Shown here piece by piece: positions 1 to 64,000 of a DNA stretch of 64,000 nucleotides. This stretch comes from Streptomyces sp. KMM 9044. Lineage in GTDB: Bacteria > Actinomycetota > Actinomycetes > Streptomycetales > Streptomycetaceae. The notes beneath the pieces were generated by a model, which saw only the letters and a list, made by a program, of their open reading frames with translations, made no database searches and was not told the origin of the DNA. The position numbers and the translations under genes are program-made. How positions within the stretch are numbered: position 1 is the first letter of the stretch; every line of letters starts with the position of its first letter. The stretch is from positions 5,146,001 to 5,210,000 of the forward strand of contig NZ_CP113910.1 in NCBI RefSeq assembly GCF_024701375.2, in the 5' to 3' direction.

Positions 1-95
1 CTGCCGACAGCCCGGTTCAGGTCGATGAGGCCGTCCGCGTCCTCCGAGGGCTCGGGGCGGCCTTCGGTGTCGTTCTGACGGGGTCCCGATGTCAT
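1..95 (-). CDS. N-terminus of an unidentified protein, cut by the window edge
   Basis: Reading leftwards from an ATG at 95, an open frame runs to the window edge and encodes about 31 residues beginning MTSGPRQND. The stretch is hydrophilic, rich in D, E, G and P, and has no signal peptide. A GGGGGAAG ribosome-binding site lies about 6 nt upstream of the ATG, which supports the start. It is divergent from the ATPase gene at 234. Such RsbW-like ATPases often sit beside XRE regulators and DUF397 proteins, but too little is visible to assign a family. Confidence 0.5.
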   Translation of the reverse strand, partial: MTSGPRQNDTEGRPEPSEDADGLIDLNRAVG

Positions 96-196
96 CACGC
101 TTCCCCCAACTCACCTGCCCCCGCCCGGTTACTTCCGTCAGAACGGACACGCAACCGTCAGCAGCGGTACAGGCGCGTGCTGTACCGGTGGTTCTT

Positions 197-215
197 CTGG
201 TCAGCGTACGACCAG
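197..215. promoter_or_regulatory. inverted repeat upstream of the ATPase gene
   Basis: CTGGTC and GACCAG form perfect 6-bp arms around a 7-bp spacer, ending 18 bp before the ATG at 234. The position fits an operator in the divergent promoter region. The binding protein is unknown. Confidence 0.35.
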
Positions 216-233
216 TCAGCCACGCTCTGTCAC

Positions 234-707
234 ATGAAGTACGAAATCCGTGACCGATCCTGTCTGCCCCGCCGACTTCCCGCGCCCGCCCCCTTCCGTC
301 AGCAGTTCAGCTCGACCAGATGCGGAGCACGGCTTGCTCGTCTCCTCGCGGCTCAACAGTTGGCGGACTGGGGGTGGGCCAGGGGCGGCGAATACCTGGA
401 GGCCGCCGAGCTGGTGGTGGGTGAACTCGCCGCGAACGCGGTCACCCACGGCCGCGTGCCCGGCAGGGACTTCCTGCTCACGATGACGCTGGTCAGGCCC
501 CAGGAGAGCGGCTCCGGCACCCTCCGGATCGAGGTGGCGGACAGCAGGGGAGAGCGGCTGCCCTTCCCGGCGCCGGAGCCCTGCCCGGACGGAGAGCACG
601 GCCGTGGACTGGTCCTCGTGAGCGCGCTCGCGGCCCGGTGGGGCGTCGTACCCCGGTCGCCCTCGGGAAAGACCGTATGGGCCGAGCTGCCAAGTCCGCC
701 GGGATGA
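234..707 (+). CDS. ATP-binding protein, RsbW-like anti-sigma regulatory kinase fold
   Basis: This 157-aa protein has the HATPase_c_2 fold typical of the many small Streptomyces RsbW-like ATP-binding proteins. The N-box reads ELAANAVTHG, followed by an ADSRGERLP segment and a GRGLVLV glycine-rich G2 box before a C-terminal VWAELP strand. The family binds ATP and often inhibits sigma factors or phosphorylates anti-anti-sigma factors; the partner here is unknown. The frame is open back to a GTG at 177. The ATG at 234 is preferred because homologues begin close to the folded domain and the 19 extra residues look untranslated. No strong ribosome-binding site is visible. Confidence 0.75.
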   Translation: MKYEIRDRSCLPRRLPAPAPFRQQFSSTRCGARLARLLAAQQLADWGWARGGEYLEAAELVVGELAANAVTHGRVPGRDFLLTMTLVRPQESGSGTLRIEVADSRGERLPFPAPEPCPDGEHGRGLVLVSALAARWGVVPRSPSGKTVWAELPSPPG

Positions 708-753
708 GGCGGCGCGTGATCTCAACTGCCTGCCTCGCCCCTCTGCCCGACGA

Positions 754-2925
754 TTACGACAGGTGCTCGTCCTCGGCCGCCTCCGCGGCTGCGATCCGCT
801 GCCACAGCCGCTCCGCGATCTCGACCAGCGTTCCCTCACCCGGCACCCGCCACTGCTTGGGCCCCTGGACCGCGCTCCACTGCTCCTTCCAGTCGGCCTC
901 GTTCCACATCTGGGAGACCAGCCCCGTCGGCGAGTAGCGCTTGCCGTCGGCTTCCCAGAGGAGCGGCGACTTGCGGTCGTTCACCCAACTCGCGCGGCGG
1001 CGCCGGGGGTCGGCGTTGAGCCAGGCGCCGATGGCGAGTTCCTCGACGGCGCTGGGGGCGTACTCCAGACGCGTACCCTCCTCGATCGCGTCGTGGTCGA
1101 CCAGCAGCCGCACGGTCTGGGGCCTGCGCTGCCGCGTCCGCCCGGCAGTCTTCAGCAGTGCCGCCAGGTTCATGGGGGAGTCGGGCCCGGCGCCGCGGTC
1201 CAGTGTGCCCAGCACCGCCGAGGCCAGGCGCGCACAGCGTTCCTCGTTCGCGAAGGTGCTGGTGACGAAGCTCTTGGGGGTGAAGAGGTGGTCGACCATG
1301 CTGATGAGGCAGGCCAGTACGGCGCTCACCTGGTTCGGGACATCCGCGAGTACGCCTGCCCACTCGCTGTCGGAATCGTCGAACCGTTCCCGCCCGATGC
1401 GCTGGAAGACCAGATGGGCCACCAGGAGCCCACCACTGTCCACGACAGCGGCCGGGCGTCCGGTGAGCTTCGCCCGCGTCGTCGTCAGCTCGTCACGTAC
1501 CACCCGGAACACCTGGACCGCACGCCAGATCTGCTGAGCGCTCGGCTGCTGCCCGAAGAGACGCGTGTAGGCACCGCTCGGCCCCTCGCTCCACAGGGCG
1601 TTGGTCGATCCCTTGACCCGCACGGCGAGCGACGAGTCGCGGTGCATGCAGGCCAGGGCGGTGGCCGCCTCCGTGACCGAACAGCCCGACTCGGGTGCGG
1701 GGTCCAGCTCGCCGCGACGGAAGACGTACTCCTTGTCGAGGGAAATGCGGAAGTCCTTTTGGATCTCCCCCTGGACCGGGTCGATCGCGATGAAGTCCCG
1801 GCGCTCCATGTGGTTCTGCGTGTTGGTGGCCTTGGTGATGGAGCGGCCGAACCCTTCCGGTGCCCCGTCCAGAGAGATGACGCGCACCATCACGTACGCC
1901 TCCCCGCTGGCGTCCGCGTCCTTCTCGTACGCCCGGAACGCGGAGGTCACCGTCTGTGCGCCGTTGACGACGCTGGCGTTGGTCAGCGTGAGGACGGTCG
2001 GCTGTCCCACCGCCCGCTTGAAGGGGTACTCCTGGACAATCTCGTCACACTGCACGGTGATGCCGTTGTGACGGTAGAGGAAGCCCTCCGGGTCCTCCAG
2101 CATCGAGTCGACCATGGTCTGGTTGACTCCGGTCAGCCCGAGCGAACGGCGGACGTTACGGTCGTACAGGCGTTCTCCGTGCCCCTCACCCTCGCCCTTG
2201 CCGCCGTACCAGCGGGCCAGCTGATCGGCGCTGACCTCGCCGATCACCGCCTTGAACGGTGTCTCGCGGGCGTACCACTCGCGGTTCATGGTCGCCTTGA
2301 GTGTGATCGGTTGCGGCTCGAGGTCTTCCCGGACGGCCCGGTGGAAGTCGGCCTGGCTCACCACCCGGTACGCGACGGTCCGGCCGAGTCCGCCGAATTC
2401 CCGGGCGGCCTCGTCCAGGATGTCGCGGGTCTCCTGGGAGAGGCGGCCGTCGCCCATGAGGGCAATGACCAGGTTGACCTTGCAGGTGGGAAGCTGGAGG
2501 ACACCGTGCACGCGGTCCGACAGGAGTTGCAGTCGCTCGTTGAAGTGGTCGAGGTCGCGATTGTCGAGCTTCTTGAGCCCGTGGACCAGCTTGAGGGCGG
2601 CTTCCGTGTCGAAGCCGGCCGTCCCCTTGTCCTTCCACTTGGCCTGGACGAGGTAGATCTCCGAGCCCGAAGCGGAGAACGCCACACAGTCGATGCCGAA
2701 GTCGTCGCGGCCGTCGATGACTCCGGCTGCCGCCTCTTCCGATGTGCAGTCCGTGAGGATCCGGGCCGCCTTCGCCGAGACCGCCCGCGACAGCAGAGCA
2801 GTTTCACGCTCCTTGGGATCCTTCTTCACGAAGTCGTCCATGGAGATGGTCTCCCCGAACTCCTTCAGCAACGCCTTCCTGATGTGCTGAACCTCCAGCG
2901 GCATGTTCTGCCCGCCCTGCGTCAT
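754..2925 (-). CDS. AIPR-family abortive infection phage resistance protein
   Basis: This 723-aa protein belongs to the AIPR family of putative abortive-infection phage resistance proteins. The N-terminal 110 residues hold a nuclease-like pattern, GID (D79) followed by VQAK (Q94, K96), consistent with a PD-(D/E)xK restriction-type fold. The AIPR core follows at about 240-560, with the signature segments FLYRHNGITV and SVVNGAQTV. The start at 2925 is supported by a GGGGGA ribosome-binding site; an upstream TTG-type extension is not. The gene stands alone, with no methyltransferase or toxin partner, beside the decayed regulator at 3068-3534, so it probably sits in a small accessory insertion. 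Family assignment is confident. Phage defence in this host is inferred. Confidence 0.85.
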   Translation of the reverse strand: MTQGGQNMPLEVQHIRKALLKEFGETISMDDFVKKDPKERETALLSRAVSAKAARILTDCTSEEAAAGVIDGRDDFGIDCVAFSASGSEIYLVQAKWKDKGTAGFDTEAALKLVHGLKKLDNRDLDHFNERLQLLSDRVHGVLQLPTCKVNLVIALMGDGRLSQETRDILDEAAREFGGLGRTVAYRVVSQADFHRAVREDLEPQPITLKATMNREWYARETPFKAVIGEVSADQLARWYGGKGEGEGHGERLYDRNVRRSLGLTGVNQTMVDSMLEDPEGFLYRHNGITVQCDEIVQEYPFKRAVGQPTVLTLTNASVVNGAQTVTSAFRAYEKDADASGEAYVMVRVISLDGAPEGFGRSITKATNTQNHMERRDFIAIDPVQGEIQKDFRISLDKEYVFRRGELDPAPESGCSVTEAATALACMHRDSSLAVRVKGSTNALWSEGPSGAYTRLFGQQPSAQQIWRAVQVFRVVRDELTTTRAKLTGRPAAVVDSGGLLVAHLVFQRIGRERFDDSDSEWAGVLADVPNQVSAVLACLISMVDHLFTPKSFVTSTFANEERCARLASAVLGTLDRGAGPDSPMNLAALLKTAGRTRQRRPQTVRLLVDHDAIEEGTRLEYAPSAVEELAIGAWLNADPRRRRASWVNDRKSPLLWEADGKRYSPTGLVSQMWNEADWKEQWSAVQGPKQWRVPGEGTLVEIAERLWQRIAAAEAAEDEHLS

Positions 2926-2953
2926 GCATCCCCCAACATCGAGGTCTCGACCA

Positions 2954-2990
2954 ACCGGGCAGTTTAACCACATCAGATGATTGCTAACCG
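2954..2990 (-). promoter_or_regulatory. candidate promoter of the AIPR gene
   Basis: On the minus strand a TAAACT -10-like hexamer lies at 2966-2961, about 36 nt before the ATG, in a conspicuously AT-rich stretch. No good -35 hexamer is present at 16-18 bp, so the call is weak. Confidence 0.3.
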
Positions 2991-3067
2991 GCCAAATGGC
3001 CTATTCTGTAAGTGATTTGATGGTAGCGAAGGTATCTTGTGGGCTAAAATAAAACCGGTCGACCTGT

Positions 3068-3534
3068 TTGATTTCCTGCGGGCATCGGTTGCGCGATGCC
3101 CTGCCCGGGCTGAACGCGCACACGCTCTGCCGCGGTGCCCCCGGCGACGAGATGCCGTTCTGGGCGATGGCCTGGGGGCCACCGGTCGCGTCGGTGTATT
3201 CCCGCACCGCCAAGGTCCACGAGACCCTGGGAGACCACCGGGCCGCCGCCGAGCAGTACGCGCTGGCCGCCACGGCCCGCCCGGCGGACACCTACGCGCG
3301 GATCGTTGCCCTGGACCTGGTGGCGAGCGCGGAGATGGACCTCAAGCGCGGCAGCATCGAGCAGGCGTGCGCCACCTGGCGCCGGGCCATCGACCACATG
3401 GGCGGTGTCCGCTCCGTCCGTACCCGCAAGGCGGTCTCCCGTATGCGCGGCGACCTCGCCGCTTCCGGGCCCGTGGCCTGCGGTGCGTGGCCGAGCTCGA
3501 CGAACGGGGGCGTGACTTCCTCGCTGGCGTCTGA
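3068..3534 (+). pseudogene. 3' fragment of a TPR-type transcriptional regulator, frameshifted
   Basis: From about 3068 one frame encodes a TPR-like helical stretch (SRTAKVHETLGDHRAAAEQY, then LDLVASAEMDLKRGSIEQAC). This is typical of the C-terminal half of Streptomyces XRE-TPR regulators. Near 3460 the coding signal jumps to a different frame and finishes as RARGLRCVAELDERGRDFLA, the usual end of these proteins. The N-terminal HTH half is missing and the upstream DNA (2990-3065) is AT-rich and non-coding. The gene is therefore both truncated and frameshifted. It ends 2 bp from the convergent NUDIX gene. Confidence 0.65.
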
Positions 3535-3536
3535 CC

Positions 3537-4277
3537 TCAGCGGCACCCGGAGAAGCGGCGGACGACCGGCTCCAGGTAGTCCGCGTGCGGACCGGTCAGA
3601 ACAGCCAGTTCGTCCGGTGAGCGCAGCAGGGCGATGTCGTCGAGTTCAGGTTCGCGGCCCTGGGCGCATTCGGCTGCCGCGGCAGCGGTGAAGTCCGCGC
3701 GCAGCGTTGCCTCGGGAAGGGCCGGAGCGAGGTAGGTCAGGCCGACACTGCCGTTCTCGCCGCGGGTGACGACCCACAGCTTCAGGTCCTCGGGTGCCGC
3801 ACCGGTCCCCAACTCCTCGACCAGTTCCCGCGCGGCCTGGCCGGCCAGTGCCGGCTCGTCCAGCACCGCCCCGCCCTGGGGAGGCTCCACGGACCCCCCT
3901 GGCAGCTGCCAGCGGCCCGGGGTGGCCGTGGAGGGCGACATCCTCGCCACCAGCACACGGCCGTCATCGGTCGGCTGGACGACGTTCACGAACAACGAGG
4001 GCAGCGCAGTGGCGCCGGAAACGCGACGCAAGGCGTAGTGCCGGTAGGTCACACGCACCCACGACAGACGCAGGACGCGCGAGTCCGCCCATTCCAGTCC
4101 CCCACACGCCACCACAGGCCCGTCGAAGAGGGCGGGGTTGGCCCGGACCGCCATGTTCCACACCCGGTCCCGGGCCTCGGCGTCCTGGGGCGGCAGCGGC
4201 GGCTCCGCAGCTTCGGTCAACAGGAGCCGTTCAACGTCGAAGAGGTCAACGCACGCAGGGGGCAGTCTCTCGCTCAC
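3537..4277 (-). CDS. NUDIX hydrolase
   Basis: This 246-aa protein starts at GTG 4277. The NUDIX box is recognisable as LPGGSVEPPQGG followed by AARELVEELG, i.e. the GX5EX7REUXEEXGU pattern with a slightly long insert (residues about 125-155). NUDIX enzymes hydrolyse nucleoside diphosphates linked to another moiety; the substrate cannot be read from sequence. The N-terminal 80 residues resemble the extra N-terminal domain of Streptomyces NUDIX proteins that carry an ASPRLRLS-like strand ahead of the hydrolase. The gene is monocistronic. It converges with the broken regulator and lies about 110 bp upstream of the pdxH terminator hairpin. Confidence 0.8.
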   Translation of the reverse strand: MSERLPPACVDLFDVERLLLTEAAEPPLPPQDAEARDRVWNMAVRANPALFDGPVVACGGLEWADSRVLRLSWVRVTYRHYALRRVSGATALPSLFVNVVQPTDDGRVLVARMSPSTATPGRWQLPGGSVEPPQGGAVLDEPALAGQAARELVEELGTGAAPEDLKLWVVTRGENGSVGLTYLAPALPEATLRADFTAAAAAECAQGREPELDDIALLRSPDELAVLTGPHADYLEPVVRRFSGCR

Positions 4278-4461
4278 CGGCCCATCGTAGAACCCGCCCC
4301 ACTCCTGCCCGCCACGAGTGCCTGCTCGTCCTTCAGCAGCGTCCAGAGCTCAACCGGCGTCGTTTGTGGCCGGTGACAGAGTTCTTACCGGCACCCCGAG
4401 TTCCACGGAGTCCGGGGCTCTTGTCCCAGAGAGATTGGTCCGGCCTGCCCACAGTCCGAGA

Positions 4462-4481
4462 GGGCCGCTTTCCGGCGGCCC
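4462..4481 (-). terminator. hairpin downstream of pdxH
   Basis: GGGCCGC and GCGGCCC pair perfectly around a 6-nt loop, 22 bp beyond the pdxH stop. As usual in Streptomyces there is no U-run. Confidence 0.5.
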
Positions 4482-4502
4482 GGCAGTGAGATCGGACAGG
4501 TG

Positions 4503-5165
4503 TCAGGGCCACAGCAGTTGCTTGGTCCACCCGTCGGGTGAGGACAGGTAGGCGAGCCTGGTGTGGCGGCGCTGCTTGTCGCCCTGCCAGAACTCCACCG
4601 ACTCCGGGCGCACTGAGTACAGCGTCCAATGGGGCGCCACGAGGTCCGGCTCGCTCTTGATCCGCGTGAGTGATGCCTCCACCTGCGCGTCCCTTTCGGC
4701 CAGATCCGCGAGCGGTTGCGATTGCCGACCGAGCAGGGCTTCCGCCCGTGCCCCCGCGCCGCGGGCGAGGAAGTCCGCAGCGCACAGTTCTGGGGTCTCT
4801 CGCACGACCGGTCCGCGCACCCGGACCTGGCGGGCGAGCGGTGCCCAGTAGAAGGTCAGCGCCGCATAAGGGCGGGCGGCGAGGTCCCGGCCCTTGAGGC
4901 TGCTCGCGTCCGAGGCGAATTGCCAGCCCTCAGGGCTCACGTCCTTGAGGATGAGTACGCGGGCGGTCGGATCACCCTTGGCGTCCGCCGTGGCCAGCGT
5001 CATGGCATGCGGCTCCTGCACCCCGGCGCTCAACGCCTTGAGCAACCACTCGGTGAACAGCTCGAACGGCGTGTCCGGCGCAGTGGACGGGTCGAACCCG
5101 GGAAGCTCGCCGGCGAAGACCTCGATGTCCCGCAGCGTCTGACGCAGGTCGGCCGCACCGGTCAC
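4503..5165 (-). CDS. pdxH: pyridoxamine 5'-phosphate oxidase
   Basis: The 220-aa product is an FMN-dependent pyridoxine/pyridoxamine 5'-phosphate oxidase, which makes pyridoxal 5'-phosphate in the cytoplasm. Visible landmarks are PTARVLILKD, FASDASSLKGRDL and FYWAPLARQVRVRG in the flavin-binding split barrel. The C-terminal signature is VEFWQGDKQRRHTR, close to the classical VEFWQGRxxRLHDR. The length matches the family. The GTG at 5165 is chosen because GGGAG lies 7 nt before it; the 16-residue upstream extension is Arg-rich and unlike the family. It is divergent from the glycosyltransferase at 5367. Confidence 0.88.
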   Translation of the reverse strand: MTGAADLRQTLRDIEVFAGELPGFDPSTAPDTPFELFTEWLLKALSAGVQEPHAMTLATADAKGDPTARVLILKDVSPEGWQFASDASSLKGRDLAARPYAALTFYWAPLARQVRVRGPVVRETPELCAADFLARGAGARAEALLGRQSQPLADLAERDAQVEASLTRIKSEPDLVAPHWTLYSVRPESVEFWQGDKQRRHTRLAYLSSPDGWTKQLLWP

Positions 5166-5366
5166 GTTCCACTCCCTCGGTCGTGATCGCTCAAGTCGAA
5201 CTGAACCTGTCAACTCGCATGATCCTCAAGCTGATTGTGGTGGATCACGCCGTTGCATCCCCGAGGTGTCGGACAAGGTGGCCGTTTTCGAACGGGGTTC
5301 CGGCGCAGACGAGGGGCCTCGACGGGCCACGGTGACCGGGCGGCGCGCGCCGAGGATAATCGCCGC

Positions 5367-6581
5367 ATGCGGATTCTGATCGTCACCGCCGGCTCACGGG
5401 GAGATGTCGCGCCCTTCACAGGTCTGGGGCGGCGCCTGCTGGACGCGGGCCATCAGGTCGCCGTGGCCGCTCATCCGTCCTTCGGCGCACTCGTCGGCGG
5501 GTGCGGTCTCGGCCACCGGCCTGTGCCGGGAGACCCGCAGGGGCTGCTTCGAGCCTGGTCCCGGGCGGCTTCGCGGGAGGAAGCCCGGGCGATGACCAGG
5601 GCGTACGCGGACGGCCTCGCCGATGGAGTGGCGGACGCCGTGGCCGCCGGAGCCGACCTGGTGCTCACCCCCTTCGGTCCCGCACCGCTCAGCCGGACGG
5701 CCGGCGAAGCGTTCGGCGTCCCCGTCATCGGCACCTACCTCACACCGGCGTTCGCCACCGCGAAGTTCCCGCTGCCCGGGGCACGAGACATTGACGGCCC
5801 GGGCCCGGAGGGGAACCTCGCGGCCGGCCGGGCCGTGCTGGAACGCGCAAGAGGGGTCTTCGCGGACGCCGTGACCAGGCTGCGCGACCGCCTCGGGCTG
5901 CCTGCCGACGCACCATCGGCACCGGAGGAGATCCGGCCGGTCCTCCACGGCTTCAGCCCGCTGGTCGTGCCGCGTCCCGGGGACTGGCCGTCGGGGGTGG
6001 GCGTGGCGGGCTACTGGTGGCCCGCCCGGCCGGACCGCTGGCAGCCTCCGGCTGAACTGGTCGACTTCCTCCAGGCCGGTCCGCCTCCGGTGTTCATCGG
6101 GTTCGGCAGCATGGCACCGGGGCACGGGGAACGGCTCAGCGAGCTGGTGGCCGCGGCGGTGGAGCGGGCAGGTGTACGCGCGGTGGTGCAGGCGGGGTGG
6201 GCCGAACTGGGCGGCCGCGGCGCCGACGTCCTGGCCGTCGGCGACCTTCCGCACGACTGGTTGTTCCCCCGCACCGCCGCCGTCGTCCACCACGCAGGGG
6301 CGGGTACCACCGCGGCCGGACTGCGGGCCGGAGTGCCCGCCCTGCCCGTACCGGTCATGGCCGACCAGCCGTTCTGGGCGTCCCGGCTGTACCGGCTGGG
6401 AGTCGCTCCCCGGCCCCTGCCGTTCCAGGATCTCACCGCCGAAGCCCTCGGCGCCGGGATCACCGCCTGTCTGTCCGATCCGGCCCACCGCCGCCGCGCG
6501 GCCGAACTCGCCCGCGGCATCGCCGCAGAGGACGGCGCCGCCGCGGTGCTCGCCCACATCGGCTCAGGACGCGCCGGGTGA
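5367..6581 (+). CDS. GT1/GT28-type glycosyltransferase (UDP-glucosyl/rhamnosyl transferase-like)
   Basis: This 404-aa GT-B enzyme begins MRILIVTAGSRGDVAPFTGLG, the classic N-terminus of macrolide and sterol glycosyltransferases. The C-terminal donor-site motif reads VVHHAGAGTTAAGLRAGVP, then PVMADQPFWASRLYRLGV. Such enzymes transfer an NDP-activated sugar to a lipid, polyketide or glycan acceptor. No biosynthetic cluster adjoins it, so the acceptor is unknown and it may act on a membrane lipid or a xenobiotic. The ATG at 5367 directly precedes the conserved first strand. It has no close operon partner. Confidence 0.85.
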   Translation: MRILIVTAGSRGDVAPFTGLGRRLLDAGHQVAVAAHPSFGALVGGCGLGHRPVPGDPQGLLRAWSRAASREEARAMTRAYADGLADGVADAVAAGADLVLTPFGPAPLSRTAGEAFGVPVIGTYLTPAFATAKFPLPGARDIDGPGPEGNLAAGRAVLERARGVFADAVTRLRDRLGLPADAPSAPEEIRPVLHGFSPLVVPRPGDWPSGVGVAGYWWPARPDRWQPPAELVDFLQAGPPPVFIGFGSMAPGHGERLSELVAAAVERAGVRAVVQAGWAELGGRGADVLAVGDLPHDWLFPRTAAVVHHAGAGTTAAGLRAGVPALPVPVMADQPFWASRLYRLGVAPRPLPFQDLTAEALGAGITACLSDPAHRRRAAELARGIAAEDGAAAVLAHIGSGRAG

Positions 6582-6964
6582 ATCCGGGGACACTCCATCG
6601 CCGTGGGCACCCGCGAAGGCTTCGGGGCAGCGCCGGAGGGTGCGTGTCCGTCCCCTTTCTGGCCACTCGTGGCGCGCCGTCCACCGCGGCGATGTGGCGT
6701 GCACCACGTCGATTCGTCCGGTTGGTCCGAGCAGGGGCGGGATCCCGGTTCGGCTGCCCGGGGCCCGTCGAGGGGCACGGGCCTCCCACTCTCCCGTGCT
6801 GCGCGAAATTGGCCGGTTTTCGGTCAGTTCTTGACCGGGTGCGGGGTGCTGTTCCTGTTTTCAGTGGTCCAGTTCGGTAACTGGTTGCTTATGGGTGGGG
6901 TCGGTCTGTCACTCTGTCGGCATTGATCGAGGTGTATTCGTACGAACTGCCCGGGGAGCTGCCC
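6582..6964. other. intergenic region with a palindrome ahead of the RsbU-type gene
   Basis: No convincing gene is seen in these 383 bp. The right half is AT-richer. CCAGTT and AACTGG form a perfect 6-bp dyad around CGGT at 6869-6884, about 80 bp before the chosen start. GTTT (6857-6860) followed after 15 bp by GGTAAC loosely resembles the GTTT/GGGTAT pattern of SigB/SigF-type promoters. That is tempting beside an RsbU-like gene but is not a proven promoter. Confidence 0.4.
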
Positions 6965-9121
6965 ATGGGGGCCATTCCGACGCAACGGGAGGCCTCGCCT
7001 GCCGCATCCGAGGCGTTCGCGCGGGCGTGTGCGCGGGCGGACGCGACCCTGCCCGGCGGTTCCCTCGCCCCGGGGTCCGCGCGCGCCCTGGTGCGGGCGG
7101 CGCTCGCCGAGTGGACGGAACGCGCCCTGCCCGGCGTCGAGCACCTCACCACCCGTGCCGGTGACGACGCCACGCTGATCGCCAGCGAGCTGGTCACCAA
7201 CGCCGTCGTCCACGCCGGGACCGAGGTACGGCTGACCTGCACGCTGGAGGACACCGGTGTGCTCGTCATCGAGGTCGCCGACCGGCACCCCTCCCGCGCC
7301 CCGCGCGACGGCGGGCCGGACGCGGTGCCCTCCGAGAGCCCCGAGCACGGGCGGGGGCTGCGGCTCGTCGCCGCTCTCTCCGAGGCCTGGGGGATCACCT
7401 ACCGGCCCGGCGCCCACACGAAGACGATCTGGGCCCGGGTCCCCGCCAGGGGCCTCGCGCCGGACGACCCCGACGACCCCGACGCCCCGGACGACCCGGA
7501 CGAGGTGACGGGCGGTACGGGGCGCCCGGCCGGCGGGGGCGCCTGGGGCGACGACGTGTGCGCGTACGCGGGGGAGGCGGAGCCGGACGGGGCGTACGAG
7601 GTCCCGGTGCCCGGCGGGGGCCGGGAGACGTGGCGTGCCTCGCGGCCGTACCGGCGGGACGGGGCCTGGCTGGGACGCGGAGCGCTGTCGTTCCTGGCCG
7701 AGGCGTCCGATCTGCTCGCCGGGCAGCTCGACGAGGATCTCGTCGCCGCGCTCGCCGGGCAGCTGATTGTTCCGCGGCTCGCGGACTGGTGCGCCGTGTG
7801 GCTGGAGGACGAGAGCAGCGGCCACGGCGGCTGGGGCGGGAGCGTGTCGGCCGACGGGTCCCGTCTCGCCCGGGTCTGGCACGCCGACGAGAGCCGCGTC
7901 GAGGAACTGAGCCGGGTGCTCGAGCAGAACCCGCCGCCGCTCTCCGACCCGTTGTCCCCCGGCCCGCTCGACTATCCCTGGCCCGAGAAGGCGTTCCGGA
8001 TGCCGGAAGCCGGCCTCGGCGTGCCGGAGGGCTTCCACGTGCCGGGGAGCCTGGGCATGCCCGGGGTCGTGGACGGCGTTCCGGCGTACGACTGCGTCGT
8101 CTCCGTCTCCCTCCCCGTTCCTCTCCCCCCTCCGGTCTCCGTTCCCGCGCCCGGCGCGGCCCTCGCCTACCGGCTCGTCGTCGGCGGACGGTCGCTCGGG
8201 ACGCTGGTGATCGGTCGGGCCGGGATCGGGCGGTTCCCGGACGAGATCACCGGGCTGGTGGAGGATCTCGGGCGGCGCGTGGCGCTCGCCATCGGCGCCG
8301 CCCGGCAGTACGCCCGGCAGGCCACCATCTCCGCCGTGCTCCAGCGCGGACTGCTGCCCGGCGCCGTCGCCGAGATCCCCGGTGTGCGCTCCGCGTTCGT
8401 CCACGAGCCCCTCGACAAGGGCGGGCCGAGCGGAGACTTCTACGACCTGTTCCAGGCGGGCGAGGGCCGCTGGTGCTTCGCCATCGGCGACGTCCAGGGC
8501 AAAGGGCCCGAGGCGGCCGTCGTCATCGGTCTCGCCCGGCCCTGGCTGCGGCTGCTCGCCCGGGAGGGTTACCGCGTCGCCGACGTCCTCGACCGCCTCA
8601 ACCAGCTGCTCCTCGACGACGCCACCGAAGCCGCCGACGCCGCCGCCCGTGCCCTCGTCGCCGCAGGCGCCCGCCCCTCCGCCCCGGGCGACGGACCCCA
8701 GACCCGTTTCCTGTCCCTGCTCTACGGCGAGCTCACCCTCCGCGGCGGAGCCGAGGGCGGCGCCCGCGTCACCCTCGGCTCCGCCGGGCACCCCCTGCCA
8801 CTGCTGCTCGCCCCCGACCGGACGGTCCGTACCGTCGCCCAGCCGCAGACCCTGCTCGGGGTCGTCGAGGACGCCACCTACAGCAGTGAGACCTTCGAGC
8901 TGCGCTCCGGCGACACCCTGCTCTGTGTCACCGACGGAGTCACCGAGCGGCGCTCCGGATCCCGCCAGTTCGACGACGGGGACGGGCTCGCCACGGCGCT
9001 GGCCGGCTGTGCGGGGCTGGACGCCGGGCTGACGGCGGAAAGGATCCACCGGCTCGTCCACGAGTTCGGGGCACGGCCACCGGCCGACGACCTCGCGCTG
9101 CTCGTGCTCCAAGCGGAGTGA
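6965..9121 (+). CDS. RsbW-like ATPase fused to RsbU/SpoIIE-type PP2C phosphatase
   Basis: The 718-aa protein joins three parts. Residues about 60-165 are an RsbW-like HATPase (SELVTNAVVHAG N-box, HGRGLRLVAALSEAWG). An acidic DDPDDPDAPDDPDE linker and a GAF-like or poorly conserved middle follow. The C-terminal 240 residues form a SpoIIE/RsbU PP2C phosphatase with GDFYDLF, AIGDVQGKGPEA, TDGVTERR and DDLALLVL metal-binding motifs. The family balances anti-sigma and anti-anti-sigma factors by dephosphorylation. Kinase-type and phosphatase-type modules on one chain suggest a self-contained switch. ATG 6965 is chosen for the GGGGAG ribosome-binding site 6 nt upstream; TTG 6923 is in frame. Confidence 0.85.
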   Translation: MGAIPTQREASPAASEAFARACARADATLPGGSLAPGSARALVRAALAEWTERALPGVEHLTTRAGDDATLIASELVTNAVVHAGTEVRLTCTLEDTGVLVIEVADRHPSRAPRDGGPDAVPSESPEHGRGLRLVAALSEAWGITYRPGAHTKTIWARVPARGLAPDDPDDPDAPDDPDEVTGGTGRPAGGGAWGDDVCAYAGEAEPDGAYEVPVPGGGRETWRASRPYRRDGAWLGRGALSFLAEASDLLAGQLDEDLVAALAGQLIVPRLADWCAVWLEDESSGHGGWGGSVSADGSRLARVWHADESRVEELSRVLEQNPPPLSDPLSPGPLDYPWPEKAFRMPEAGLGVPEGFHVPGSLGMPGVVDGVPAYDCVVSVSLPVPLPPPVSVPAPGAALAYRLVVGGRSLGTLVIGRAGIGRFPDEITGLVEDLGRRVALAIGAARQYARQATISAVLQRGLLPGAVAEIPGVRSAFVHEPLDKGGPSGDFYDLFQAGEGRWCFAIGDVQGKGPEAAVVIGLARPWLRLLAREGYRVADVLDRLNQLLLDDATEAADAAARALVAAGARPSAPGDGPQTRFLSLLYGELTLRGGAEGGARVTLGSAGHPLPLLLAPDRTVRTVAQPQTLLGVVEDATYSSETFELRSGDTLLCVTDGVTERRSGSRQFDDGDGLATALAGCAGLDAGLTAERIHRLVHEFGARPPADDLALLVLQAE

Positions 9122-9160
9122 CTCCGCGGCGCGGTAAAGGACCAGGAGACGTGCGGGACA

Positions 9161-10402
9161 ATGGAGCACATGCCTTCCGCACTCCCCGACGGCGAGCCCG
9201 TCCCCGCCGACGGCGCGCTGCCCGCGTCCGCGCTCGCCGGGGCCGCAGGCCGCCCCCTCGGGTTCTATCTGCACGTGCCGTACTGCGCGACCCGCTGCGG
9301 CTACTGCGACTTCAACACCTACACCGCCACCGAGCTGCGCGGCAGCGGGGGCGTGCTCGCCTCCCGTGACAATTACGCCGAGACCCTGACCGACGAGGTC
9401 CGCCTGGCCCGCAAGGTGCTCGGCGACGACCCGCGCGAGGTACGCACGGTGTTCGTCGGCGGCGGCACGCCCACCCTGCTGGCCGCCGGCGACCTCGTAC
9501 GGATGCTGGCCGCGATCCGCGACGCGTTCGGGCTCGCGGCGGACGCCGAGGTGACGACGGAGGCGAATCCGGAGTCGGTCGACCCGGCCTACCTGGAGAC
9601 CCTCCGCGCGGGCGGCTTCAACCGGATCTCCTTCGGCATGCAGAGCGCCCGGCAGCACGTGCTGAAGGTCCTCGACCGCACGCACACCCCCGGCCGCCCG
9701 GAGGCCTGCGTCGCCGAGGCGCGCGCGGCGGGCTTCGAGCACGTCAACCTCGACCTGATCTACGGCACCCCCGGCGAGTCCGACGACGACTGGCGGGCCT
9801 CGCTCGACGCGGCGACCGGTGCCGGGCCGGACCATGTCTCGGCGTATGCGCTGATCGTCGAGGAGGGCACCCAGCTGGCCCGGCGCGTCCGGCGCGGCGA
9901 GGTCCCGATGACCGACGACGACGTCCACGCCGACCGGTACCTGATCGCCGAGGAGGCCCTGTCGGCGGCCGGATTCGACTGGTACGAGGTGTCGAACTGG
10001 GCCACCTCCGACGCCGGCCGCTGCCTGCACAACGAGCTGTACTGGCGGGGCGCCGACTGGTGGGGCGCCGGCCCGGGGGCGCACTCGCACGTGGGCGGGG
10101 TGCGCTGGTGGAATGTGAAGCACCCGGGCGCGTACGCGACCGCCCTGGCCGAAGGGCGCTCACCGGGGGCCGGGCGCGAGATCCTCTCCGAGGAGGACCG
10201 CCGGGTGGAGCGCGTCCTGCTGGAACTGCGCCTGAAGGAGGGCGTTCCGCTGTCGCTGCTCCGCGGGGAGGGCCTCGAGGCCGCCCGCCGCGCCCTGACG
10301 GACGGCCTGCTTCGGCAGAGTTCGTACGACGAGGGCCGGGCAGCCCTCACCCTGCGGGGGCGGTTGCTGGCGGACGCGGTGGTGCGGGACCTGGTGGACT
10401 GA
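9161..10402 (+). CDS. hemW: HemW, radical SAM heme chaperone (coproporphyrinogen oxidase-like)
   Basis: This 413-aa radical SAM protein shows the cluster motif CATRCGYCDF (CX3CX2C), then GGGTPTLL and NRISFGMQS. The extended HemN/HemW core includes HVNLDLIYGTPGE and a C-terminal winged-helix-like end. HemW-type proteins bind heme and a 4Fe-4S cluster and deliver heme to acceptors. True oxygen-independent coproporphyrinogen oxidase HemN has a longer N-terminus that is absent here. The gene lies 39 bp after the phosphatase gene on the same strand and may be read through from it. ATG 9170 is an equally possible start. Confidence 0.88.
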   Translation: MEHMPSALPDGEPVPADGALPASALAGAAGRPLGFYLHVPYCATRCGYCDFNTYTATELRGSGGVLASRDNYAETLTDEVRLARKVLGDDPREVRTVFVGGGTPTLLAAGDLVRMLAAIRDAFGLAADAEVTTEANPESVDPAYLETLRAGGFNRISFGMQSARQHVLKVLDRTHTPGRPEACVAEARAAGFEHVNLDLIYGTPGESDDDWRASLDAATGAGPDHVSAYALIVEEGTQLARRVRRGEVPMTDDDVHADRYLIAEEALSAAGFDWYEVSNWATSDAGRCLHNELYWRGADWWGAGPGAHSHVGGVRWWNVKHPGAYATALAEGRSPGAGREILSEEDRRVERVLLELRLKEGVPLSLLRGEGLEAARRALTDGLLRQSSYDEGRAALTLRGRLLADAVVRDLVD

Positions 10403-10455
10403 AGGGGGTCCCGGGGAGTGGGTTCTCGCCCCCGCGGCCCTCACCCGTTCCCCTC

Positions 10456-10520
10456 CTGCGGGGGCTGCGCCCCCAGACCCCGCAGCCGGCCTGAACGGCC
10501 TCGTCCGCAAACGCCGGACG
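10456..10520. repeat. paired GC-rich hairpins of the dispersed Streptomyces intergenic type
   Basis: Between hemW and the convergent DUF3097 gene, GGGGGC-TGC-GCCCCC (10460-10474) is nested in CTGCGGGG/CCCCGCAG (10456-10485). It is followed by CGTCCG-N7-CGGACG (10502-10520). From general knowledge, very similar CAAACGCCGGACGGGCT-type palindromes recur in Streptomyces intergenic DNA. They can act as a bidirectional terminator here. Confidence 0.6.
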
Positions 10521-10547
10521 GGCTCAGGCACCCGAGGACTGACGGCG

Positions 10548-11354
10548 TCAGGCCGGAGCCGTCACGAAATCGATCAACTCCTCCACCCGGCCCAGCAGAG
10601 CGGGCTCCAGGTCCCTGTACGAGCGCACCGAGCCGAGGATGTGCTGCCACGCCTCGCCGGTGTTCGCCACGCGCCAGCCCAGCGCCCGGCACACCCCCGT
10701 CTTCCAGTCCTGGCCGCGCGGGACGCGGGGCCAGGACTGGATGCCCAGGGACGACGGTTTCACCGCCTCCCAGATGTCGATGTAGGGGTGGCCCACCACC
10801 AGGGCGTGCTCACGGGTGACCGCCTCGGCGATGCGCGACTCCTTCGAACCCGGCACCAGGTGGTCCACCAGGACCCCCAACCGCGCGTCCGGGCCAGGAC
10901 CGAACTCCTCGACGATCGCCGGGAGGTCGTCGACGCCCTCCAGGTACTCCACGACCACGCCCTCGACGCGCAGGTCGTCGCCCCACACCCGCTCGACCAG
11001 TTCGGCGTCGTGGCGTCCCTCGACGTAGATGCGCCCGGCGCGTGCCACGCGCGCGCGTGCGCCCGGGACGGCCACCGAACCGGACGCCGTACGGGCCGGA
11101 CGCGACGGACCGGCGGCCGGCCGCACCAGCGTCACCACATGGCCCTCCAGGAGGAACCCGCGCGGCTCCAGCGGGAACACCCGGTGCTTGCCGAAGCGGT
11201 CCTCCAGGGTCACCGTGCCCGCCTCGCAGCGGATCACCGCGCCGCAGAATCCGCTGCCGGGCTCCTCCACCACCAGACCGGACTCGGCCGGCACCTCGGG
11301 GACGGGCCGGGACTTCTTCCACCCAGGGGTCAGGTCAGGAGAGTACGGGCGCAT
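10548..11354 (-). CDS. DUF3097 family protein with Toprim-like motifs
   Basis: The 268-aa product matches the actinobacterial DUF3097 family of unknown function, a regular neighbour of hemW. Residues about 35-80 look like a small beta-barrel (GAVIRCEAGTVTLEDRFGKHR). The central part carries IYVEGRHDAELVERVWG, then VEYLEGVDDLP and GVLVDHLVPGSKESRIA. The Glu-containing VEGRHDAELV and the Asp-containing VLVDHLVPGSKE resemble the two halves of a Toprim catalytic centre, as in primases and OLD-type nucleases. That comparison is my inference from motifs. ATG 11354 has only a weak ribosome-binding site. Confidence 0.8.
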   Translation of the reverse strand: MRPYSPDLTPGWKKSRPVPEVPAESGLVVEEPGSGFCGAVIRCEAGTVTLEDRFGKHRVFPLEPRGFLLEGHVVTLVRPAAGPSRPARTASGSVAVPGARARVARAGRIYVEGRHDAELVERVWGDDLRVEGVVVEYLEGVDDLPAIVEEFGPGPDARLGVLVDHLVPGSKESRIAEAVTREHALVVGHPYIDIWEAVKPSSLGIQSWPRVPRGQDWKTGVCRALGWRVANTGEAWQHILGSVRSYRDLEPALLGRVEELIDFVTAPA

Positions 11355-11396
11355 TCCGATGACGATAGGAGAAGCAGGCCCCGTTCGGCCGATGAC

Positions 11397-12122
11397 TCAG
11401 CACGACACGCCGGAGCGGGCCGCGAGGGCGTCGCGCTGGGTCCGTACGAACGCCGCGTCCACCGCCGCGCCGTGGCCGGGGACGTACACCGCGTCCTCGC
11501 CGCCCAGGGCCAGCAGCCGGTCCAGAGCGGACGGCCAGTGCGACGGGACGGAGTCGGGGCCCGCCTGCGGTTCGCCGGACTCCTCCACCAGGTCGCCGCA
11601 GAACACCACCTTCGGGTCGCCGGTCACCAGCACCGCGAGATCGTGCGCCGTGTGCCCCGGGCCCACGTTCGCGAGCAGCGCCGGCCGTCCACCGCCCAGG
11701 TCGAGCGTCCACTCGCCGGACACCGTGTGCCGGGGGCGGACCAGCGCGTCCACGGCCTCCTCCGCGGCCCGCCTGTCCAGGCCGTGGCGCACCGCGTCCC
11801 TGAGCAGTTCCTCGCGCCCCCGGGCCAGTACCGTGTCCAGCCCCACCGCGCCGAACACCTCCGCACCCGCGAACACCGCGGCCCCCAGCACATGGTCGAA
11901 GTGGGGGTGGGTGAGCGCGAGATGCGTCACACGCCGCCCGGCGAGCGACTGCGCCCCGGCCCGCAACCGCGCGCCCTCGCGCAGGGACGAACCGGCGTCC
12001 ACGAGCAGCACCGCGTCCGCCCCGACGACGAGTCCCACCGTGCAGTCCCACACGGGAAGCCGGCACCGCCCCACCCCCGGCGCCAGCCTTTCCCATCCCG
12101 ACTCTTCCCAAGCCACCGTCAT
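11397..12122 (-). CDS. MBL-fold metallo-hydrolase
   Basis: This 241-aa metallo-beta-lactamase-fold protein has the zinc motif THPHFDHVLG (HxHxDH), followed by GPGHTAHDLAV, VFCGDLVE and VPGHGAAVD, the remaining metal ligands. The family includes glyoxalase II-like thioesterases and lactonases; the substrate is not deducible. It is transcribed away from hrcA, so its start shares a short divergent region with the CIRCE-controlled promoter. The stop lies about 40 bp from the start of the DUF3097 gene, which suggests co-transcription of the two. Confidence 0.8.
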   Translation of the reverse strand: MTVAWEESGWERLAPGVGRCRLPVWDCTVGLVVGADAVLLVDAGSSLREGARLRAGAQSLAGRRVTHLALTHPHFDHVLGAAVFAGAEVFGAVGLDTVLARGREELLRDAVRHGLDRRAAEEAVDALVRPRHTVSGEWTLDLGGGRPALLANVGPGHTAHDLAVLVTGDPKVVFCGDLVEESGEPQAGPDSVPSHWPSALDRLLALGGEDAVYVPGHGAAVDAAFVRTQRDALAARSGVSC

Positions 12123-12175
12123 ACCGTGACGCTAACGGCCTACGGCTTTCTCGGCGCGACCGCGCGGTACCGGCC

Positions 12176-12206
12176 TTGCCCGGGGAGTACCCCCCGGCCG
12201 TACACT
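12176..12206 (+). promoter_or_regulatory. hrcA promoter
   Basis: TTGCCC at 12176-12181 and TACACT at 12201-12206 form a housekeeping-type pair with a 19-bp spacer. Transcription would begin about 12213, immediately before the CIRCE element. Confidence 0.5.
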
Positions 12207-12217
12207 GGGCGGGGAGT

Positions 12218-12244
12218 CTGGCACTCGCGTGCGAAGAGTGCCAG
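12218..12244. promoter_or_regulatory. CIRCE element (HrcA operator)
   Basis: CTGGCACTC-N9-GAGTGCCAG is a perfect 9-9-9 inverted repeat. It matches the CIRCE consensus TTAGCACTC-N9-GAGTGCTAA at the seven inner bases of each arm. It lies just after the predicted transcription start and 47 bp before the hrcA ATG, so HrcA should repress its own operon. Confidence 0.9.
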
Positions 12245-12291
12245 GGCATCCAGGGAACGGACCGGGCGGACGGCTTTTGGAGGTGTGCGTG

Positions 12292-13308
12292 ATGCTCAGT
12301 GAACGCAGGCTCCAGGTGCTGCGTGCCATCGTCCAGGACTACGTCGGCACCGAGGAGCCCGTCGGCTCCAGGGCCCTCACCGAGCGGCACAACCTGGGCG
12401 TCTCCCCGGCCACCGTGCGCAACGACATGTCGGCCCTGGAGGACGAGGGCTTCATCGCCCAGCCGCACACCAGCGCCGGGCGCATCCCCACCGACAAGGG
12501 CTACCGGCTCTTCGTGGACAAGCTCGCCGGCGTCAAACCGATGACCGCGCCCGAGCGGCGCGCCATCCAGAACTTCCTGGAGGGCGCCGTCGACCTGGAC
12601 GACGTCGTGGCCCGCACGGTGCGGCTGCTCGCGCAGCTCACCCGGCAGGTCGCCGTCGTGCAGTACCCGTCGCTGACCCGCTCGACCGTGCGGCACGTGG
12701 AACTGCTCCCGCTGGCGCCCGCGCGCGCCATGCTGGTGCTGATCACGGACACCGGACGGGTCGAGCAGCGTATGGTCGACTGCCCGGCGCCGGTCGGCGA
12801 AGCGTCCCTGGCGGATCTGCGGGCCCGGCTCAACAGCCGTGTCGCGGGCCGCCGTTTCACCGACGTACCGTCCCTCGTCGAGGACCTCCCGGAGGCCTTC
12901 GACCCCGAGGAACGCGGTACGGTCTCGACCGTGCTCTCCACCCTCCTGGAGACGCTGGTCGAGGAGAACGAGGAGCGGCTGATGATCGGCGGCACCGCCA
13001 ATCTGACCCGCTTCGGGCACGATTTCCCCTTGGTGATCCGGCCTGTCCTGGAGGCGCTCGAGGAGCAGGTGGTGCTCCTCAAACTGCTCGGAGAGGCGAA
13101 GGATCCGGGCGTGACCGTCCGTATCGGTCATGAGAACGCCCATGAGGGACTCAACTCCACGTCCGTCGTGTCGGTGGGCTACGGTTCGGGCGGCGAGGCG
13201 GTTGCCAAGCTCGGCGTGGTCGGACCGACCCGCATGGATTACCCGGGAACGATGGGAGCGGTACGCGCAGTGGCACGGTACGTCGGACAGATCCTGGCGG
13301 AGTCGTAA
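12292..13308 (+). CDS. hrcA: heat-inducible transcriptional repressor HrcA
   Basis: The 338-aa protein is HrcA, the repressor that binds CIRCE and senses chaperone load. The N-terminal winged helix includes [21 protein letters not shown], then [20 protein letters not shown]. The GAF-like and dimerisation regions follow to the C-terminal [22 protein letters not shown] signature segment. ATG 12292 is supported by GGAGG at 12279-12283, 8 nt upstream. The stop codon directly abuts the dnaJ GTG, so the two are translationally linked and should be induced together by heat. Confidence 0.95.
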
Positions 13309-14448
13309 GTGGCCACCGACTATTACGCCGTACTCGGCGTGCGCCGGGACGCGTCGCAGGAAGAGATCAAGAAGGCCTTCCGGCGACTCGCCCGCGAGCT
13401 GCATCCGGACGTCAACCCGGATCCGAAGACCCAGGAGCGGTTCAAGGAGATCAACGCCGCCTACGAGGTCCTGTCGGATCCGCAGAAGAAGCAGGTCTAC
13501 GACCTCGGCGGCGACCCGACCCAGCAGGCCGGAGCAGGCGGCGGCGCGGGAGGCTTCGGGGCGGGCGGCTTCGGTAACTTCTCCGACATCATGGACGCGT
13601 TCTTCGGCACGGCGTCGCAGCGCGGTCCGCGCTCGCGCACCCGCCGCGGTCAGGACGCGATGATCCGCCTCGAGGTCGAGCTGGACGAGGCCGCGTTCGG
13701 CACGACCAAGGACATCCAGGTCGACACGGCGGTCGTCTGCACCACGTGCAGCGGTGAGGGCGCGGCGCCGGGAACCACGGCGCAGACCTGCGACATGTGC
13801 CGCGGCCGGGGCGAGGTCTCGCAGGTCACCCGGTCCTTCCTGGGCCAGGTCATGACCTCGCGCCCCTGCCCGCAGTGCCAGGGCTTCGGCACCGTCGTCC
13901 CGAACCCGTGCCCCGAGTGTGCGGGCGACGGACGGATCCGCTCCCGCCGCACCCTGACGGTGAAGATCCCGGCCGGTGTGGACAACGGCACCCGGATCCA
14001 GCTGGCGGGCGAGGGCGAGGTCGGCCCCGGCGGCGGCCCCGCCGGCGACCTCTACGTCGAGATCCACGAGCTGCCGCACAGCATGTTCCAGCGGCGCGGC
14101 GACGACCTGCACTGCACGGTCACCCTCCCGATGACGGCGGCCGCCCTCGGCACCAAGGTGCCGCTGGAGACGCTGGACGGCATGGAGGAGGTCGACATCC
14201 GGCCCGGCACGCAGTCCGGCCAGTCGATCCCGCTGCACGGCCGGGGCGTCACGCACCTGCGGGGCGGCGGCCGGGGCGACCTCATCGTGCACGTCGAGGT
14301 GCAGACCCCGGGCAAGCTCGACCCCGAACAGGAGCGCCTGCTGCGCGAACTCGCCAAGCTCCGCGGCGAGGAGCGCCCGCTGGGCCAGTTCCAGCCGGGC
14401 CAGCAGGGCCTGTTCTCCCGGCTGAAGGACGCCTTCAACGGGCGCTGA
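13309..14448 (+). CDS. dnaJ: chaperone DnaJ
   Basis: This 379-aa type I J-protein begins with a J domain containing the HPD motif (ELHPDVNPD). A Gly/Phe-rich linker (about 75-100) follows, then a zinc-finger domain with four CxxCxGxG-type repeats ([32 protein letters not shown]) and the C-terminal peptide-binding domains. It stimulates DnaK ATPase. The GTG start follows the hrcA TAA with no gap. This is the hrcA-linked paralogue; Streptomyces usually also have a dnaK-grpE-dnaJ operon elsewhere. Confidence 0.95.
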
Positions 14449-14484
14449 CGGGCGGGGACCGGACGAGGTCCCCGCGGTGGCCCT

Positions 14485-14519
14485 GGAAGCCGGCCGCGCC
14501 CAGGGCGCGGCCGGCTTCC
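14485..14519 (+). terminator. terminator of hrcA-dnaJ
   Basis: A perfect 16-bp GC-rich stem with a 3-nt loop begins 37 bp after the dnaJ stop. It has no U-run, which is normal for Streptomyces terminators. Confidence 0.8.
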
Positions 14520-14556
14520 GGGGCCGGTTCGGACCCGTTCCCGATTCGGTTGTGGT

Positions 14557-14589
14557 CCTTCTCCGATCCAATTCGGAGATGTCCGAAGG
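14557..14589. promoter_or_regulatory. inverted repeat before the nitronate monooxygenase gene
   Basis: CTCCGA-TCCAAT-TCGGAG (14561-14578) is a perfect dyad, and CCTTC/GAAGG arms flank it at 14557-14561 and 14585-14589. It lies 30 bp upstream of the ATG at 14608. This position suits an operator for a regulator responding to nitro compounds, but no regulator gene is adjacent. Confidence 0.4.
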
Positions 14590-14607
14590 ACGTGGCAACA
14601 TGCCGTC

Positions 14608-15681
14608 ATGTCCTTGGCCCTCACCGACCTCCTCCGGCACCCCGTGGTGCAGGCCCCGATGGCGGGCGGAGTCGCCGTGCCACCGCTCGCCGCGGCCGTG
14701 TCCGAGGCGGGAGGGCTCGGGTTCCTGGCCGCCGGGTACAAGACCGCGGACGGGATGTACCAGGAGATCAAACAGCTGCGCGGGCTGACCGGGTCCCCCT
14801 TCGGCGTCAACGTCTTCATGCCCCAGCCCGAGACCCCCGACCCCGCCGCCGTCGGCGTCTACGCCCATCAGCTGGCCGGTGAGGCCCCCTGGTACGACAC
14901 CGAGCTGGGTGACCCCGACAGCGGCCGCGACGACGGCTACGACGTCAAACTCGCCGTCCTGCTCGACAACCCGGTGCCGGTGGTGTCGTTCCACTTCGGC
15001 GTGCCCGCCGGTGACGTCCTGGACGCCCTGCGCCGCGCCGGCACGTTCACGCTGGCCACCGCCACCACCCCCGACGAGGCGCGGGCCGTTCAGGACGTGG
15101 GTGCCGACGCGGTGATAGCGCAGGGCGCCGAGGCCGGCGGCCACCAGGGCACCCACCGGGACTGCCCGGAGACGGACTGCTCCGGCATCGGGCTGCTGTC
15201 CCTGATCAGCCAGGTGCGGGAGGCCGTGGACATCCCGATCGTCGCGGCCGGCGGCATCATGCACGGCAGCCAGATCGCCGCGGTCCTCGCGGCAGGCGCC
15301 TCGGCTGCCCAGCTCGGCACGGCGTTCCTCGCCACGCACGAGTCCGGTGCGCACATCCTGCACAAGCAGGCGCTGACCAACCCCCTGTACACCCGCACCG
15401 AACTGACCCGCGCCTTCTCCGGACGCCCGGCCCGCGCCCTGGTCAACCGCTTCCTGCGGGAGCACGGCCGGTACGCCCCCGCCGCCTACCCGGACGTCCA
15501 CCATCTGACCGCCCCGCTGCGCAAGGCCGCCGCCACCGCCGGGGATCCGCAGGGCATGGCGCTGTGGGCGGGACAGGGCCACCGGATGGCCCGCGAGCTG
15601 CCCGCCGGGCAGCTGGTGGAGGCGCTGGCCGCCGAACTCACCGCCACCCGGAACGCGTTGTCGGCGGGAGGTGCCCGATGA
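14608..15681 (+). CDS. nitronate monooxygenase (2-nitropropane dioxygenase family)
   Basis: The 357-aa FMN-dependent TIM-barrel enzyme oxidises alkyl nitronates to carbonyls and nitrite, usually as detoxification. Family hallmarks are the N-terminal QAPMAGGVAVPPLAAAVSEA and FGVNVFMPQP. The AEAGGHQG segment carries the catalytic His, and IVAAGGIMHG and QLGTAFLATHES form the phosphate-binding end. Its stop codon overlaps the rsmE ATG (ATGA), so the two are translationally coupled although their functions look unrelated. Confidence 0.88.
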   Translation: MSLALTDLLRHPVVQAPMAGGVAVPPLAAAVSEAGGLGFLAAGYKTADGMYQEIKQLRGLTGSPFGVNVFMPQPETPDPAAVGVYAHQLAGEAPWYDTELGDPDSGRDDGYDVKLAVLLDNPVPVVSFHFGVPAGDVLDALRRAGTFTLATATTPDEARAVQDVGADAVIAQGAEAGGHQGTHRDCPETDCSGIGLLSLISQVREAVDIPIVAAGGIMHGSQIAAVLAAGASAAQLGTAFLATHESGAHILHKQALTNPLYTRTELTRAFSGRPARALVNRFLREHGRYAPAAYPDVHHLTAPLRKAAATAGDPQGMALWAGQGHRMARELPAGQLVEALAAELTATRNALSAGGAR

Positions 15682-16418
15682 CCGCCCCGGTCTTCGTCGT
15701 GGACGACTTCGGCACGGACGGCTCTGACCACCACGTGCTCGACGGCCCCGAGGGACGGCACGCCGTCTCCGTGAAGCGGCTGCGGGCAGGGGAGAGGGTC
15801 GTCCTCACCGACGGCGCCGGCCGTCGGGCCGAGGGCGAGGTGACCGGCACCGAGGGCAAGGACCGGCTGATCGTGCGCCTCGGCGACGTCGTCGAGGAGC
15901 CCGTGGAGTCGCCCCGGCTCACCGTCGTCCAGGCCCTGCCCAAGGGTGACAGGGGCGAGCTGGCCGTGGAGACGATGACCGAGGTCGGCGTCGACGCGGT
16001 CGTGCCGTGGTCGGCGGCGCGCTGTGTCACCCAGTGGCGGGGCGAGCGCGGGCTGAAGTCCCTCGGCAAATGGCGGGCGACGGCCCGCGAGGCGGGCAAG
16101 CAGTCCCGACGGACACACTTCCCGGAGGTCGCGGACGCGGCCACGACCCGGCAGGTCGCGTCACTTCTCGCCGAAGCCGACTTCGCCGCCGTCCTCCACG
16201 AGAGCGGCACCGAACCCCTCGCGACCGCCGAACTCCCCTCCTTCGGCACCATCGTGCTGGTCGTCGGCCCCGAGGGCGGGGTATCGCCGGAGGAGCTGGA
16301 GCTCTTCGCACAGGCCGGCGCCAAGCCCTACCGCCTGGGCCGCAGTGTCCTGCGCACCTCCACCGCCGGCACCGCGGCGACGGCCGTGCTCCTGACCCGC
16401 ACGGGCCGCTGGTCCTGA
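15678..16418 (+). CDS. rsmE: 16S rRNA (uracil(1498)-N(3))-methyltransferase RsmE
   Basis: This 246-aa SPOUT methyltransferase modifies U1498 of 16S rRNA. An N-terminal PUA-like domain (HHVLDGPEGRHAVSVKRLRAG) precedes the knotted catalytic domain. The SAM-binding loops are VVGPEGGVSPEELELF and YRLGRSVLRTSTAGTAA. The start at 15678 overlaps the preceding stop by 4 bp and has GGGAGGTG 5-6 nt upstream. Actinobacteria often keep rsmE near dnaJ, which fits this location. Confidence 0.92.
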   Translation: MTAPVFVVDDFGTDGSDHHVLDGPEGRHAVSVKRLRAGERVVLTDGAGRRAEGEVTGTEGKDRLIVRLGDVVEEPVESPRLTVVQALPKGDRGELAVETMTEVGVDAVVPWSAARCVTQWRGERGLKSLGKWRATAREAGKQSRRTHFPEVADAATTRQVASLLAEADFAAVLHESGTEPLATAELPSFGTIVLVVGPEGGVSPEELELFAQAGAKPYRLGRSVLRTSTAGTAATAVLLTRTGRWS

Positions 16419-16427
16419 CGGCACAGG

Positions 16428-16814
16428 TCAGCCGTCCGCCGCGAGGGTGGCGGCGACCGCCGGGAACAGCTCCCAGCCGTCGAGCTCCGCGAACCCGGAC
16501 CCGGACCCGGTGAGCAGCCCGCGCCGGGCCGCCTCGTCGGCGAAGGCCCGTACGACACCGGGCTCGTGCAGGTTGAGCCCCGCCTGTCCCCCGAGGGCCA
16601 CGCACCCCGGGTGCAGGAAGCCGTCGGGGACGAAACGGCCCTCACTGCCCCGGAACACGAGGCGCGTCGTCCTTTCGCCCCGGTGCAGCGAGAGCACCTC
16701 CTGACAGGACTCCTCGGTACTGTGCCGATGGCGCACCGACCACAGGTGGGCGGTCGCTCCGCCCGCGACGGAACCGTCCACGACGAGTCTCCTGAGCCGG
16801 CGTTCGCTGCGCAT
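16428..16814 (-). CDS. uncharacterised 128-aa protein
   Basis: I do not recognise a family. From ATG 16814 it encodes a soluble protein with alternating charged strands (VDGSVAGGATAHLWSVRHRH, ERTTRLVFRGSEGRFVPDG). A helical end follows (GVVRAFADEAARRGLLTGSG, then AELDGWELFPAVAATLA). It converges with rsmE, whose stop lies 9 bp away, and a short hairpin (GACGGC/GCCGTC, 16417-16436) separates them. Codon usage is typical of the host, which argues for a genuine gene. Many longer frames on this strand are antisense artefacts. Confidence 0.6.
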   Translation of the reverse strand: MRSERRLRRLVVDGSVAGGATAHLWSVRHRHSTEESCQEVLSLHRGERTTRLVFRGSEGRFVPDGFLHPGCVALGGQAGLNLHEPGVVRAFADEAARRGLLTGSGSGFAELDGWELFPAVAATLAADG

Positions 16815-16886
16815 CCGCTCACGGTAGTGCGCGGTGGCCGTATGCGCCCTACCGTCACGCCGGGGGGCGGTGGCAGGCTGCTGTCC

Positions 16887-17459
16887 ATGGCGTCCAAGGG
16901 GGCACTGACAAGGAGTTGGCCGAGGTCCTGGCCGAGGGCTCGGCGCGGGACACGGTGGCGGCGGCCGGTCCTGGCCGTGGGGTTCGCCGTGGTCGCCGTG
17001 GGAGGGGCCGTGGCGTGCGAGCCGGGCTCGGTCGGCTCGCACGCGGTGGCGCTCACGACCGACGAGACGGTCACCCGGGAGCTCAACCGGCAGAAGGCCG
17101 GGGTGCGGTGGCTCAGCTGCACCGCCTCCTACGGGGACGACGCGAGCACGTCGTCGCGGTCCGCGAGCGCGAGCGAGAACACGGTGGCCACCGTGGACTG
17201 CGACGGGGAGACCGAGGACGGCAAGGAGATCACCGTCACCGGGAAGATCACCCACGCCGTCAACGGCGCCTGTGTGCGCGGGGACATCACCGCGAAGGTG
17301 GACGGCAAGCAGGTGTTCCGGGTCGACGGCCTGGGCGACTGCGACGCCACCAGCCCGCCTCCGGTGGGCGATCCCACGAGCCGCGGCCCGCGGCCCGCGG
17401 TCACGACGACCGTGTGGTGCGACCAGTACCCGTCCTGCCGCCCTGTCGAGGGCAAGTGA
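16887..17459 (+). CDS. secreted or lipid-anchored protein of unknown function
   Basis: The 190-aa product has an Arg-rich N-terminus, a hydrophobic segment (VLAVGFAVVAVGGAVAC, ending about residue 50) and a Cys at a signal-peptidase-II-like position. The lipobox GAVAC lacks the usual Leu/Val at -3. The mature part contains paired cysteines (SCTASYG, VDCDGETEDGKEITVTG, NGACVRG, LGDCDA). A DUF4333-like beta fold seems possible, but that is only an impression. The C-terminus ends in a Cys-containing proline-rich tail (WCDQYPSCRPVEGK). It precedes the tricorn gene by about 45 bp. Confidence 0.65.
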   Translation: MASKGALTRSWPRSWPRARRGTRWRRPVLAVGFAVVAVGGAVACEPGSVGSHAVALTTDETVTRELNRQKAGVRWLSCTASYGDDASTSSRSASASENTVATVDCDGETEDGKEITVTGKITHAVNGACVRGDITAKVDGKQVFRVDGLGDCDATSPPPVGDPTSRGPRPAVTTTVWCDQYPSCRPVEGK

Positions 17460-17504
17460 TCCAAACCCCTGTCCACGCCGACCGCGCCTGCATAGGGTGA
17501 CCGG

Positions 17505-20500
17505 GTGACGCACTCTGCTCCGGTCGCCTCCGCCGCGTATCTCCGGTTCCCGCATCCGCACGGCGGGTTGGTCGCCTTCACCGCCGAGGACGACGTGTGG
17601 CTCGCCCCGCTCGACGGCGGCCGCGCCTGGCGGGTCAGCGCGGACAACGTGCCGGTGACGGTGCCCCGCGTCTCGCCCGACGGCACCACCGTAGCCTGGA
17701 CCTCCACCCGTGACGGTGCCCCCGAGGTGCACATCGCCCCCGTCGAGGGCGGCCCCGGTCGGCGCCTGACGCACTGGGGGAGCGCCAGGACCCAGGTGCG
17801 CGGCTGGACCCCGGACGGGAAGGTCCTGGCGCTCAGCACCCACGGTCAGGCCAGCCTGCGCCGCACCTGGGCCCGTGCGGTCCCTCTCGACGGCGGACCC
17901 GCCGCCACGCTGCCTCACGGCCCCGTGGGCGACGTCGCCCACGGGCCGCGCACCGTCCTGCTCTCCGCGACGATGGGCCGCGAGGCCGCCGCGTGGAAGC
18001 GCTACCGGGGCGGCACGGCGGGCAAGTTGTGGATCGAGCAGGACTCCGGCGACGGCGCGGAGAACACAGCCGACGGCCCCGGCGAGTTCGCCCGCCTGCA
18101 CGCCGACCTCGACGGGAACATCGAGTACCCGATCTGGGTGGGGGCCAGGATCGCCTTCCTCTCCGACCACGAGGGCACCGGCGCGCTGTACTCCTCCCTC
18201 GCGGACGGGTCCGACCTGCGTCGGCACACGCCTCTCGGGGGCTTCTACGCCCGGCACGCCGCCACCGACGGCACCCGCGTCGTCTACTCCAGCGCCGGCC
18301 GGCTGTGGACCCTCGACGACCTGGACGGGGCGGAGCCCCGCCCGCTCGACATCCGGCTCGGCGGCCAGCGCGTCGACCTTCAGCCGTTCCCGGTGAACGC
18401 CGCCCGCTGGTTCGGCTCCGCATCCCCCGACCACACCGCGCGCGGCAGCGCCGTCTGCGTGCGCGGCACCGTCCACTGGGTCACCCACCGGTCGGGACCC
18501 GCCCGCGCCCTCGCCGCCACCCCCGGCGTCCGCGCCCGGCGCCCGCACACCTTCCGCGTGGACGGCGAGGAGTGGGTGGTGTGGGTGACCGACGCCGAAG
18601 GCGACGACGCCCTGGAGTTCGCCCCGGCCACCGGCCTCGCCCCCGGGGCGAGGCCGCGCCGGATCGCCGCCGGACAGCTCGGCCGGGTCCTGGGGCTCGC
18701 GATGTCGCCGGACGGCAGCCGCGCCGCGGTCGCCTCGCACGACGGCCGCGTCCTGCTCGTCGAGCGCGAGACCGGCGAGGTCCGCGAGGTCGACCGCAGC
18801 GCCGACGGCGACGTCCGTGGGCTGACCTTCTCCCCCGACTCCGCCTGGCTCGCCTGGTCCCACCCCGGCCCCCGTCCGCTGAGCCAGCTGAGGATCGCCG
18901 GCACCACCGACCTCCAGGTCACCGAGGCGACCCCGCTGCGCTTCCAGGACTACGCGCCCGCCTTCACCCTCGACGGCAAGCACCTCGCGTTCCTGTCGAC
19001 CCGCTCCTTCGACCCGGTCTACGACGAGCACGTCTTCGACCTCGCCTTCGTCGAGGGCGCCCGGCCGCATCTGATCCCCCTCGCCGCGACGACCCCGTCG
19101 CCGTTCGGCCCGCAGCGGCACGGCCGCCCCTTCGAGACGCCGGACCGGGACGAGACCCCCGACAGCGAGGGCACTCCCACCACCCGGATCGACATCGAAG
19201 GGCTCGCCGACCGGATCGTGCCGTTCCCGGTCGAGGCCGCCCGCTACTCCAACCTGCGCGCCGCCAAGGACGGGGTGCTGTGGCTGCGGCACCCGGTGCG
19301 CGGTGTGCTCGGCGCGTCCCGGGCCACCCCCGACGACCCCGACCCGAAGACCGAGCTGGAGCGCTACGACCTCGCCCAGTCGCGCATCGAGCATCTGGCC
19401 TCGGACGCCGACCACTTCGAGGTCAGCGGCGACGGCAAGCGGGTGCTGCTGTGGACCGACGGCCGGCTCAAGGTCGTCCCCAGCGACCGGCGCGCCTCGG
19501 GCGACGACGACAGCGACAGCAACATCACCGTCGACCTCGACCGGGTCCGCCAGTTCATCGACCCGGCCGCCGAGTGGCGGCAGATGTTCGACGAGGCCGG
19601 CCGCATCATGCGGGACAACTACTGGCGGCCGGACATGAACGGCGTCGACTGGGGCGCCGTCCTCGACCGCTACCGGCCCGTCCTCGACCGGCTCGCCACC
19701 CACGACGACCTGGTCGACCTCCTGTGGGAGGTACAGGGTGAACTCGGCACCTCGCACGCCTACGTCACCCCGCGCGGCGGCTTCGGCGGCGGCGCCCGGC
19801 AGGGCCTGCTCGGCGCGGACGTCTCCCGCCACGAGAACGGCAGCTGGCGCGTGGACCGCATCCTGCCCGCGGAGACGTCCGACCCCCAGGGCCGTTCCCC
19901 GCTGGCCGCGCCCGGCGTCGCGATCCGCACCGGTGACGCGATCGTCGCCGTGGCCGGGCAGCCCGTCGACCCGGTGCGCGGGCCGGCCCCGCTGCTGGTC
20001 GGTACCGCGGGCAAGCCCGTCGAGCTGACCGTCTCCCCGGCCGGCGGCGGCGAGGCGCGGCACGCGGTCGTCGTCCCCGTCGCCGACGAGGAGCCGCTGC
20101 GCTACCACGCGTGGGTCGCCGACCGGCGGGCCCATGTCCACGAGCTGTCCGGCGGCCGGCTCGGTTACATCCACGTCCCCGACATGCAGGCTCCCGGTTG
20201 GGCCCAGATCCACCGGGACCTGCGGGTCGAGGTGGTCCGCGAGGGCCTGATCGTGGACGTCCGGGAGAACCGCGGCGGCCACACCTCCCAGCTCGTCGTG
20301 GAGAAGCTGGCCCGGCGGATCGTCGGCTGGGACCTGCCGCGCGGCATGCGGCCGGAGAGCTATCCGCAGGACGCGCCCCGCGGTCCGGTCGTCGCCGTCG
20401 CGAACGAGTTCTCCGGCTCCGACGGCGACATCGTCAACGCGGCGATCAAGGCGCTCGGCATCGGCCCGGTCGTCGGCACCCGCACCTGGGGTGGCGTCGT

Positions 20501-20741
20501 CGGCATCGACAGCCGCTACCGGCTGGTCGACAACACCCTCGTCACCCAGCCCAAGTACGCCTTCTGGCTGGAGGGTTACGGCTGGGGCGTGGAGAACCAC
20601 GGCGTGGACCCGGACGTGGAGGTCGTCCAGCGCCCGCAGGACCATGCGGCGGGCCGGGACGTCCAACTGGACGAGGCGGTACGGCTGGCGCTGGCCGCGC
20701 TCGAGGAAACCCCGGCGAAGACGCCGCCGACAGTGGGGTAG
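17505..20741 (+). CDS. tricorn protease homologue (S41 family peptidase)
   Basis: This 1078-aa protein matches tricorn, a large cytosolic protease that trims peptides downstream of the proteasome. N-terminal WD-like propeller blades occupy roughly residues 1-680 (VSPDGTTVAWTSTRDG, LAMSPDGSRAAVASHDG, FSPDSAWLAWSHPG). A helical linker and a PDZ domain (about 765-850) follow. The S41 catalytic centre shows GTSHAYV (His about 750), NEFSGSDGD (Ser about 970) and a C-terminal GVENHGVDPD Glu. The start is GTG 17505. The length is that of full tricorn, so it is probably active. Confidence 0.9.
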   Translation: MTHSAPVASAAYLRFPHPHGGLVAFTAEDDVWLAPLDGGRAWRVSADNVPVTVPRVSPDGTTVAWTSTRDGAPEVHIAPVEGGPGRRLTHWGSARTQVRGWTPDGKVLALSTHGQASLRRTWARAVPLDGGPAATLPHGPVGDVAHGPRTVLLSATMGREAAAWKRYRGGTAGKLWIEQDSGDGAENTADGPGEFARLHADLDGNIEYPIWVGARIAFLSDHEGTGALYSSLADGSDLRRHTPLGGFYARHAATDGTRVVYSSAGRLWTLDDLDGAEPRPLDIRLGGQRVDLQPFPVNAARWFGSASPDHTARGSAVCVRGTVHWVTHRSGPARALAATPGVRARRPHTFRVDGEEWVVWVTDAEGDDALEFAPATGLAPGARPRRIAAGQLGRVLGLAMSPDGSRAAVASHDGRVLLVERETGEVREVDRSADGDVRGLTFSPDSAWLAWSHPGPRPLSQLRIAGTTDLQVTEATPLRFQDYAPAFTLDGKHLAFLSTRSFDPVYDEHVFDLAFVEGARPHLIPLAATTPSPFGPQRHGRPFETPDRDETPDSEGTPTTRIDIEGLADRIVPFPVEAARYSNLRAAKDGVLWLRHPVRGVLGASRATPDDPDPKTELERYDLAQSRIEHLASDADHFEVSGDGKRVLLWTDGRLKVVPSDRRASGDDDSDSNITVDLDRVRQFIDPAAEWRQMFDEAGRIMRDNYWRPDMNGVDWGAVLDRYRPVLDRLATHDDLVDLLWEVQGELGTSHAYVTPRGGFGGGARQGLLGADVSRHENGSWRVDRILPAETSDPQGRSPLAAPGVAIRTGDAIVAVAGQPVDPVRGPAPLLVGTAGKPVELTVSPAGGGEARHAVVVPVADEEPLRYHAWVADRRAHVHELSGGRLGYIHVPDMQAPGWAQIHRDLRVEVVREGLIVDVRENRGGHTSQLVVEKLARRIVGWDLPRGMRPESYPQDAPRGPVVAVANEFSGSDGDIVNAAIKALGIGPVVGTRTWGGVVGIDSRYRLVDNTLVTQPKYAFWLEGYGWGVENHGVDPDVEVVQRPQDHAAGRDVQLDEAVRLALAALEETPAKTPPTVG

Positions 20742-21318
20742 GCAGCCCGGCGCCGGGGCGCGACCGGGTGGACGACGGCTTCCCTCGTCCTCCCGCGTCC
20801 GGGTGTCCGCCCGCGTCCCGGCGTCGTCCGTGTCCCCCCGTATCGGCGTCACCCGGCGTCCCGGGGTGCCCGCCCGCGTCCCGGCGTCGTCCGTGTCCCC
20901 CCGTATCGGCGTCACCCGGCGTCCCGGGGTGCCCGCCCGTGTGCTGGCACCGCCTCTGTCTCCGTGCATCGGCGTATCCGTGTGCCCCGGTGTCCGGCCC
21001 GTTCCTGTATGGCTCCGTATCCGCCCGCGTCCGGGTGTCCGCCCGCGTCCCGGCGTCGTCCGTGTCCCCCCGTATCGGCGTCACCCGGCGTCCCGGGGTG
21101 CCCGCCCGTGTGCTGGCACCGCCTCTGTCTCCGTGCATCGGCGGTATCCGTGCGCCCCGGTGTCCGGCCCGTTCCTGGACGTCCCCGCGTCCGGCCGTGC
21201 CCCCGCTCGATCCCGTGCCCGCATGTCCCTCCGGGCTGTCCCCGGAGGCCTGCCCGCCGCGGCGGGGGCGACTACGATGCCTCCGTACGCGATCACCACG
21301 CACCGAGGAGGGCCTGTT
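20742..21318. repeat. GC-rich tandem repeats between tricorn and HIT genes
   Basis: No gene is seen in these 577 bp. A unit containing GCCCGCGTCCCGGCGTCG starts at 20809, 20872 (63 bp later) and 21041 (169 bp later). A longer block from 20872 to about 21007 recurs at 21041-21177 with one inserted base, including the shared GTGCTGGCACCGCCTCTG segment. Earlier GCGTCCGGGTGTCC segments repeat at 20795 and 21027. Reading frames across the copies are not preserved, so this is a non-coding repeat array. The HIT promoter must lie at its right end. Confidence 0.8.
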
Positions 21319-21672
21319 ATGGCAGGGGAACCGCAGGACGACTGCCTGTTCTGCAAGATCGCCGCAGGGCAGACCCCGGCGACGATCGTCCGGGAGACGG
21401 ACACCACCGTCGCGTTCCGCGACATCAACCCGCAGGCGCCCACGCACATCCTGGTGATCCCGAAGGCGCACCACAAGGACGCGGCGGCCCTCGCCGCGGC
21501 CGCCCCCGAGATCGCGGCGGACGTCCTGCGCGAGACGCAGACCGTCGCGGCCCAGGAGCAGTTGGAGAGCTACCGCATCGTCTTCAACACCGGCAGCGGC
21601 GCCGGCCAGACCGTCTGGCACGCGCACGCCCACGTCCTCGGCGGACGCGGTCTCCACTGGCCCCCCGGATAG
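21319..21672 (+). CDS. HIT-domain (HINT-type) nucleotide hydrolase
   Basis: The 117-aa protein is a histidine-triad hydrolase of the HINT branch. It has the zinc-type N-terminal CLFCKI, a central FRDINPQAPTHILVIPK, and the catalytic triad WHAHAHVLGG. HINT proteins hydrolyse purine phosphoramidates and acyl adenylates. The length is exactly that of bacterial HINT. A GAGGAGG ribosome-binding site precedes the ATG. RNase Z follows 12 bp downstream, so they form an operon. Confidence 0.92.
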   Translation: MAGEPQDDCLFCKIAAGQTPATIVRETDTTVAFRDINPQAPTHILVIPKAHHKDAAALAAAAPEIAADVLRETQTVAAQEQLESYRIVFNTGSGAGQTVWHAHAHVLGGRGLHWPPG

Positions 21673-21684
21673 GCGGCGGCTTCC

Positions 21685-22590
21685 TTGTCCGTACGCGAAC
21701 TGGTGGTGCTCGGCACCGCCAGCCAGGTTCCCACCCGCCACCGCAACCACAACGGCTATCTGCTGCGATGGGACGGCGAGGGCATCCTGTTCGACCCCGG
21801 CGAGGGCACCCAGCGCCAGATGCTGCGCGCCGGGGCCGCCGCGCACGACCTGAACCGGATCTGCGTCACCCACTTCCACGGCGACCACGCACTCGGCCTC
21901 GCCGGAGTGATCCAGCGCATCAACCTCGACCGGGTCCCGCACCCCGTCACCGCGCACTACCCGGGTTCCGGGCAGCGCTTCTTCGACCGGCTGCGGTACG
22001 CCACCGCCTACCACGAGACCGTCGGTATCACCGAGCAACCCGTCGCCGCCGACGGCCCGCTCGCCCGGACCGCCGGATACACCCTGGAGGCGCGGAAGCT
22101 GTCGCATCCCGTCGAGTCGTACGGCTACCGGCTGGTCGAACCCGACGGCCGGCGGATGCTGCCCGAACGGCTCGCCGCGCGCGGCATCAAGGGTCCGGAC
22201 GTCGGCCGCATCCAGCGTGAGGGCACGCTCGGCGGGACCGTGCTGGAGGACGTCAGCGAGGTGCGGCGCGGCCAGCGGTTCGCCTTCGTCATGGACACCC
22301 GGCTCTGCGAGGGGGTGCACGCGCTCGCCGAGGGCTGCGACCTGCTCGTCATCGAGTCCACGTTCCTCGACGAGGACGAGGAACTCGCTGTCGAGCACGG
22401 TCATCTGACGTCTGGTCAGGCTGCCCGGGCGGCACGGGACGCAGGCGTGCGGCATCTGGTGCTCACCCACTTCAGCCAGCGCTACAGCGACCCGGAGGAG
22501 TTCGAGCGGCAGGCGCGGGCCGCCGGGTACGAGGGCGAGCTGACCGTGGCACGCGACCTGCTGCGGGTGCCGCTCCCCAAGCGCCGCTGA
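21685..22590 (+). CDS. rnz: ribonuclease Z
   Basis: This 301-aa long-form tRNA 3'-processing endonuclease shows [17 protein letters not shown] and the zinc motif [10 protein letters not shown] (H63, H65, D67, H68). YETVGI-type exosite residues and a distal [17 protein letters not shown] complete the active site. It trims 3' trailers from tRNA precursors. The start is taken as TTG 21685 because the conserved first strand begins immediately; no other initiator is nearby. It lies 12 bp after the HIT gene and 21 bp before the deaminase gene. Confidence 0.9.
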
Positions 22591-22611
22591 GGCCGCCCGT
22601 ACGATGCTTCG

Positions 22612-23604
22612 ATGCCCGTACCGAAAGCCGAACTGCACCTCCACATCGAAGGCGCCCTCGAACCCGAGCTCGCCTTCGCCCTGGCCGCCCGCAACGGCGT
22701 CGACCTGCCCTGGGCCGACACGGACGCCCTGCGCGAGGCGTACCGGTTCCAGGACCTCCAGTCGTTCCTGAACCTGTACTACGGGCTCATGGCCGTGCTG
22801 CGCACCGAGCGGGACTTCGAGGACCTCGCCGACGCCTACCTGGCCCGCGCCGCGGCGCAGGGCGTGCGGCACGCGGAGATCTTCTTCGACCCGCAGGCCC
22901 ACATGGCGCGTGGCGTCGGCATGGGAACCGTGGTCGACGGGCTGTGGCGGGCGCTCGGGCGCAGCCGGGAGACACACGGCGTCTCGACCAGGCTGATCAT
23001 GTGCTTCCTGCGGGACGAGTCCGCCGAGTCGGCCCTGGCGACGCTGGACGCGGCCGGCCCCCATCTGGACCGGATCACCGGTGTCGGCCTGGACTCGGCC
23101 GAGGTCGGCCACCCGCCCGTGAAGTTCCGTGCGGTGTACGAGGCGGCCGCCGCGCTCGGGCTGCGGCGCGTGGCGCACGCCGGTGAGGAGGGGCCGCCGG
23201 AGTACATCACCGAGGCGCTGGACGTCCTCGGCGTCGAGCGGGTCGACCACGGGCTGCGCTGCGTGGAGGACCCGGCGCTGGTGGAACGGCTGGTGCGGGA
23301 CCGGATCCCGCTGACCCTGTGCCCGCTGTCGAACGTCCGGCTGCGCGCCGTGGAGACCCTCGCCGACCATCCGCTGCCCGCGATGCTCGACGCCGGCCTG
23401 CTGTGCACGGTGAACTCCGACGACCCGGCCTACTTCGGCGGCTACGCGGGCGACACCTTCGACGCGGTGCGCGACACACTCGGTCTCGGCCCGGAGCGGC
23501 TGCGCGAGCTGGCCCGCAACTCCTTCCTCGCCGCCTTCCTGGACGACGACGAGGGCCTGCGGGGCCGGTACCTCGCCGAGGTGGAGGCGTACGTCTTCCC
23601 GTAG
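22612..23604 (+). CDS. adenosine deaminase family protein, adenine deaminase-like
   Basis: This 330-aa metal-dependent amidohydrolase has the HLHIEGAL zinc motif (H9, H11), HAGEEG with catalytic His/Glu, VDHGLRC and the C-terminal NSDDPAYFGGY. The last motif is characteristic of the adenine aminohydrolase (AAH) branch, while true adenosine deaminases usually have NTDDP followed by other residues. I therefore favour adenine as substrate, although annotation pipelines will often call it adenosine deaminase. It is the third gene of the HIT-rnz run and closes it. Confidence 0.85.
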   Translation: MPVPKAELHLHIEGALEPELAFALAARNGVDLPWADTDALREAYRFQDLQSFLNLYYGLMAVLRTERDFEDLADAYLARAAAQGVRHAEIFFDPQAHMARGVGMGTVVDGLWRALGRSRETHGVSTRLIMCFLRDESAESALATLDAAGPHLDRITGVGLDSAEVGHPPVKFRAVYEAAAALGLRRVAHAGEEGPPEYITEALDVLGVERVDHGLRCVEDPALVERLVRDRIPLTLCPLSNVRLRAVETLADHPLPAMLDAGLLCTVNSDDPAYFGGYAGDTFDAVRDTLGLGPERLRELARNSFLAAFLDDDEGLRGRYLAEVEAYVFP

Positions 23605-23800
23605 TCCCCATGCCGTGCCCGCCGTCAGCCGTCCAGTGCATCCGGCGCACGGACCGATGGGGGTGCCGACGCCCCTGTGCACACGGGTCGCAGCCCCATC
23701 GACCGCCGCAACGGCCGTCCGTGGCCCCGTGGCCTCGCCGGTCGGGACGTCACCGCGCAGGCCGCCGGCTGACGGCCCGGGACCGGCTGCCGGTTGTCCA

Positions 23801-23829
23801 TTGACGCACTCTTTTCGTCTATCTAACCT
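23801..23829 (+). promoter_or_regulatory. promoter of the glucarate dehydratase-like gene
   Basis: TTGACG at 23801-23806 and TAACCT at 23824-23829 are separated by 17 bp, a good housekeeping promoter. It lies within a distinctly AT-rich island of the 331-bp gap 23605-23935, where no gene is seen. The leader would be about 100 nt. Confidence 0.6.
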
Positions 23830-23935
23830 CTGTTCTCATACGTGGATGGCGTCCTGCGGTCCGGCTGCGCGGATGCCGCCCGTGGCCCCGTACGCGCCCG
23901 CTCGCCGCCGGCCTGGACCCCGTAGGAGCCGCCCC

Positions 23936-25261
23936 GTGACCGCACAGACCGTGCCCGCCGCGCCGACCGCCCGCGACCTGACCGTCACCGAGGTACGGCT
24001 CACGCCGATCCTGGTCGCCGACCCGCCGCTGCTGAACACGCAGGGCGTCCACCAGCCGTACGCGCCCCGGCTGATCGTCGAGGTCGTCACGGCGGACGGG
24101 ACCACCGGGGTGGGGGAGACCTACGGCGACACCAAGTACCTCGAACCGGCCCGGCCCTTCGCCGAGCAGCTCACAGGCCGAAAGGTCACGGATGTGAACG
24201 GGCTGTTCGCGCTCCTGGACGACGTCGCCGTCGAGGCCGCCCGGGTCGAGAACGCCGTCGACGTCGGCGGGCTGCGCGGCGTGCAGACCGCCGACAAGCT
24301 GCGGCTGTCCATCGCCTCCGCCTTCGAGGTCGCCTGCCTCGACGCCCTCGGCAAGACCCTCGGCCTGCCCGTGCACGCACTGCTCGGCGGCAAGCTCCGC
24401 GACACCGTGGAGTACAGCGCGTACCTCTTCTACAAATGGGCCGGCCACCCCGAGGGCGTCCCGGCCGGGAAGGACGACTGGGGTGCCGCCCTGGACCCGG
24501 CCGGCGTCGTCGCGCAGGCCCGCGCCTTCAAGGAGCGGTACGGATTCGGCTCCTTCAAGCTCAAGGGCGGCGTCTTCCCGCCCGGGGAGGAGACCGCCGC
24601 CGTCCGCGCCCTCGCCGAGGCCTTCCCCGGCCACCCGCTGCGGCTCGACCCCAACGGCGCCTGGTCCGTCGAGACCTCGGTCAAGGTGGCCGAGGAGGTC
24701 GGCGGACTCCTGGAGTACCTGGAGGACCCGGTGCTCGGCACCCCCGCCATGGCCGAGGTCGCCGCCCGCACCGGCGTGCCGCTCGCCACCAACATGTGCG
24801 TCACGACCTTCCCCGAGATCAAGGAGGCGTTCACGACGAACGCCGTCCAGGTGGTCCTCTCCGACCACCACTACTGGGGCGGACTGCGCAACACGCTGCA
24901 CCTCGCCGCCGTCTGCCGCGCCTTCGGCGTGGGCGTCTCCATGCACTCCAACACCCACCTCGGGATCAGCCTCGCCGCGATGACGCATGTCGCGTCCACC
25001 GTCCCGGGCCTGCGCCACGCCTGCGACTCCCACTACCCGTGGCAGTCCGAGGACGTCCTCACCGAGCGCCTCACCTTCGAGGACGGTGCCGTGCGGGTGT
25101 CCGACGCGCCCGGCCTCGGCGTCACCCTCGACCGCGACCGGCTCGCCGCGCTGCACCGGCGGTGGCTGGAGGACGACGGCGCGCTCCGGGACCGCGACGA
25201 CGCGGCGGCCATGCGGGCCGCGGATCCCGACTGGGCCACCCCGGCGGTGCCCCGCTGGTGA
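23936..25261 (+). CDS. glucarate dehydratase-like enolase superfamily enzyme
   Basis: The 441-aa protein belongs to the mandelate racemase/enolase superfamily and most resembles D-glucarate dehydratase. It has an N-terminal capping domain (GVGETYGDTKYL), then the barrel with FKLKGG (KxK base), LDPNGAW (metal Asp), LEDP (Glu) and VLSDHHYWGG. The second base lies in MHSNTHLGISLAAMTH. Such enzymes dehydrate sugar acids to 5-keto-4-deoxyglucarate. GTG 23936 is selected for its AGGAG site; the frame upstream is open but non-coding. The sugar-kinase gene downstream suggests a carbohydrate-use pair. Confidence 0.85.
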   Translation: MTAQTVPAAPTARDLTVTEVRLTPILVADPPLLNTQGVHQPYAPRLIVEVVTADGTTGVGETYGDTKYLEPARPFAEQLTGRKVTDVNGLFALLDDVAVEAARVENAVDVGGLRGVQTADKLRLSIASAFEVACLDALGKTLGLPVHALLGGKLRDTVEYSAYLFYKWAGHPEGVPAGKDDWGAALDPAGVVAQARAFKERYGFGSFKLKGGVFPPGEETAAVRALAEAFPGHPLRLDPNGAWSVETSVKVAEEVGGLLEYLEDPVLGTPAMAEVAARTGVPLATNMCVTTFPEIKEAFTTNAVQVVLSDHHYWGGLRNTLHLAAVCRAFGVGVSMHSNTHLGISLAAMTHVASTVPGLRHACDSHYPWQSEDVLTERLTFEDGAVRVSDAPGLGVTLDRDRLAALHRRWLEDDGALRDRDDAAAMRAADPDWATPAVPRW

Positions 25262-25375
25262 GAGGCCCGGCGGCACACCGGGCCCCGGGCGGGGGCGGCT
25301 CCGGCGCGACGGGCGGCGCGTTGTCGGTGGCGTGGTGCACACTGGCCAGAACCACACCAGGCCAGGGAGCGCAAC

Positions 25376-26635
25376 GTGAGGGCGTCCACCGCGTCGGCCG
25401 CGTCAGCCGGAGAGGGAACCACCGAGGGCGGCACCGGGGGTGCCGACCGGGGCGCCCCGGACAGCGCGCCCCGGGCCGCCGCCGTCCGCCCGGGATCGTC
25501 CTGCGTGCCCCATGTCGACCCGCTCGCCGCGCTGCGCGCGCCGGGCGACCCGCCCTGGGACGTCTACCTCACCGGCACCGTCTTCCTCGACATCATCTTC
25601 ACCGGGCTCGACTCCGCCCCGGTGCGCGGGACCGAGTCCTGGGCGCGCGGGATGGGATCGAGCCCCGGCGGCGTCGCCAACATGGCCACCGCCCTGGCCC
25701 GTCTCGGCCTGCGCACCTCCCTCGCGGCCGCCTTCGGCGACGACCACTACGGGGACTACTGCTGGGACGCCCTGGAAAAGGGCGAGGCCATTGACCTCTC
25801 CCCGTCGCGCACCGTGCCCGGCTGGCACTCCCCGGTCACGGTCTCCATGGCGTACGAGGGGGAGCGCACGATGATCTCCCACGGTCACGAGCCGCCCCCG
25901 GAGCAGCCCTCCCGCCCGTCCGACCCCGCCGCCCGCAAGAGGCTCCCGCCCGGCGCGGACCTGCCGCCCTGCCCGCCCCGCGCGCGGGCCGCCGTCGCCT
26001 CCCTCACCCCGGGCCGCAGCGACTCCTGGATCGCCCGCGCCGCGGCGCGGGGCACCCGTGTCTTCGGCGACGTCGGCTGGGACGACACCGGCGCCTGGGA
26101 CCTGGCCGCGCTGCCCGACCTGCGGCACTGCGAGGCCTTCCTGCCGAACGCACAGGAGGCCATGCGCTACACCGGCACCGACTGCCCCCGCGCCGCCGCG
26201 CACGCCCTCACCGACCAGGTGCCGGTCGCCGTCGTCACCCTCGGCGCGGACGGGGCGTACGCGGTGGACCGGCGGACCGGTGAGAGCGCCGAGGTGCCGG
26301 CCATCGCCGTCGAGGTTCTCGACCCGACCGGCGCCGGGGACGTCTTCGTCGCGGGCTTCGTCACCGGCAGCCTGGCCGGCTGGCCGCTCGCCGACCGCCT
26401 CGCCTTCGCCGGTCTGACCGCGGCCCTGTCCGTCCAGGAGTTCGGCGGCTCCCTGTCGGCGCCCGGCTGGTCGGAGATCGCCGCCTGGTGGCGCGAGGTC
26501 CAGTCCGTACGGGCCCAGGACCCGGCCCCGCTGAGGCGCTACGCGTTCCTCGCGGACCTGGTCCCCGACGACCTGATCCGCCCCTGGCCCCTGCGCCGGG
26601 CGGTCCCGACCATCGGCTTCGGCCGGTCGGCCTGA
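25376..26635 (+). CDS. PfkB-family carbohydrate kinase
   Basis: This 419-aa kinase of the ribokinase/PfkB family phosphorylates a sugar or nucleoside. The first signature reads SSPGGVANMATALARLG near residue 100. The second is DPTGAGDVFVAGFVTG, whose Asp is the catalytic base. About 60 low-complexity Ala/Gly/Ser residues precede the fold, so the true start may lie downstream of GTG 25376, although GGGAG sits well upstream of that GTG. The upstream enolase-family dehydratase suggests a sugar acid pathway, but the substrate is not determined by sequence. Confidence 0.8.
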   Translation: MRASTASAASAGEGTTEGGTGGADRGAPDSAPRAAAVRPGSSCVPHVDPLAALRAPGDPPWDVYLTGTVFLDIIFTGLDSAPVRGTESWARGMGSSPGGVANMATALARLGLRTSLAAAFGDDHYGDYCWDALEKGEAIDLSPSRTVPGWHSPVTVSMAYEGERTMISHGHEPPPEQPSRPSDPAARKRLPPGADLPPCPPRARAAVASLTPGRSDSWIARAAARGTRVFGDVGWDDTGAWDLAALPDLRHCEAFLPNAQEAMRYTGTDCPRAAAHALTDQVPVAVVTLGADGAYAVDRRTGESAEVPAIAVEVLDPTGAGDVFVAGFVTGSLAGWPLADRLAFAGLTAALSVQEFGGSLSAPGWSEIAAWWREVQSVRAQDPAPLRRYAFLADLVPDDLIRPWPLRRAVPTIGFGRSA

Positions 26636-26823
26636 CCCGCCCCCGCCCTTCCCCGGTCCGCCGGTGAGGGGCAGCCGTCACCCCGTCCCCACCCGTCCGC
26701 AACCACCCCGCTGTGAAAAGGCCTACGGAGTTGTCACTCCCGCGTCGTACCCTGGAAGTCGGGAGGCCGCCCTCAGTTGCGCGGCCCTGACGAGGAGGAA
26801 CCGCAGGCCTTCAGAGCCGGCCC

Positions 26824-27894
26824 ATGACTCAGACACCCACAGATCGCACCTCCGCGCAGGAGCAGGCGAGAGTTCAGCTCACCGTCCCGGCCAAGCACCC
26901 CATGGTGACCGTGCTGGGGTCCGGCGACTCCCTCCTCCGCGTGATCGAGAAGGCCTTCCCGGGGGCCGACATCCACGTCCGGGGCAATGAGATCAGCGCG
27001 GCCGGCGACGCCACGGAGGTCGCCCTCGTCTCGCGCCTGTTCGACGAGATGATGCTGGTGCTCCGCACCGGACAGCCGATGACGGAGGACGCGGTGGAAC
27101 GCTCGATCGCGATGCTCAGGACGACCGAGGACGGCGACGGCGACGGCCGGGAGACCCCGGCCCAGGTGCTCACGCAGAACATCCTGTCCTCGCGCGGCCG
27201 CACGATCCGCCCCAAGACGCTCAACCAGAAGCGCTACGTGGACGCGATCGACAAGCACACCATCGTCTTCGGCATAGGCCCCGCCGGTACCGGCAAGACC
27301 TATCTCGCCATGGCCAAGGCGGTGCAGGCCCTGCAGTCCAAGCAGGTCAACCGCATCATCCTGACCCGCCCCGCGGTCGAGGCCGGAGAGCGCCTGGGCT
27401 TCCTGCCCGGCACCCTCTACGAGAAGATCGACCCGTACCTGCGCCCGCTCTACGACGCCCTGCACGACATGCTCGACCCCGACTCCATCCCCCGCCTGAT
27501 GGCGGCCGGGACCATCGAGGTCGCGCCGCTGGCGTACATGCGGGGCCGGACGCTCAACGACGCCTTCATCATCCTGGACGAGGCGCAGAACACCAGCGCC
27601 GAGCAGATGAAGATGTTCCTCACCCGGCTCGGGTTCGACTCGAAGATCGTCATCACGGGTGACGTCACCCAGGTCGACCTGCCGAGCGGCACCAAGTCCG
27701 GGCTGCGGCAGGTGCAGGACATCCTGGAGGGCGTCGAGGACGTGCACTTCTCCCGGCTGTCGTCGCACGACGTCGTACGCCACCGGCTGGTGGGCCGTAT
27801 CGTCGACGCGTACGAGCAGTACGACAGCGAGCACGGCACCGAGCACGGCACGCACAAGAGCGGCCGGGGCGGGTCCGGGCACAAGGGGAAGTAG
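26824..27894 (+). CDS. phoH: PhoH-family ATPase
   Basis: The 356-aa PhoH-like protein has an N-terminal KH-like segment, then a P-loop GPAGTGKT (about residue 153) and Walker [12 protein letters not shown], with a [12 protein letters not shown] sensor. PhoH is an RNA-associated ATPase whose gene is linked to ybeY across bacteria. Its C-terminus is a hydrophilic His/Gly/Lys tail. It heads a tight run to ybeY (12 bp), the CBS membrane protein and mmcQ. The upstream 188 bp hold the promoter, but no convincing -10/-35 pair was found. Confidence 0.93.
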
Positions 27895-27906
27895 ACCGAG
27901 CAGCAG

Positions 27907-28404
27907 ATGTCGATCGACGTCAACAACGAGTCCGGAACCGAGGTCGACGAGCAGGCGGTCCTCGACATCGCCCGCTACGCGCTCGCGCGGATGCGCATCC
28001 ACCCGCTCTCCGAACTCTCGGTGATCGTGGTGGACGCCGCCGCGATGGAGGAGCTCCACATCCAGTGGATGGACCTGCCGGGACCGACGGACGTCATGTC
28101 GTTCCCGATGGACGAACTGCGGCCGCCCGCGAAGGACGAGGCCGAGCCCCCGCAGGGGCTGCTCGGCGACATCGTGCTGTGCCCCGAGGTCGCCGCCAGG
28201 CAGGGCGCCGAGGCGCCGACGCGGCACACCATGGACGAGGAGCTCCAGCTGCTCACCGTCCACGGTGTGCTGCACCTGCTGGGTTACGACCATGAGGAGC
28301 CCGACGAGAAGGCCGAGATGTTCGGCCTGCAGGCCGCCATCGTCGACGGCTGGCGCGCGGAGAAGGGCATCACCGGCCCGTCCCCCGCCCCGACCGTGTC
28401 ATGA
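27907..28404 (+). CDS. ybeY: endoribonuclease YbeY
   Basis: This 165-aa metal-dependent endoribonuclease is needed for 16S rRNA 3' maturation and ribosome quality control. The zinc motif [11 protein letters not shown] (HX3HX5H) is intact, as are [10 protein letters not shown] and [10 protein letters not shown]. It starts 12 bp after phoH and overlaps the next gene by 4 bp (ATGA), so the operon is translationally coupled. Confidence 0.95.
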
Positions 28405-29753
28405 GCCCGCAACTCGTGCTGGGCGCGATCGCCCTGACCGTCGTCGCCTGGCTGTTCGCCTGCGCGGAGGCGGGCATCGCCCGGATCTCCACCTTCCGCG
28501 CCGAGGAGGCCGTGCGCTCCGGCCGCCGGGGCAGTGCCGGGCTCGCGAAGCTCGCGGCCGACCCGACCCGCTACCTCAACGTGGCCCTGCTGGTCCGCGT
28601 CGGCTGCGAGATGGCCGCCGCCGCGCTGGTCACCTACGCCTGTCTGCGCGCGTTCGACGGCACCGCCGAGGCCCTGCTGATCGCCATCGCGGTCATGGTT
28701 CTCGTCTCCTACGTCGCCGTCGGTGTCTCCCCGCGCACCATCGGCCGCCAGCACCCCATGAACACGGCCACGGCGGCGGCGTACGTCCTGCTGCCGCTGG
28801 CCAGGATCATGGGCCCGATCCCGAACCTGCTGATCCTCATCGGCAACGCGTTCACCCCCGGCAAGGGCTTCAGGCGCGGCCCCTTCGCCTCCGAGGCGGA
28901 GCTGCGCGCGCTGGTCGACCTCGCCGAACAGGAGTCGCTGATCGAGGACGAGGAGCGTCGCATGGTGCACTCCGTCTTCGAGCTGGGCGACACCCTGGTC
29001 CGCGAGGTCATGGTCCCGCGCACCGACCTGGTGATGATCGAGCGCTACAAGACCGTCCGGCAGACCCTCACCCTCGCCCTGCGTTCCGGTTTCTCCCGGA
29101 TGCCGGTGACCGGTGAGAGCGAGGACGACGTCGTCGGCGTCGTGTACCTGAAGGACCTGGCCCGCAAGACGCACATCAGCCGGGACGCGGAGAGCGCGCT
29201 GGTGTCCACGGCGATGCGGCCCGCGTACTTCGTGCCCGACACCAAGAACGCCGGTGACCTGCTGCGCGAGATGCAGAAGGAACGCAACCACGTCGCCGTC
29301 GTCATCGACGAGTACGGCGGCACCGCCGGCATCGTCACCATCGAGGACATCCTCGAGGAGATCGTCGGCGAGATCACCGACGAGTACGACCGTGAGATCG
29401 CGCCGGTCGAGGAACTGGGAGAGGAGCGCTACCGGGTCACCGCCCGCCTCGACATCACCGACCTCGGCGAACTGTACGGCCTGGAGGAGTACGACGACGA
29501 GGACGTGGAGACCGTCGGCGGACTGCTCGCCAAGATGCTCGGCCGGGTACCGATCGCGGGCGCGTCCGCGGTGGTCGAACTCCCCGATGAGAGCCGGCTG
29601 CGGCTGACGGCGGAGGCCGCGGCCGGCCGCCGGAACAAGATCGTCACCGTGCTGGTGGAGCCGGTCGCCCCCGGCGACCCGGGGGAACCGACCGACCCGT
29701 CCCGGGACGAGGCGCAGGAGAGGGGCGAGCGGGCAGGGGAGCCGTCGGCGTGA
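28401..29753 (+). CDS. CNNM/CorC-type membrane protein with CBS pair (hemolysin family)
   Basis: This 450-aa integral membrane protein has four hydrophobic segments in its first 155 residues forming a DUF21 (CNNM) domain. A CBS pair follows ([62 protein letters not shown]), then a CorC_HlyC domain. Proteins of this type are linked to magnesium or cobalt efflux; the name hemolysin is historical. The gene is coupled to ybeY at its start and to mmcQ at its end by 4-bp overlaps. The C-terminus is a low-complexity acidic tail. Confidence 0.9.
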
Positions 29754-30109
29754 CCCCGGCACAGCTGCGCGCCTTCTGCCTCTCCTTCGACGCGGCCGTA
29801 AAGGACTTCCCGTTCGACCCGGAAACCTCGGTCTCCAAGGTCGGGGGCAAGCTCTTCGCCCTGACGAACCTGGACGCGCGGCCCCTGACGGCCACCCTCA
29901 AGCGCGACCCGGACGACGCGGTCAGGCTCCGTGCCGAGCACCCCGGGCTGATCGTCCCCGGCTGGCACATGAACAAGAGGCACTGGAACACGGTGACCGC
30001 CGACGGCGGACTCCCGGACCGGCTGGTCCGGGAACTGGTCGAGGACTCCTACGACCTGGTCGTCGCCGGCCTCCCCCGCGCCGAACGCCTCCGCCTCGAC
30101 CACGCGTGA
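29750..30109 (+). CDS. MmcQ/YjbR family protein
   Basis: The 119-aa protein fits the MmcQ/YjbR family, a small double-wing DNA-binding-like fold. Hallmarks are FPFDPETSVSKVGGKLFAL and the C-terminal GWHMNKRHWNTV, then LVEDSYDLVVAGLPR. Its cellular role is not established. It starts within the stop of the CBS protein gene (GTGA overlap), so the four genes from phoH form one transcription unit. Confidence 0.88.
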   Translation: MTPAQLRAFCLSFDAAVKDFPFDPETSVSKVGGKLFALTNLDARPLTATLKRDPDDAVRLRAEHPGLIVPGWHMNKRHWNTVTADGGLPDRLVRELVEDSYDLVVAGLPRAERLRLDHA

Positions 30110-30210
30110 GGCGCGGTCCCGCGGCGGGGGGAGCCCCGGCGGTCCCGTGCCCCGGCGCCGCAAGCGGCCCCGGGGCACGTCCCCGGGCCGCGCTCCGTAT
30201 GCTCGGGGCC

Positions 30211-30564
30211 ATGACCGACAGCAGCGCGCTCGACCCCGAGGACCTCAAGATCGTCACCCTGGCCCGCTCCGCGCGGGCCCGCAACGGTGTTCCCGAGGGG
30301 GCCGCCGTACGGGACGAGAACGGCCGGACCTATGTCGCCGGAACCGTGGACCTGGACTCCCTGAGGCTGACCGCCCTGCAGACGGCGGTGGCGATGGCGG
30401 TGGCGTCCGGGGCGAAGTCGCTGGAGGCGGCGGCCGTGGTGACGGACGCCGGTGCGGTGCCGGAGGCGGACCGCGCGGCGGTGCGGGACCTCGGCGGCTC
30501 CAGGACCCCGGTGTTCCTGGCCGGCCCGGACGGGACGGTCCGGGAGGCGTCGACCGCGGGCTGA
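30211..30564 (+). CDS. cytidine deaminase-fold protein lacking catalytic residues
   Basis: At this position between the CBS protein and era, actinobacteria keep a protein often annotated as cytidine deaminase. The 117-aa sequence has the expected length and an overall match (VTLARSARARNGVPEGAAVR, LTALQTAVAMAVASGAKSLEAAAV). The catalytic C/HAE and PCxxC zinc ligands are absent: the first site reads LTALQTA and no Cys is present anywhere. I infer a non-catalytic member of the fold. It starts at ATG 30211, about 100 bp after mmcQ. Confidence 0.75.
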   Translation: MTDSSALDPEDLKIVTLARSARARNGVPEGAAVRDENGRTYVAGTVDLDSLRLTALQTAVAMAVASGAKSLEAAAVVTDAGAVPEADRAAVRDLGGSRTPVFLAGPDGTVREASTAG

Positions 30565-30816
30565 CCTGCTCCAGTACTCCCGGAACGAGCCCGAGTCTTC
30601 AGGGCCCGTCCGGCGGATCATGCCGGGCAGACCCTGGGCGTTACCGGCGGTAAATGGGCCGGAATTCAACCTTGCCGTCCTCTGCCTCCCCCGCATCAAT
30701 GGAACCGTTGTTCCGACGGCCCGTCAGGCACGGTCCGTCGGTCCCCGGCTCGCGCAGCGTGACGACCGCTCTCACCTGCCGGGCGCTTCCCCCCCACGGA
30801 AAGGGAACCGGATTCC

Positions 30817-31296
30817 ATGAGAGGCACACGAATCGGAACAGGCGCGTCACTGGTCGCGGGAGCGCTCGCGGTCTGCGGGCTCGCCTTCGCCCCGTCCGCC
30901 GCCGCAGTCGCCCCCGGGTCGGCGACGATCACCGCCGACTGCGGAAGCTTCGGCGGCGGTGAGGCCACCCTCACGGCGACCCAGAACGGCTCGGCCGCCA
31001 CCCTCACCCTCAGCACCTCCGCGTTCACCGCGCCTGTCGCCCTCGGCCAGAACTCCATCAACTCCACTCTCACGCTGGTGAACGACAACGGGGGGACCGT
31101 GAGGTTCGCCGGCAAGAAGAACCCGGCCATGGCGGCCGGCGACTCCCTCTCCGTCGGACCGCTCGGCGGCACCGTGGCCTCCGGCGACAGTCTGGAGGCG
31201 TACGGGGGTTCGCTGCGGATGACCGTGTTCGGCTTCATCACCATCACGTGCACGGCGGAGGGGCCGCAGTCACCGGGCCCGTTCGTCTTCGACTGA
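30817..31296 (+). CDS. secreted protein of unknown function
   Basis: The 159-aa product begins with a clear Sec signal peptide (MRGTRIGTGASLVAGALAVC, cleavage near APSAAA). The mature chain is Ser/Thr/Gly-rich, with one Cys near each end (TADCGSFGG and TITCTAEG) that could form a disulfide across a beta-sandwich. No family is recognised. It separates the deaminase-fold gene from era, where related genomes usually have little or nothing. The 250-bp upstream gap contains a GGAAC-CGTT-GTTCC dyad at 30701-30714 but no firm promoter. Confidence 0.7.
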   Translation: MRGTRIGTGASLVAGALAVCGLAFAPSAAAVAPGSATITADCGSFGGGEATLTATQNGSAATLTLSTSAFTAPVALGQNSINSTLTLVNDNGGTVRFAGKKNPAMAAGDSLSVGPLGGTVASGDSLEAYGGSLRMTVFGFITITCTAEGPQSPGPFVFD

Positions 31297-31447
31297 TCCC
31301 GCGCGGGCCCCACCCGGCCGCTGCCCGATCGCTGTCTGCTCGCTCCCGTTTTCCCGGGCCGGACATCTCACGGGGTGCCCGGCCCTCCGGGGCACGTCGA
31401 GGGCGGGTGGTACGGCGGGGCTCCGGGGATCAGGGAGAATGGGCGGC

Positions 31448-32401
31448 ATGAGCGTTCGTACCCAGTCATCCGAGCAGCCCGCCGAAGCAGTCCACCGGGC
31501 CGGCTTCGCCTGCTTCGTGGGCCGCCCCAACGCGGGCAAGTCCACCCTCACGAACGCTCTGGTCGGGCAGAAGGTGGCGATCACCTCCAACCGGCCGCAG
31601 ACGACCCGGCACACCGTGCGCGGCATCGTCCACCGCCCCGACGCGCAGCTGATCCTCGTCGACACCCCCGGCCTGCACAAGCCGCGCACCCTGCTCGGCG
31701 AGCGGCTGAACGACGTGGTCCGCACCACCTGGGCCGAGGTCGACGCGATCGGCTTCTGCATTCCCGCGGACCAGAAGCTCGGCCCCGGCGACCGCTTCAT
31801 CGCCAAGGAACTGGCCGGGATCAGGAAGACCCCGAAGATCGCCATCATCACCAAGACCGACCTGGTGGACGGCAAGGCGCTGGCCGAGCAGCTGATCGCC
31901 GTCGACCAGCTCGGCAAGGAGCTCGGGATCGAATGGGCGGAGATCGTCCCGGTGTCGGCGACCGCGAACCAACAGGTCGACCTGCTGGCCGACCTCCTCA
32001 TTCCGCTGATGCCCGAGGGCCCCGCCCTCTACCCCGAGGGCGACCTGACCGACGAACCCGAGATGGTCATGGTGGCCGAGCTGATCCGCGAGGCCGCCCT
32101 GGAAGGCGTCCGCGACGAGCTGCCGCACTCCATCGCCGTGGTCGTGGAGGAAATGCTGCCCCGCGAGGACCGCCCCGCCGACAAGCCCCTCCTCGACATC
32201 CACGCCAACCTCTACATCGAGCGCACCAGCCAGAAGGGCATCGTCATCGGCCCCAAGGGCAAGCGCCTGAAGGACGTCGGCATCAAGTCCCGCAAGCAGA
32301 TCGAGGCACTGCTCGGCACTCCCGTCTTCCTCGACCTCCACGTCAAGGTCGCCAAGGACTGGCAGCGCGACCCGAAGCAGCTGCGCCGCCTGGGCTTCTG
32401 A
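31448..32401 (+). CDS. era: GTPase Era
   Basis: The 317-aa GTPase binds 16S rRNA near its 3' end and assists 30S assembly. GTPase motifs are GRPNAGKST (G1), the switch I region RPQTTRHTVRG, DTPGL (G3), TKTD (G4) and VSATA (G5). The C-terminal KH domain contains IVIGPKGKRLKDVG and ends DPKQLRRLGF. ATG 31448 is preferred over ATG 31439 because GGGAG (31433-31437) is then 10 nt away rather than 1. The last 64 bp of the gene are the parent of the repeat array that follows. Confidence 0.93.
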   Translation: MSVRTQSSEQPAEAVHRAGFACFVGRPNAGKSTLTNALVGQKVAITSNRPQTTRHTVRGIVHRPDAQLILVDTPGLHKPRTLLGERLNDVVRTTWAEVDAIGFCIPADQKLGPGDRFIAKELAGIRKTPKIAIITKTDLVDGKALAEQLIAVDQLGKELGIEWAEIVPVSATANQQVDLLADLLIPLMPEGPALYPEGDLTDEPEMVMVAELIREAALEGVRDELPHSIAVVVEEMLPREDRPADKPLLDIHANLYIERTSQKGIVIGPKGKRLKDVGIKSRKQIEALLGTPVFLDLHVKVAKDWQRDPKQLRRLGF

Positions 32402-32800
32402 GGCGGTTCGGGGCGGTGTCCGGGGATCCTGCCGTGCGGCGGTGGCCGCATGTCGATGTGGTCTCGGCTGCCACGTCGAGGTCGCCAGGGACTGGCAGCG
32501 CGACCCGAAGCAGCTGCGCCGCCTGGGCTTCTGAGGCGGTTCGGGGCGGTGTCCGGGGATCCTGCCGTGCGGCGGTGGCCGCATGTCGATGTGGTCTCGG
32601 CTGCCACGTCGAGGTCGCCAGGGACTGGCAGCGCGACCCGAAGCAGCTGCGCCGCCTGGGCTTCTGAGGCGGTTCGGGGCGGTGTCCGGGGATCCTGCCG
32701 TGCGGCGGTGGCCGCATGTCGATGTGGTCTCGGCTGCCACGTCGAGGTCGCCAGGGACTGGCAGCGCGGCCCGAAGCAGCTGCGCCGCCTGGGCTTCTGA
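32402..32800. repeat. 3 x 133-bp tandem array carrying copies of the era 3' end
   Basis: Immediately after the era stop (32399-32401) come exactly three 133-bp units, each ending in TGA (32532, 32665 and 32798). Each unit has a 69-bp non-era segment (GGCGGTTCGGGGCGG...) plus 64 bp nearly identical to the end of era. The era-like parts share two A-to-G differences from era itself; the last copy adds one more. The units are otherwise identical. Because 133 is not divisible by 3, frames rotate and the array is not a protein repeat. Confidence 0.95.
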
Positions 32801-32834
32801 CGCGAAGCCAGGTGCCTGCGAGAGCTCCGGTGCC

Positions 32835-34163
32835 TCAGGTGCGGACCGGCCGGCCCCGGTGCTGTTCGCGCAGCACCTCGCGCAGCCAGCCGTACGACGC
32901 CTTCGGTGTGCGCCGCTGGGTCTCGAAGTCCACGTGGACCAGGCCGAAGCGGCGGGCGTAGCCCTCCGCCCACTCGAAGTTGTCCATCAGGGACCACACG
33001 AAGTAGCCGCGTACGTCCACGCCCGCCTCCAGCGCCCGGTGCAGGGCGCGGAGGTGGCCGTCGAGATACGCGATGCGGGCCTGGTCGTCGATGCCCCCGT
33101 AGGAGCAGCCGTTTTCGGTGATGACGACCGGGGGGAGCCGGTCGCCGTAGCGGTCGCGGAAGCCGGTGAGGAGCTCGGTCAAGGCCTCGGGAACCACCGG
33201 CCAGCCGGAATCGGTCACCGGGTATCCTTCTATCTCCCTTACGGAGAAGGGGAGTTCGGCGGGCATCCGGACACCGCCGAAGTCGATCTCCGTACCCTGC
33301 GGGGCGCCCACACGGGTCGGCGCGTAGTAGTTGACGCCGTACCAGTCGACCGGCTCCGTGATGATCCGCAGGTCCGCTCCGACGTCGCCCGGCATCAGGT
33401 CGCCGAGGCCGTCCGGGTAACGGCCGAGCAGCACGGGGTCGGCGAACAGGCGGTTCAGGAGCGTGTCGTAGAAGTCCGCCGCCGCCACGTCCGCCGGGTC
33501 GGGGGAGGCCGGCCAGGTCGGGCCGTGGGAGTTGGCGATGCCGATATCACCGGCGCCGGCCGCGCGCAGGGCGCGTACCGCCAGCCCGTGTGCGAGGAGT
33601 TGGTGGTGCGCCACCGGCAACGCGCCGAAGAGCAGTTTCCGTCCGGGCGCGTGGATGCCCAACGCATGCCCGAGCAGGGTGTGTTCGGCAGGCTCGTTGA
33701 GGGTGATCCAGCGCTTCACACGGTCGCCGAGACGCCCGGCGACCTCGGACACGTACTCCGCGAACCGCTCAGCGGTGCTCCGATCCAGCCAGTCCAGACC
33801 GGCCGGCAGGTCCCAGTGGAACAGTGTCGGTACCGGCCGTACGCCCGCAGCGCACAGGTCGTCGACCAGACGGTCGTAGAAATCAAGGCCGCCTCGCGCA
33901 CGCACCCGGGGCCAGGAGACGGAGAAGCGGTACGCGTCCACGCCCAGGCCGGACAACAGCGCCACGTCCTCGCGGTGCCGGTGCACGTGGTCGCAGGCCA
34001 CCACCGCCGTGGAACCGTCCCGCACCCGGCCCGGCTCGGACGTGAACACGTCCCACACGGACGGCTCGCGTGCGTCCACCGCGCCCTCGATCTGGTGCGC
34101 CGAGGTCGACACGCCCCACAGGAAGCCGTCCGGGAAGAGGGGGACCGGGTTCGTCGTCGCCAT
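32835..34163 (-). CDS. GH1 family beta-glucosidase
   Basis: The 442-aa enzyme is a glycoside hydrolase family 1 beta-glucosidase or beta-glycosidase. It begins FPDGFLWGVSTSAHQIEG, the GH1 N-terminal signature. The acid/base Glu is in TLNEP (E157) and the nucleophile in ITENG (E350), with WSLMDNFEWAEGY near the end. There is no signal peptide, so it acts on imported oligosaccharides or phosphorylated sugars in the cytoplasm. The ATG at 34163 is chosen because the conserved domain starts about 10 residues later, but no good ribosome-binding site is seen and ATG 34175 is possible. No transporter is adjacent. Confidence 0.88.
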   Translation of the reverse strand: MATTNPVPLFPDGFLWGVSTSAHQIEGAVDAREPSVWDVFTSEPGRVRDGSTAVVACDHVHRHREDVALLSGLGVDAYRFSVSWPRVRARGGLDFYDRLVDDLCAAGVRPVPTLFHWDLPAGLDWLDRSTAERFAEYVSEVAGRLGDRVKRWITLNEPAEHTLLGHALGIHAPGRKLLFGALPVAHHQLLAHGLAVRALRAAGAGDIGIANSHGPTWPASPDPADVAAADFYDTLLNRLFADPVLLGRYPDGLGDLMPGDVGADLRIITEPVDWYGVNYYAPTRVGAPQGTEIDFGGVRMPAELPFSVREIEGYPVTDSGWPVVPEALTELLTGFRDRYGDRLPPVVITENGCSYGGIDDQARIAYLDGHLRALHRALEAGVDVRGYFVWSLMDNFEWAEGYARRFGLVHVDFETQRRTPKASYGWLREVLREQHRGRPVRT

Positions 34164-34237
34164 GGGGTGGATCATTCGCACCGGCCGTGGGAGAAGTCAA
34201 CGCCCTTGCAGCCGAAGGAGGTTGCGCAGAGCGGCGA

Positions 34238-34504
34238 TTACGCGCCCTCCTTGAGCACTCTGCTGATCAGCGCGCGCTGTTCCTCGGTCAGCCGGGGGTC
34301 GGCGCAGTACACCGACCGCCCGTCCACCGTGATCCGATAGCTGAAGCCGTCCGGGACCCCGGCCGAAGGTGTGCCCCGGCCGGCGGTCAGGGCCCGCTCG
34401 GCCAGGGCGTGCCAGTCGGCGGCGTCGGCCCGGCCCGAGGTGTCCACCTCGGCCTGCCGCTCGATCCCCGCGAAGCCGCCCGTACGCCGCACCTGAATAC
34501 GCAT
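34238..34504 (-). CDS. emfourin-type inhibitor of protealysin-like proteases
   Basis: The 88-aa protein resembles emfourin, the small cytoplasmic inhibitor of M4 protealysins. It begins MRIQVRRTGGFAGIERQAEV and continues VPDGFSYRITVDGRSVYCADP, with a helical end (LTEEQRALISRVLKEG). AGGGA precedes the ATG. It lies 54 bp downstream of the M4 protease gene on the same strand. This is the arrangement described for protealysin and emfourin, so it probably blocks premature intracellular proteolysis. Confidence 0.8.
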   Translation of the reverse strand: MRIQVRRTGGFAGIERQAEVDTSGRADAADWHALAERALTAGRGTPSAGVPDGFSYRITVDGRSVYCADPRLTEEQRALISRVLKEGA

Positions 34505-34558
34505 GGGTCCCTGTCTAGTACGAGAACGGACGTGACGCCCACACCGCTGCCACCGCCG

Positions 34559-35629
34559 CTACCGCGTCGGCACCCCCACCCGCTCCCACGCCTTCGACAC
34601 CGCCAGCAGTTCCTCGCCCTCGCCGAACCGCTCCCGCGCCGCCTTCACCGTGAGCGTCGCGAAGTCCGTGAACTGCGCGTCCTGCTCCAGCTCGCCGCCG
34701 GTCAGCACGTCGTACCAGACCTGCCCCGCCCGCTCCCACGCGTTGCCCCCGAGGGCGGTCGCCGCCCGGTAGAAGGCGTGGTTGGGGATCCCGGAGTTGA
34801 TGTGGACGCCGCCGTTGTCCCGGCCGGTGCGCACGTAGTCGTCCATCGTCGCGGGCTGCGGGTCCCTGCCGAGGACGTCGTCGTCGTACGCCGTGCCCGG
34901 CGCCTTCATCGAACGCAGCGCCACCCCCGTCACCCGCGGGGCGAGCAGCCCGGCGCCGATCAGCCAGTCGGCCTCGGCGGTGGTCTGGCCCAGCGTGTAC
35001 TGCTTGATGAGGGCGCCGAAGACGTCCGACACCGACTCGTTGAGCGCGCCGGACTGACCGAAGTAGTCGAGGTTGGCGGTGTGCTGCGTGACGCCGTGCG
35101 CGAGCTCGTGGCCGATGACGTCGACGGGGATCGTGAAGTCGAGGAAGATCTCCCCGTCCCCGTCGCCGAAGACCATTTGGTCGCCGTTCCAGAACGCGTT
35201 GTTGTAGTCGCGGTCGTAGTGCACGGTCGCGACCAGCGGCAGGCCGAAGCCGTCGATCGAGTCGCGGGAGAAGGCCTTGAGGAACAGCTCGAAAGTGGCG
35301 CCGAGGCCCGCGTGGGCGCGGTTGACGGTGGCGTCCTTGCCGGGCTCGTCGCCCTCCTCGCGGACCTTCGCCCCGGGCAGCGCGGTGCGGTGCCGGGCGT
35401 CGTGGATCGTCCGGTGCGGCTTGCCCGGTTCGGCCCCGGCGAGGGGCGCGACGGCCGCGGCGCCGATCACCGTGGTCAGGCGGCGCTGGGTGCGCTCGTA
35501 GGCGTCGCGCTGGAGGGTGCGGCGGGCGGGGTCGGCCAGCGCGGGGTCGTCGGCCTGCGCGAGCTGGTCCAGGACGTGCGGCGGGACGATGGTGCAGAAG
35601 ACGGGCTCGAAGCCACCGTGGGTCGTCAT
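34559..35629 (-). CDS. protealysin-like M4 metallopeptidase
   Basis: This 356-aa zinc protease of the thermolysin family carries HELAH (H174, E175, H178) and the third ligand in ALNESVSD (E198). DNGGVHINSGIPNHAFY holds the catalytic His. It has no signal peptide. The first 60 residues form the short protealysin-type propeptide, recognisable by PPHVL at residues 16-20, which is removed autocatalytically. Such enzymes are intracellular or leave the cell by non-classical routes. GAAGG precedes the ATG at 35629. Expression with the downstream inhibitor is likely. Confidence 0.9.
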   Translation of the reverse strand: MTTHGGFEPVFCTIVPPHVLDQLAQADDPALADPARRTLQRDAYERTQRRLTTVIGAAAVAPLAGAEPGKPHRTIHDARHRTALPGAKVREEGDEPGKDATVNRAHAGLGATFELFLKAFSRDSIDGFGLPLVATVHYDRDYNNAFWNGDQMVFGDGDGEIFLDFTIPVDVIGHELAHGVTQHTANLDYFGQSGALNESVSDVFGALIKQYTLGQTTAEADWLIGAGLLAPRVTGVALRSMKAPGTAYDDDVLGRDPQPATMDDYVRTGRDNGGVHINSGIPNHAFYRAATALGGNAWERAGQVWYDVLTGGELEQDAQFTDFATLTVKAARERFGEGEELLAVSKAWERVGVPTR

Positions 35630-35784
35630 GCCCGCACCTTCGCACTGCGTCACGGTGTTGTCACGGTTGGCAACCGCATCCTCGACCGCGATGGATGAAA
35701 TGTGTCGCCAATCCCCGCGTCGGGACCCTCCGAGTGGTATACGGCACTTTTTGTCCCCTTCCTCCCTCTGGTCCCGCATACTGA

Positions 35785-37701
<1,917 letters not shown>

Positions 37702-37721
37702 ACAGCCGCTTCGAGGGGTTC

Positions 37722-37763
37722 GACGGGGCCCCGCCCGCCGTGTCCGGCGGGCGGGGCCCCGTC
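37722..37763 (+). terminator. leuA terminator
   Basis: An 18-bp perfect GC-rich stem with a 6-nt loop starts 20 bp after the leuA stop and is not followed by a U-run. Confidence 0.85.
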
Positions 37764-37887
37764 GGTTACCGGCCAAATCCCGTGGAGATCACGGAAAGGT
37801 CTCGTCCGGGGTGCTGACTCGGCCTCACCGATGTGGCTAACATCACGGGGGCGCGGCGACGGAGCCGGGGCGATGTGGAGGTGCGAC

Positions 37888-38589
37888 GTGCTGCCAGGAC
37901 GGGGACCCGACGGCCGTGCCGTTGTCGCCAGACTTTCGCGCCTGCTGGGCACCCGGACCGCGTGGACGGCCGTCGGTGACGGCGAGTTCTTCTGCCCCGG
38001 CTGCGGCGGCGACCGCAACTACCGGCGGCTGACCGGACAGCGCCGCTTCGCCCTCCTCGGTGTGCCCGTCGTGCCCCGCGGCACGACCGGGCCGGTCGTC
38101 GAATGCGCCGCCTGCCGCCGCCACTTCGGCACCGACGTCCTGGACCACCCCACCACCACCCGCTTCTCCGCGATGCTCCGCGACGCCGTGCACACCGTCG
38201 CCCTCGCGGTACTGGCCGCGGGCGGCGCCTGCGCGCGCGCCTCACTGGAGACCGCCGTGACCGTCGTCCGCGCGGCCGGTATCGACGACTGCACCCAGGA
38301 CCAGCTGGCGGCCCTCGTGGAGGCGCTGGCCGCCGACACCGGCCGCTTCACCGGCGAGCCCTGTGCGGCGGGCCTCGCCATCGAGCTGCACGAAGCCCTC
38401 GACCCGCTGGCCCCGCACCTCGCCGCTCCCGGCCGCGAATCGATCTTCCTCCAGGGTGCCCGCATCGCCCTCGCAGACGGCCCCTACACCCCCGCCGAAC
38501 GCGACACCCTGTCCACCATCGGCGCCGCCCTCGCCATCTGCGCGACGGACGTGACCCGCCTGCTGACGGTGGCCCGGACGCCGTCCTGA
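37888..38589 (+). CDS. TerB-like protein with N-terminal zinc ribbon
   Basis: The 233-aa protein starts at GTG 37888, 6 nt after a GGAGG site; the longer upstream frame is rejected. It opens with a zinc-ribbon-like pair, FFCPGCGGDRNYR and VECAACRRHFG. A helical region of the tellurite-resistance TerB type follows (FSAMLRDAVHTVALAVLAAG, then ESIFLQGARIALADGPYTPAERDTL). TerB-like domains are membrane-surface or signalling modules; no tellurite operon is nearby. It is monocistronic between the leuA terminator and a convergent acetyltransferase. Confidence 0.75.
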   Translation: MLPGRGPDGRAVVARLSRLLGTRTAWTAVGDGEFFCPGCGGDRNYRRLTGQRRFALLGVPVVPRGTTGPVVECAACRRHFGTDVLDHPTTTRFSAMLRDAVHTVALAVLAAGGACARASLETAVTVVRAAGIDDCTQDQLAALVEALAADTGRFTGEPCAAGLAIELHEALDPLAPHLAAPGRESIFLQGARIALADGPYTPAERDTLSTIGAALAICATDVTRLLTVARTPS

Positions 38590-38609
38590 CCGCCCGGGCC
38601 GGGCTCGGC

Positions 38610-39158
38610 TCAGTGGAAACCGGTGAGTCCGAGGTGCATGATCAGGCGGTCCTGGCCGGGGCCGAAGTAGTCCCGGCGCGGCCCGGCGTCGGGTTGCTCG
38701 GGGCGAAAGCCCAGGGACCGGTAGAGCAGGATGGCCGCGCGGTTGGCGGGTTCCACTGTCAGACGGACCTGTGTGATGCCGCTCTCGCGCAGCCGCGCCA
38801 GGACCTCCACCATCAGCTCCCGGCCCAGTCCGTGGCGGCGGCGCTCCTCGTCCACGCACAGACCGAGGATCCAGCTCTCCCGGTTGAGTGCCGTGGTCGC
38901 GGCCAGGACGTAGCCGCGCAGGCGTCCCTCGCCGTCGTCGAGGACCAGGAGGTGCTCGGCGTACATGTCGTAGAGCTGGCGGAACAGGAACGCGGGGTAC
39001 GCGACCTCCTGGAAGACCGCCTCGTCGAGCCGCCGGAGCTCGGACAGGTCGGACTCCCGCGCCGGCCGCAGGACCAGGGGCCGCGGGTCGGGGAAGAGGT
39101 CCGGTTCCCCGAGGAACCCGCGGCGGTCCAGGGCGTGCTCCAGCGGTTCGGCGGTCAT
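38610..39158 (-). CDS. GNAT family N-acetyltransferase
   Basis: The 182-aa protein has the GNAT fold. It shows LRPARESDLSELRRLDEAVF at the start, GYVLAATTALNRESWILGLCVDEERRRHGLGRELM-like core strands with the acetyl-CoA pyrophosphate loop RRRHGLG, and the C-terminal PANRAAILLYRSLGFRPE. The acceptor is unknown. GGGGGTGG precedes the ATG. It converges with the TerB-like gene, 20 bp away, and is divergent from the unassigned cassette to its right. Confidence 0.83.
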   Translation of the reverse strand: MTAEPLEHALDRRGFLGEPDLFPDPRPLVLRPARESDLSELRRLDEAVFQEVAYPAFLFRQLYDMYAEHLLVLDDGEGRLRGYVLAATTALNRESWILGLCVDEERRRHGLGRELMVEVLARLRESGITQVRLTVEPANRAAILLYRSLGFRPEQPDAGPRRDYFGPGQDRLIMHLGLTGFH

Positions 39159-39297
39159 GCCACCCCCAGTCGGGACGTACGGAACGGTCGGGATGTGCGG
39201 ACATGCGGACGGCGTACGAACGCACAGCCGTCAACACCGGCGCCCCTGCGGAGGCTCACTCATGGGTGACGAGGGCCCCGGTGGCGGCCGGTTACTT

Positions 39298-39345
39298 CAA
39301 CTCGCTACAGTGAGCGTCCAACTCGCTGAGAGCAAGAGCGAGTTG
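39298..39345. promoter_or_regulatory. CAACTCGCT repeat cluster upstream of the cassette
   Basis: CAACTCGCT occurs at 39298-39306 and 39319-39327, exactly 21 bp apart (two helical turns). Its inverse AGCGAGTTG lies at 39337-39345. A TACAGT -10-like hexamer (39306-39311) sits inside the array, as does a small CGCT/AGCG dyad. This looks like a cooperative repressor or activator site controlling the cassette, about 205 bp upstream of its first start. Nothing else is recognised in the gap 39159-39550. Confidence 0.55.
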
Positions 39346-39550
39346 AGGTTTGTCGGCGAAGTGCTGACGTGCGCCTGTCGTGCGCCTCTTCGTCCAGGGT
39401 CGGCCGGATTACCGGCTCTCCAGGTGTTCTGCACCGGTTTACCGTGCGAGTACCGGCAGACCGTGCTCCACCTGCCGATGTCCGTGAGGGCAGGCATACG
39501 GAGCGCAGGGTTTTGTCCGGTACTGACGGGACAGGGAACACGACAGGGTG

Positions 39551-40303
39551 ATGATGGATCGCAACGCCGACGCGCCGTGGGCGCAGTTCGATCCCGAGGC
39601 CTACGTCGACCTCAACTACCGAACTCCGCTCGAAGTCGATCTGCTGATCGTGCGGTTGATGCGCGACCACTTCAGCAGGTGCTTCGCCGGCGGTGTCCCG
39701 GACCCGATGCGAGGTGTCGACGTCGGCGCGGGCGCGAACCTCTATCCGGGCCTGGCCATGCTCCCGTGGTGCGAGAAGATCACCCTGCTCGAGTACGCGC
39801 AGCCGAACGTCGAGTACCTGGAGCGGCAGACGTCCCCCAAGGGTTACGACGAGGCCTGGGACGCGTTCTGGAACGAGCTGAACGAGGCTCCCGCGTACGC
39901 CGCCGTCGAACCGAAGGGCCGGTTCGGCGAGATCGTCCGCGTGGAGCGGGCCAGCCTGCTCGACCTCGACGGACAGCGGCGCTGGGACATCGGCACGATG
40001 TTCTTCGTCGCGGACTCGATGTCCGAGTGCCCCGACGAATTCAGGCGGGGCGTACGGTGCTTCATGGACGCGCTGACCGAGGGAGCTCCCTTCGCCGCCG
40101 CGTTCATGAAGGAGTCGGTCGGTTACCAGGTCGGCGAACACCGTTATCCGGCCTGCCGGGTGAACGAGGACCGGGTCCGGGAGAGCCTGGAGCCCTTCAC
40201 TTCCGAGCTGGTGATTCACGATCTGCATCACATGGTGCGGGCGGGTCACGAGGGAATCATCCTTGCCCTGGGACGGCGCAATCCGGAGATTGCCGTCCCC
40301 TAG
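39551..40303 (+). CDS. SCO2525-family SAM-dependent methyltransferase
   Basis: The 250-aa protein is a class I methyltransferase resembling the NNMT/PNMT/TEMT group. GVDVGAGANLYPGLAMLPW is the SAM loop. ITLLEYAQPNVEYLERQ, with an acidic residue ending strand 2 and the YLE helix, is typical of small-amine methyltransferases. TMFFVADSMSECPDEFRRGV follows at strand 4. Its methyl acceptor is unknown. Three start codons stand in a row (GTG 39548, ATG 39551, ATG 39554) behind GACAGGG. It heads a run of five genes also kept together in S. coelicolor (SCO2525 onward, from memory). Confidence 0.82.
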   Translation: MMDRNADAPWAQFDPEAYVDLNYRTPLEVDLLIVRLMRDHFSRCFAGGVPDPMRGVDVGAGANLYPGLAMLPWCEKITLLEYAQPNVEYLERQTSPKGYDEAWDAFWNELNEAPAYAAVEPKGRFGEIVRVERASLLDLDGQRRWDIGTMFFVADSMSECPDEFRRGVRCFMDALTEGAPFAAAFMKESVGYQVGEHRYPACRVNEDRVRESLEPFTSELVIHDLHHMVRAGHEGIILALGRRNPEIAVP

Positions 40304-40358
40304 GAGCGGGGACGATGTCCGAACACAGGGCAACCAGGTCTGTACGAGGGGTGCGGGG

Positions 40359-42200
40359 ATGCAGATCAAGCCACGGCAGCATCTGCTGGACATCTGGCGG
40401 GCCGCGGCCCGTCATTTGTTCGACGACGGAAAGCTCGTCTGGGGGGACACCGACGGGCTGAGTTCCGTCGCGGACGCCGAGCGGCTGCTCTGCCTGCTGT
40501 ATCCCGCCACCGAGGTCCCCGCGTTCCGCCTCGACCAACCGGACACCACCGAGCGGGACGTCCTGCGCGCGCTGGAGCGGGTCGGCAGCAGGCTGGAGAT
40601 CCCGCCCAACCTGATCACCGTCCTGTCCCAGTTCATGCGCACCCACACCGGACCGGACGACAGTCCCACCTTCTCCGGCGGGCACTACTTCAGGCCTGCC
40701 GACCCGAAGCAGGAACTCACCTATGAACAGACCCAGTTGGGCATCGTCGACGCCTACTCCATGTCCGTCACGCTGTGCCTGGCCACCCTGGGGTTCCTCA
40801 AGGTCTACGAGGAGAACACCACCCGGCCCGAGGTGCGCAGGTCGCTCGGGGAACTGAGAGACGCCACCAACACCCGGCTGACCGCGGCGATGGTCAGCCT
40901 GTTGCGCTCCTTCACCGTGAACGTCTTCGACGCCGAGTCCGAGCAGGGCCGACGGCTGATCCAGGTCATCGGGCAGAACCAGCAGTCCGACCGGGCCGTG
41001 CTCCAGCACTTCTCCCGCCGGTTCCGCCCGCTGCGCGCCACGATCATCGAAAGTCTCAGCCGCGGCATCGAGGTCGACGAGAGCATCCGCGACGAGAGCC
41101 AGCTCTTCGAGTGCGGCTGGGCCTGGGGAGTGGTGAAGGACGCGCCGGCCGTCGTCGACCTGGACGTCCCGGTCAACGGCCAGCCCGACGGCATCGCCGA
41201 CCGGCTGCCCTACGTGTACTTCACCGTCGTCGCCCTGGACGGCATCCAGGACCTGTTCTCCGAGCGCACCCTCACCCTGGGACTGCTCGACGCCGACCAG
41301 CAGAAGCTCGCCGAGGCGTTACGCCTGCGCTGGGAACTCAGCCAGCAGTACTGGTCGGCCATCGCCCGCTTCGGCACCGAGCGCTGGCCCCTGGAGGACC
41401 TCCCCTGGCAGACCACCGGTCTGCGGCTGGAGTCGGAGTACTTCTCCCTCACCGTGGCGGCGATCCTCGTCCACGACCTGATCCGCCGCAGGGCGACCGA
41501 CGACGACCTCACCCGCACCGTCGCCATCATGGAACGCCTCGCCGACCGGGGCCGCGTCACCAGCCGGATGACCAGGGACGACCCCACCGTCGGGCTGCAC
41601 CACCCGGGGGTCACCATGCCGCTCGCCGGGTCCGGGCGGTCCGGTGCGCCGCTGGAGTGGCGGATGACGGACTTCTCCGCACAGCTGCTCAAGCGGATCA
41701 TCCAGCTCGCGGCACTCTCCCGGAACATCGCGGCACAGGACCGCCTGATCCGCCTGGGCGAGCAGGCGTTCGAACACCTGTGGAGCCGGAGGATCGAGGA
41801 CGGCGACGGAGCCGGCCTCTGGGACAACGCGGCAGCCGTCTTCCCGGACGCGGCCGTCGGCCGGCGCCTCTCCTGGAGCATCACCGAACGCATCACCGAG
41901 TGCCTGGTCGCCGCCCGCGGCCTGTACGAGCAGGAGCCCATCCGCAGCCCCGAACTCGCCGAGCTGGCCCGCGAACTGCTCAGCGAGGCCACCCACCTGT
42001 TCGGCAAGGAGCAGCTGGAGACCTCCGCCACCGTCGACGGCGGCCGGGGGCGGGCCATGCGGAGCATCGAGAACCGTCTGGACCACGCCCGCGACCTGGT
42101 CGACGAGCGTCCCGCCACCGCGTTCGCACTCGCCCTGCCGGTGCTCCGGGAGCTCGACACCCTGGCCCAGGCCCGCGGTGCCGCCGCAGAGGAGATGTGA
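40359..42200 (+). CDS. SCO2524-family protein of unknown function
   Basis: The 613-aa protein is hydrophilic and predicted mostly helical, with no signal peptide, membrane segment or known catalytic motif. It starts MQIKPRQHLLDIWRAAARHL; the central and C-terminal regions include SQQYWSAIARFGTERWPLE, LSRNIAAQDRLIRLGEQAF and SIENRLDHARDLVDERPATA. Codon 321 is TTA (41319-41321), so translation should require the bldA tRNA. ATG 40359 has GAGGGG about 8 nt upstream; an upstream extension lacks support. It is 55 bp after the methyltransferase and 3 bp before the P-loop gene. It may be a scaffold or sensor, which is a guess. Confidence 0.78.
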   Translation: MQIKPRQHLLDIWRAAARHLFDDGKLVWGDTDGLSSVADAERLLCLLYPATEVPAFRLDQPDTTERDVLRALERVGSRLEIPPNLITVLSQFMRTHTGPDDSPTFSGGHYFRPADPKQELTYEQTQLGIVDAYSMSVTLCLATLGFLKVYEENTTRPEVRRSLGELRDATNTRLTAAMVSLLRSFTVNVFDAESEQGRRLIQVIGQNQQSDRAVLQHFSRRFRPLRATIIESLSRGIEVDESIRDESQLFECGWAWGVVKDAPAVVDLDVPVNGQPDGIADRLPYVYFTVVALDGIQDLFSERTLTLGLLDADQQKLAEALRLRWELSQQYWSAIARFGTERWPLEDLPWQTTGLRLESEYFSLTVAAILVHDLIRRRATDDDLTRTVAIMERLADRGRVTSRMTRDDPTVGLHHPGVTMPLAGSGRSGAPLEWRMTDFSAQLLKRIIQLAALSRNIAAQDRLIRLGEQAFEHLWSRRIEDGDGAGLWDNAAAVFPDAAVGRRLSWSITERITECLVAARGLYEQEPIRSPELAELARELLSEATHLFGKEQLETSATVDGGRGRAMRSIENRLDHARDLVDERPATAFALALPVLRELDTLAQARGAAAEEM

Positions 42201-42203
42201 GCC

Positions 42204-43121
42204 GTGCTCGTCTTCGCCGCCTCCGACAAGGGAGGCACGGGCCGTTCGGTCACCAGCGCCAACCTGGCCTATCAGCGCGCTCTCACCGGTGACCACGTGG
42301 CGTACGTGGACTTCGACTTCGGCTCGCCCACGGCCGCCGCCGTCTTCGACGTACCGGGCGCGATGCGCGGCGTCGCGGAGCGGGGCCTGCACTCCTACCT
42401 GGAGGGCGAGGTCGCGGAACCGGCCAGGATCGACGTCTGGCGGCAGACCGAGCACCCCCTGCTGCACGCCCGGCCGAACCAGTCCGGCCGCCTGGCCCTG
42501 TTCCCCGGCGACGCCGGCGGTGGCGAGTTCGTCACCGGCGAGGAGACCCTCGACCGGTGTGTCGACCTCCTGCTCCGGCTGAACGGCGAGTTCGACCTGA
42601 CTGTGGTGGACCTCAGCGCCGGCCGCAGCTACGCCGTGGACATGGTCCTGGCGGCGACCGCCCACCCCCGGATGCGTTACGTGCCCTTCCGCTGGCTCGT
42701 CTTCCACCGCTGGACCCGGCAGCACGTGATCGCCGCCGCCGGGCTGGTCCACAAGGAACACGGCATCATCAGGGGCGGCGTCGACCGCGGGCACGACGAG
42801 CAGGCCCTGCGGGGCGCCGTCCGGTTCGTACGGGCCGCGGTGCCCGACCCCGACTCGCCCATGTGGGCCCAGAGGTCTCTCGCCCAGATCGCCTGGATGG
42901 ATTCCTGCGACGAAGCCCTGCGCCGGCTCGCCTCGGACCACCTCGTCGGCGACAGCGTGGTCCTCGGCGCCGTACCGCTGGAACCCGTCCTGCAGTGGCG
43001 CGAGCAGCTGATCACCGAAGAGGACGTGTTCTCCACCCAGATCGCCAACAAGGAGACGCTCGAGGCGCTGGAGGAGATCGCGCGACGCCTGACCGACGAC
43101 TCCTGCTGGGGGCGGCCGTGA
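42204..43121 (+). CDS. SCO2523-family variant P-loop (ParA-like) protein
   Basis: This 305-aa protein has the ParA/MinD architecture. It opens with MLVFAASDKGGTGRSVTSAN; the deviant Walker A keeps the signature Lys (K9) but has Arg at position 14 where ParA has the second Lys. HVAYVDFDFGSPT and FDLTVVDLSAGRS correspond to the switch regions. KGGxGR P-loops are known from other actinobacterial signalling proteins, so ATP binding with altered hydrolysis is plausible. GTG 42204 follows GGAG. Its stop overlaps the next start by 4 bp (GTGA). Confidence 0.82.
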   Translation: MLVFAASDKGGTGRSVTSANLAYQRALTGDHVAYVDFDFGSPTAAAVFDVPGAMRGVAERGLHSYLEGEVAEPARIDVWRQTEHPLLHARPNQSGRLALFPGDAGGGEFVTGEETLDRCVDLLLRLNGEFDLTVVDLSAGRSYAVDMVLAATAHPRMRYVPFRWLVFHRWTRQHVIAAAGLVHKEHGIIRGGVDRGHDEQALRGAVRFVRAAVPDPDSPMWAQRSLAQIAWMDSCDEALRRLASDHLVGDSVVLGAVPLEPVLQWREQLITEEDVFSTQIANKETLEALEEIARRLTDDSCWGRP

Positions 43122-44083
43122 CGGACGCAGTGTTCCGCGAGACCACCGCCGAACCGCGCACCCAGGCGCTGCCGCTGTCCCACCTCTCCCTGGAGCTGGG
43201 CCACCTCTACATGGAGGACTTCGAGGCCGGTCCGCAGCACCTGCGGCGGCACTTCGCACAGGTACGGCCCTGGGCGGACGCGGCGCGGGCCGCGGCGGCC
43301 GCGCAGACGGGCGGAAAACGCCCCCGGATCAGCACCTGCTTCCTCATCGACGACTACTTCACCCGGTTCTCCAGTCCCGCCGAACTCGTTCCGCTGCTGC
43401 TGGCGGAGGCGGAACGGGCCGGGCTGGCCGTCGACTACCTGGCCCGCGAGTCCGGCTGCGCCGTCGCCGGCAAAGTACCGGTCGCGGAGGCGGTGGCCGG
43501 CCGCATCGTCGAGGAGCCACCGCCCGGCAGCTACGGCCTGCGCCCGCCGGCCGCGCAGACCGGCTGGCTGGCCAACGGCGAGCGCAGCCCCGCCGCGCGT
43601 GCCCCGCAGGCGATGAAGAGGGCAGCCGCCTGGCAGCCGCCCAGGGAGACCGCGGCCCGCCGCCACTCCGTCTTCCTCGACGTCGAACTCTGGAGCGACG
43701 CACCCGACGGACAGCGCACCTGGTCCTGCCCCTTCCTCGCCGCGGTGTGGCAGCTCGCCCGTCTCGGGCTGCTGCGCACCGAGGGCGAGGCTGTCCTGAC
43801 GCCCCAGCCGCACACCGCCGACGGCTTCCCCGAGGACTGGGACGAACTGCCCCCGCTGATCCGGCTCGACCCCCGGGCGGACCCGTTCGCCGCCTACCGC
43901 ACCTGCTCGGTGGTGCCCAACCGGTTCCTGCCCGTCGAGCACGCCGTCCGCGTCGTCCTCGACCAGACCGAGGTGGACCCCGAAGCCCTGAGCCAGGTCG
44001 CCCGCCGGTCCGCCGGTGAGAAGGTGACCGTCCCCGCCCCGGTCGCCGACCGCGTCTCCTACGTCTTCTACGCGGGGCCGTGA
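43118..44083 (+). CDS. SCO2522-family protein of unknown function
   Basis: This 321-aa soluble protein is translationally coupled to the P-loop gene by the GTGA overlap. It starts with LPLSHLSLELGHLYMEDF, continues PRISTCFLIDDYFTRFSSPAEL and LAVDYLARESGCAVAG, and ends CSVVPNRFLPVEHAVRVVL, then ADRVSYVFYAGP. The ISTCFLIDDYF strand with acidic residues suggests an alpha/beta fold, but no catalytic family is recognised. Homologues occur only beside the other members of this cassette as far as I recall. Confidence 0.78.
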   Translation: MTDAVFRETTAEPRTQALPLSHLSLELGHLYMEDFEAGPQHLRRHFAQVRPWADAARAAAAAQTGGKRPRISTCFLIDDYFTRFSSPAELVPLLLAEAERAGLAVDYLARESGCAVAGKVPVAEAVAGRIVEEPPPGSYGLRPPAAQTGWLANGERSPAARAPQAMKRAAAWQPPRETAARRHSVFLDVELWSDAPDGQRTWSCPFLAAVWQLARLGLLRTEGEAVLTPQPHTADGFPEDWDELPPLIRLDPRADPFAAYRTCSVVPNRFLPVEHAVRVVLDQTEVDPEALSQVARRSAGEKVTVPAPVADRVSYVFYAGP

Positions 44084-44084
44084 C

Positions 44085-45119
44085 GTGGGGCCGGCAACGA
44101 CCGCGCCGCGTGTCGTGCTCGCCTGCGGCGAGGTCCGCACCTCACTGCTGCCGGCCCTGCAGGCCCTCGACAGCCGGGCCGCCGCCCTGTTCCTCGGTCT
44201 GCGCGCCGACGAACGCGTCCTCCTCTCCGAACGCCCCAACCGCTACGGGCGCTCGCCCGACACCCTGACCGGTGTCGACTGCCCCCTGCCCAGCGCCAAC
44301 GGCGCCCGGGTCCGCGCCGTCGGCACGGTCGCCGCACGGGCCGTACTCACCGAGGGGCGTCTGCTCCAGGCCTCCGCGTACTTCGAAGTGCCCGCCGGCG
44401 GCCCCGACCACCGGCGGCCGTGGGGCCAGTACCTGGTACGGCCAGGGGTGGTCGAGCCGTTCGGGAAGCTGCCCCACGAGGCGGTGGCCGAGGGCGTGCT
44501 GAGCGGCGGGCGGCACGGCGATCTCGACATCGGCCTGATCGCGGACGGACTGCACACCCGGCTGCTGCGCCACCCCCTGCTCGACCACCGGCCGCCCCTG
44601 AGATCCCGCCCCACCCGGCTCCGCTGGGTGGCCCTGCCCGCGGACCCGGGCGCAGGCCACTCGATCGAGCGGTTCACCCTCGCCGAGGACGAGTTGCGCA
44701 CCGTGCGGCTCCGGGTTCCCGAGGGCACACCCAGCGACAGGATCGCCGGGCTCTGCGACGACCTCGCCCTGCACGACTGGCTGCTCACCACCGTGGTCCG
44801 CATTTTCGACGGCATCCGGCTGGAGGCGGGCGCGGGTGCTGCGGGGGCACCGCCCGCCCGGCGGCGGCAGCGGCCGGGAGCGGAAGCGGGAGGGGAGCAT
44901 CCCGCCGTGGTCCGGGCGCTGCGTCCCGCCGTCGACCATCTGCTGCATCTGTGGATGCCCCGGGCCCGGGTGGCGCAGGACCTGGCCCCGCTCTGGGACG
45001 CGCTGGAGGAACGGCCGGGCTTCTCCCGGCAGTGGCAGACTCTCGTCCAGCGCATCCGTGACCAGCTGACCCTGCACGCGATCCCCTCCCTCCACAGGGA
45101 GGGGGACAGGGGGCCCTGA
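44085..45119 (+). CDS. SCO2521-family protein of unknown function
   Basis: The 344-aa protein starts at GTG 44085, one base after the preceding stop. N-terminal strands (RVVLACGEVRTSLLPALQAL) lead to a mixed alpha/beta body, LIADGLHTRLLRHPLLDHRPP and LRWVALPADPGAGHSIERFTL. A helical C-terminus follows (ALRPAVDHLLHLWMPRARVA, QDLAPLWDALEERPGFSRQW). No membrane segment or known motif is seen. It closes the block of five contiguous, nearly overlapping genes, implying one operon and probably one complex or pathway. Confidence 0.78.
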   Translation: MGPATTAPRVVLACGEVRTSLLPALQALDSRAAALFLGLRADERVLLSERPNRYGRSPDTLTGVDCPLPSANGARVRAVGTVAARAVLTEGRLLQASAYFEVPAGGPDHRRPWGQYLVRPGVVEPFGKLPHEAVAEGVLSGGRHGDLDIGLIADGLHTRLLRHPLLDHRPPLRSRPTRLRWVALPADPGAGHSIERFTLAEDELRTVRLRVPEGTPSDRIAGLCDDLALHDWLLTTVVRIFDGIRLEAGAGAAGAPPARRRQRPGAEAGGEHPAVVRALRPAVDHLLHLWMPRARVAQDLAPLWDALEERPGFSRQWQTLVQRIRDQLTLHAIPSLHREGDRGP

Positions 45120-45205
45120 CCGGGCACCGGGCAGCCGCCGGCCCCGGCCCCACGCACATTTCCGCACTCCGATCCGACGCGTATCCCAACGGGGGGAAGA
45201 GCGAG

Positions 45206-46396
45206 ATGAGCACGGCACCATCACCTGAGTCCGAGGGCACCCAGCCCGAACCCGGCACGGCGGTCCCCGCACAGGCGGGCCCGCCGGACGACCCGGGCAG
45301 CACGGCGTTATCCCCTTCGGCCGCCACACCGGTCGTGCCGGACGTACCGAGCACACCGGACGAGCCACCCGGTCCGGCCCCGTGGACGCGTCGGCTGCCG
45401 GCCGGGCTGGTCCTCGGCCTCCTCGCCTGGGGTGTCGCCGCGCTGCTCGCCCCGGACGCCGGTGCAGCCAGGCAGCTCGCCGCCGCCGCGCTCTGCGCCG
45501 GCGGTGCCGTGGCCCTCCAGTACCTCCTCGCCCCATCCCGCGGGGGGCGGGAGCGGCGGGCGGAGCGCGCACTGGCCGAAACCGCCGCCACCGTGCAGGA
45601 CGGTCTCCAGCGGTACGACGACGAACTGACGGCCGGTCTCGCCCGGCACGGCGAGGACATGAAGCACCTGGTCGAGAGCCGTTTCGCCCAGCTGGACCGG
45701 CCCTCTCAGCCCTACCCGCCGCTGGACCGGGTCCGGATGGACGGCCTGCCCGAACTGGCCCAGCGCTTCGCCGACGTCCTGGCGCCCGGATCCCCGCTCC
45801 TCTACTCGTTCATCCGGCTGGAGATGCAACGGGTGATCGGGCACATGTCGGCGCTCACCCGGCTGAACGTGGAGAGCCACGGGGAGAACCACGACTGGAT
45901 GCTCACCCTCACCCAGGTCGCGGAGCAGTCCATCTGCGCCATCAGTACGTCCGTCGACCGGGAGTTCTGGAGCAGCGAGCCCGCGGGCCGCTACCTCGAC
46001 GCGCAGAAGCAGGCGATCGAGGAGCACGGGGTGCCCGTGCGGCGCCTGTTCCTGCTGGAGAGCGCCCGCGAACTCGACGACCGGCTGCTGCGGCTGTGCG
46101 ACGAGCAGGAGGCGCTGGGCATCGAGGTACGTGTGGCGGTGCTGCCCGAACTGCCGCCGCACATCCAGCGCGGCCACGCCAACGACTTCATCGTCTACGA
46201 CGAGGAAGTGTCCTTCGAGATCGAGCAGGACCTGCGTGACGTCAACGTCAGAACCCGGCTCATCGCCCACCCGGACCACGTCCAGGACCAGATGAAGCGT
46301 TTCTGGAAGCTCTGGGAGGCGGGGATGAGTATCCGTGAACTGGAGGTGCGGGTCGACGACGAGGAGGACGGCACCTGGATGGTCGACCGTACCTGA
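45206..46396 (+). CDS. membrane-anchored protein with C-terminal soluble domain
   Basis: The 396-aa protein has a 60-residue Pro/Ser-rich N-terminus and two close membrane spans (AGLVLGLLAWGVAALLAP, QLAAAALCAGGAVALQYLLA). A coiled-coil-like stretch (ERALAETAATVQDGLQRYDD) leads to a 210-residue cytoplasmic domain. That part (FWSSEPAGRYLDAQKQAIEE, VRRLFLLESARELDDRLLRL, ANDFIVYDEEVSFEIEQDL) resembles phospholipase-D-fold regions lacking the catalytic HKD; this is an inference. Codon 35 is TTA. It follows the cassette by 86 bp in the same direction and may tether it to the membrane. Confidence 0.7.
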   Translation: MSTAPSPESEGTQPEPGTAVPAQAGPPDDPGSTALSPSAATPVVPDVPSTPDEPPGPAPWTRRLPAGLVLGLLAWGVAALLAPDAGAARQLAAAALCAGGAVALQYLLAPSRGGRERRAERALAETAATVQDGLQRYDDELTAGLARHGEDMKHLVESRFAQLDRPSQPYPPLDRVRMDGLPELAQRFADVLAPGSPLLYSFIRLEMQRVIGHMSALTRLNVESHGENHDWMLTLTQVAEQSICAISTSVDREFWSSEPAGRYLDAQKQAIEEHGVPVRRLFLLESARELDDRLLRLCDEQEALGIEVRVAVLPELPPHIQRGHANDFIVYDEEVSFEIEQDLRDVNVRTRLIAHPDHVQDQMKRFWKLWEAGMSIRELEVRVDDEEDGTWMVDRT

Positions 46397-46453
46397 GCCG
46401 CCGTACGGGACGGACGCCACGTCCTCCTCCCCCACGCCCCACCCCGCCTCGCG

Positions 46454-46738
46454 TCAGAGGGCGTGCTGCAGCCAGCGCTGGATCGTGTCGTTGACGTTGC
46501 CGGGCAGGGCGCTGAGCCTGTCGATGGCCTCGCGGTCCTCGGGGAGCGGCGGGATACCGGCGGCGGTCAGGGCCGCGTGGAGTTCCAGTCGGCGCCTGTC
46601 CTGCGGATCGATGGCGATGTCCAGCCGCGCCGGCGGGTGCGGCGGTGCGATCGGGAAGTCGCCGTAGCCGCTCCCGTCGAAGGCGTACGGGTCGACGTAG
46701 GTGTGGTGGGGGCCGTACTCGTACGAGGTGGCGGTCAC
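46454..46738 (-). CDS. uncharacterised 94-aa protein
   Basis: From GTG 46738, preceded by GGAG at 6 nt, the frame encodes a Tyr/Pro-rich N-terminus (TATSYEYGPHHTYVDPYAF). A helical domain follows with LDIAIDPQDRRRLELHAALT and LPGNVNDTIQRWLQHAL. No family is recognised. It converges with the membrane protein gene at the end of the cassette. The DPQDRRRLELHAAL segment looks like a conserved small-protein core, and the codon usage is normal. Confidence 0.6.
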   Translation of the reverse strand: MTATSYEYGPHHTYVDPYAFDGSGYGDFPIAPPHPPARLDIAIDPQDRRRLELHAALTAAGIPPLPEDREAIDRLSALPGNVNDTIQRWLQHAL

Positions 46739-47706
46739 GTCGGTCTCCAAAGAATTGCGGTCCTACCTCACAGGAGACCGCCCCGGAGCCCGCCACGGGC
46801 GCAGCCCCGCCGAAACGTCACGCCAACGGCGTCATAGCCGGGTCATCCTCAGGTCGGACCAACAGCCCAGCGGAAAAGCGGAAGTTGGGAGGAACCGAGG
46901 AGGGATCAGAGACGTCCCGCGGCACGAACGCCCGCCACGTATTCGTACGCTTCAACCTGTATGCCCACCAAGGCGTGAATCAATCCGTGACGCACAACCA
47001 CCCGGAGCCCTCACAGGTTGTACACCCACGCCGTGTGAATGACCCCGTTCCGCCGCCCGACGGCAGTACGTGTCCCGGTCCCGGCCGTCCTCGGCCGGGA
47101 GGCGCGACAGCGCGAGGGAGATGGCCGGGCCGTCCGGGCCGGCGTGGCCCAGGGGGGCTCGGAGCGTGGCGCACTCGGGGACCGGCTGTGTGCCACCGGC
47201 GCCCTCGCGGGGTTCCCGGGGGAGGAGGCGGACGGCAGCGGTACGGGCTCGTCGCCGGTGTGACCGCCCGCGCACAGGCCGGTGTCTGCGGCAGACCGGA
47301 TGCCGGCGCCGACGCGAACTCGCAGATCTTCGTCGCCCGTTTCTCCAGCCCCGCCGCCTTGGTGAAATAATCCGCACACCGTCGGTTTGCGGTGTGCTGT
47401 CGATCCGCTGGGTCACGTCCAATTGAGGTTTCCGAATGGCCTGTTCGAATTGGCCGATGCGGCCACCCGAAACGAACGCCCGCGCCCCGGCCCCGCCTGC
47501 GTGAACCCCGACTCCTCCCGGCGCCGTTTCCGCCCCGGGCCGGAGAAGTCCCATGCCGCCTGGCGTGAACCATTGGCCATTGCTGATCCCTTTCCCAACC
47601 TCTTTGTGCGGCCCTTTGCTTGTAGAGCACAAGCCTCTTCCGAGTGTAGGTTCCGCCGGGCGCCTCAAGGAACGTGAGCGTGAAAGCCGAATAGAAGGAG
47701 ACCAGG
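46739..47706. other. long non-coding region with decayed sequence
   Basis: This 968-bp stretch has no intact gene. It holds a minus-strand hydrolase remnant (47030-47366), a GCACACCG-N8-CGGTGTGC hairpin (47374-47397) and AT-richer DNA from 47340 to 47700. A GCTTGT-AGAGC-ACAAGC dyad (47618-47634) lies about 73 bp before the small gene at 47707 and is the likeliest control site there. The left third (46751-47010) contains scattered short dyads only. Confidence 0.5.
47030..47366 (-). pseudogene. remnant of a TAP-family alpha/beta-hydrolase N-terminus
   Basis: On the minus strand the G/C-third-position signal runs in one frame from about 47366 to 47210. It then shifts to another frame encoding PVPECATLRAPLGHAGPDGP, then AISLALSRLPAEDGRDRD. 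The second part closely resembles the start of secreted tripeptidyl-aminopeptidase-like hydrolases (CATLxVPLDYAxPDG). No catalytic domain follows, so only a truncated and frameshifted 5' piece remains. Confidence 0.5.
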
Positions 47707-47925
47707 GTGAAGGAGCGGCACTCGGCGCTCTGCGTCGAAGAATCGGAGGACGTGGTGAAAGAATTGCGGGCGTTACTCGCGAAGACCGGAGTTGTTCTGC
47801 CGTCACTGGGTTCGGACCCGGTGAGTCTTGCGCGGGAGGCGACCTGTCCGCTCGTCGAGCTGGGGCGGTGTTCCGTGGAGACCGCACGGCGGCTCGCGGC
47901 CGTGATGGCGGTGGCGGCGCGATGA
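47707..47925 (+). CDS. small protein of unknown function, 72 aa
   Basis: A GTG start at 47707 follows AAGGAG by 5 nt. The product is a helical, acidic-then-amphipathic protein: LCVEESEDVVKELRALLAKT, then SDPVSLAREATCPLVELGRC and SVETARRLAAVMAVAAR. It has two Cys in the second half. Its stop overlaps the next start (ATGA). Small gene pairs of this sort are common near regulatory loci in Streptomyces, but I cannot name the family. Confidence 0.65.
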   Translation: MKERHSALCVEESEDVVKELRALLAKTGVVLPSLGSDPVSLAREATCPLVELGRCSVETARRLAAVMAVAAR

Positions 47926-48137
47926 GACCGCCGGTCGGTGTATGTGCCGTGGACACCCGGACCGAGCGGATCGGCATCGTGATGGGACACGAGGGGCCCT
48001 ACATCCAGCTGAGACCGTACGGCGGCGGCCGGGAGTGGGACGCCGAGCCGGTCGCGGTGCGGCAGGCGACGCCCGCCGAGAGGCTGCGCGCGGCGACCGC
48101 GTACGCCAACGCGCGCAGCCGGGGGGAGCTGCCTTGA
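47922..48137 (+). CDS. small protein of unknown function, 71 aa
   Basis: Starting in the ATGA overlap with the 72-aa gene, this encodes VGVCAVDTRTERIGIVMGHE, then GPYIQLRPYGGGREWDAEPV and a short helix (TPAERLRAATAYANARSRG). It looks like a small beta-barrel, SH3- or KOW-like, with a C-terminal helix. I have seen similar short proteins paired with regulators in Streptomyces, but the role is unknown. A hairpin follows immediately. Confidence 0.65.
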   Translation: MRPPVGVCAVDTRTERIGIVMGHEGPYIQLRPYGGGREWDAEPVAVRQATPAERLRAATAYANARSRGELP

Positions 48138-48158
48138 CGCCGGGCCCCGGGCCCGGCG
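48138..48158 (+). terminator. hairpin after the small gene pair
   Basis: CGCCGGGCC-CCG-GGCCCGGCG starts at the base after the stop codon. It probably ends the small operon just ahead of recO. Confidence 0.55.
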
Positions 48159-48185
48159 GCTTCGCGCGTGCGCGAGAATGGGCGC

Positions 48186-48932
48186 ATGAGTCTGTTCCGC
48201 GACGACGGCATCGTGCTGCGCACCCAGAAACTGGGTGAAGCGGACCGGATCATCACGCTGCTCACCCGCGGTCACGGACGTGTACGCGCCGTGGCGAGGG
48301 GCGTGCGCCGGACGAAATCCAAGTTCGGCGCACGCCTCGAACCGTTCTCGCACGTGGACGTGCAGTTCTTCTCCAAGGGCAGTGAGCTGGTCGGGCGCGG
48401 CCTCCCGCTGTGCACGCAGAGCGAGACCATCGCGCCGTACGGCGGCGGGATCGTCACCGACTACGCCCGCTACACCGCCGGAACGGCGATGCTGGAGACC
48501 GCCGAGCGGTTCACCGACCACGAGGGCGAGCCGGCCGTCCAGCAGTACCTGCTCCTCGTCGGTGCCCTGCGGACCCTCGCCCGCGGCGAGCACGCACCGC
48601 ATCTCGTCCTCGACGCGTTCCTGCTGCGCTCCCTCGCCGTCAACGGCTACGCCCCGAGCTTCGGCGACTGCGCGAAGTGCGGGATGCCCGGACCGAACCG
48701 GTTCTTCTCGGTCGCCTCCGGCGGTTCCGTCTGCGCCGACTGCCGGGTGCCCGGCAGCGTCGTACCCTCGCCGCAGGCCCTGGAACTGCTCGCCGCGCTG
48801 CTCACGGGAGACTGGGAGGCGGCGGACGCGTCCGAGGCGCGGTACGTCCGGGAGGGAAGCGGGCTGGTGTCCGCGTACCTTCACTGGCACCTGGAGCGCG
48901 GGCTGCGCTCCCTGCGGTACGTCGAGAAGTAA
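48186..48932 (+). CDS. recO: DNA repair protein RecO
   Basis: This 248-aa protein of the RecFOR recombination pathway helps load RecA onto SSB-coated gaps. The N-terminal OB fold reads [20 protein letters not shown], then [21 protein letters not shown] helical part follows, and a four-Cys zinc site is formed by CAKC and CADC in the second half, as in other actinobacterial RecO. ATG 48186 is chosen as the conserved start; a GTG at 48168 adds only six residues. The gene precedes uppS by 34 bp, the usual actinobacterial order. Confidence 0.92.
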
Positions 48933-48966
48933 GCACGACACGTCAGTACGAGGAGACGAGAAGCAC

Positions 48967-49803
48967 ATGGCCGTACGCGGGTTCCTGGGGCGTCAGCGCC
49001 GGGAGTACAGGACGCCGGAACCACACCCCTCCGGCGCGCGGCCCCCGAGGTTCCCGGGCGAGCTGGTCCCCAAGCACGTGGCGATCGTGATGGACGGCAA
49101 CGGCCGCTGGGCCAAGGAACGGGGCCTGCCGCGCACCGAGGGGCACAAGGTCGGCGCCGAGCGGGTGCTGGACGTGCTCCAGGGCGGGATCGAGATGGGC
49201 GTCGGCGCGATCTCGCTGTACGCCTTCTCCACCGAGAACTGGAAGCGCTCGCCGGACGAGGTGCGCTTCCTGATGAACTTCAACCGCGACTTCATCCGCA
49301 CGTCCCGTGACGAGCTCGACGAGCTGGGTGTGCGGGTGCGCTGGGTGGGCCGGATGCCCAAGCTGTGGAAGTCGGTCGCCAGGGAACTCCAGATCGCGCA
49401 GGAGCAGACCAAGGGCAACGACCGGCTGACGCTGTACTTCTGCATGAACTACGGCGGGCGGGCGGAGATCGCCGATGCGGCGCAGGCGCTGGCCGAGGAC
49501 GTGAAGGCGGGACGTCTCGACCCGGCGAAGGTCAACGAGAAGACGCTGCAGAGCTACATGTACTACCCGGACATGCCGGACGTGGACCTGTTCCTGCGGC
49601 CGAGCGGTGAGCAGCGTACGTCCAACTACCTGCTGTGGCAGAGCGCCTACGCCGAGATGGTCTTCCAGGACGTCCTGTGGCCGGACTTCGACCGCCGGGA
49701 CCTGTGGCGCGCGTGTCTGGAATTCGCCTCCCGCGACCGCCGCTTCGGCGGGGCGATCCCGAACGAGGAGCTGCTCGCCATGGAGGGCAGGCAGGAGCAG
49801 TAG
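48967..49803 (+). CDS. uppS: isoprenyl transferase (undecaprenyl diphosphate synthase family)
   Basis: The 278-aa cis-prenyltransferase makes the polyprenyl carrier lipid for cell-wall synthesis. Its catalytic Asp is D43 in [20 protein letters not shown]. Other conserved parts are [23 protein letters not shown] and [27 protein letters not shown] site precedes the ATG. Product chain length cannot be read from the sequence. It is the last gene before a shared terminator with the convergent zur gene. Confidence 0.93.
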
Positions 49804-49822
49804 GGGAAGGCGTGGGTACGGC

Positions 49823-49855
49823 GAAGGGGCGCGGAGATCACCTCCGCGCCCCTTC
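49823..49855. terminator. bidirectional terminator between uppS and zur
   Basis: A 14-bp perfect stem (GAAGGGGCGCGGAG and its complement) with a 5-nt loop lies 20 bp after the uppS stop and 15 bp beyond the zur stop, so it can serve both. Confidence 0.8.
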
Positions 49856-49869
49856 CCGTGTCCTGGGTC

Positions 49870-50292
49870 TCAGGTGCCGCTCGATGCCGCCGCGCACTCC
49901 GCGCACGTACCGAAGATCTCCACGGTGTGGGCCACGTTGACGTAGCCGTGCTCGGCGGCGATGGCCTCCGCCCAGGTCTCCACGGCCGGGCCCTCGACCT
50001 CGACCGCCTTGCCGCAGCTGCGGCAGACCAGGTGGTGGTGATGGTCCCCGGTGGAGCAGCGGCGGTAGACGGACTCGCCGTCGGCGGTGCGCAGTACATC
50101 CACCTCGCCGGCGTCGGCGAGGGACTGCAGGGTGCGGTAGACCGTGGTGAGCCCGACCGAGTCGCCCTTGTGCCTGAGCATGTCGTGCAGTTCCTGTGCG
50201 CTGCGGAACTCGTCGACGTCCTGGAGCGCAGCCGACACAGCGGCCCGCTGCCTGGTGGCGCGGCCCTTCACGGGCGGTCCAGCGGTGGTCAC
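49870..50292 (-). CDS. zur: zinc uptake regulator Zur (Fur family)
   Basis: The 140-aa Fur-family repressor has an N-terminal winged helix (RATRQRAAVSAALQDVDEFR, GLTTVYRTLQSLADAGEVDV). The metal-binding region contains HHHHLVCRSC (H84-H87, C90, C93) and the structural zinc pair CAEC (C130, C133). The linked znu transporter identifies it as Zur rather than Fur or Nur. GTG 50292 is preceded by GGAGG; the longer upstream frame overlaps znuB and is rejected. It is read in the same direction as znuB, whose stop is 65 bp upstream. In zinc sufficiency it should repress znuA. Confidence 0.93.
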   Translation of the reverse strand: MTTAGPPVKGRATRQRAAVSAALQDVDEFRSAQELHDMLRHKGDSVGLTTVYRTLQSLADAGEVDVLRTADGESVYRRCSTGDHHHHLVCRSCGKAVEVEGPAVETWAEAIAAEHGYVNVAHTVEIFGTCAECAAASSGT

Positions 50293-50357
50293 CGGTTTCC
50301 TCCTCACGTCTGCCTCTGCCCTGCCGCGGTCATTGTGCCAGGCCGGGCGGAGACGGG

Positions 50358-51260
50358 TCAGACGCCGACCCCGCCGGACGGCTTCCGGCCGGCCGGAACG
50401 GCGCACTCCGCGGGGTCCGGGGTGGGCCGCGCGGCGGCCAGAGCACGGGCGCGGCGACGGGCCAGCGGTGTGGCCAGCACGGTCAGCACCATGAACGCGG
50501 CGATCGTCAGCAGCACGATCGTCGCTCCGGGCGGCACGTCCTGGTAGTACGAGGTGACCGTGCCGCCGATAGTCACGCTCACGCCGATCGCGACGGCGAT
50601 GGCGAAGGTGGCGGCGAAGCTGCGGCTGAGCGCCTGGGCGGCGGCGACGGGCACCACCATGAGCGCGCTCACCAGGAGCAGGCCGACCACGCGCATCGCG
50701 ACGGTGACGGTGACCGCCGCCGTGATCGCGGTGAGCAGGTTCAAGAACCGCACCGGCAGACCCGTGACCCGCGCGAACTCCTCGTCCTGGCTGACCGCGA
50801 ACAGCTGGCGGCGCAGGCCGAGGGTGACCAGGACCACGAACGCGGCCAGGAGACAGATCGCCGTCACGTCGGACTCGGAGACCGTCGACAGGGAGCCGAA
50901 CAGGTACGAGGTGAGGTTCGCGTTGGAGCCGCCCGGGGCGAGGTTGATGAACATCACGCCGCCCGCCATACCGCCGTAGAACAGCATCGCGAGGGCGATG
51001 TCACCGCGGGCCTTGCCGTACCAGCGGATCAGTTCCATCAGGACGGCGCCGACGACGGAGACCAGGGTCGCCATCCACACCGGCGACCAGGAGAGCAGGA
51101 AGCCGAGGCCGACGCCGGTCATCGCGACGTGCCCGATGCCGTCGCCCATGAGGGCCTGGCGGCGCTGGACGAGGTAGATGCCGACCGCGGGGGCGGTGAT
51201 GCCGACCAGGACGGCCGCCAGCAGCGCCCGCTGCATGAAGGCGTAGTTCAGGAGGTCCAT
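50358..51260 (-). CDS. znuB: zinc ABC transporter permease
   Basis: This 300-aa ABC-3 family permease has about eight to nine hydrophobic segments. It shows the typical QRRQALMGDGIGHVAMTGVG loop near the start and LPVRFLNLLTAITAAVTVTV followed by GLLLVSALMVVPVAAA later. It forms the membrane channel for zinc with the neighbouring ATPase and binding protein. It starts 6 bp after the znuC stop (ATG 51260; the in-frame TTG at 51266 is less likely). The C-terminus has a hydrophilic Arg/Ala/Pro tail. Confidence 0.92.
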   Translation of the reverse strand: MDLLNYAFMQRALLAAVLVGITAPAVGIYLVQRRQALMGDGIGHVAMTGVGLGFLLSWSPVWMATLVSVVGAVLMELIRWYGKARGDIALAMLFYGGMAGGVMFINLAPGGSNANLTSYLFGSLSTVSESDVTAICLLAAFVVLVTLGLRRQLFAVSQDEEFARVTGLPVRFLNLLTAITAAVTVTVAMRVVGLLLVSALMVVPVAAAQALSRSFAATFAIAVAIGVSVTIGGTVTSYYQDVPPGATIVLLTIAAFMVLTVLATPLARRRARALAAARPTPDPAECAVPAGRKPSGGVGV

Positions 51261-51266
51261 CAGCAA

Positions 51267-52043
51267 TCAGCTCAGCAGTCCCGTGCGGATCGGTTCGGCA
51301 CCCGCCGGCGCGTGCGGGTGTACGTGGTCGTGGCCGGGCAGGGCGTGCTGGCCGACCGCCTTCGGGGGCGGGCCGTCGTGCGTCACGCAGCCGTCGCGCA
51401 GGACGACCGCCCGGTCGATCAAGGGTTCCAGCGGGCCCAGCTCGTGCAGGACCAGCAGGACGGTGGCACCCTGGGCGACCTGGTGGCGCAGGATCGTCGC
51501 GAGCACCTCCTGGCTGGCCAGGTCGACGCCCGCCATCGGCTCGTCCAGGATCAGCAGCTCGGGTTCGGCGGCGAGCGCGCGGGCGATCAGCACCCGCTGG
51601 TGCTGGCCGCCGGAGAGCGCGTCCACGGAGTCCTTCGCCCGGTCCGCCATGCCGACCAGCTCCAGCGCGTGCCGTACGGCCTCGCGGTCGGTCCTGCGGA
51701 ACACGCCGAAGCGGGTGCGGGAGAGCCGGCCGGAGGAGACCACTTCGGTCAGCGTGGCGGGTACGCCGCCCGCGGCCGTGGTGCGTTGCGGGACGTACCC
51801 CACCCGCGCCCAGTCGCGGAAGCGGCGCCGCGGGGTGCCGAACAGCTCGATCGCGCCGGCGGCGACCGGTACCTGGCCGATGACGCTGCGCACGGCCGTC
51901 GACTTGCCGGAGCCGTTCGCGCCGAGCAGGGCGACGACCTCACCGCGGTGCACGGTGAGGTCGATGCCGCGGAGGACGGGACGCGAGCCCAGCTCGGCGT
52001 GGACGCCCCGCAGGGATATGACGGGGTCGGTTTTCGTCGTCAT
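51267..52043 (-). CDS. znuC: zinc ABC transporter ATP-binding protein
   Basis: The 258-aa ATPase has Walker A LLGANGSGKST, the Q-loop YVPQRTT, signature LSGGQHQRVLIARAL, Walker B LLILDEPMAGVD and a switch His in VLHELG. The C-terminal tail GHDHVHPHAPAG is His-rich and could sense or buffer zinc; this is an inference. It lies between znuA and znuB and is probably co-transcribed with both from the Zur-controlled znuA promoter. Confidence 0.92.
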   Translation of the reverse strand: MTTKTDPVISLRGVHAELGSRPVLRGIDLTVHRGEVVALLGANGSGKSTAVRSVIGQVPVAAGAIELFGTPRRRFRDWARVGYVPQRTTAAGGVPATLTEVVSSGRLSRTRFGVFRRTDREAVRHALELVGMADRAKDSVDALSGGQHQRVLIARALAAEPELLILDEPMAGVDLASQEVLATILRHQVAQGATVLLVLHELGPLEPLIDRAVVLRDGCVTHDGPPPKAVGQHALPGHDHVHPHAPAGAEPIRTGLLS

Positions 52044-52092
52044 GCTGCCGCCCTCAGGTGGGTCGGTCGGTGGTACGCGGCCGGGCGGCCGG

Positions 52093-53142
52093 TCATGTGG
52101 CTCCCAGAGCCGTCCGCAGGGCCTTCAGGTTGGACTCCATGACCTCGAAGTAGTCGTCTCCGCGGGAGGTGTCGGTGATGCCCTCGAGCGGGTCGAGGAC
52201 GTCCGTCCTCAGTCCGGCGTCGCCCGCGACGGTCTTCGCGGTGTCGTCGCTCACCAGTGTCTCGTAGAACACGGTGGTCACGCCGTCGGCCTTGGCCGTC
52301 TCGGAGAGTTCCTTCACGCGGGCGGCGCTGGGCTCGGCCTCGGGGCTGAGGCCGTTGATGGCCTCCTGGGTCAGGCCGTAGCGCTCGGCGAGGTAGCCGA
52401 AGGCGGAGTGGGTGGTGATGAAGACGTCGGACTCGCGGTTCTCCAGGCCCGTCTCGAACGTGGTGTCCAGCTCGTTCAGCTTGCCGACCAGGGCCTCGGT
52501 GTTCTTCCTGTAGTCGGCGGCGTGATCGGGGTCGGCCTTCTCGAAGGCCTTGCCGACGCCCTCGGCGACCTCGGCGTACTTGACCGGGTCGAGCCAGACG
52601 TGGGGGTCCCCGCCGCCCTCGGTCTCGTGGCTGTGGCCTTCGTCCTCGCCCTCATGGGCGTGGTCCTCGCCCTCGCCCTCGCCCTCGTCCGTGTGCTCGT
52701 CCTCGTGACCGTGCTCGTCCTCGTGACCGTGCTCGTCCTCGTGGGCGCCGGCCTCGGTGCCGTGCGTCTCCAGGGTGGTCAGGGTGGCCGCGTCGATCTT
52801 CGTCTTCACCCCGGACTGGCCGATGGCCTCGTCGACGGTGGGCTGCAGGCCCTTGAGGTAGAGCGCCGCGTCGGACTCCTCGAGCTGCGCGGTCTGCTTG
52901 GCGCTGATCTCCAGGTCGTGCGGCTCCTGGCCGGGCTGGGTCAGGCTCGTGACGTTCACATGGCCGCCGCCGATCTGCTCGGCGAGGAACGCCATCGGGT
53001 AGAAGGAGGCGACGACGTCGAACTTCCCGGCGTTGCCGGCGGCGGCGGTGCTGTCGGAGGAGCAGGCGGTCAGCGTGCCCAGGGCGAGCGCGCTGACCGC
53101 GGTCGCCGCTGCCGCGGGTATGAGGCGTCGTCGTACGTTCAT
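52093..53142 (-). CDS. znuA: zinc ABC transporter substrate-binding lipoprotein
   Basis: This 349-aa cluster 9 binding protein has a lipoprotein signal peptide ending LTAC (Cys27), then VVASFYPMAFLAEQIGG and EPHDLEISAKQ with the first zinc His. A His/Asp/Glu-rich loop (about 130-180, repeating HGHEDE) follows, then DPHVWLDPVKYAEVAEGV and TTHSAFGYLAERYGL with further ligands. It captures zinc at the membrane surface. ATG 53142 is chosen, but ATG 53151 in the same frame is possible. Predicted transcription begins only a few bases upstream, so the mRNA may be nearly leaderless. Confidence 0.92.
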   Translation of the reverse strand: MNVRRRLIPAAAATAVSALALGTLTACSSDSTAAAGNAGKFDVVASFYPMAFLAEQIGGGHVNVTSLTQPGQEPHDLEISAKQTAQLEESDAALYLKGLQPTVDEAIGQSGVKTKIDAATLTTLETHGTEAGAHEDEHGHEDEHGHEDEHTDEGEGEGEDHAHEGEDEGHSHETEGGGDPHVWLDPVKYAEVAEGVGKAFEKADPDHAADYRKNTEALVGKLNELDTTFETGLENRESDVFITTHSAFGYLAERYGLTQEAINGLSPEAEPSAARVKELSETAKADGVTTVFYETLVSDDTAKTVAGDAGLRTDVLDPLEGITDTSRGDDYFEVMESNLKALRTALGAT

Positions 53143-53151
53143 GACTCCCAT

Positions 53152-53180
53152 TTTCAACAAAGATGGAAACCGTTGTCAAC
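53152..53180 (-). promoter_or_regulatory. znuA promoter with embedded Zur-box-like site
   Basis: On the minus strand TTGACA (53180-53175) and TGAAAA (53157-53152) are separated by 17 bp. On the plus strand TGGAAACCGTTGTCA (53164-53178) is a near-palindrome close to the Streptomyces Zur box (TGAAAATGATTTTCA-type), matching the outer TG/CA and inner AA/TT positions. It overlaps the -35, so Zur binding would block RNA polymerase. Confidence 0.65.
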
Positions 53181-53313
53181 AAACGGGACGGGAGGCGCTG
53201 AGCACAGTGAGCAGGGCCCCGAATTGGTCGGGGGGCGGGCCCCGCCGGTAGCCTGAGTGCTTCGCTGGAAGCAATCTCGCTTCGTCGCCCGTCGTCGTAA
53301 TGAAGAGAGCACC

Positions 53314-54696
53314 GTGGCCGCCGACAAGATCGACACCATCGTCAGCCTGAGCAAGCGCCGAGGCTTCGTATTCCCCTGCAGTGAGATCTACGGCGGTCAG
53401 CGTGCCGCCTGGGACTACGGGCCGTTGGGTGTCGAGCTCAAGGAGAACCTCAAGCGCCAGTGGTGGCGCTACATGGTGACGTCCCGTGAGGACGTCGTGG
53501 GTATCGACTCGTCGGTGATCCTGGCCCCCGAGGTGTGGGTCGCCTCCGGTCACGTCGCTACCTTCTCGGACCCGCTCACCGAATGCACCGCCTGTCACAA
53601 GCGGTTCCGCGCGGACCACCTGGAAGAGGCGTACGAGGAGAAGAAGGGCCGCGCCCCGGAGAACGGCCTCGCCGACATCAACTGCCCCAACTGCGGCAAC
53701 AAGGGCCAGTTCACCGAGCCCAAGCAGTTCTCGGGCCTGCTCTCCACCCACCTCGGCCCCACGCAGGACTCCGGCTCCGTCGCCTACCTGCGCCCCGAGA
53801 CCGCCCAGGGCATCTTCACCAACTTCGGCCAGGTGCAGACCACTTCGCGTCGCAAGCCGCCCTTCGGCATCGCCCAGACGGGCAAGTCCTTCCGCAACGA
53901 GATCACGCCCGGCAACTTCATCTTCCGGACCCGCGAGTTCGAGCAGATGGAGATGGAGTTCTTCGTCAAGCCGGGCGAGGACGAGACGTGGCAGGAGTAC
54001 TGGATGCAGCAGCGCTGGAACTGGTACACCGGCCTCGGCATGCGCGAGGAGAACATGCGGTGGTACGAGCACCCGAAGGAGAAGCTCTCCCACTACTCCA
54101 AGCGCACCGCCGACATCGAGTACCGCTTCCAGTTCGGCGGCAGCGAGTGGGGTGAGCTCGAGGGCGTCGCCAACCGCACCGACTACGACCTCGGCGCCCA
54201 CTCCAAGGCCTCCGGCCAGGACCTCTCCTACTTCGACCAGGAGGCCGGCGAGCGCTGGACGCCGTACGTCATCGAGCCGGCGGCCGGTGTCGGCCGGGCG
54301 ATGCTCGCCTTCCTGCTCGACGCGTACATCGAGGACGAGGCGCCCAACGCCAAGGGCAAGCTGGAGAAGCGCACCGTGCTGCGCCTCGACCCGCGCCTGG
54401 CTCCGGTGAAGGTCGCGGTGCTTCCGCTCTCCCGCAACCCGGAGCTGTCGCCGAAGGCCAAGGGCCTCGCCCAGGCGCTGCGGCAGAACTGGAACATCGA
54501 GTTCGACGACGCCGGCGCCATCGGCCGCCGCTACCGCCGCCAGGACGAGATCGGTACGCCGTTCTGCGTCACGGTCGACTTCGACACGCTCGAGGACAAC
54601 GCGGTGACGGTGCGCGAGCGCGACACCATGAAGCAGGAGCGGATCTCCCTCGACCAGATCGAGGGCTACCTGGCGAGCCGCCTGGTCGGCTGCTGA
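53314..54696 (+). CDS. glyS: glycyl-tRNA synthetase, alpha2 type
   Basis: The 460-aa class II synthetase is the dimeric, eukaryote-like form. Key regions are [20 protein letters not shown], a zinc-ribbon-like insertion with CTACHKRF and CPNCGNKG, and [14 protein letters not shown]. Motif 2 follows as [20 protein letters not shown], motif 3 around [18 protein letters not shown], and then the anticodon-binding domain. GTG 53314 follows GAAGAGAG; the upstream frame is non-coding. A TTGGTC/TAGCCT promoter (53224-53254, 19-bp spacer) is possible, divergent from znuA. Confidence 0.95.
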
Positions 54697-54726
54697 CGCC
54701 GCAACCCCCTTGAGCCGTCGGCTCCC

Positions 54727-54773
54727 GTGAACCGCCCCGGGCGGCGCTTCCCGCGCCGCCCGGGGCGGTTCAC
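54727..54773. terminator. terminator after glyS
   Basis: A perfect 21-bp stem with a 5-nt loop begins 30 bp after the glyS stop. Its right arm overlaps the stop codon of the convergent 68-aa gene at 54770, so it ends transcription from both sides. Confidence 0.85.
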
Positions 54774-54976
54774 GTTCCCGCGGGGTCCACCGTCGCCTGG
54801 TGGGCCTGGGCCAGATGTTCCTCCGCCTTCAGCCAGGGCAGGAACTGGGCGCGTCTGCGCCAGTCGCAGGTCCCGCAGCTGATCGTGCGCTGCACACCGG
54901 TGCGCCGGACCCGTACGACGTGTTCCCGCCCGTGCTGGTCCCAGCGGCTGACCTTGCTCGTGTCGATCTGGGGCAT
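54770..54976 (-). CDS. small zinc-finger-like protein, 68 aa
   Basis: From ATG 54976 the protein reads MPQIDTSKVSRWDQHGREHV, then a candidate zinc site: CGTC at residues 34-37 and HLAQAH near 54-59 (CX2C-X16-HX4H). No enzymatic family is recognised. It lies convergent to glyS, a location where I recall similar small proteins in other Streptomyces. Transcription could come from remnants of the truncated MFS gene region upstream. Confidence 0.65.
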   Translation of the reverse strand: MPQIDTSKVSRWDQHGREHVVRVRRTGVQRTISCGTCDWRRRAQFLPWLKAEEHLAQAHQATVDPAGT

Positions 54977-54984
54977 GACGCAGA

Positions 54985-55298
54985 GTGTGCAGCAAGAGCA
55001 ACATCAACGGGGGCTCGGCGCAGGTGAATCCGGTGGAGGTCCGGCCCGCGGGGGAGACCTGTCTGCGGCCGACCCGGTCCGCCGTGGAGCCGGCGAGCAG
55101 CAGCAGGGACGCCGGGACGAGCGTGTACGCGTCGATGGTCCACCGCAGACCCGAGGTGTCGGCGTCCAGGTCTCTCCGGAGCGAGGGCGGGGCGACGTTC
55201 ACGAGCGTGTTGTCCAGGCTCACGAGGGGCAGGCCCATGCAGCAGATCGCCAGGACGAGAAGACGTCGGCGCGGATCGGGCTCGGGCGTGGCCGTCAC
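54985..55298 (-). pseudogene. truncated MFS drug-efflux transporter
   Basis: From GTG 55298 the frame encodes the start of a DHA2-type MFS exporter: a cytoplasmic start, TM1 (LLVLAICCMGLPLVSLDNTL) and the motif VNVAPPSLRRDLDADTSGLR. Then come WTIDAYTLVPASLLLLAGST and the loop ADRVGRRQV. Similarity stops after about 80 residues, near 55060, and the frame runs into unrelated DNA. The remaining ten or so membrane segments are gone, so it is non-functional. Confidence 0.75.
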
Positions 55299-55394
55299 CG
55301 TAGCGCGATTCGATAGTTCGACTGACCAATGGCTGTTGCGTGGTGTCGCCCGGGCGCTCCCCGGGCAGTGCTCGGCATGCGGGACAATGGGGGA

Positions 55395-56561
55395 ATGCCC
55401 ACGCCCCCCTCCACCCTGAACCCGGCCCCGGACGCGCGCGACCTGGCGATCGGCCCGTACGCGGTCCGGCCGCCCGTCGTGCTGGCCCCCATGGCAGGGA
55501 TCACCAACGCGCCCTTCCGCACCCTCTGCAGGGAGTTCAGCGGCGGCAAGGGGCTGTTCGTCAGCGAGATGATCACCACCCGGGCGCTGGTCGAACGCAA
55601 CGAGAAGACCATGCAGCTGATCACGTTCGACGCGAGCGAGACGCCGCGCTCGATCCAGCTGTACGGCGTCGACCCGGTGACCGTCGGCAAGGCCGTCCGT
55701 ATGATCGTCGAGGAGGACCTCGCCGACCACATCGACCTCAACTTCGGCTGCCCGGTACCGAAGGTGACCCGCAAGGGCGGCGGTTCGGCCCTGCCCTACA
55801 AGCGGAACCTGCTGCGCTCCATCCTGCGCGAGGCGGTCGCCGGCGCCGGGGACCTGCCGGTCACGATCAAGATGCGCAAGGGCATCGACGACGACCACCT
55901 GACCTACCTGGACGCCGGCCGCATCGCCGTCGAGGAGGGCGTGAGCGCCGTCGCCCTGCACGGCCGCACCACCGCCCAGCACTACGGCGGCATCGCCGAC
56001 TGGGACGCCATCGCCCGGCTCAAGGAGCACGTGCCGGAGATCCCCGTGCTCGGCAACGGCGACATCTGGTCCGCCGACGACGCCCTGCGGATGGTCCGCG
56101 AGACCGGCTGCGACGGGGTCGTGGTGGGACGCGGCTGCCTGGGGCGGCCGTGGCTGTTCGCCGACCTGGTCGCGTCCTTCGAGGGGCGGGACGACCTGTA
56201 CCGGCCCACGCTGCGCGAGGTCGCCGACGTCATGGTCCGCCACGCCACCCTGCTGGGCGAGTGGATCGGTGACGAGGCCCGCGGGGTGATCGACTTCCGC
56301 AAGCACGTCGCCTGGTATCTGAAGGGCTTCGCGGTCGGCTCCGAGATGCGTAAACGGCTCGCGGTCACGTCCTCCCCGGAGACCCTGCGGGCCGGGCTGG
56401 ACGAGCTGGACCTGGACCAGCCCTGGCCGGCCGGCGCGGACGGCCCCCGCGGCCGTACGTCCGGCAACAACCGGGTGGCGCTGCCGGACGGCTGGCTGAA
56501 GGACCCGTACGGGTGCGCGGCCGTCGGCGAGGACGCCGAACTGGAGACGTCGGGCGGCTGA
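55395..56561 (+). CDS. dusB: tRNA-dihydrouridine synthase DusB
   Basis: This 388-aa FMN enzyme reduces uridines in the tRNA D-loop. The N-terminal PPVVLAPMAGITNAPFRTLC and HIDLNFGCPVPKVTRKGGG (catalytic Cys) are diagnostic. ALHGRTTAQHYGG and VVVGRGCLGRPWLF complete the flavin site. A C-terminal RNA-binding helical domain of usual length follows. ATG 55395 is chosen because the conserved domain starts soon after; GGGGGA lies unusually close to it and ATG 55377 is an alternative. Confidence 0.93.
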   Translation: MPTPPSTLNPAPDARDLAIGPYAVRPPVVLAPMAGITNAPFRTLCREFSGGKGLFVSEMITTRALVERNEKTMQLITFDASETPRSIQLYGVDPVTVGKAVRMIVEEDLADHIDLNFGCPVPKVTRKGGGSALPYKRNLLRSILREAVAGAGDLPVTIKMRKGIDDDHLTYLDAGRIAVEEGVSAVALHGRTTAQHYGGIADWDAIARLKEHVPEIPVLGNGDIWSADDALRMVRETGCDGVVVGRGCLGRPWLFADLVASFEGRDDLYRPTLREVADVMVRHATLLGEWIGDEARGVIDFRKHVAWYLKGFAVGSEMRKRLAVTSSPETLRAGLDELDLDQPWPAGADGPRGRTSGNNRVALPDGWLKDPYGCAAVGEDAELETSGG

Positions 56562-56594
56562 GCCGGGCCGAGCCGGGCGGCTGGTGCCGGCGGA

Positions 56595-58508
56595 TCAGCC
56601 CTTCGCGGGGTGCGGGACGGAGCCGTAGGCCTCCAGGAAGCGATCGCGGAACGCGTCCATCCGCCACACGGGCGCGTCCTGGTCCGGCCTCAGCCCCTCG
56701 GTCCAGTTCCAGTCGGCGATGTCGTCCAGCGCCTTCGGGTCCTTGGCGACGATCGTCACCGGCACGTCCCGGCTCGCCCTCGGACCGCTGACCCGGGCGA
56801 TGGGCTGGTGGTCGCCGAGGAAGACGAGGACGGTGTCGTCGGTGCCGTAGCGCTCCAGCCACTGGGTGAGGGCGGTCACCGAGTACTCGACCGACCTGCC
56901 GTACTCCCGACGGGACCTGGTGGCGTCCGTCATGAGGCTGCCGGGGTCCTTCCCCGCCTTCTGGATGGGCCCGAAGACGGAGCCGTCGCCGAGTTCGTCC
57001 CAGCCGACCATCTCGGGCAGGGGCGCCCAGGGCTGATGGCTGGAGGTCAGGATGACCTCCGCCATCAGGTTCTTGCCCTCCTCGCGTTCCCTGCCGTGCT
57101 CCAGACGCTGGAACGCCTCGAGCGTGTACTGGTCGGGCATCGTCGACCAGCTGAACTTCGGGCCCTGGTAGCCCAGCCGGAAGGCGTTGTAGACCTTGTC
57201 GAGGCCGAACCACTTCGCCTCGGGCCAGCCCTTCTGGACGCCCGGCACGATGCCGACGGTGTCCCAGGCGCCGGACCTGCCGAACGCGCTGGTGAGGGTG
57301 AGGCGGTCGCTCGCGGCGGCGGTGCGGTAGCGCTGCTGGTTGTCGATCCACAGGCCGGACAGCACCGTCGAGTGGCCCAGCCAGCTGCTGCCGCCGAACG
57401 TCGACGACGTCAGCCAGCCGCTGCGCGCCTCGAACCCCGCCTTCGCGAGCGACTCGGTGCCGGCGTCCAGAGTGCCGGTGACGCCGGGGGCGGTCACCGG
57501 GTCCTCCAGGGCGGTCCGGCCGTAGCTCTCGATGAACGCGATGACGACGTCCTTGCCGCGCAGGCCGGGCAGGAGCTGGTCGGAGGGCGTGTCCGCGAAG
57601 GGGTCCGAGCGTGCCACCTTCTCGAACGCCGCCTCGTCGCGCAGCGTGTCCCGCACCCGCTTGCCCTGCACCTTCAGCGCGGCCGCGGCCCGGTCGGAGG
57701 CGACCGGCACGCCGGACACCTGCAGGCCGAGGGCGGTACAGGTGATCCACACCGTGCCCGCGATCAGCGCGCCCCGGGTGGCCCGCGTACGGTGCCGGGC
57801 CAGCAGGCCGCTCAGCCGGACCGCGGCGAGCGCCATCACGACCACCAGGAGCAGGACCAGGACGACCGCGCCGACGGCGGCGGCCGTGGCGGTGGCACCG
57901 CCCATCGAGTCCTCCACGTAGTGCTCCGCGTCGTCCAGCAGCCCCCAGTCGAGCACCACGTTGAAGCCCCGGCCCAGGTACTCGTTGAACCCGATGTCCA
58001 GCAGGTTCAGCACGGTCAGCACGGCGATGCCGACCCCGTACAGCGAGGCCGCGACGATCCGCGGCCGGCGCGGCAGGGCGAGCAGCAGTACGGCCCCGAC
58101 GATCGCCTCGGCCGGAATCCGGGTGAACCGGCTGGGCCGCAGGGCACCGGCGGTGTTCGGCAGCAGGAGCGCGCCGACGATCAGCGCGGCGGCGAGTCCG
58201 TGCAGGGTCCAGCGGGCGGCGCGCGCGGCACGGGGGTGCCGCGCGCGCAGGCGGGCGCAGCGGGAGCGGAGGGCGTGCAGGGCGCGCGGGGCGGGGCGGG
58301 TGAGCTTCCTCGAGGCCGCTTCCCCCCGCTGTCCCCCCGTGCCTTCCGCGCTTTCCGTGCCTTCCGTGCCTTCCGTGCTTTCCGTGCCTTCCGTGCCCTC
58401 CGTCTCTTCTGCCTCCGCTGTCTCTTCCGCCGGGTGCGGGCGTTCTTCCTCCTGTCGGTTCTCCTCGGTCGTCCGTGTCGGTCGGCGCAGGCGTGTGAAG
58501 ACAGGCAC
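56595..58508 (-). CDS. membrane sulfatase-fold enzyme (phosphoglycerol transferase-like)
   Basis: This 637-aa protein starts at GTG 58508 with AAGGA nearby. An acidic low-complexity cytoplasmic region repeats EGTEGTEST. Four hydrophobic segments follow between about residues 105 and 285, then a periplasmic alkaline phosphatase/sulfatase domain. Metal and catalytic landmarks are VVIAFIESYGRTALE, GGSSWLGHSTVLSGLW (nucleophile likely Ser or Thr) and VLVFLGDHQPIARV. The layout resembles LtaS/OpgB-type phosphoglycerol transferases that modify wall polymers. The substrate is unknown. It converges with dusB. Confidence 0.82.
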   Translation of the reverse strand: MPVFTRLRRPTRTTEENRQEEERPHPAEETAEAEETEGTEGTESTEGTEGTESAEGTGGQRGEAASRKLTRPAPRALHALRSRCARLRARHPRAARAARWTLHGLAAALIVGALLLPNTAGALRPSRFTRIPAEAIVGAVLLLALPRRPRIVAASLYGVGIAVLTVLNLLDIGFNEYLGRGFNVVLDWGLLDDAEHYVEDSMGGATATAAAVGAVVLVLLLVVVMALAAVRLSGLLARHRTRATRGALIAGTVWITCTALGLQVSGVPVASDRAAAALKVQGKRVRDTLRDEAAFEKVARSDPFADTPSDQLLPGLRGKDVVIAFIESYGRTALEDPVTAPGVTGTLDAGTESLAKAGFEARSGWLTSSTFGGSSWLGHSTVLSGLWIDNQQRYRTAAASDRLTLTSAFGRSGAWDTVGIVPGVQKGWPEAKWFGLDKVYNAFRLGYQGPKFSWSTMPDQYTLEAFQRLEHGREREEGKNLMAEVILTSSHQPWAPLPEMVGWDELGDGSVFGPIQKAGKDPGSLMTDATRSRREYGRSVEYSVTALTQWLERYGTDDTVLVFLGDHQPIARVSGPRASRDVPVTIVAKDPKALDDIADWNWTEGLRPDQDAPVWRMDAFRDRFLEAYGSVPHPAKG

Positions 58509-59108
58509 CCGGAGGTCCTTCCGTGCAAAACCCGGTGAGGTGGCGGACCCGGCATGGGGGGGTCCGGATCCGCCGTAGTTCCGTACGGGCGCACCGGCCG
58601 GCGTGTTCAGCGCGGCGGGAGGTACGTTCGGCACACCGGGCGCGGAGGCCGGGCACGCCGTCCGTGGAGCCCCGGTGAGACGCCTGCACGGCCGCCCGGG
58701 CGGCCACCGGGGGAGGCGTACGGGGTACGTCCGCGGGGTGGAATCCCGGTGACTGTGACAGCGTGATTCTCGCCACCCCTGATATGGGTTGCGCTCAGAT
58801 GAGCGAATTATGGATGGCTGCACTTCTCAAAGGGTGGCACTCGGTGCCACCTCTTGATCGTTCATCGAGCGAAATCAGACGTGCCGATTGTCGCTCACAT
58901 GAGCGCCTGGGGCGCCTCGTTCGGAGTCGGCGTGTTCAAGAGGTGAACACATGCGGCTGCGGGAGCTTGCCCCGCCTTGACTTTCGATCCCGTGGCGGCA
59001 GAGTGGTCGCAGGCGTATGACGCACGTGTGGACGTACCCAGATGCCTTTGATCTGGGTATGTTCCTGCCCGTCAGGGCAGCCACCGCGTCCTCGAGGAGT
59101 CGAGACCC
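58509..59108. other. 600-bp regulatory gap between divergent sulfatase-like and ppdK genes
   Basis: No gene is seen. The left 250 bp are GC-rich. To the right lie two identical-format dyads CGCTCA-N2-TGAGCG at 58792-58805 and 58892-58905, exactly 100 bp apart. A GGTGGCA-N5-TGCCACC hairpin (58833-58851) sits between them, and a larger palindrome lies near ppdK. Spacers between these elements are comparatively AT-rich, so this is a candidate double-promoter region. Confidence 0.55.
59035..59059. promoter_or_regulatory. TACCCAGAT-N7-ATCTGGGTA palindrome before ppdK
   Basis: The 9-bp arms are perfect and the 7-bp spacer is asymmetric. It ends 49 bp before the ppdK GTG. A TATGTT -10-like hexamer (59058-59063) overlaps the right arm, so bound protein would act at the promoter. 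Confidence 0.6.
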
Positions 59109-61856
<2,748 letters not shown>

Positions 61857-61950
61857 CCCCTCCGGGGCGAAGCGGACCCGACCCACCAGCCCCGGAGTCG
61901 TCGCCTGTCACCCGATCACCCTCACCGATCGGCAACGGCTCCGGATCACA

Positions 61951-61992
61951 AGGAGAACGGCGGCACCCGTGCGGGGGCGCCGCCGTTCTCCT
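61951..61992 (+). terminator. ppdK terminator
   Basis: A 14-bp perfect stem (AGGAGAACGGCGGC and its complement) with a 14-nt loop lies 95 bp after the ppdK stop and just ahead of the ArsR-like gene promoter. Confidence 0.75.
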
Positions 61993-62016
61993 GCCGTCGA
62001 ACGAGTTGCGAAGAAA

Positions 62017-62028
62017 TACTTGCAAGTA
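62017..62028. promoter_or_regulatory. TACTTGCAAGTA palindrome, candidate ArsR-type operator
   Basis: This perfect 12-bp palindrome lies 28 bp upstream of the regulator ATG, flanked by TTGCGAAG and CTTTGCGA arms at 62006-62039. It is a typical ArsR-family operator shape and position, suggesting autorepression. Confidence 0.6.
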
Positions 62029-62055
62029 CTCCTTTGCGACGCTGTCCTCGTGGAC

Positions 62056-62649
62056 ATGAACGAGTCCCGGGAACCGCAGGGCCCGCCGGTCCGCAGCCTC
62101 GACGCCCGCTCGCTAAACGGACTCGCACACCCGCTGCGCATGCGACTGCTGGACGCCCTGCGTCACGGCGGCCCGGCCACCGCGTCCCAGCTCGACGCGA
62201 AGCCGGGCGAGTCGAGCGGCGCGACCAGCTACCACCTGCGCCGGCTCGCCACGCACGGCTTCACCGAGGACGCTCCCGAGCACGGCAAGGGCAGGGAACG
62301 GTGGTGGAAGGCGGTCCACAAGGGTCTGCGTTTCGACGACGCGCTGCTCACCGACGCCCACCCGGACGTACGCGGGGCTGCCGACCTGTACCTCCACGAG
62401 GTCGCGTCCAGCCAGGCCCGGGGCCTGTCGACCTGGCTGGACGACCGCCCGGCCTGGCCGGAGGAGCGGAACCGCACCTGGGACATGAGCAGCGCGACGC
62501 CGCGCCTGACGCCCGAACCGACCCGGGATCTCCTCGAGAAGATGCACGCCCTCGTCGGAACCTACCGCGACCGGGCCGCAGACGACGCCGACGCCGACAC
62601 CGCCCAAGTACGCATCCGCGCCCGCGCCTTCCCTCTCACCACGGACTGA
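62056..62649 (+). CDS. ArsR/HTH_20 family transcriptional regulator
   Basis: The 197-aa protein has an N-terminal winged-helix domain. Its segments are LNGLAHPLRMRLLDALRHGG, then TASQLDAKPGESSGATSYHL (recognition helix) and RRLATHGFTEDAPEHGKGRE. The C-terminal 100 residues are helical and probably bind a ligand or dimerise. Such genes normally regulate an adjacent MFS exporter, but none follows here. ATG 62056 is chosen; a GTG at 62050 adds two residues. Confidence 0.83.
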   Translation: MNESREPQGPPVRSLDARSLNGLAHPLRMRLLDALRHGGPATASQLDAKPGESSGATSYHLRRLATHGFTEDAPEHGKGRERWWKAVHKGLRFDDALLTDAHPDVRGAADLYLHEVASSQARGLSTWLDDRPAWPEERNRTWDMSSATPRLTPEPTRDLLEKMHALVGTYRDRAADDADADTAQVRIRARAFPLTTD

Positions 62650-62663
62650 AAGGCCACGGCCCG

Positions 62664-62878
62664 ATGCATCCCGAGACCCGCCTCGCCCTGCACCACCTCC
62701 GCGCCGCCGAACTCCGTGCCGAAGCCGACGCGTACCGCCTCGCCGTGGCAGCCGGGCCGGCTCGGCGCCTCCAGCCCTTCCGACCCGCCTCGGCTGGACC
62801 CTGGTGGAAGTCGGCCTGCGCACGGCCGCCGGTCCCAGGGCGGCAGTCCCGTTCCACAGACCTCGCACCTGTGTCTGA
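62664..62878 (+). pseudogene. frameshifted small Streptomyces protein gene
   Basis: ATG 62664 opens MHPETRLALHHLRAAELRAE, then ADAYRLAVAAGPARRLQPF, a common N-terminus of short Streptomyces proteins. Between about 62765 and 62788 the coding signal moves by one base. It continues as RLGWTLVEVGLRTAAGPRAA in the other frame, ending at TGA 62876-62878. The two parts together would give a normal protein of about 70 residues. A real mutation and a sequencing error cannot be told apart here. Confidence 0.6.
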
Positions 62879-63021
62879 TCCCACCGGGCCCGGTCGCAAC
62901 AGGCCCCGGGACACCTGTTTCTCCGGGTGCCGCTCCAGCTCCCGTATCGGCGTCGGTCAGGACGCGCGGGTCCACACGGCCCTCCACCCGGAACAGCGGC
63001 ACCGGGAACTTTCGCTGGGGA

Positions 63022-63213
63022 GTGATCGTGGACCTGGGACTGTCCCGTGTCGGCCTCGTTGACGCCCTGTACGTCGACGATGGGGACGATTACCACGTTG
63101 GTGATCGAATCAGTGGCCATCTGGACTGCTTCGACGAGCAGAAGGACAAGTTCATCTTGAGGCCGCCCGATCAGATTCCGCTTGCTGAGCGACTGAGGCG
63201 GGCAAGGGGGTGA
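63022..63213 (+). CDS. short S1-like protein, possibly truncated
   Basis: The open frame encodes VIVDLGLSRVGLVDALYVDD, then GDDYHVGDRISGHLDCFDEQ and KDKFILRPPDQIPLAERLRR. This resembles an S1/OB-type strand set (GVxVDLGxxxVGLVD) and a basic tail. The conserved start probably extends to about 62995 (NFRWG), but upstream sequence loses coding character, so the 5' part may be missing. GTG 63022 has GGGGA nearby. The function is unknown. Confidence 0.45.
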   Translation: MIVDLGLSRVGLVDALYVDDGDDYHVGDRISGHLDCFDEQKDKFILRPPDQIPLAERLRRARG

Positions 63214-63353
63214 CAGGGAAGGCTTCCTTCCTCTGCTCGTCCGGCTGACCGGACCACGGTCGGGATAGTTGCCTTCCCGGGCGGCGCGGGTCCCGGCCTT
63301 CGGGTGAGTGCCGCGCCGCCGGAAGGGTGGCATCCCTGCGGCCGTCGAGCGCT

Positions 63354-63392
63354 CGAAATGGCGGCGCCCTCGTGCGGGGTGCCGCCATTTCG
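63354..63392. terminator. terminator shared by the S1-like and excalibur genes
   Basis: CGAAATGGCGGC and its perfect complement form a 12-bp stem around a 15-nt loop. It ends 16 bp from the stop of the convergent surface protein gene. Confidence 0.65.
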
Positions 63393-63407
63393 TCGTTTCG
63401 GAGCGCC

Positions 63408-63857
63408 TCAGTCGGTGCTGCGGCGCCGGCGTGCCGCGAACAGCACCCCGCCGCCCGCCAGGACGACGGCCGCGCCGCCCGCCGCGATGTACGGGGTGGC
63501 GCTGTTGCCGCCGGTCTCGGCGAGGTCGGTGCCGGTGTCCGAGCCGGTGTTCTGCGCCCCGGACTCCGTGTCCGAGCCGGCGGCGGTGTCCTCGTCCTTG
63601 TCGTCGTCCTTGTCGTCGTCCTTGTCGTCGGCGGGGACGAAGCCCGCCGGCGGGTTGTCGCAGCCGATGCCGTCGTTGTCGCGGTCCAGGTGCTTGCCGT
63701 AGTGCTCGCTGTCGGCCGGGATGTTGGAGTACCCGGCGGTGTACGCCGCGTCGCAGTTCTTGAACACGCCCTCGTGGGCGGCGGCGGTGGTGACGGGCAG
63801 CGTGGCCAGTGCGAGCGCGGCGACGGTCACGGCGGCGGACTTGCAGGACAGGTTCAC
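63408..63857 (-). CDS. excalibur-domain surface protein with LAETG sorting signal
   Basis: This 149-aa precursor has a signal peptide (KSAAVTVAALALATLPVTTA). An excalibur calcium-binding domain follows (NCDAAYTAGYSNIPADSEHY, then DRDNDGIGCD, an EF-like loop). A spacer with repeated DDKDD follows. It ends with LAETG, a hydrophobic span (YIAAGGAAVVLAGGGVLFA) and an Arg-rich tail. LAxTG is the substrate of class E sortases in Streptomyces, so the protein should be anchored to the cell wall. The ATG at 63857 is the only nearby start. Confidence 0.85.
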   Translation of the reverse strand: MNLSCKSAAVTVAALALATLPVTTAAAHEGVFKNCDAAYTAGYSNIPADSEHYGKHLDRDNDGIGCDNPPAGFVPADDKDDDKDDDKDEDTAAGSDTESGAQNTGSDTGTDLAETGGNSATPYIAAGGAAVVLAGGGVLFAARRRRSTD

Positions 63858-64000
63858 AGGGGGTCCCCCAGCTATGTGCGGATATCCGGCAGTGTGCCCC
63901 TGTCCGGGGTGGTCTGCCGGGTGTGAGCTACCGACGGTAGGGGAGGGATGGGGGAGGGCGGGGAGGTTTCGCGGACCCGTGATGCGAACGTGACGTGACC

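Follow-up and report, generated by a model that had tools for sequence, protein, structure and literature searches.

A co-inherited seven-gene cassette of Streptomycetaceae with a retained four-gene core and an exchangeable last component

Introduction

The closest described genes are those of Streptomyces coelicolor, for which a passage of PMC11472566 mentions "an operon sco2521-sco2526" controlled by HupS. The paper also cites a SCO2525 mutant study, and SCO2525 is cited as required for normal growth and as morphogenetic. A different kind of resemblance is offered by the NTP-dependent conflict systems (VMAP, iSTAND and EACC1) that, in the relevant sections of PMC7159879, are multi-gene, patchily distributed and found in Streptomyces, as is the cassette described here. 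MinD/ParA-like domains predicted to be inactive occur in some of them, and section 30 of that paper describes the sharing of adaptors through effector-associated domains. Finally, part of a preprint (PMC13174449) presents DUF4062 as a TIR-like NADase of the antiphage system Swarozyc.

The sequence analyzed here (the window) is a 64,000-nt stretch of Streptomyces sp. KMM 9044 (contig NZ_CP113910.1, positions 5,146,001 to 5,210,000). An earlier note on it had put forward a candidate for an undescribed system, with five proteins of the NCBI families named after SCO2521 to SCO2525 and a membrane-anchored companion. The five proteins all exceed the curated thresholds of these families (NF040564 to NF040568), which have no function attached, as the note said, but the operon itself had already appeared in PMC11472566, in the passage cited above. 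The developmental timing that the note suggested agrees, to that extent, with the developmental link in print there.

Gene order and conservation

The six genes from MT25 to MemF are all on the forward strand (Table 1), separated by 55, 3, -4, 1 and 86 bp, so that the coordinates, the shared direction and the tight packing or overlap of four of them are as first noticed. The previous gene list was right for these six and overlooked a divergent GNAT gene (GNAT26). Of 112 cassette loci, 98 carry this gene, which we take, from its position, to be SCO2526-like. The divergent orientation sets the window apart from the S. coelicolor operon and makes a single transcript shared with the other genes impossible. 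It is nearly invariable (95 of the 96 loci carrying both GNAT26 and MT25), and the gap between the two genes is below 600 bp in all 96. Inverted repeats lie in between (39319-39327/39337-39345 and 39294-39306/39337-39349), and a related word, AACTCGCC, appears in 44 of the 96 intergenic regions, a recurrence that may reflect common descent alone.

Table 1. Features of the seven-gene cassette in the window
Feature	Position	Strand	Profile or property
GNAT N-acetyltransferase (GNAT26)	38610..39158	-	PF00583, 58.1 bits
Divergent intergenic region	39159..39550		Holds inverted repeats
MT25, SCO2525-family SAM methyltransferase, 250 aa	39551..40303	+	NF040568, PF01234
H24, SCO2524-family protein, 613 aa	40359..42200	+	NF040567
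P23, SCO2523-family ParA/MinD-like variant P-loop protein, 305 aa	42204..43121	+	NF040564, PF01656
U22, SCO2522-family protein, 321 aa	43118..44083	+	NF040566; HUP fold predicted
U21, SCO2521-family protein, 344 aa, alpha+beta then helical	44085..45119	+	NF040565
MemF, two-span membrane protein, 396 aa	45206..46396	+	Two hydrophobic spans

Conservation was counted over 112 loci, the window's included, all of them picked for the presence of H24. All seven genes occur together in 93 loci and the four-gene core (H24, P23, U22 and U21) in 110, an association far beyond chance within a sample chosen by H24. The seven genes are one co-inherited unit in Streptomycetaceae, as the note had expected, and the core is retained in further families as well. 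The note had built its reading on the methyltransferase, the ParA-type ATPase and the membrane anchor, and here the counts place the first and the last of these outside the core: MT25 is present in 104 loci and MemF in 97, against 110 to 112 for each of the other four. Distribution is patchy. Of 200 genomes from the window's family, 36 have a match (35 above the cut-off); another order had matches in 14 of 200 genomes and, counted by genus, in 6 of 60, with no more than three H24 copies per genome. H24 had no match among the plasmids or phages searched.

Loose neighbors with separate functions could also stay together by chance synteny, and a leuA homologue does lie within 54 of the 80 Streptomyces-type loci with at least 5 kb of upstream sequence, a common neighborhood that also fits a resident physiological system. 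Against this, the core is intact in other families, including seven loci in which U21 is inverted and one (L120) with two core copies in tandem, and it adjoins a NACHT gene in spite of differing upstream flanks (see below). The 112-locus counts, the other families and the NACHT-linked loci contradict chance synteny, which we regard as having hardly any probability left.

Proteins of the core

P23 matches NF040564 with 495.7 bits (cut-off 200) and belongs to PF01656 (CbiA) with 27.3 bits (cut-off 25.4); by profile it is of the ParA/MinD kind. The P-loop is atypical. The motif is KGGTGRS in 109 of 111 aligned rows and KGGAGRT in one, the region being absent from the other, so that all 110 rows covering the site have Arg in place of the P-loop Lys and the pattern KGGxGK[ST] is not found. 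The match to the family of variant AAA ATPases with a KGGVGR motif, NF047398, is below its cut-off of 90 (36.3 bits, E 7.1e-9). A modification localized by a ParA-type ATPase, as the note had it, is possible, with a P23 devoid of the P-loop lysine. More specifically, P23 could place H24, U22, U21 and the methyltransferase at MemF sites in the membrane, for a timed modification in hyphae. Its ParA/MinD-like profile and the membrane nature of MemF speak for such positioning. However, the arginine makes the ATPase cycle that ParA-type positioning requires doubtful, several families that keep the core are devoid of MemF, and no ParB-like or MinE-like partner was detected with Pfam among the six proteins. 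We consider positioning quite improbable.

U22 and U21 score 489.9 and 405.8 bits against NF040566 and NF040565 (cut-offs 200 and 150). U22 is predicted to have a fold like the catalytic domain of class I aminoacyl-tRNA synthetases (HUP). Compared with these enzymes and with MshC, neither the HIGH (H[ILVM]GH) nor the KMSKS (K[MLF]SK[SR]) signature was present in any of 108 U22 rows of at least 280 aa, and the hhalign probability against CysRS, MshC and ArgRS (at most 0.5 per cent) was at the level obtained in control comparisons with the remaining cassette families.

H24 matches NF040567 with 933.9 bits (cut-off 300). Its C-terminal ca. 80 residues recur in two TPR-like proteins (E 2.4e-11 and 2.6e-12), making three proteins, the query among them, in a word-limited database search. 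Both belong to a Trypco1-trypsin unit, which in one genome is adjoined by Trypco2 and a trypsin-NACHT gene; an intact cassette is missing from one of the two genomes. The presence of this part in a few proteins of Trypco1/trypsin loci may be comparable to the sharing of adaptors through effector-associated domains in the cited section of PMC7159879.

Methyltransferase and acetyltransferase

MT25 scores 312 bits against NF040568 (cut-off 240) and belongs to PF01234 (34.3 bits, cut-off 25). Its profile matches the solved chains of NNMT (E 5.2e-9) and PNMT (E 8.6e-8) across most of the length, with an FDPxxY..NY start and a SAM motif I pattern in 99 of 104 rows. Judged by sequence, it is a methyltransferase of the NNMT/PNMT/TEMT family; unlike the named enzymes, it is bacterial.

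With two such enzymes, the cassette might run a small-molecule or peptide-signal pathway that times development: U22 would activate or transfer an amino acid, MT25 would N-methylate and GNAT26 acetylate a small product, P23 with H24 and U21 would organize the enzymes, and MemF would sense or export the product. This is a possible reading, though a somewhat unlikely one. MT25 is absent from eight and GNAT26 from 14 of the 112 loci (L059 and L025, among these, end at contig ends) while H24 and P23 are kept, U22 is devoid of both signatures, and a fixed NACHT neighbor would be unexpected.

The exchangeable last gene

MemF was foreseen as a two-span membrane protein, and its hydrophobic spans are at residues 64-82 and 91-109. 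It falls in no NCBIfam family. The probable topology is a membrane anchor plus a DUF6879-like C-terminal part: 14 of 16 aligned members match PF21806 (DUF6879) at E<=0.01, although the window copy is below the Pfam cut-off (18.4 bits against 23.9). That part is shared with the DUF6879 proteins found beside XRE-DUF5753 regulators, from which MemF differs by the anchor. Elsewhere in the same genome there are two DUF6879 genes and one XRE-DUF5753 gene.

MemF is present in 97 of the 112 loci, and the last partner is exchangeable. At two loci (L016 and L117), U21 is adjoined by a protein with no Pfam match that we read as channel-like. In one genus, to which the link is confined, a DUF4062-NACHT-HEAT protein (a STAND NTPase) takes the place of MemF and adjoins the core in 26 of 27 genomes (4 loci plus 22 of 23), counting only genomes that carry the NACHT gene. 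The upstream flanks of 24 such loci fall into 15 clusters. One locus of this genus (L208) also has a MemF-like profile match, with no Pfam match, upstream of MT25, and thus the MemF and NACHT outputs are not strictly exclusive. These last genes would act as effectors or output.

The NACHT-HEAT neighbor shares with Swarozyc, as presented in that part of PMC13174449, the DUF4062 domain, in one genus; the window's unit has MemF instead. The resemblance to the conflict systems in those sections of PMC7159879 extends to an NTPase-like switch and a variable output, their variable-effector trait being found here as the variable last gene, and may include the domain in common with a Trypco/trypsin locus. 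Their predicted-inactive MinD/ParA-like proteins may have a counterpart in P23 with its arginine P-loop. Pfam and NCBIfam recognized no MoxR, vWA, EACC1, caspase or DO-GTPase-GAP1 core in the six proteins or the GNAT, and the six proteins matched no system model of PADLOC 2023, with a lone weak match (18.9 bits) to P23.

Possible function

The reading we favor, with a probability of roughly 0.38, is a nucleotide-controlled multi-protein surveillance or signaling module of the conflict-system type. H24, P23, U22 and U21 would form a cytoplasmic complex, with H24 as scaffold and its C-terminal domain coupling to partners. P23 would be a ParA/MinD-type switch that, given its arginine, holds the nucleotide with slow or no hydrolysis. 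U22 may be a repurposed HUP domain that senses an adenylate, an amino acid or a tRNA end. Upon a trigger, the complex would activate the membrane output (MemF or the channel-like protein) or the NLR-like DUF4062-NACHT-HEAT protein, and the NNMT-like methyltransferase and the GNAT would produce or silence a small-molecule signal. Loss of either enzyme would then mis-set the module, which would account for the cited SCO2525 phenotype. A bolder and rather improbable proposal is a new class of immunity or self-surveillance in multicellular actinobacteria, with a signature-less synthetase-fold sensor (for instance of damaged tRNA ends or a phage-made adenylate), an arginine P-loop ParA-like latch for the nucleotide, and exchanged outputs (a membrane DUF6879-like protein, a channel-like protein or an NLR-like NADase). 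In this proposal nicotinamide, which a NADase releases, might be the substrate of MT25, and the first and last genes of the NACHT-bearing version would thereby be linked.

If a class I synthetase fold without its signatures serves in a conserved signaling unit, the fold has been put to a new use. The close genomic link with the DUF4062-NACHT-HEAT gene (26/27, one genus) provides a direct route into a defense assay. If the seven genes are a functional unit, the SCO2525 phenotype becomes testable as mis-set surveillance, beyond a metabolic defect.

Gene content and organization of the cassette

All six genes of the cassette lie where the earlier note had placed them, and its likening of the first five to SCO2521-SCO2525 holds, with each gene exceeding the curated cut-off of its family. 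They code for a SAM methyltransferase (MT25), a 613-aa protein (H24), a ParA/MinD-like P-loop variant (P23) and the SCO2522- and SCO2521-family proteins (U22 and U21). The membrane companion that follows (MemF) does have two hydrophobic spans, and no NCBIfam family scored above cut-off for it. The C-terminal part of the window copy is DUF6879-like, under the Pfam cut-off; 14 of 16 aligned MemF members matched DUF6879 at an E value of 0.01 or better (best, 1.9e-9). A seventh gene, for a GNAT acetyltransferase, recurs with the cassette and is divergent from MT25, so that the complete unit is GNAT <- -> MT25-H24-P23-U22-U21-MemF. Between GNAT and MT25, the divergent promoter region has inverted repeats that may form an operator; related words were found in only part of the relatives.

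Coordinates of the cassette, its flanks and features of related loci
Feature	Locus	Coordinates	Strand	Family or content
Cassette flanks	window	35980-38589 and 48967-49803		leuA-type 2-isopropylmalate synthase, TerB-domain protein; undecaprenyl diphosphate synthase downstream
GNAT	window	38610-39158	opposite	acetyltransferase, directly upstream of MT25
Inverted repeats	window	39294-39349		possible operator
MT25	window	39551-40303	+	NF040568 (SCO2525)
H24	window	40359-42200	+	NF040567 (SCO2524)
H24 C-terminal part	window	41913-42191	+	weak YacP match
P23	window	42204-43121	+	NF040564 (SCO2523)
U22	window	43118-44083	+	NF040566 (SCO2522)
U21	window	44085-45119	+	NF040565 (SCO2521)
MemF	window	45206-46396	+	two-span membrane protein
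Cassette with MT25 remnant	L025	325-6387
Split P23	L126	10658-11583
H24 gene without own set	L118	12987-14819
H24 gene without own set	L130	8628-10417
Trypco and trypsin-NACHT genes	L133	913-11099
MemF-like match	L208	6996-7892		upstream of MT25
DUF6879 genes	L204	454-6475

Conservation of the core and taxonomic spread

A pattern scan for H24, with one genome per species, gave 289 matching stretches, 259 of which encode a relative; of the best 80, 78 bear the title Streptomyces and the other two read Kitasatospora and "Actinobacteria bacterium." Profiles were applied to 112 loci, window included, with H24 in 112/112 because it was the search key. P23 and U22 were each found in 111, U21 in 110, MT25 in 104, GNAT in 98 and MemF in 97 of them. 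By blastp comparison, GNAT was found in 84 Streptomyces-type loci and 4 others, and 95 of the 96 loci with both genes have it in divergent orientation to MT25. The neighbourhood counts that the earlier note had asked for reveal co-inheritance, with all seven genes in 93 loci (90/96 Streptomycetaceae-type and 3/16 others) and H24-P23-U22-U21 together in 110. The gaps between the matched domains of these four are tiny (medians of 6, -1 and 7 bp), U21 is inverted in 7 loci yet still adjoins U22, and one locus (L120) carries the four genes as a tandem pair, with MemF after one of the copies. Counts, gaps, inversions and tandem copies together indicate that these four genes are the core.

At L025, identity is 71 to 89% for the four core proteins but 28% for MemF, which has diverged, and 43% over the remaining part of MT25, a remnant with a stop close to a contig end; this suggests that the ends of the cassette are exchangeable or decay independently of the core. 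P23 of L126 is split into two overlapping frames, by a frameshift or a sequencing error. L118 and L130, from multi-copy genomes, each have an H24 gene without its own P23, U22 and U21 set, and that of L130 is in two frames and adjoins an NB-ARC-WD40 gene.

H24 was detected in 8 of 316 genomes sampled across the phylum (7 of these 8 among the 13 listed for the genus of the window), in 36 of 200 genomes of its family (35 over cut-off) and, in another order, in 14 of 200 genomes and 6 of 60 genera; within genera its presence is patchy. There were zero H24 matches among 72,556 plasmid and 50,697 phage records. Where the upstream sequence of a Streptomyces-type locus extends to 5 kb or more, a leuA homologue is present in 54 of 80 cases, as it is in the window.

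The exchangeable last gene

MemF occurs in loci of the Streptomycetaceae type and, in two other families, in L116 and L119-L122. Its place after U21 is taken in L016 and L117 by proteins with an apparently channel-like C-terminus, judged from the residues (hydropathy gave two spans for one of them and a single span for the other); a Pfam scan of both gave no match. In one genus (g8), U21 is followed by the gene of a NACHT-HEAT protein of 1404 aa with DUF4062 at residues 1-84 (scanned in L123), a domain described as a TIR-like NADase of an antiphage system in a preprint (PMC13174449). At an E-value limit of 1e-100, 27 of 121 g8 genomes encode this protein (as two overlapping pieces in 2), and the core adjoins its gene in 26 of the 27, counted from NACHT-bearing genomes (the 4 initial loci and 22 of 23 others; L226 is the sole exception). 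The H24 search of the other order gave g8 cassettes with the NACHT gene in 4/4. The 2.3-kb regions upstream of MT25 form 15 sequence clusters across 24 NACHT-bearing g8 loci, so the pairing goes beyond simple synteny on the upstream side, the side compared. In a further genus (L127-L129), the core lacks MT25, the GNAT of the unit, MemF and the NACHT gene; there, a GNAT of another type is encoded upstream of H24, and U21 is followed by a glyoxalase-domain protein.

One locus with the NACHT gene (L208) also has a MemF-like profile match, to a protein in which a Pfam match was absent. L204, elsewhere in the genome of the window (C1, 699-709 kb), has two DUF6879 genes, a gene for an XRE-DUF5753 regulator and a P-loop ATPase gene, putatively STAND-like.

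Possible link to conflict systems and possible role

Two genomes encode a TPR-like protein (TPR match below cut-off) whose end matches the last ~80 residues of H24 (E 2.4e-11 and 2.6e-12); in each, a Trypco1-type protein and a trypsin-like protease are encoded alongside. One of these genomes (G541) has an intact cassette besides, the other (G550) this match only. The C-terminal part is rare, with 3 proteins, query included, in a word-limited database search. At L133 (Actinacidiphila paucisporea), the order is Trypco1, trypsin-like, TPR-like with the H24 C-terminal part, Trypco2 and trypsin-NACHT (2330 aa); this locus appears to be conflict-type, and its TPR-like protein probably has a domain in common with SCO2524. 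Work on NTP-dependent conflict systems (PMC7159879) gave the Trypco domains their name; it describes small adaptor domains common to core and effector proteins, and reports MinD/ParA-like domains that are predicted to be inactive. Multi-component NTP-dependent conflict systems are the closest known kind; their defining cores were not recognised in the cassette, and we do not claim membership. The H24 C-terminal part also weakly matches (E 0.006) solved YacP chains at their C-terminal helices, which may be chance.

The work of Gehring et al. (2004) was reportedly a screen for developmental mutants. SCO2525 is necessary for normal growth according to PMC11472566, which cites Gehring et al. 2004 and reports altered expression of the operon sco2521-sco2526 only in strains without HupS. 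PMC6344877 describes SCO2525 as morphogenetic and as a putative methyltransferase, and PMC3017869 mentions its mutagenesis. The cassette is not named in the available portion of a paper on the synteny of Streptomyces orphan proteins (PMC13118837), and the open-access literature searched gave no paper treating it as a system. The earlier naming of the cassette as a candidate "undescribed system" holds in part: the families and a single phenotype are already known, and we did not find described, in that literature, the layout of seven genes, a core of four, the predicted aaRS-like fold of SCO2522, the NACHT link or the replacement of the last component.

We propose, tentatively (a probability of roughly 38%), that the cassette is a conflict-type surveillance module. 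This reading draws on co-inheritance of the core, exchange of the last gene, the link to NACHT, the C-terminal part in common and the patchy presence. A small-molecule pathway ranks next because the unit holds two transferases and a ligase-like fold, and is on the unlikely side; a ParA-type positioning complex seems to us quite improbable. We infer complex formation, a ligand, enzyme activities and a direction of control; in the surveillance module, H24 would be the scaffold, P23 a nucleotide latch and U22, by its predicted fold, a repurposed aaRS-like domain.
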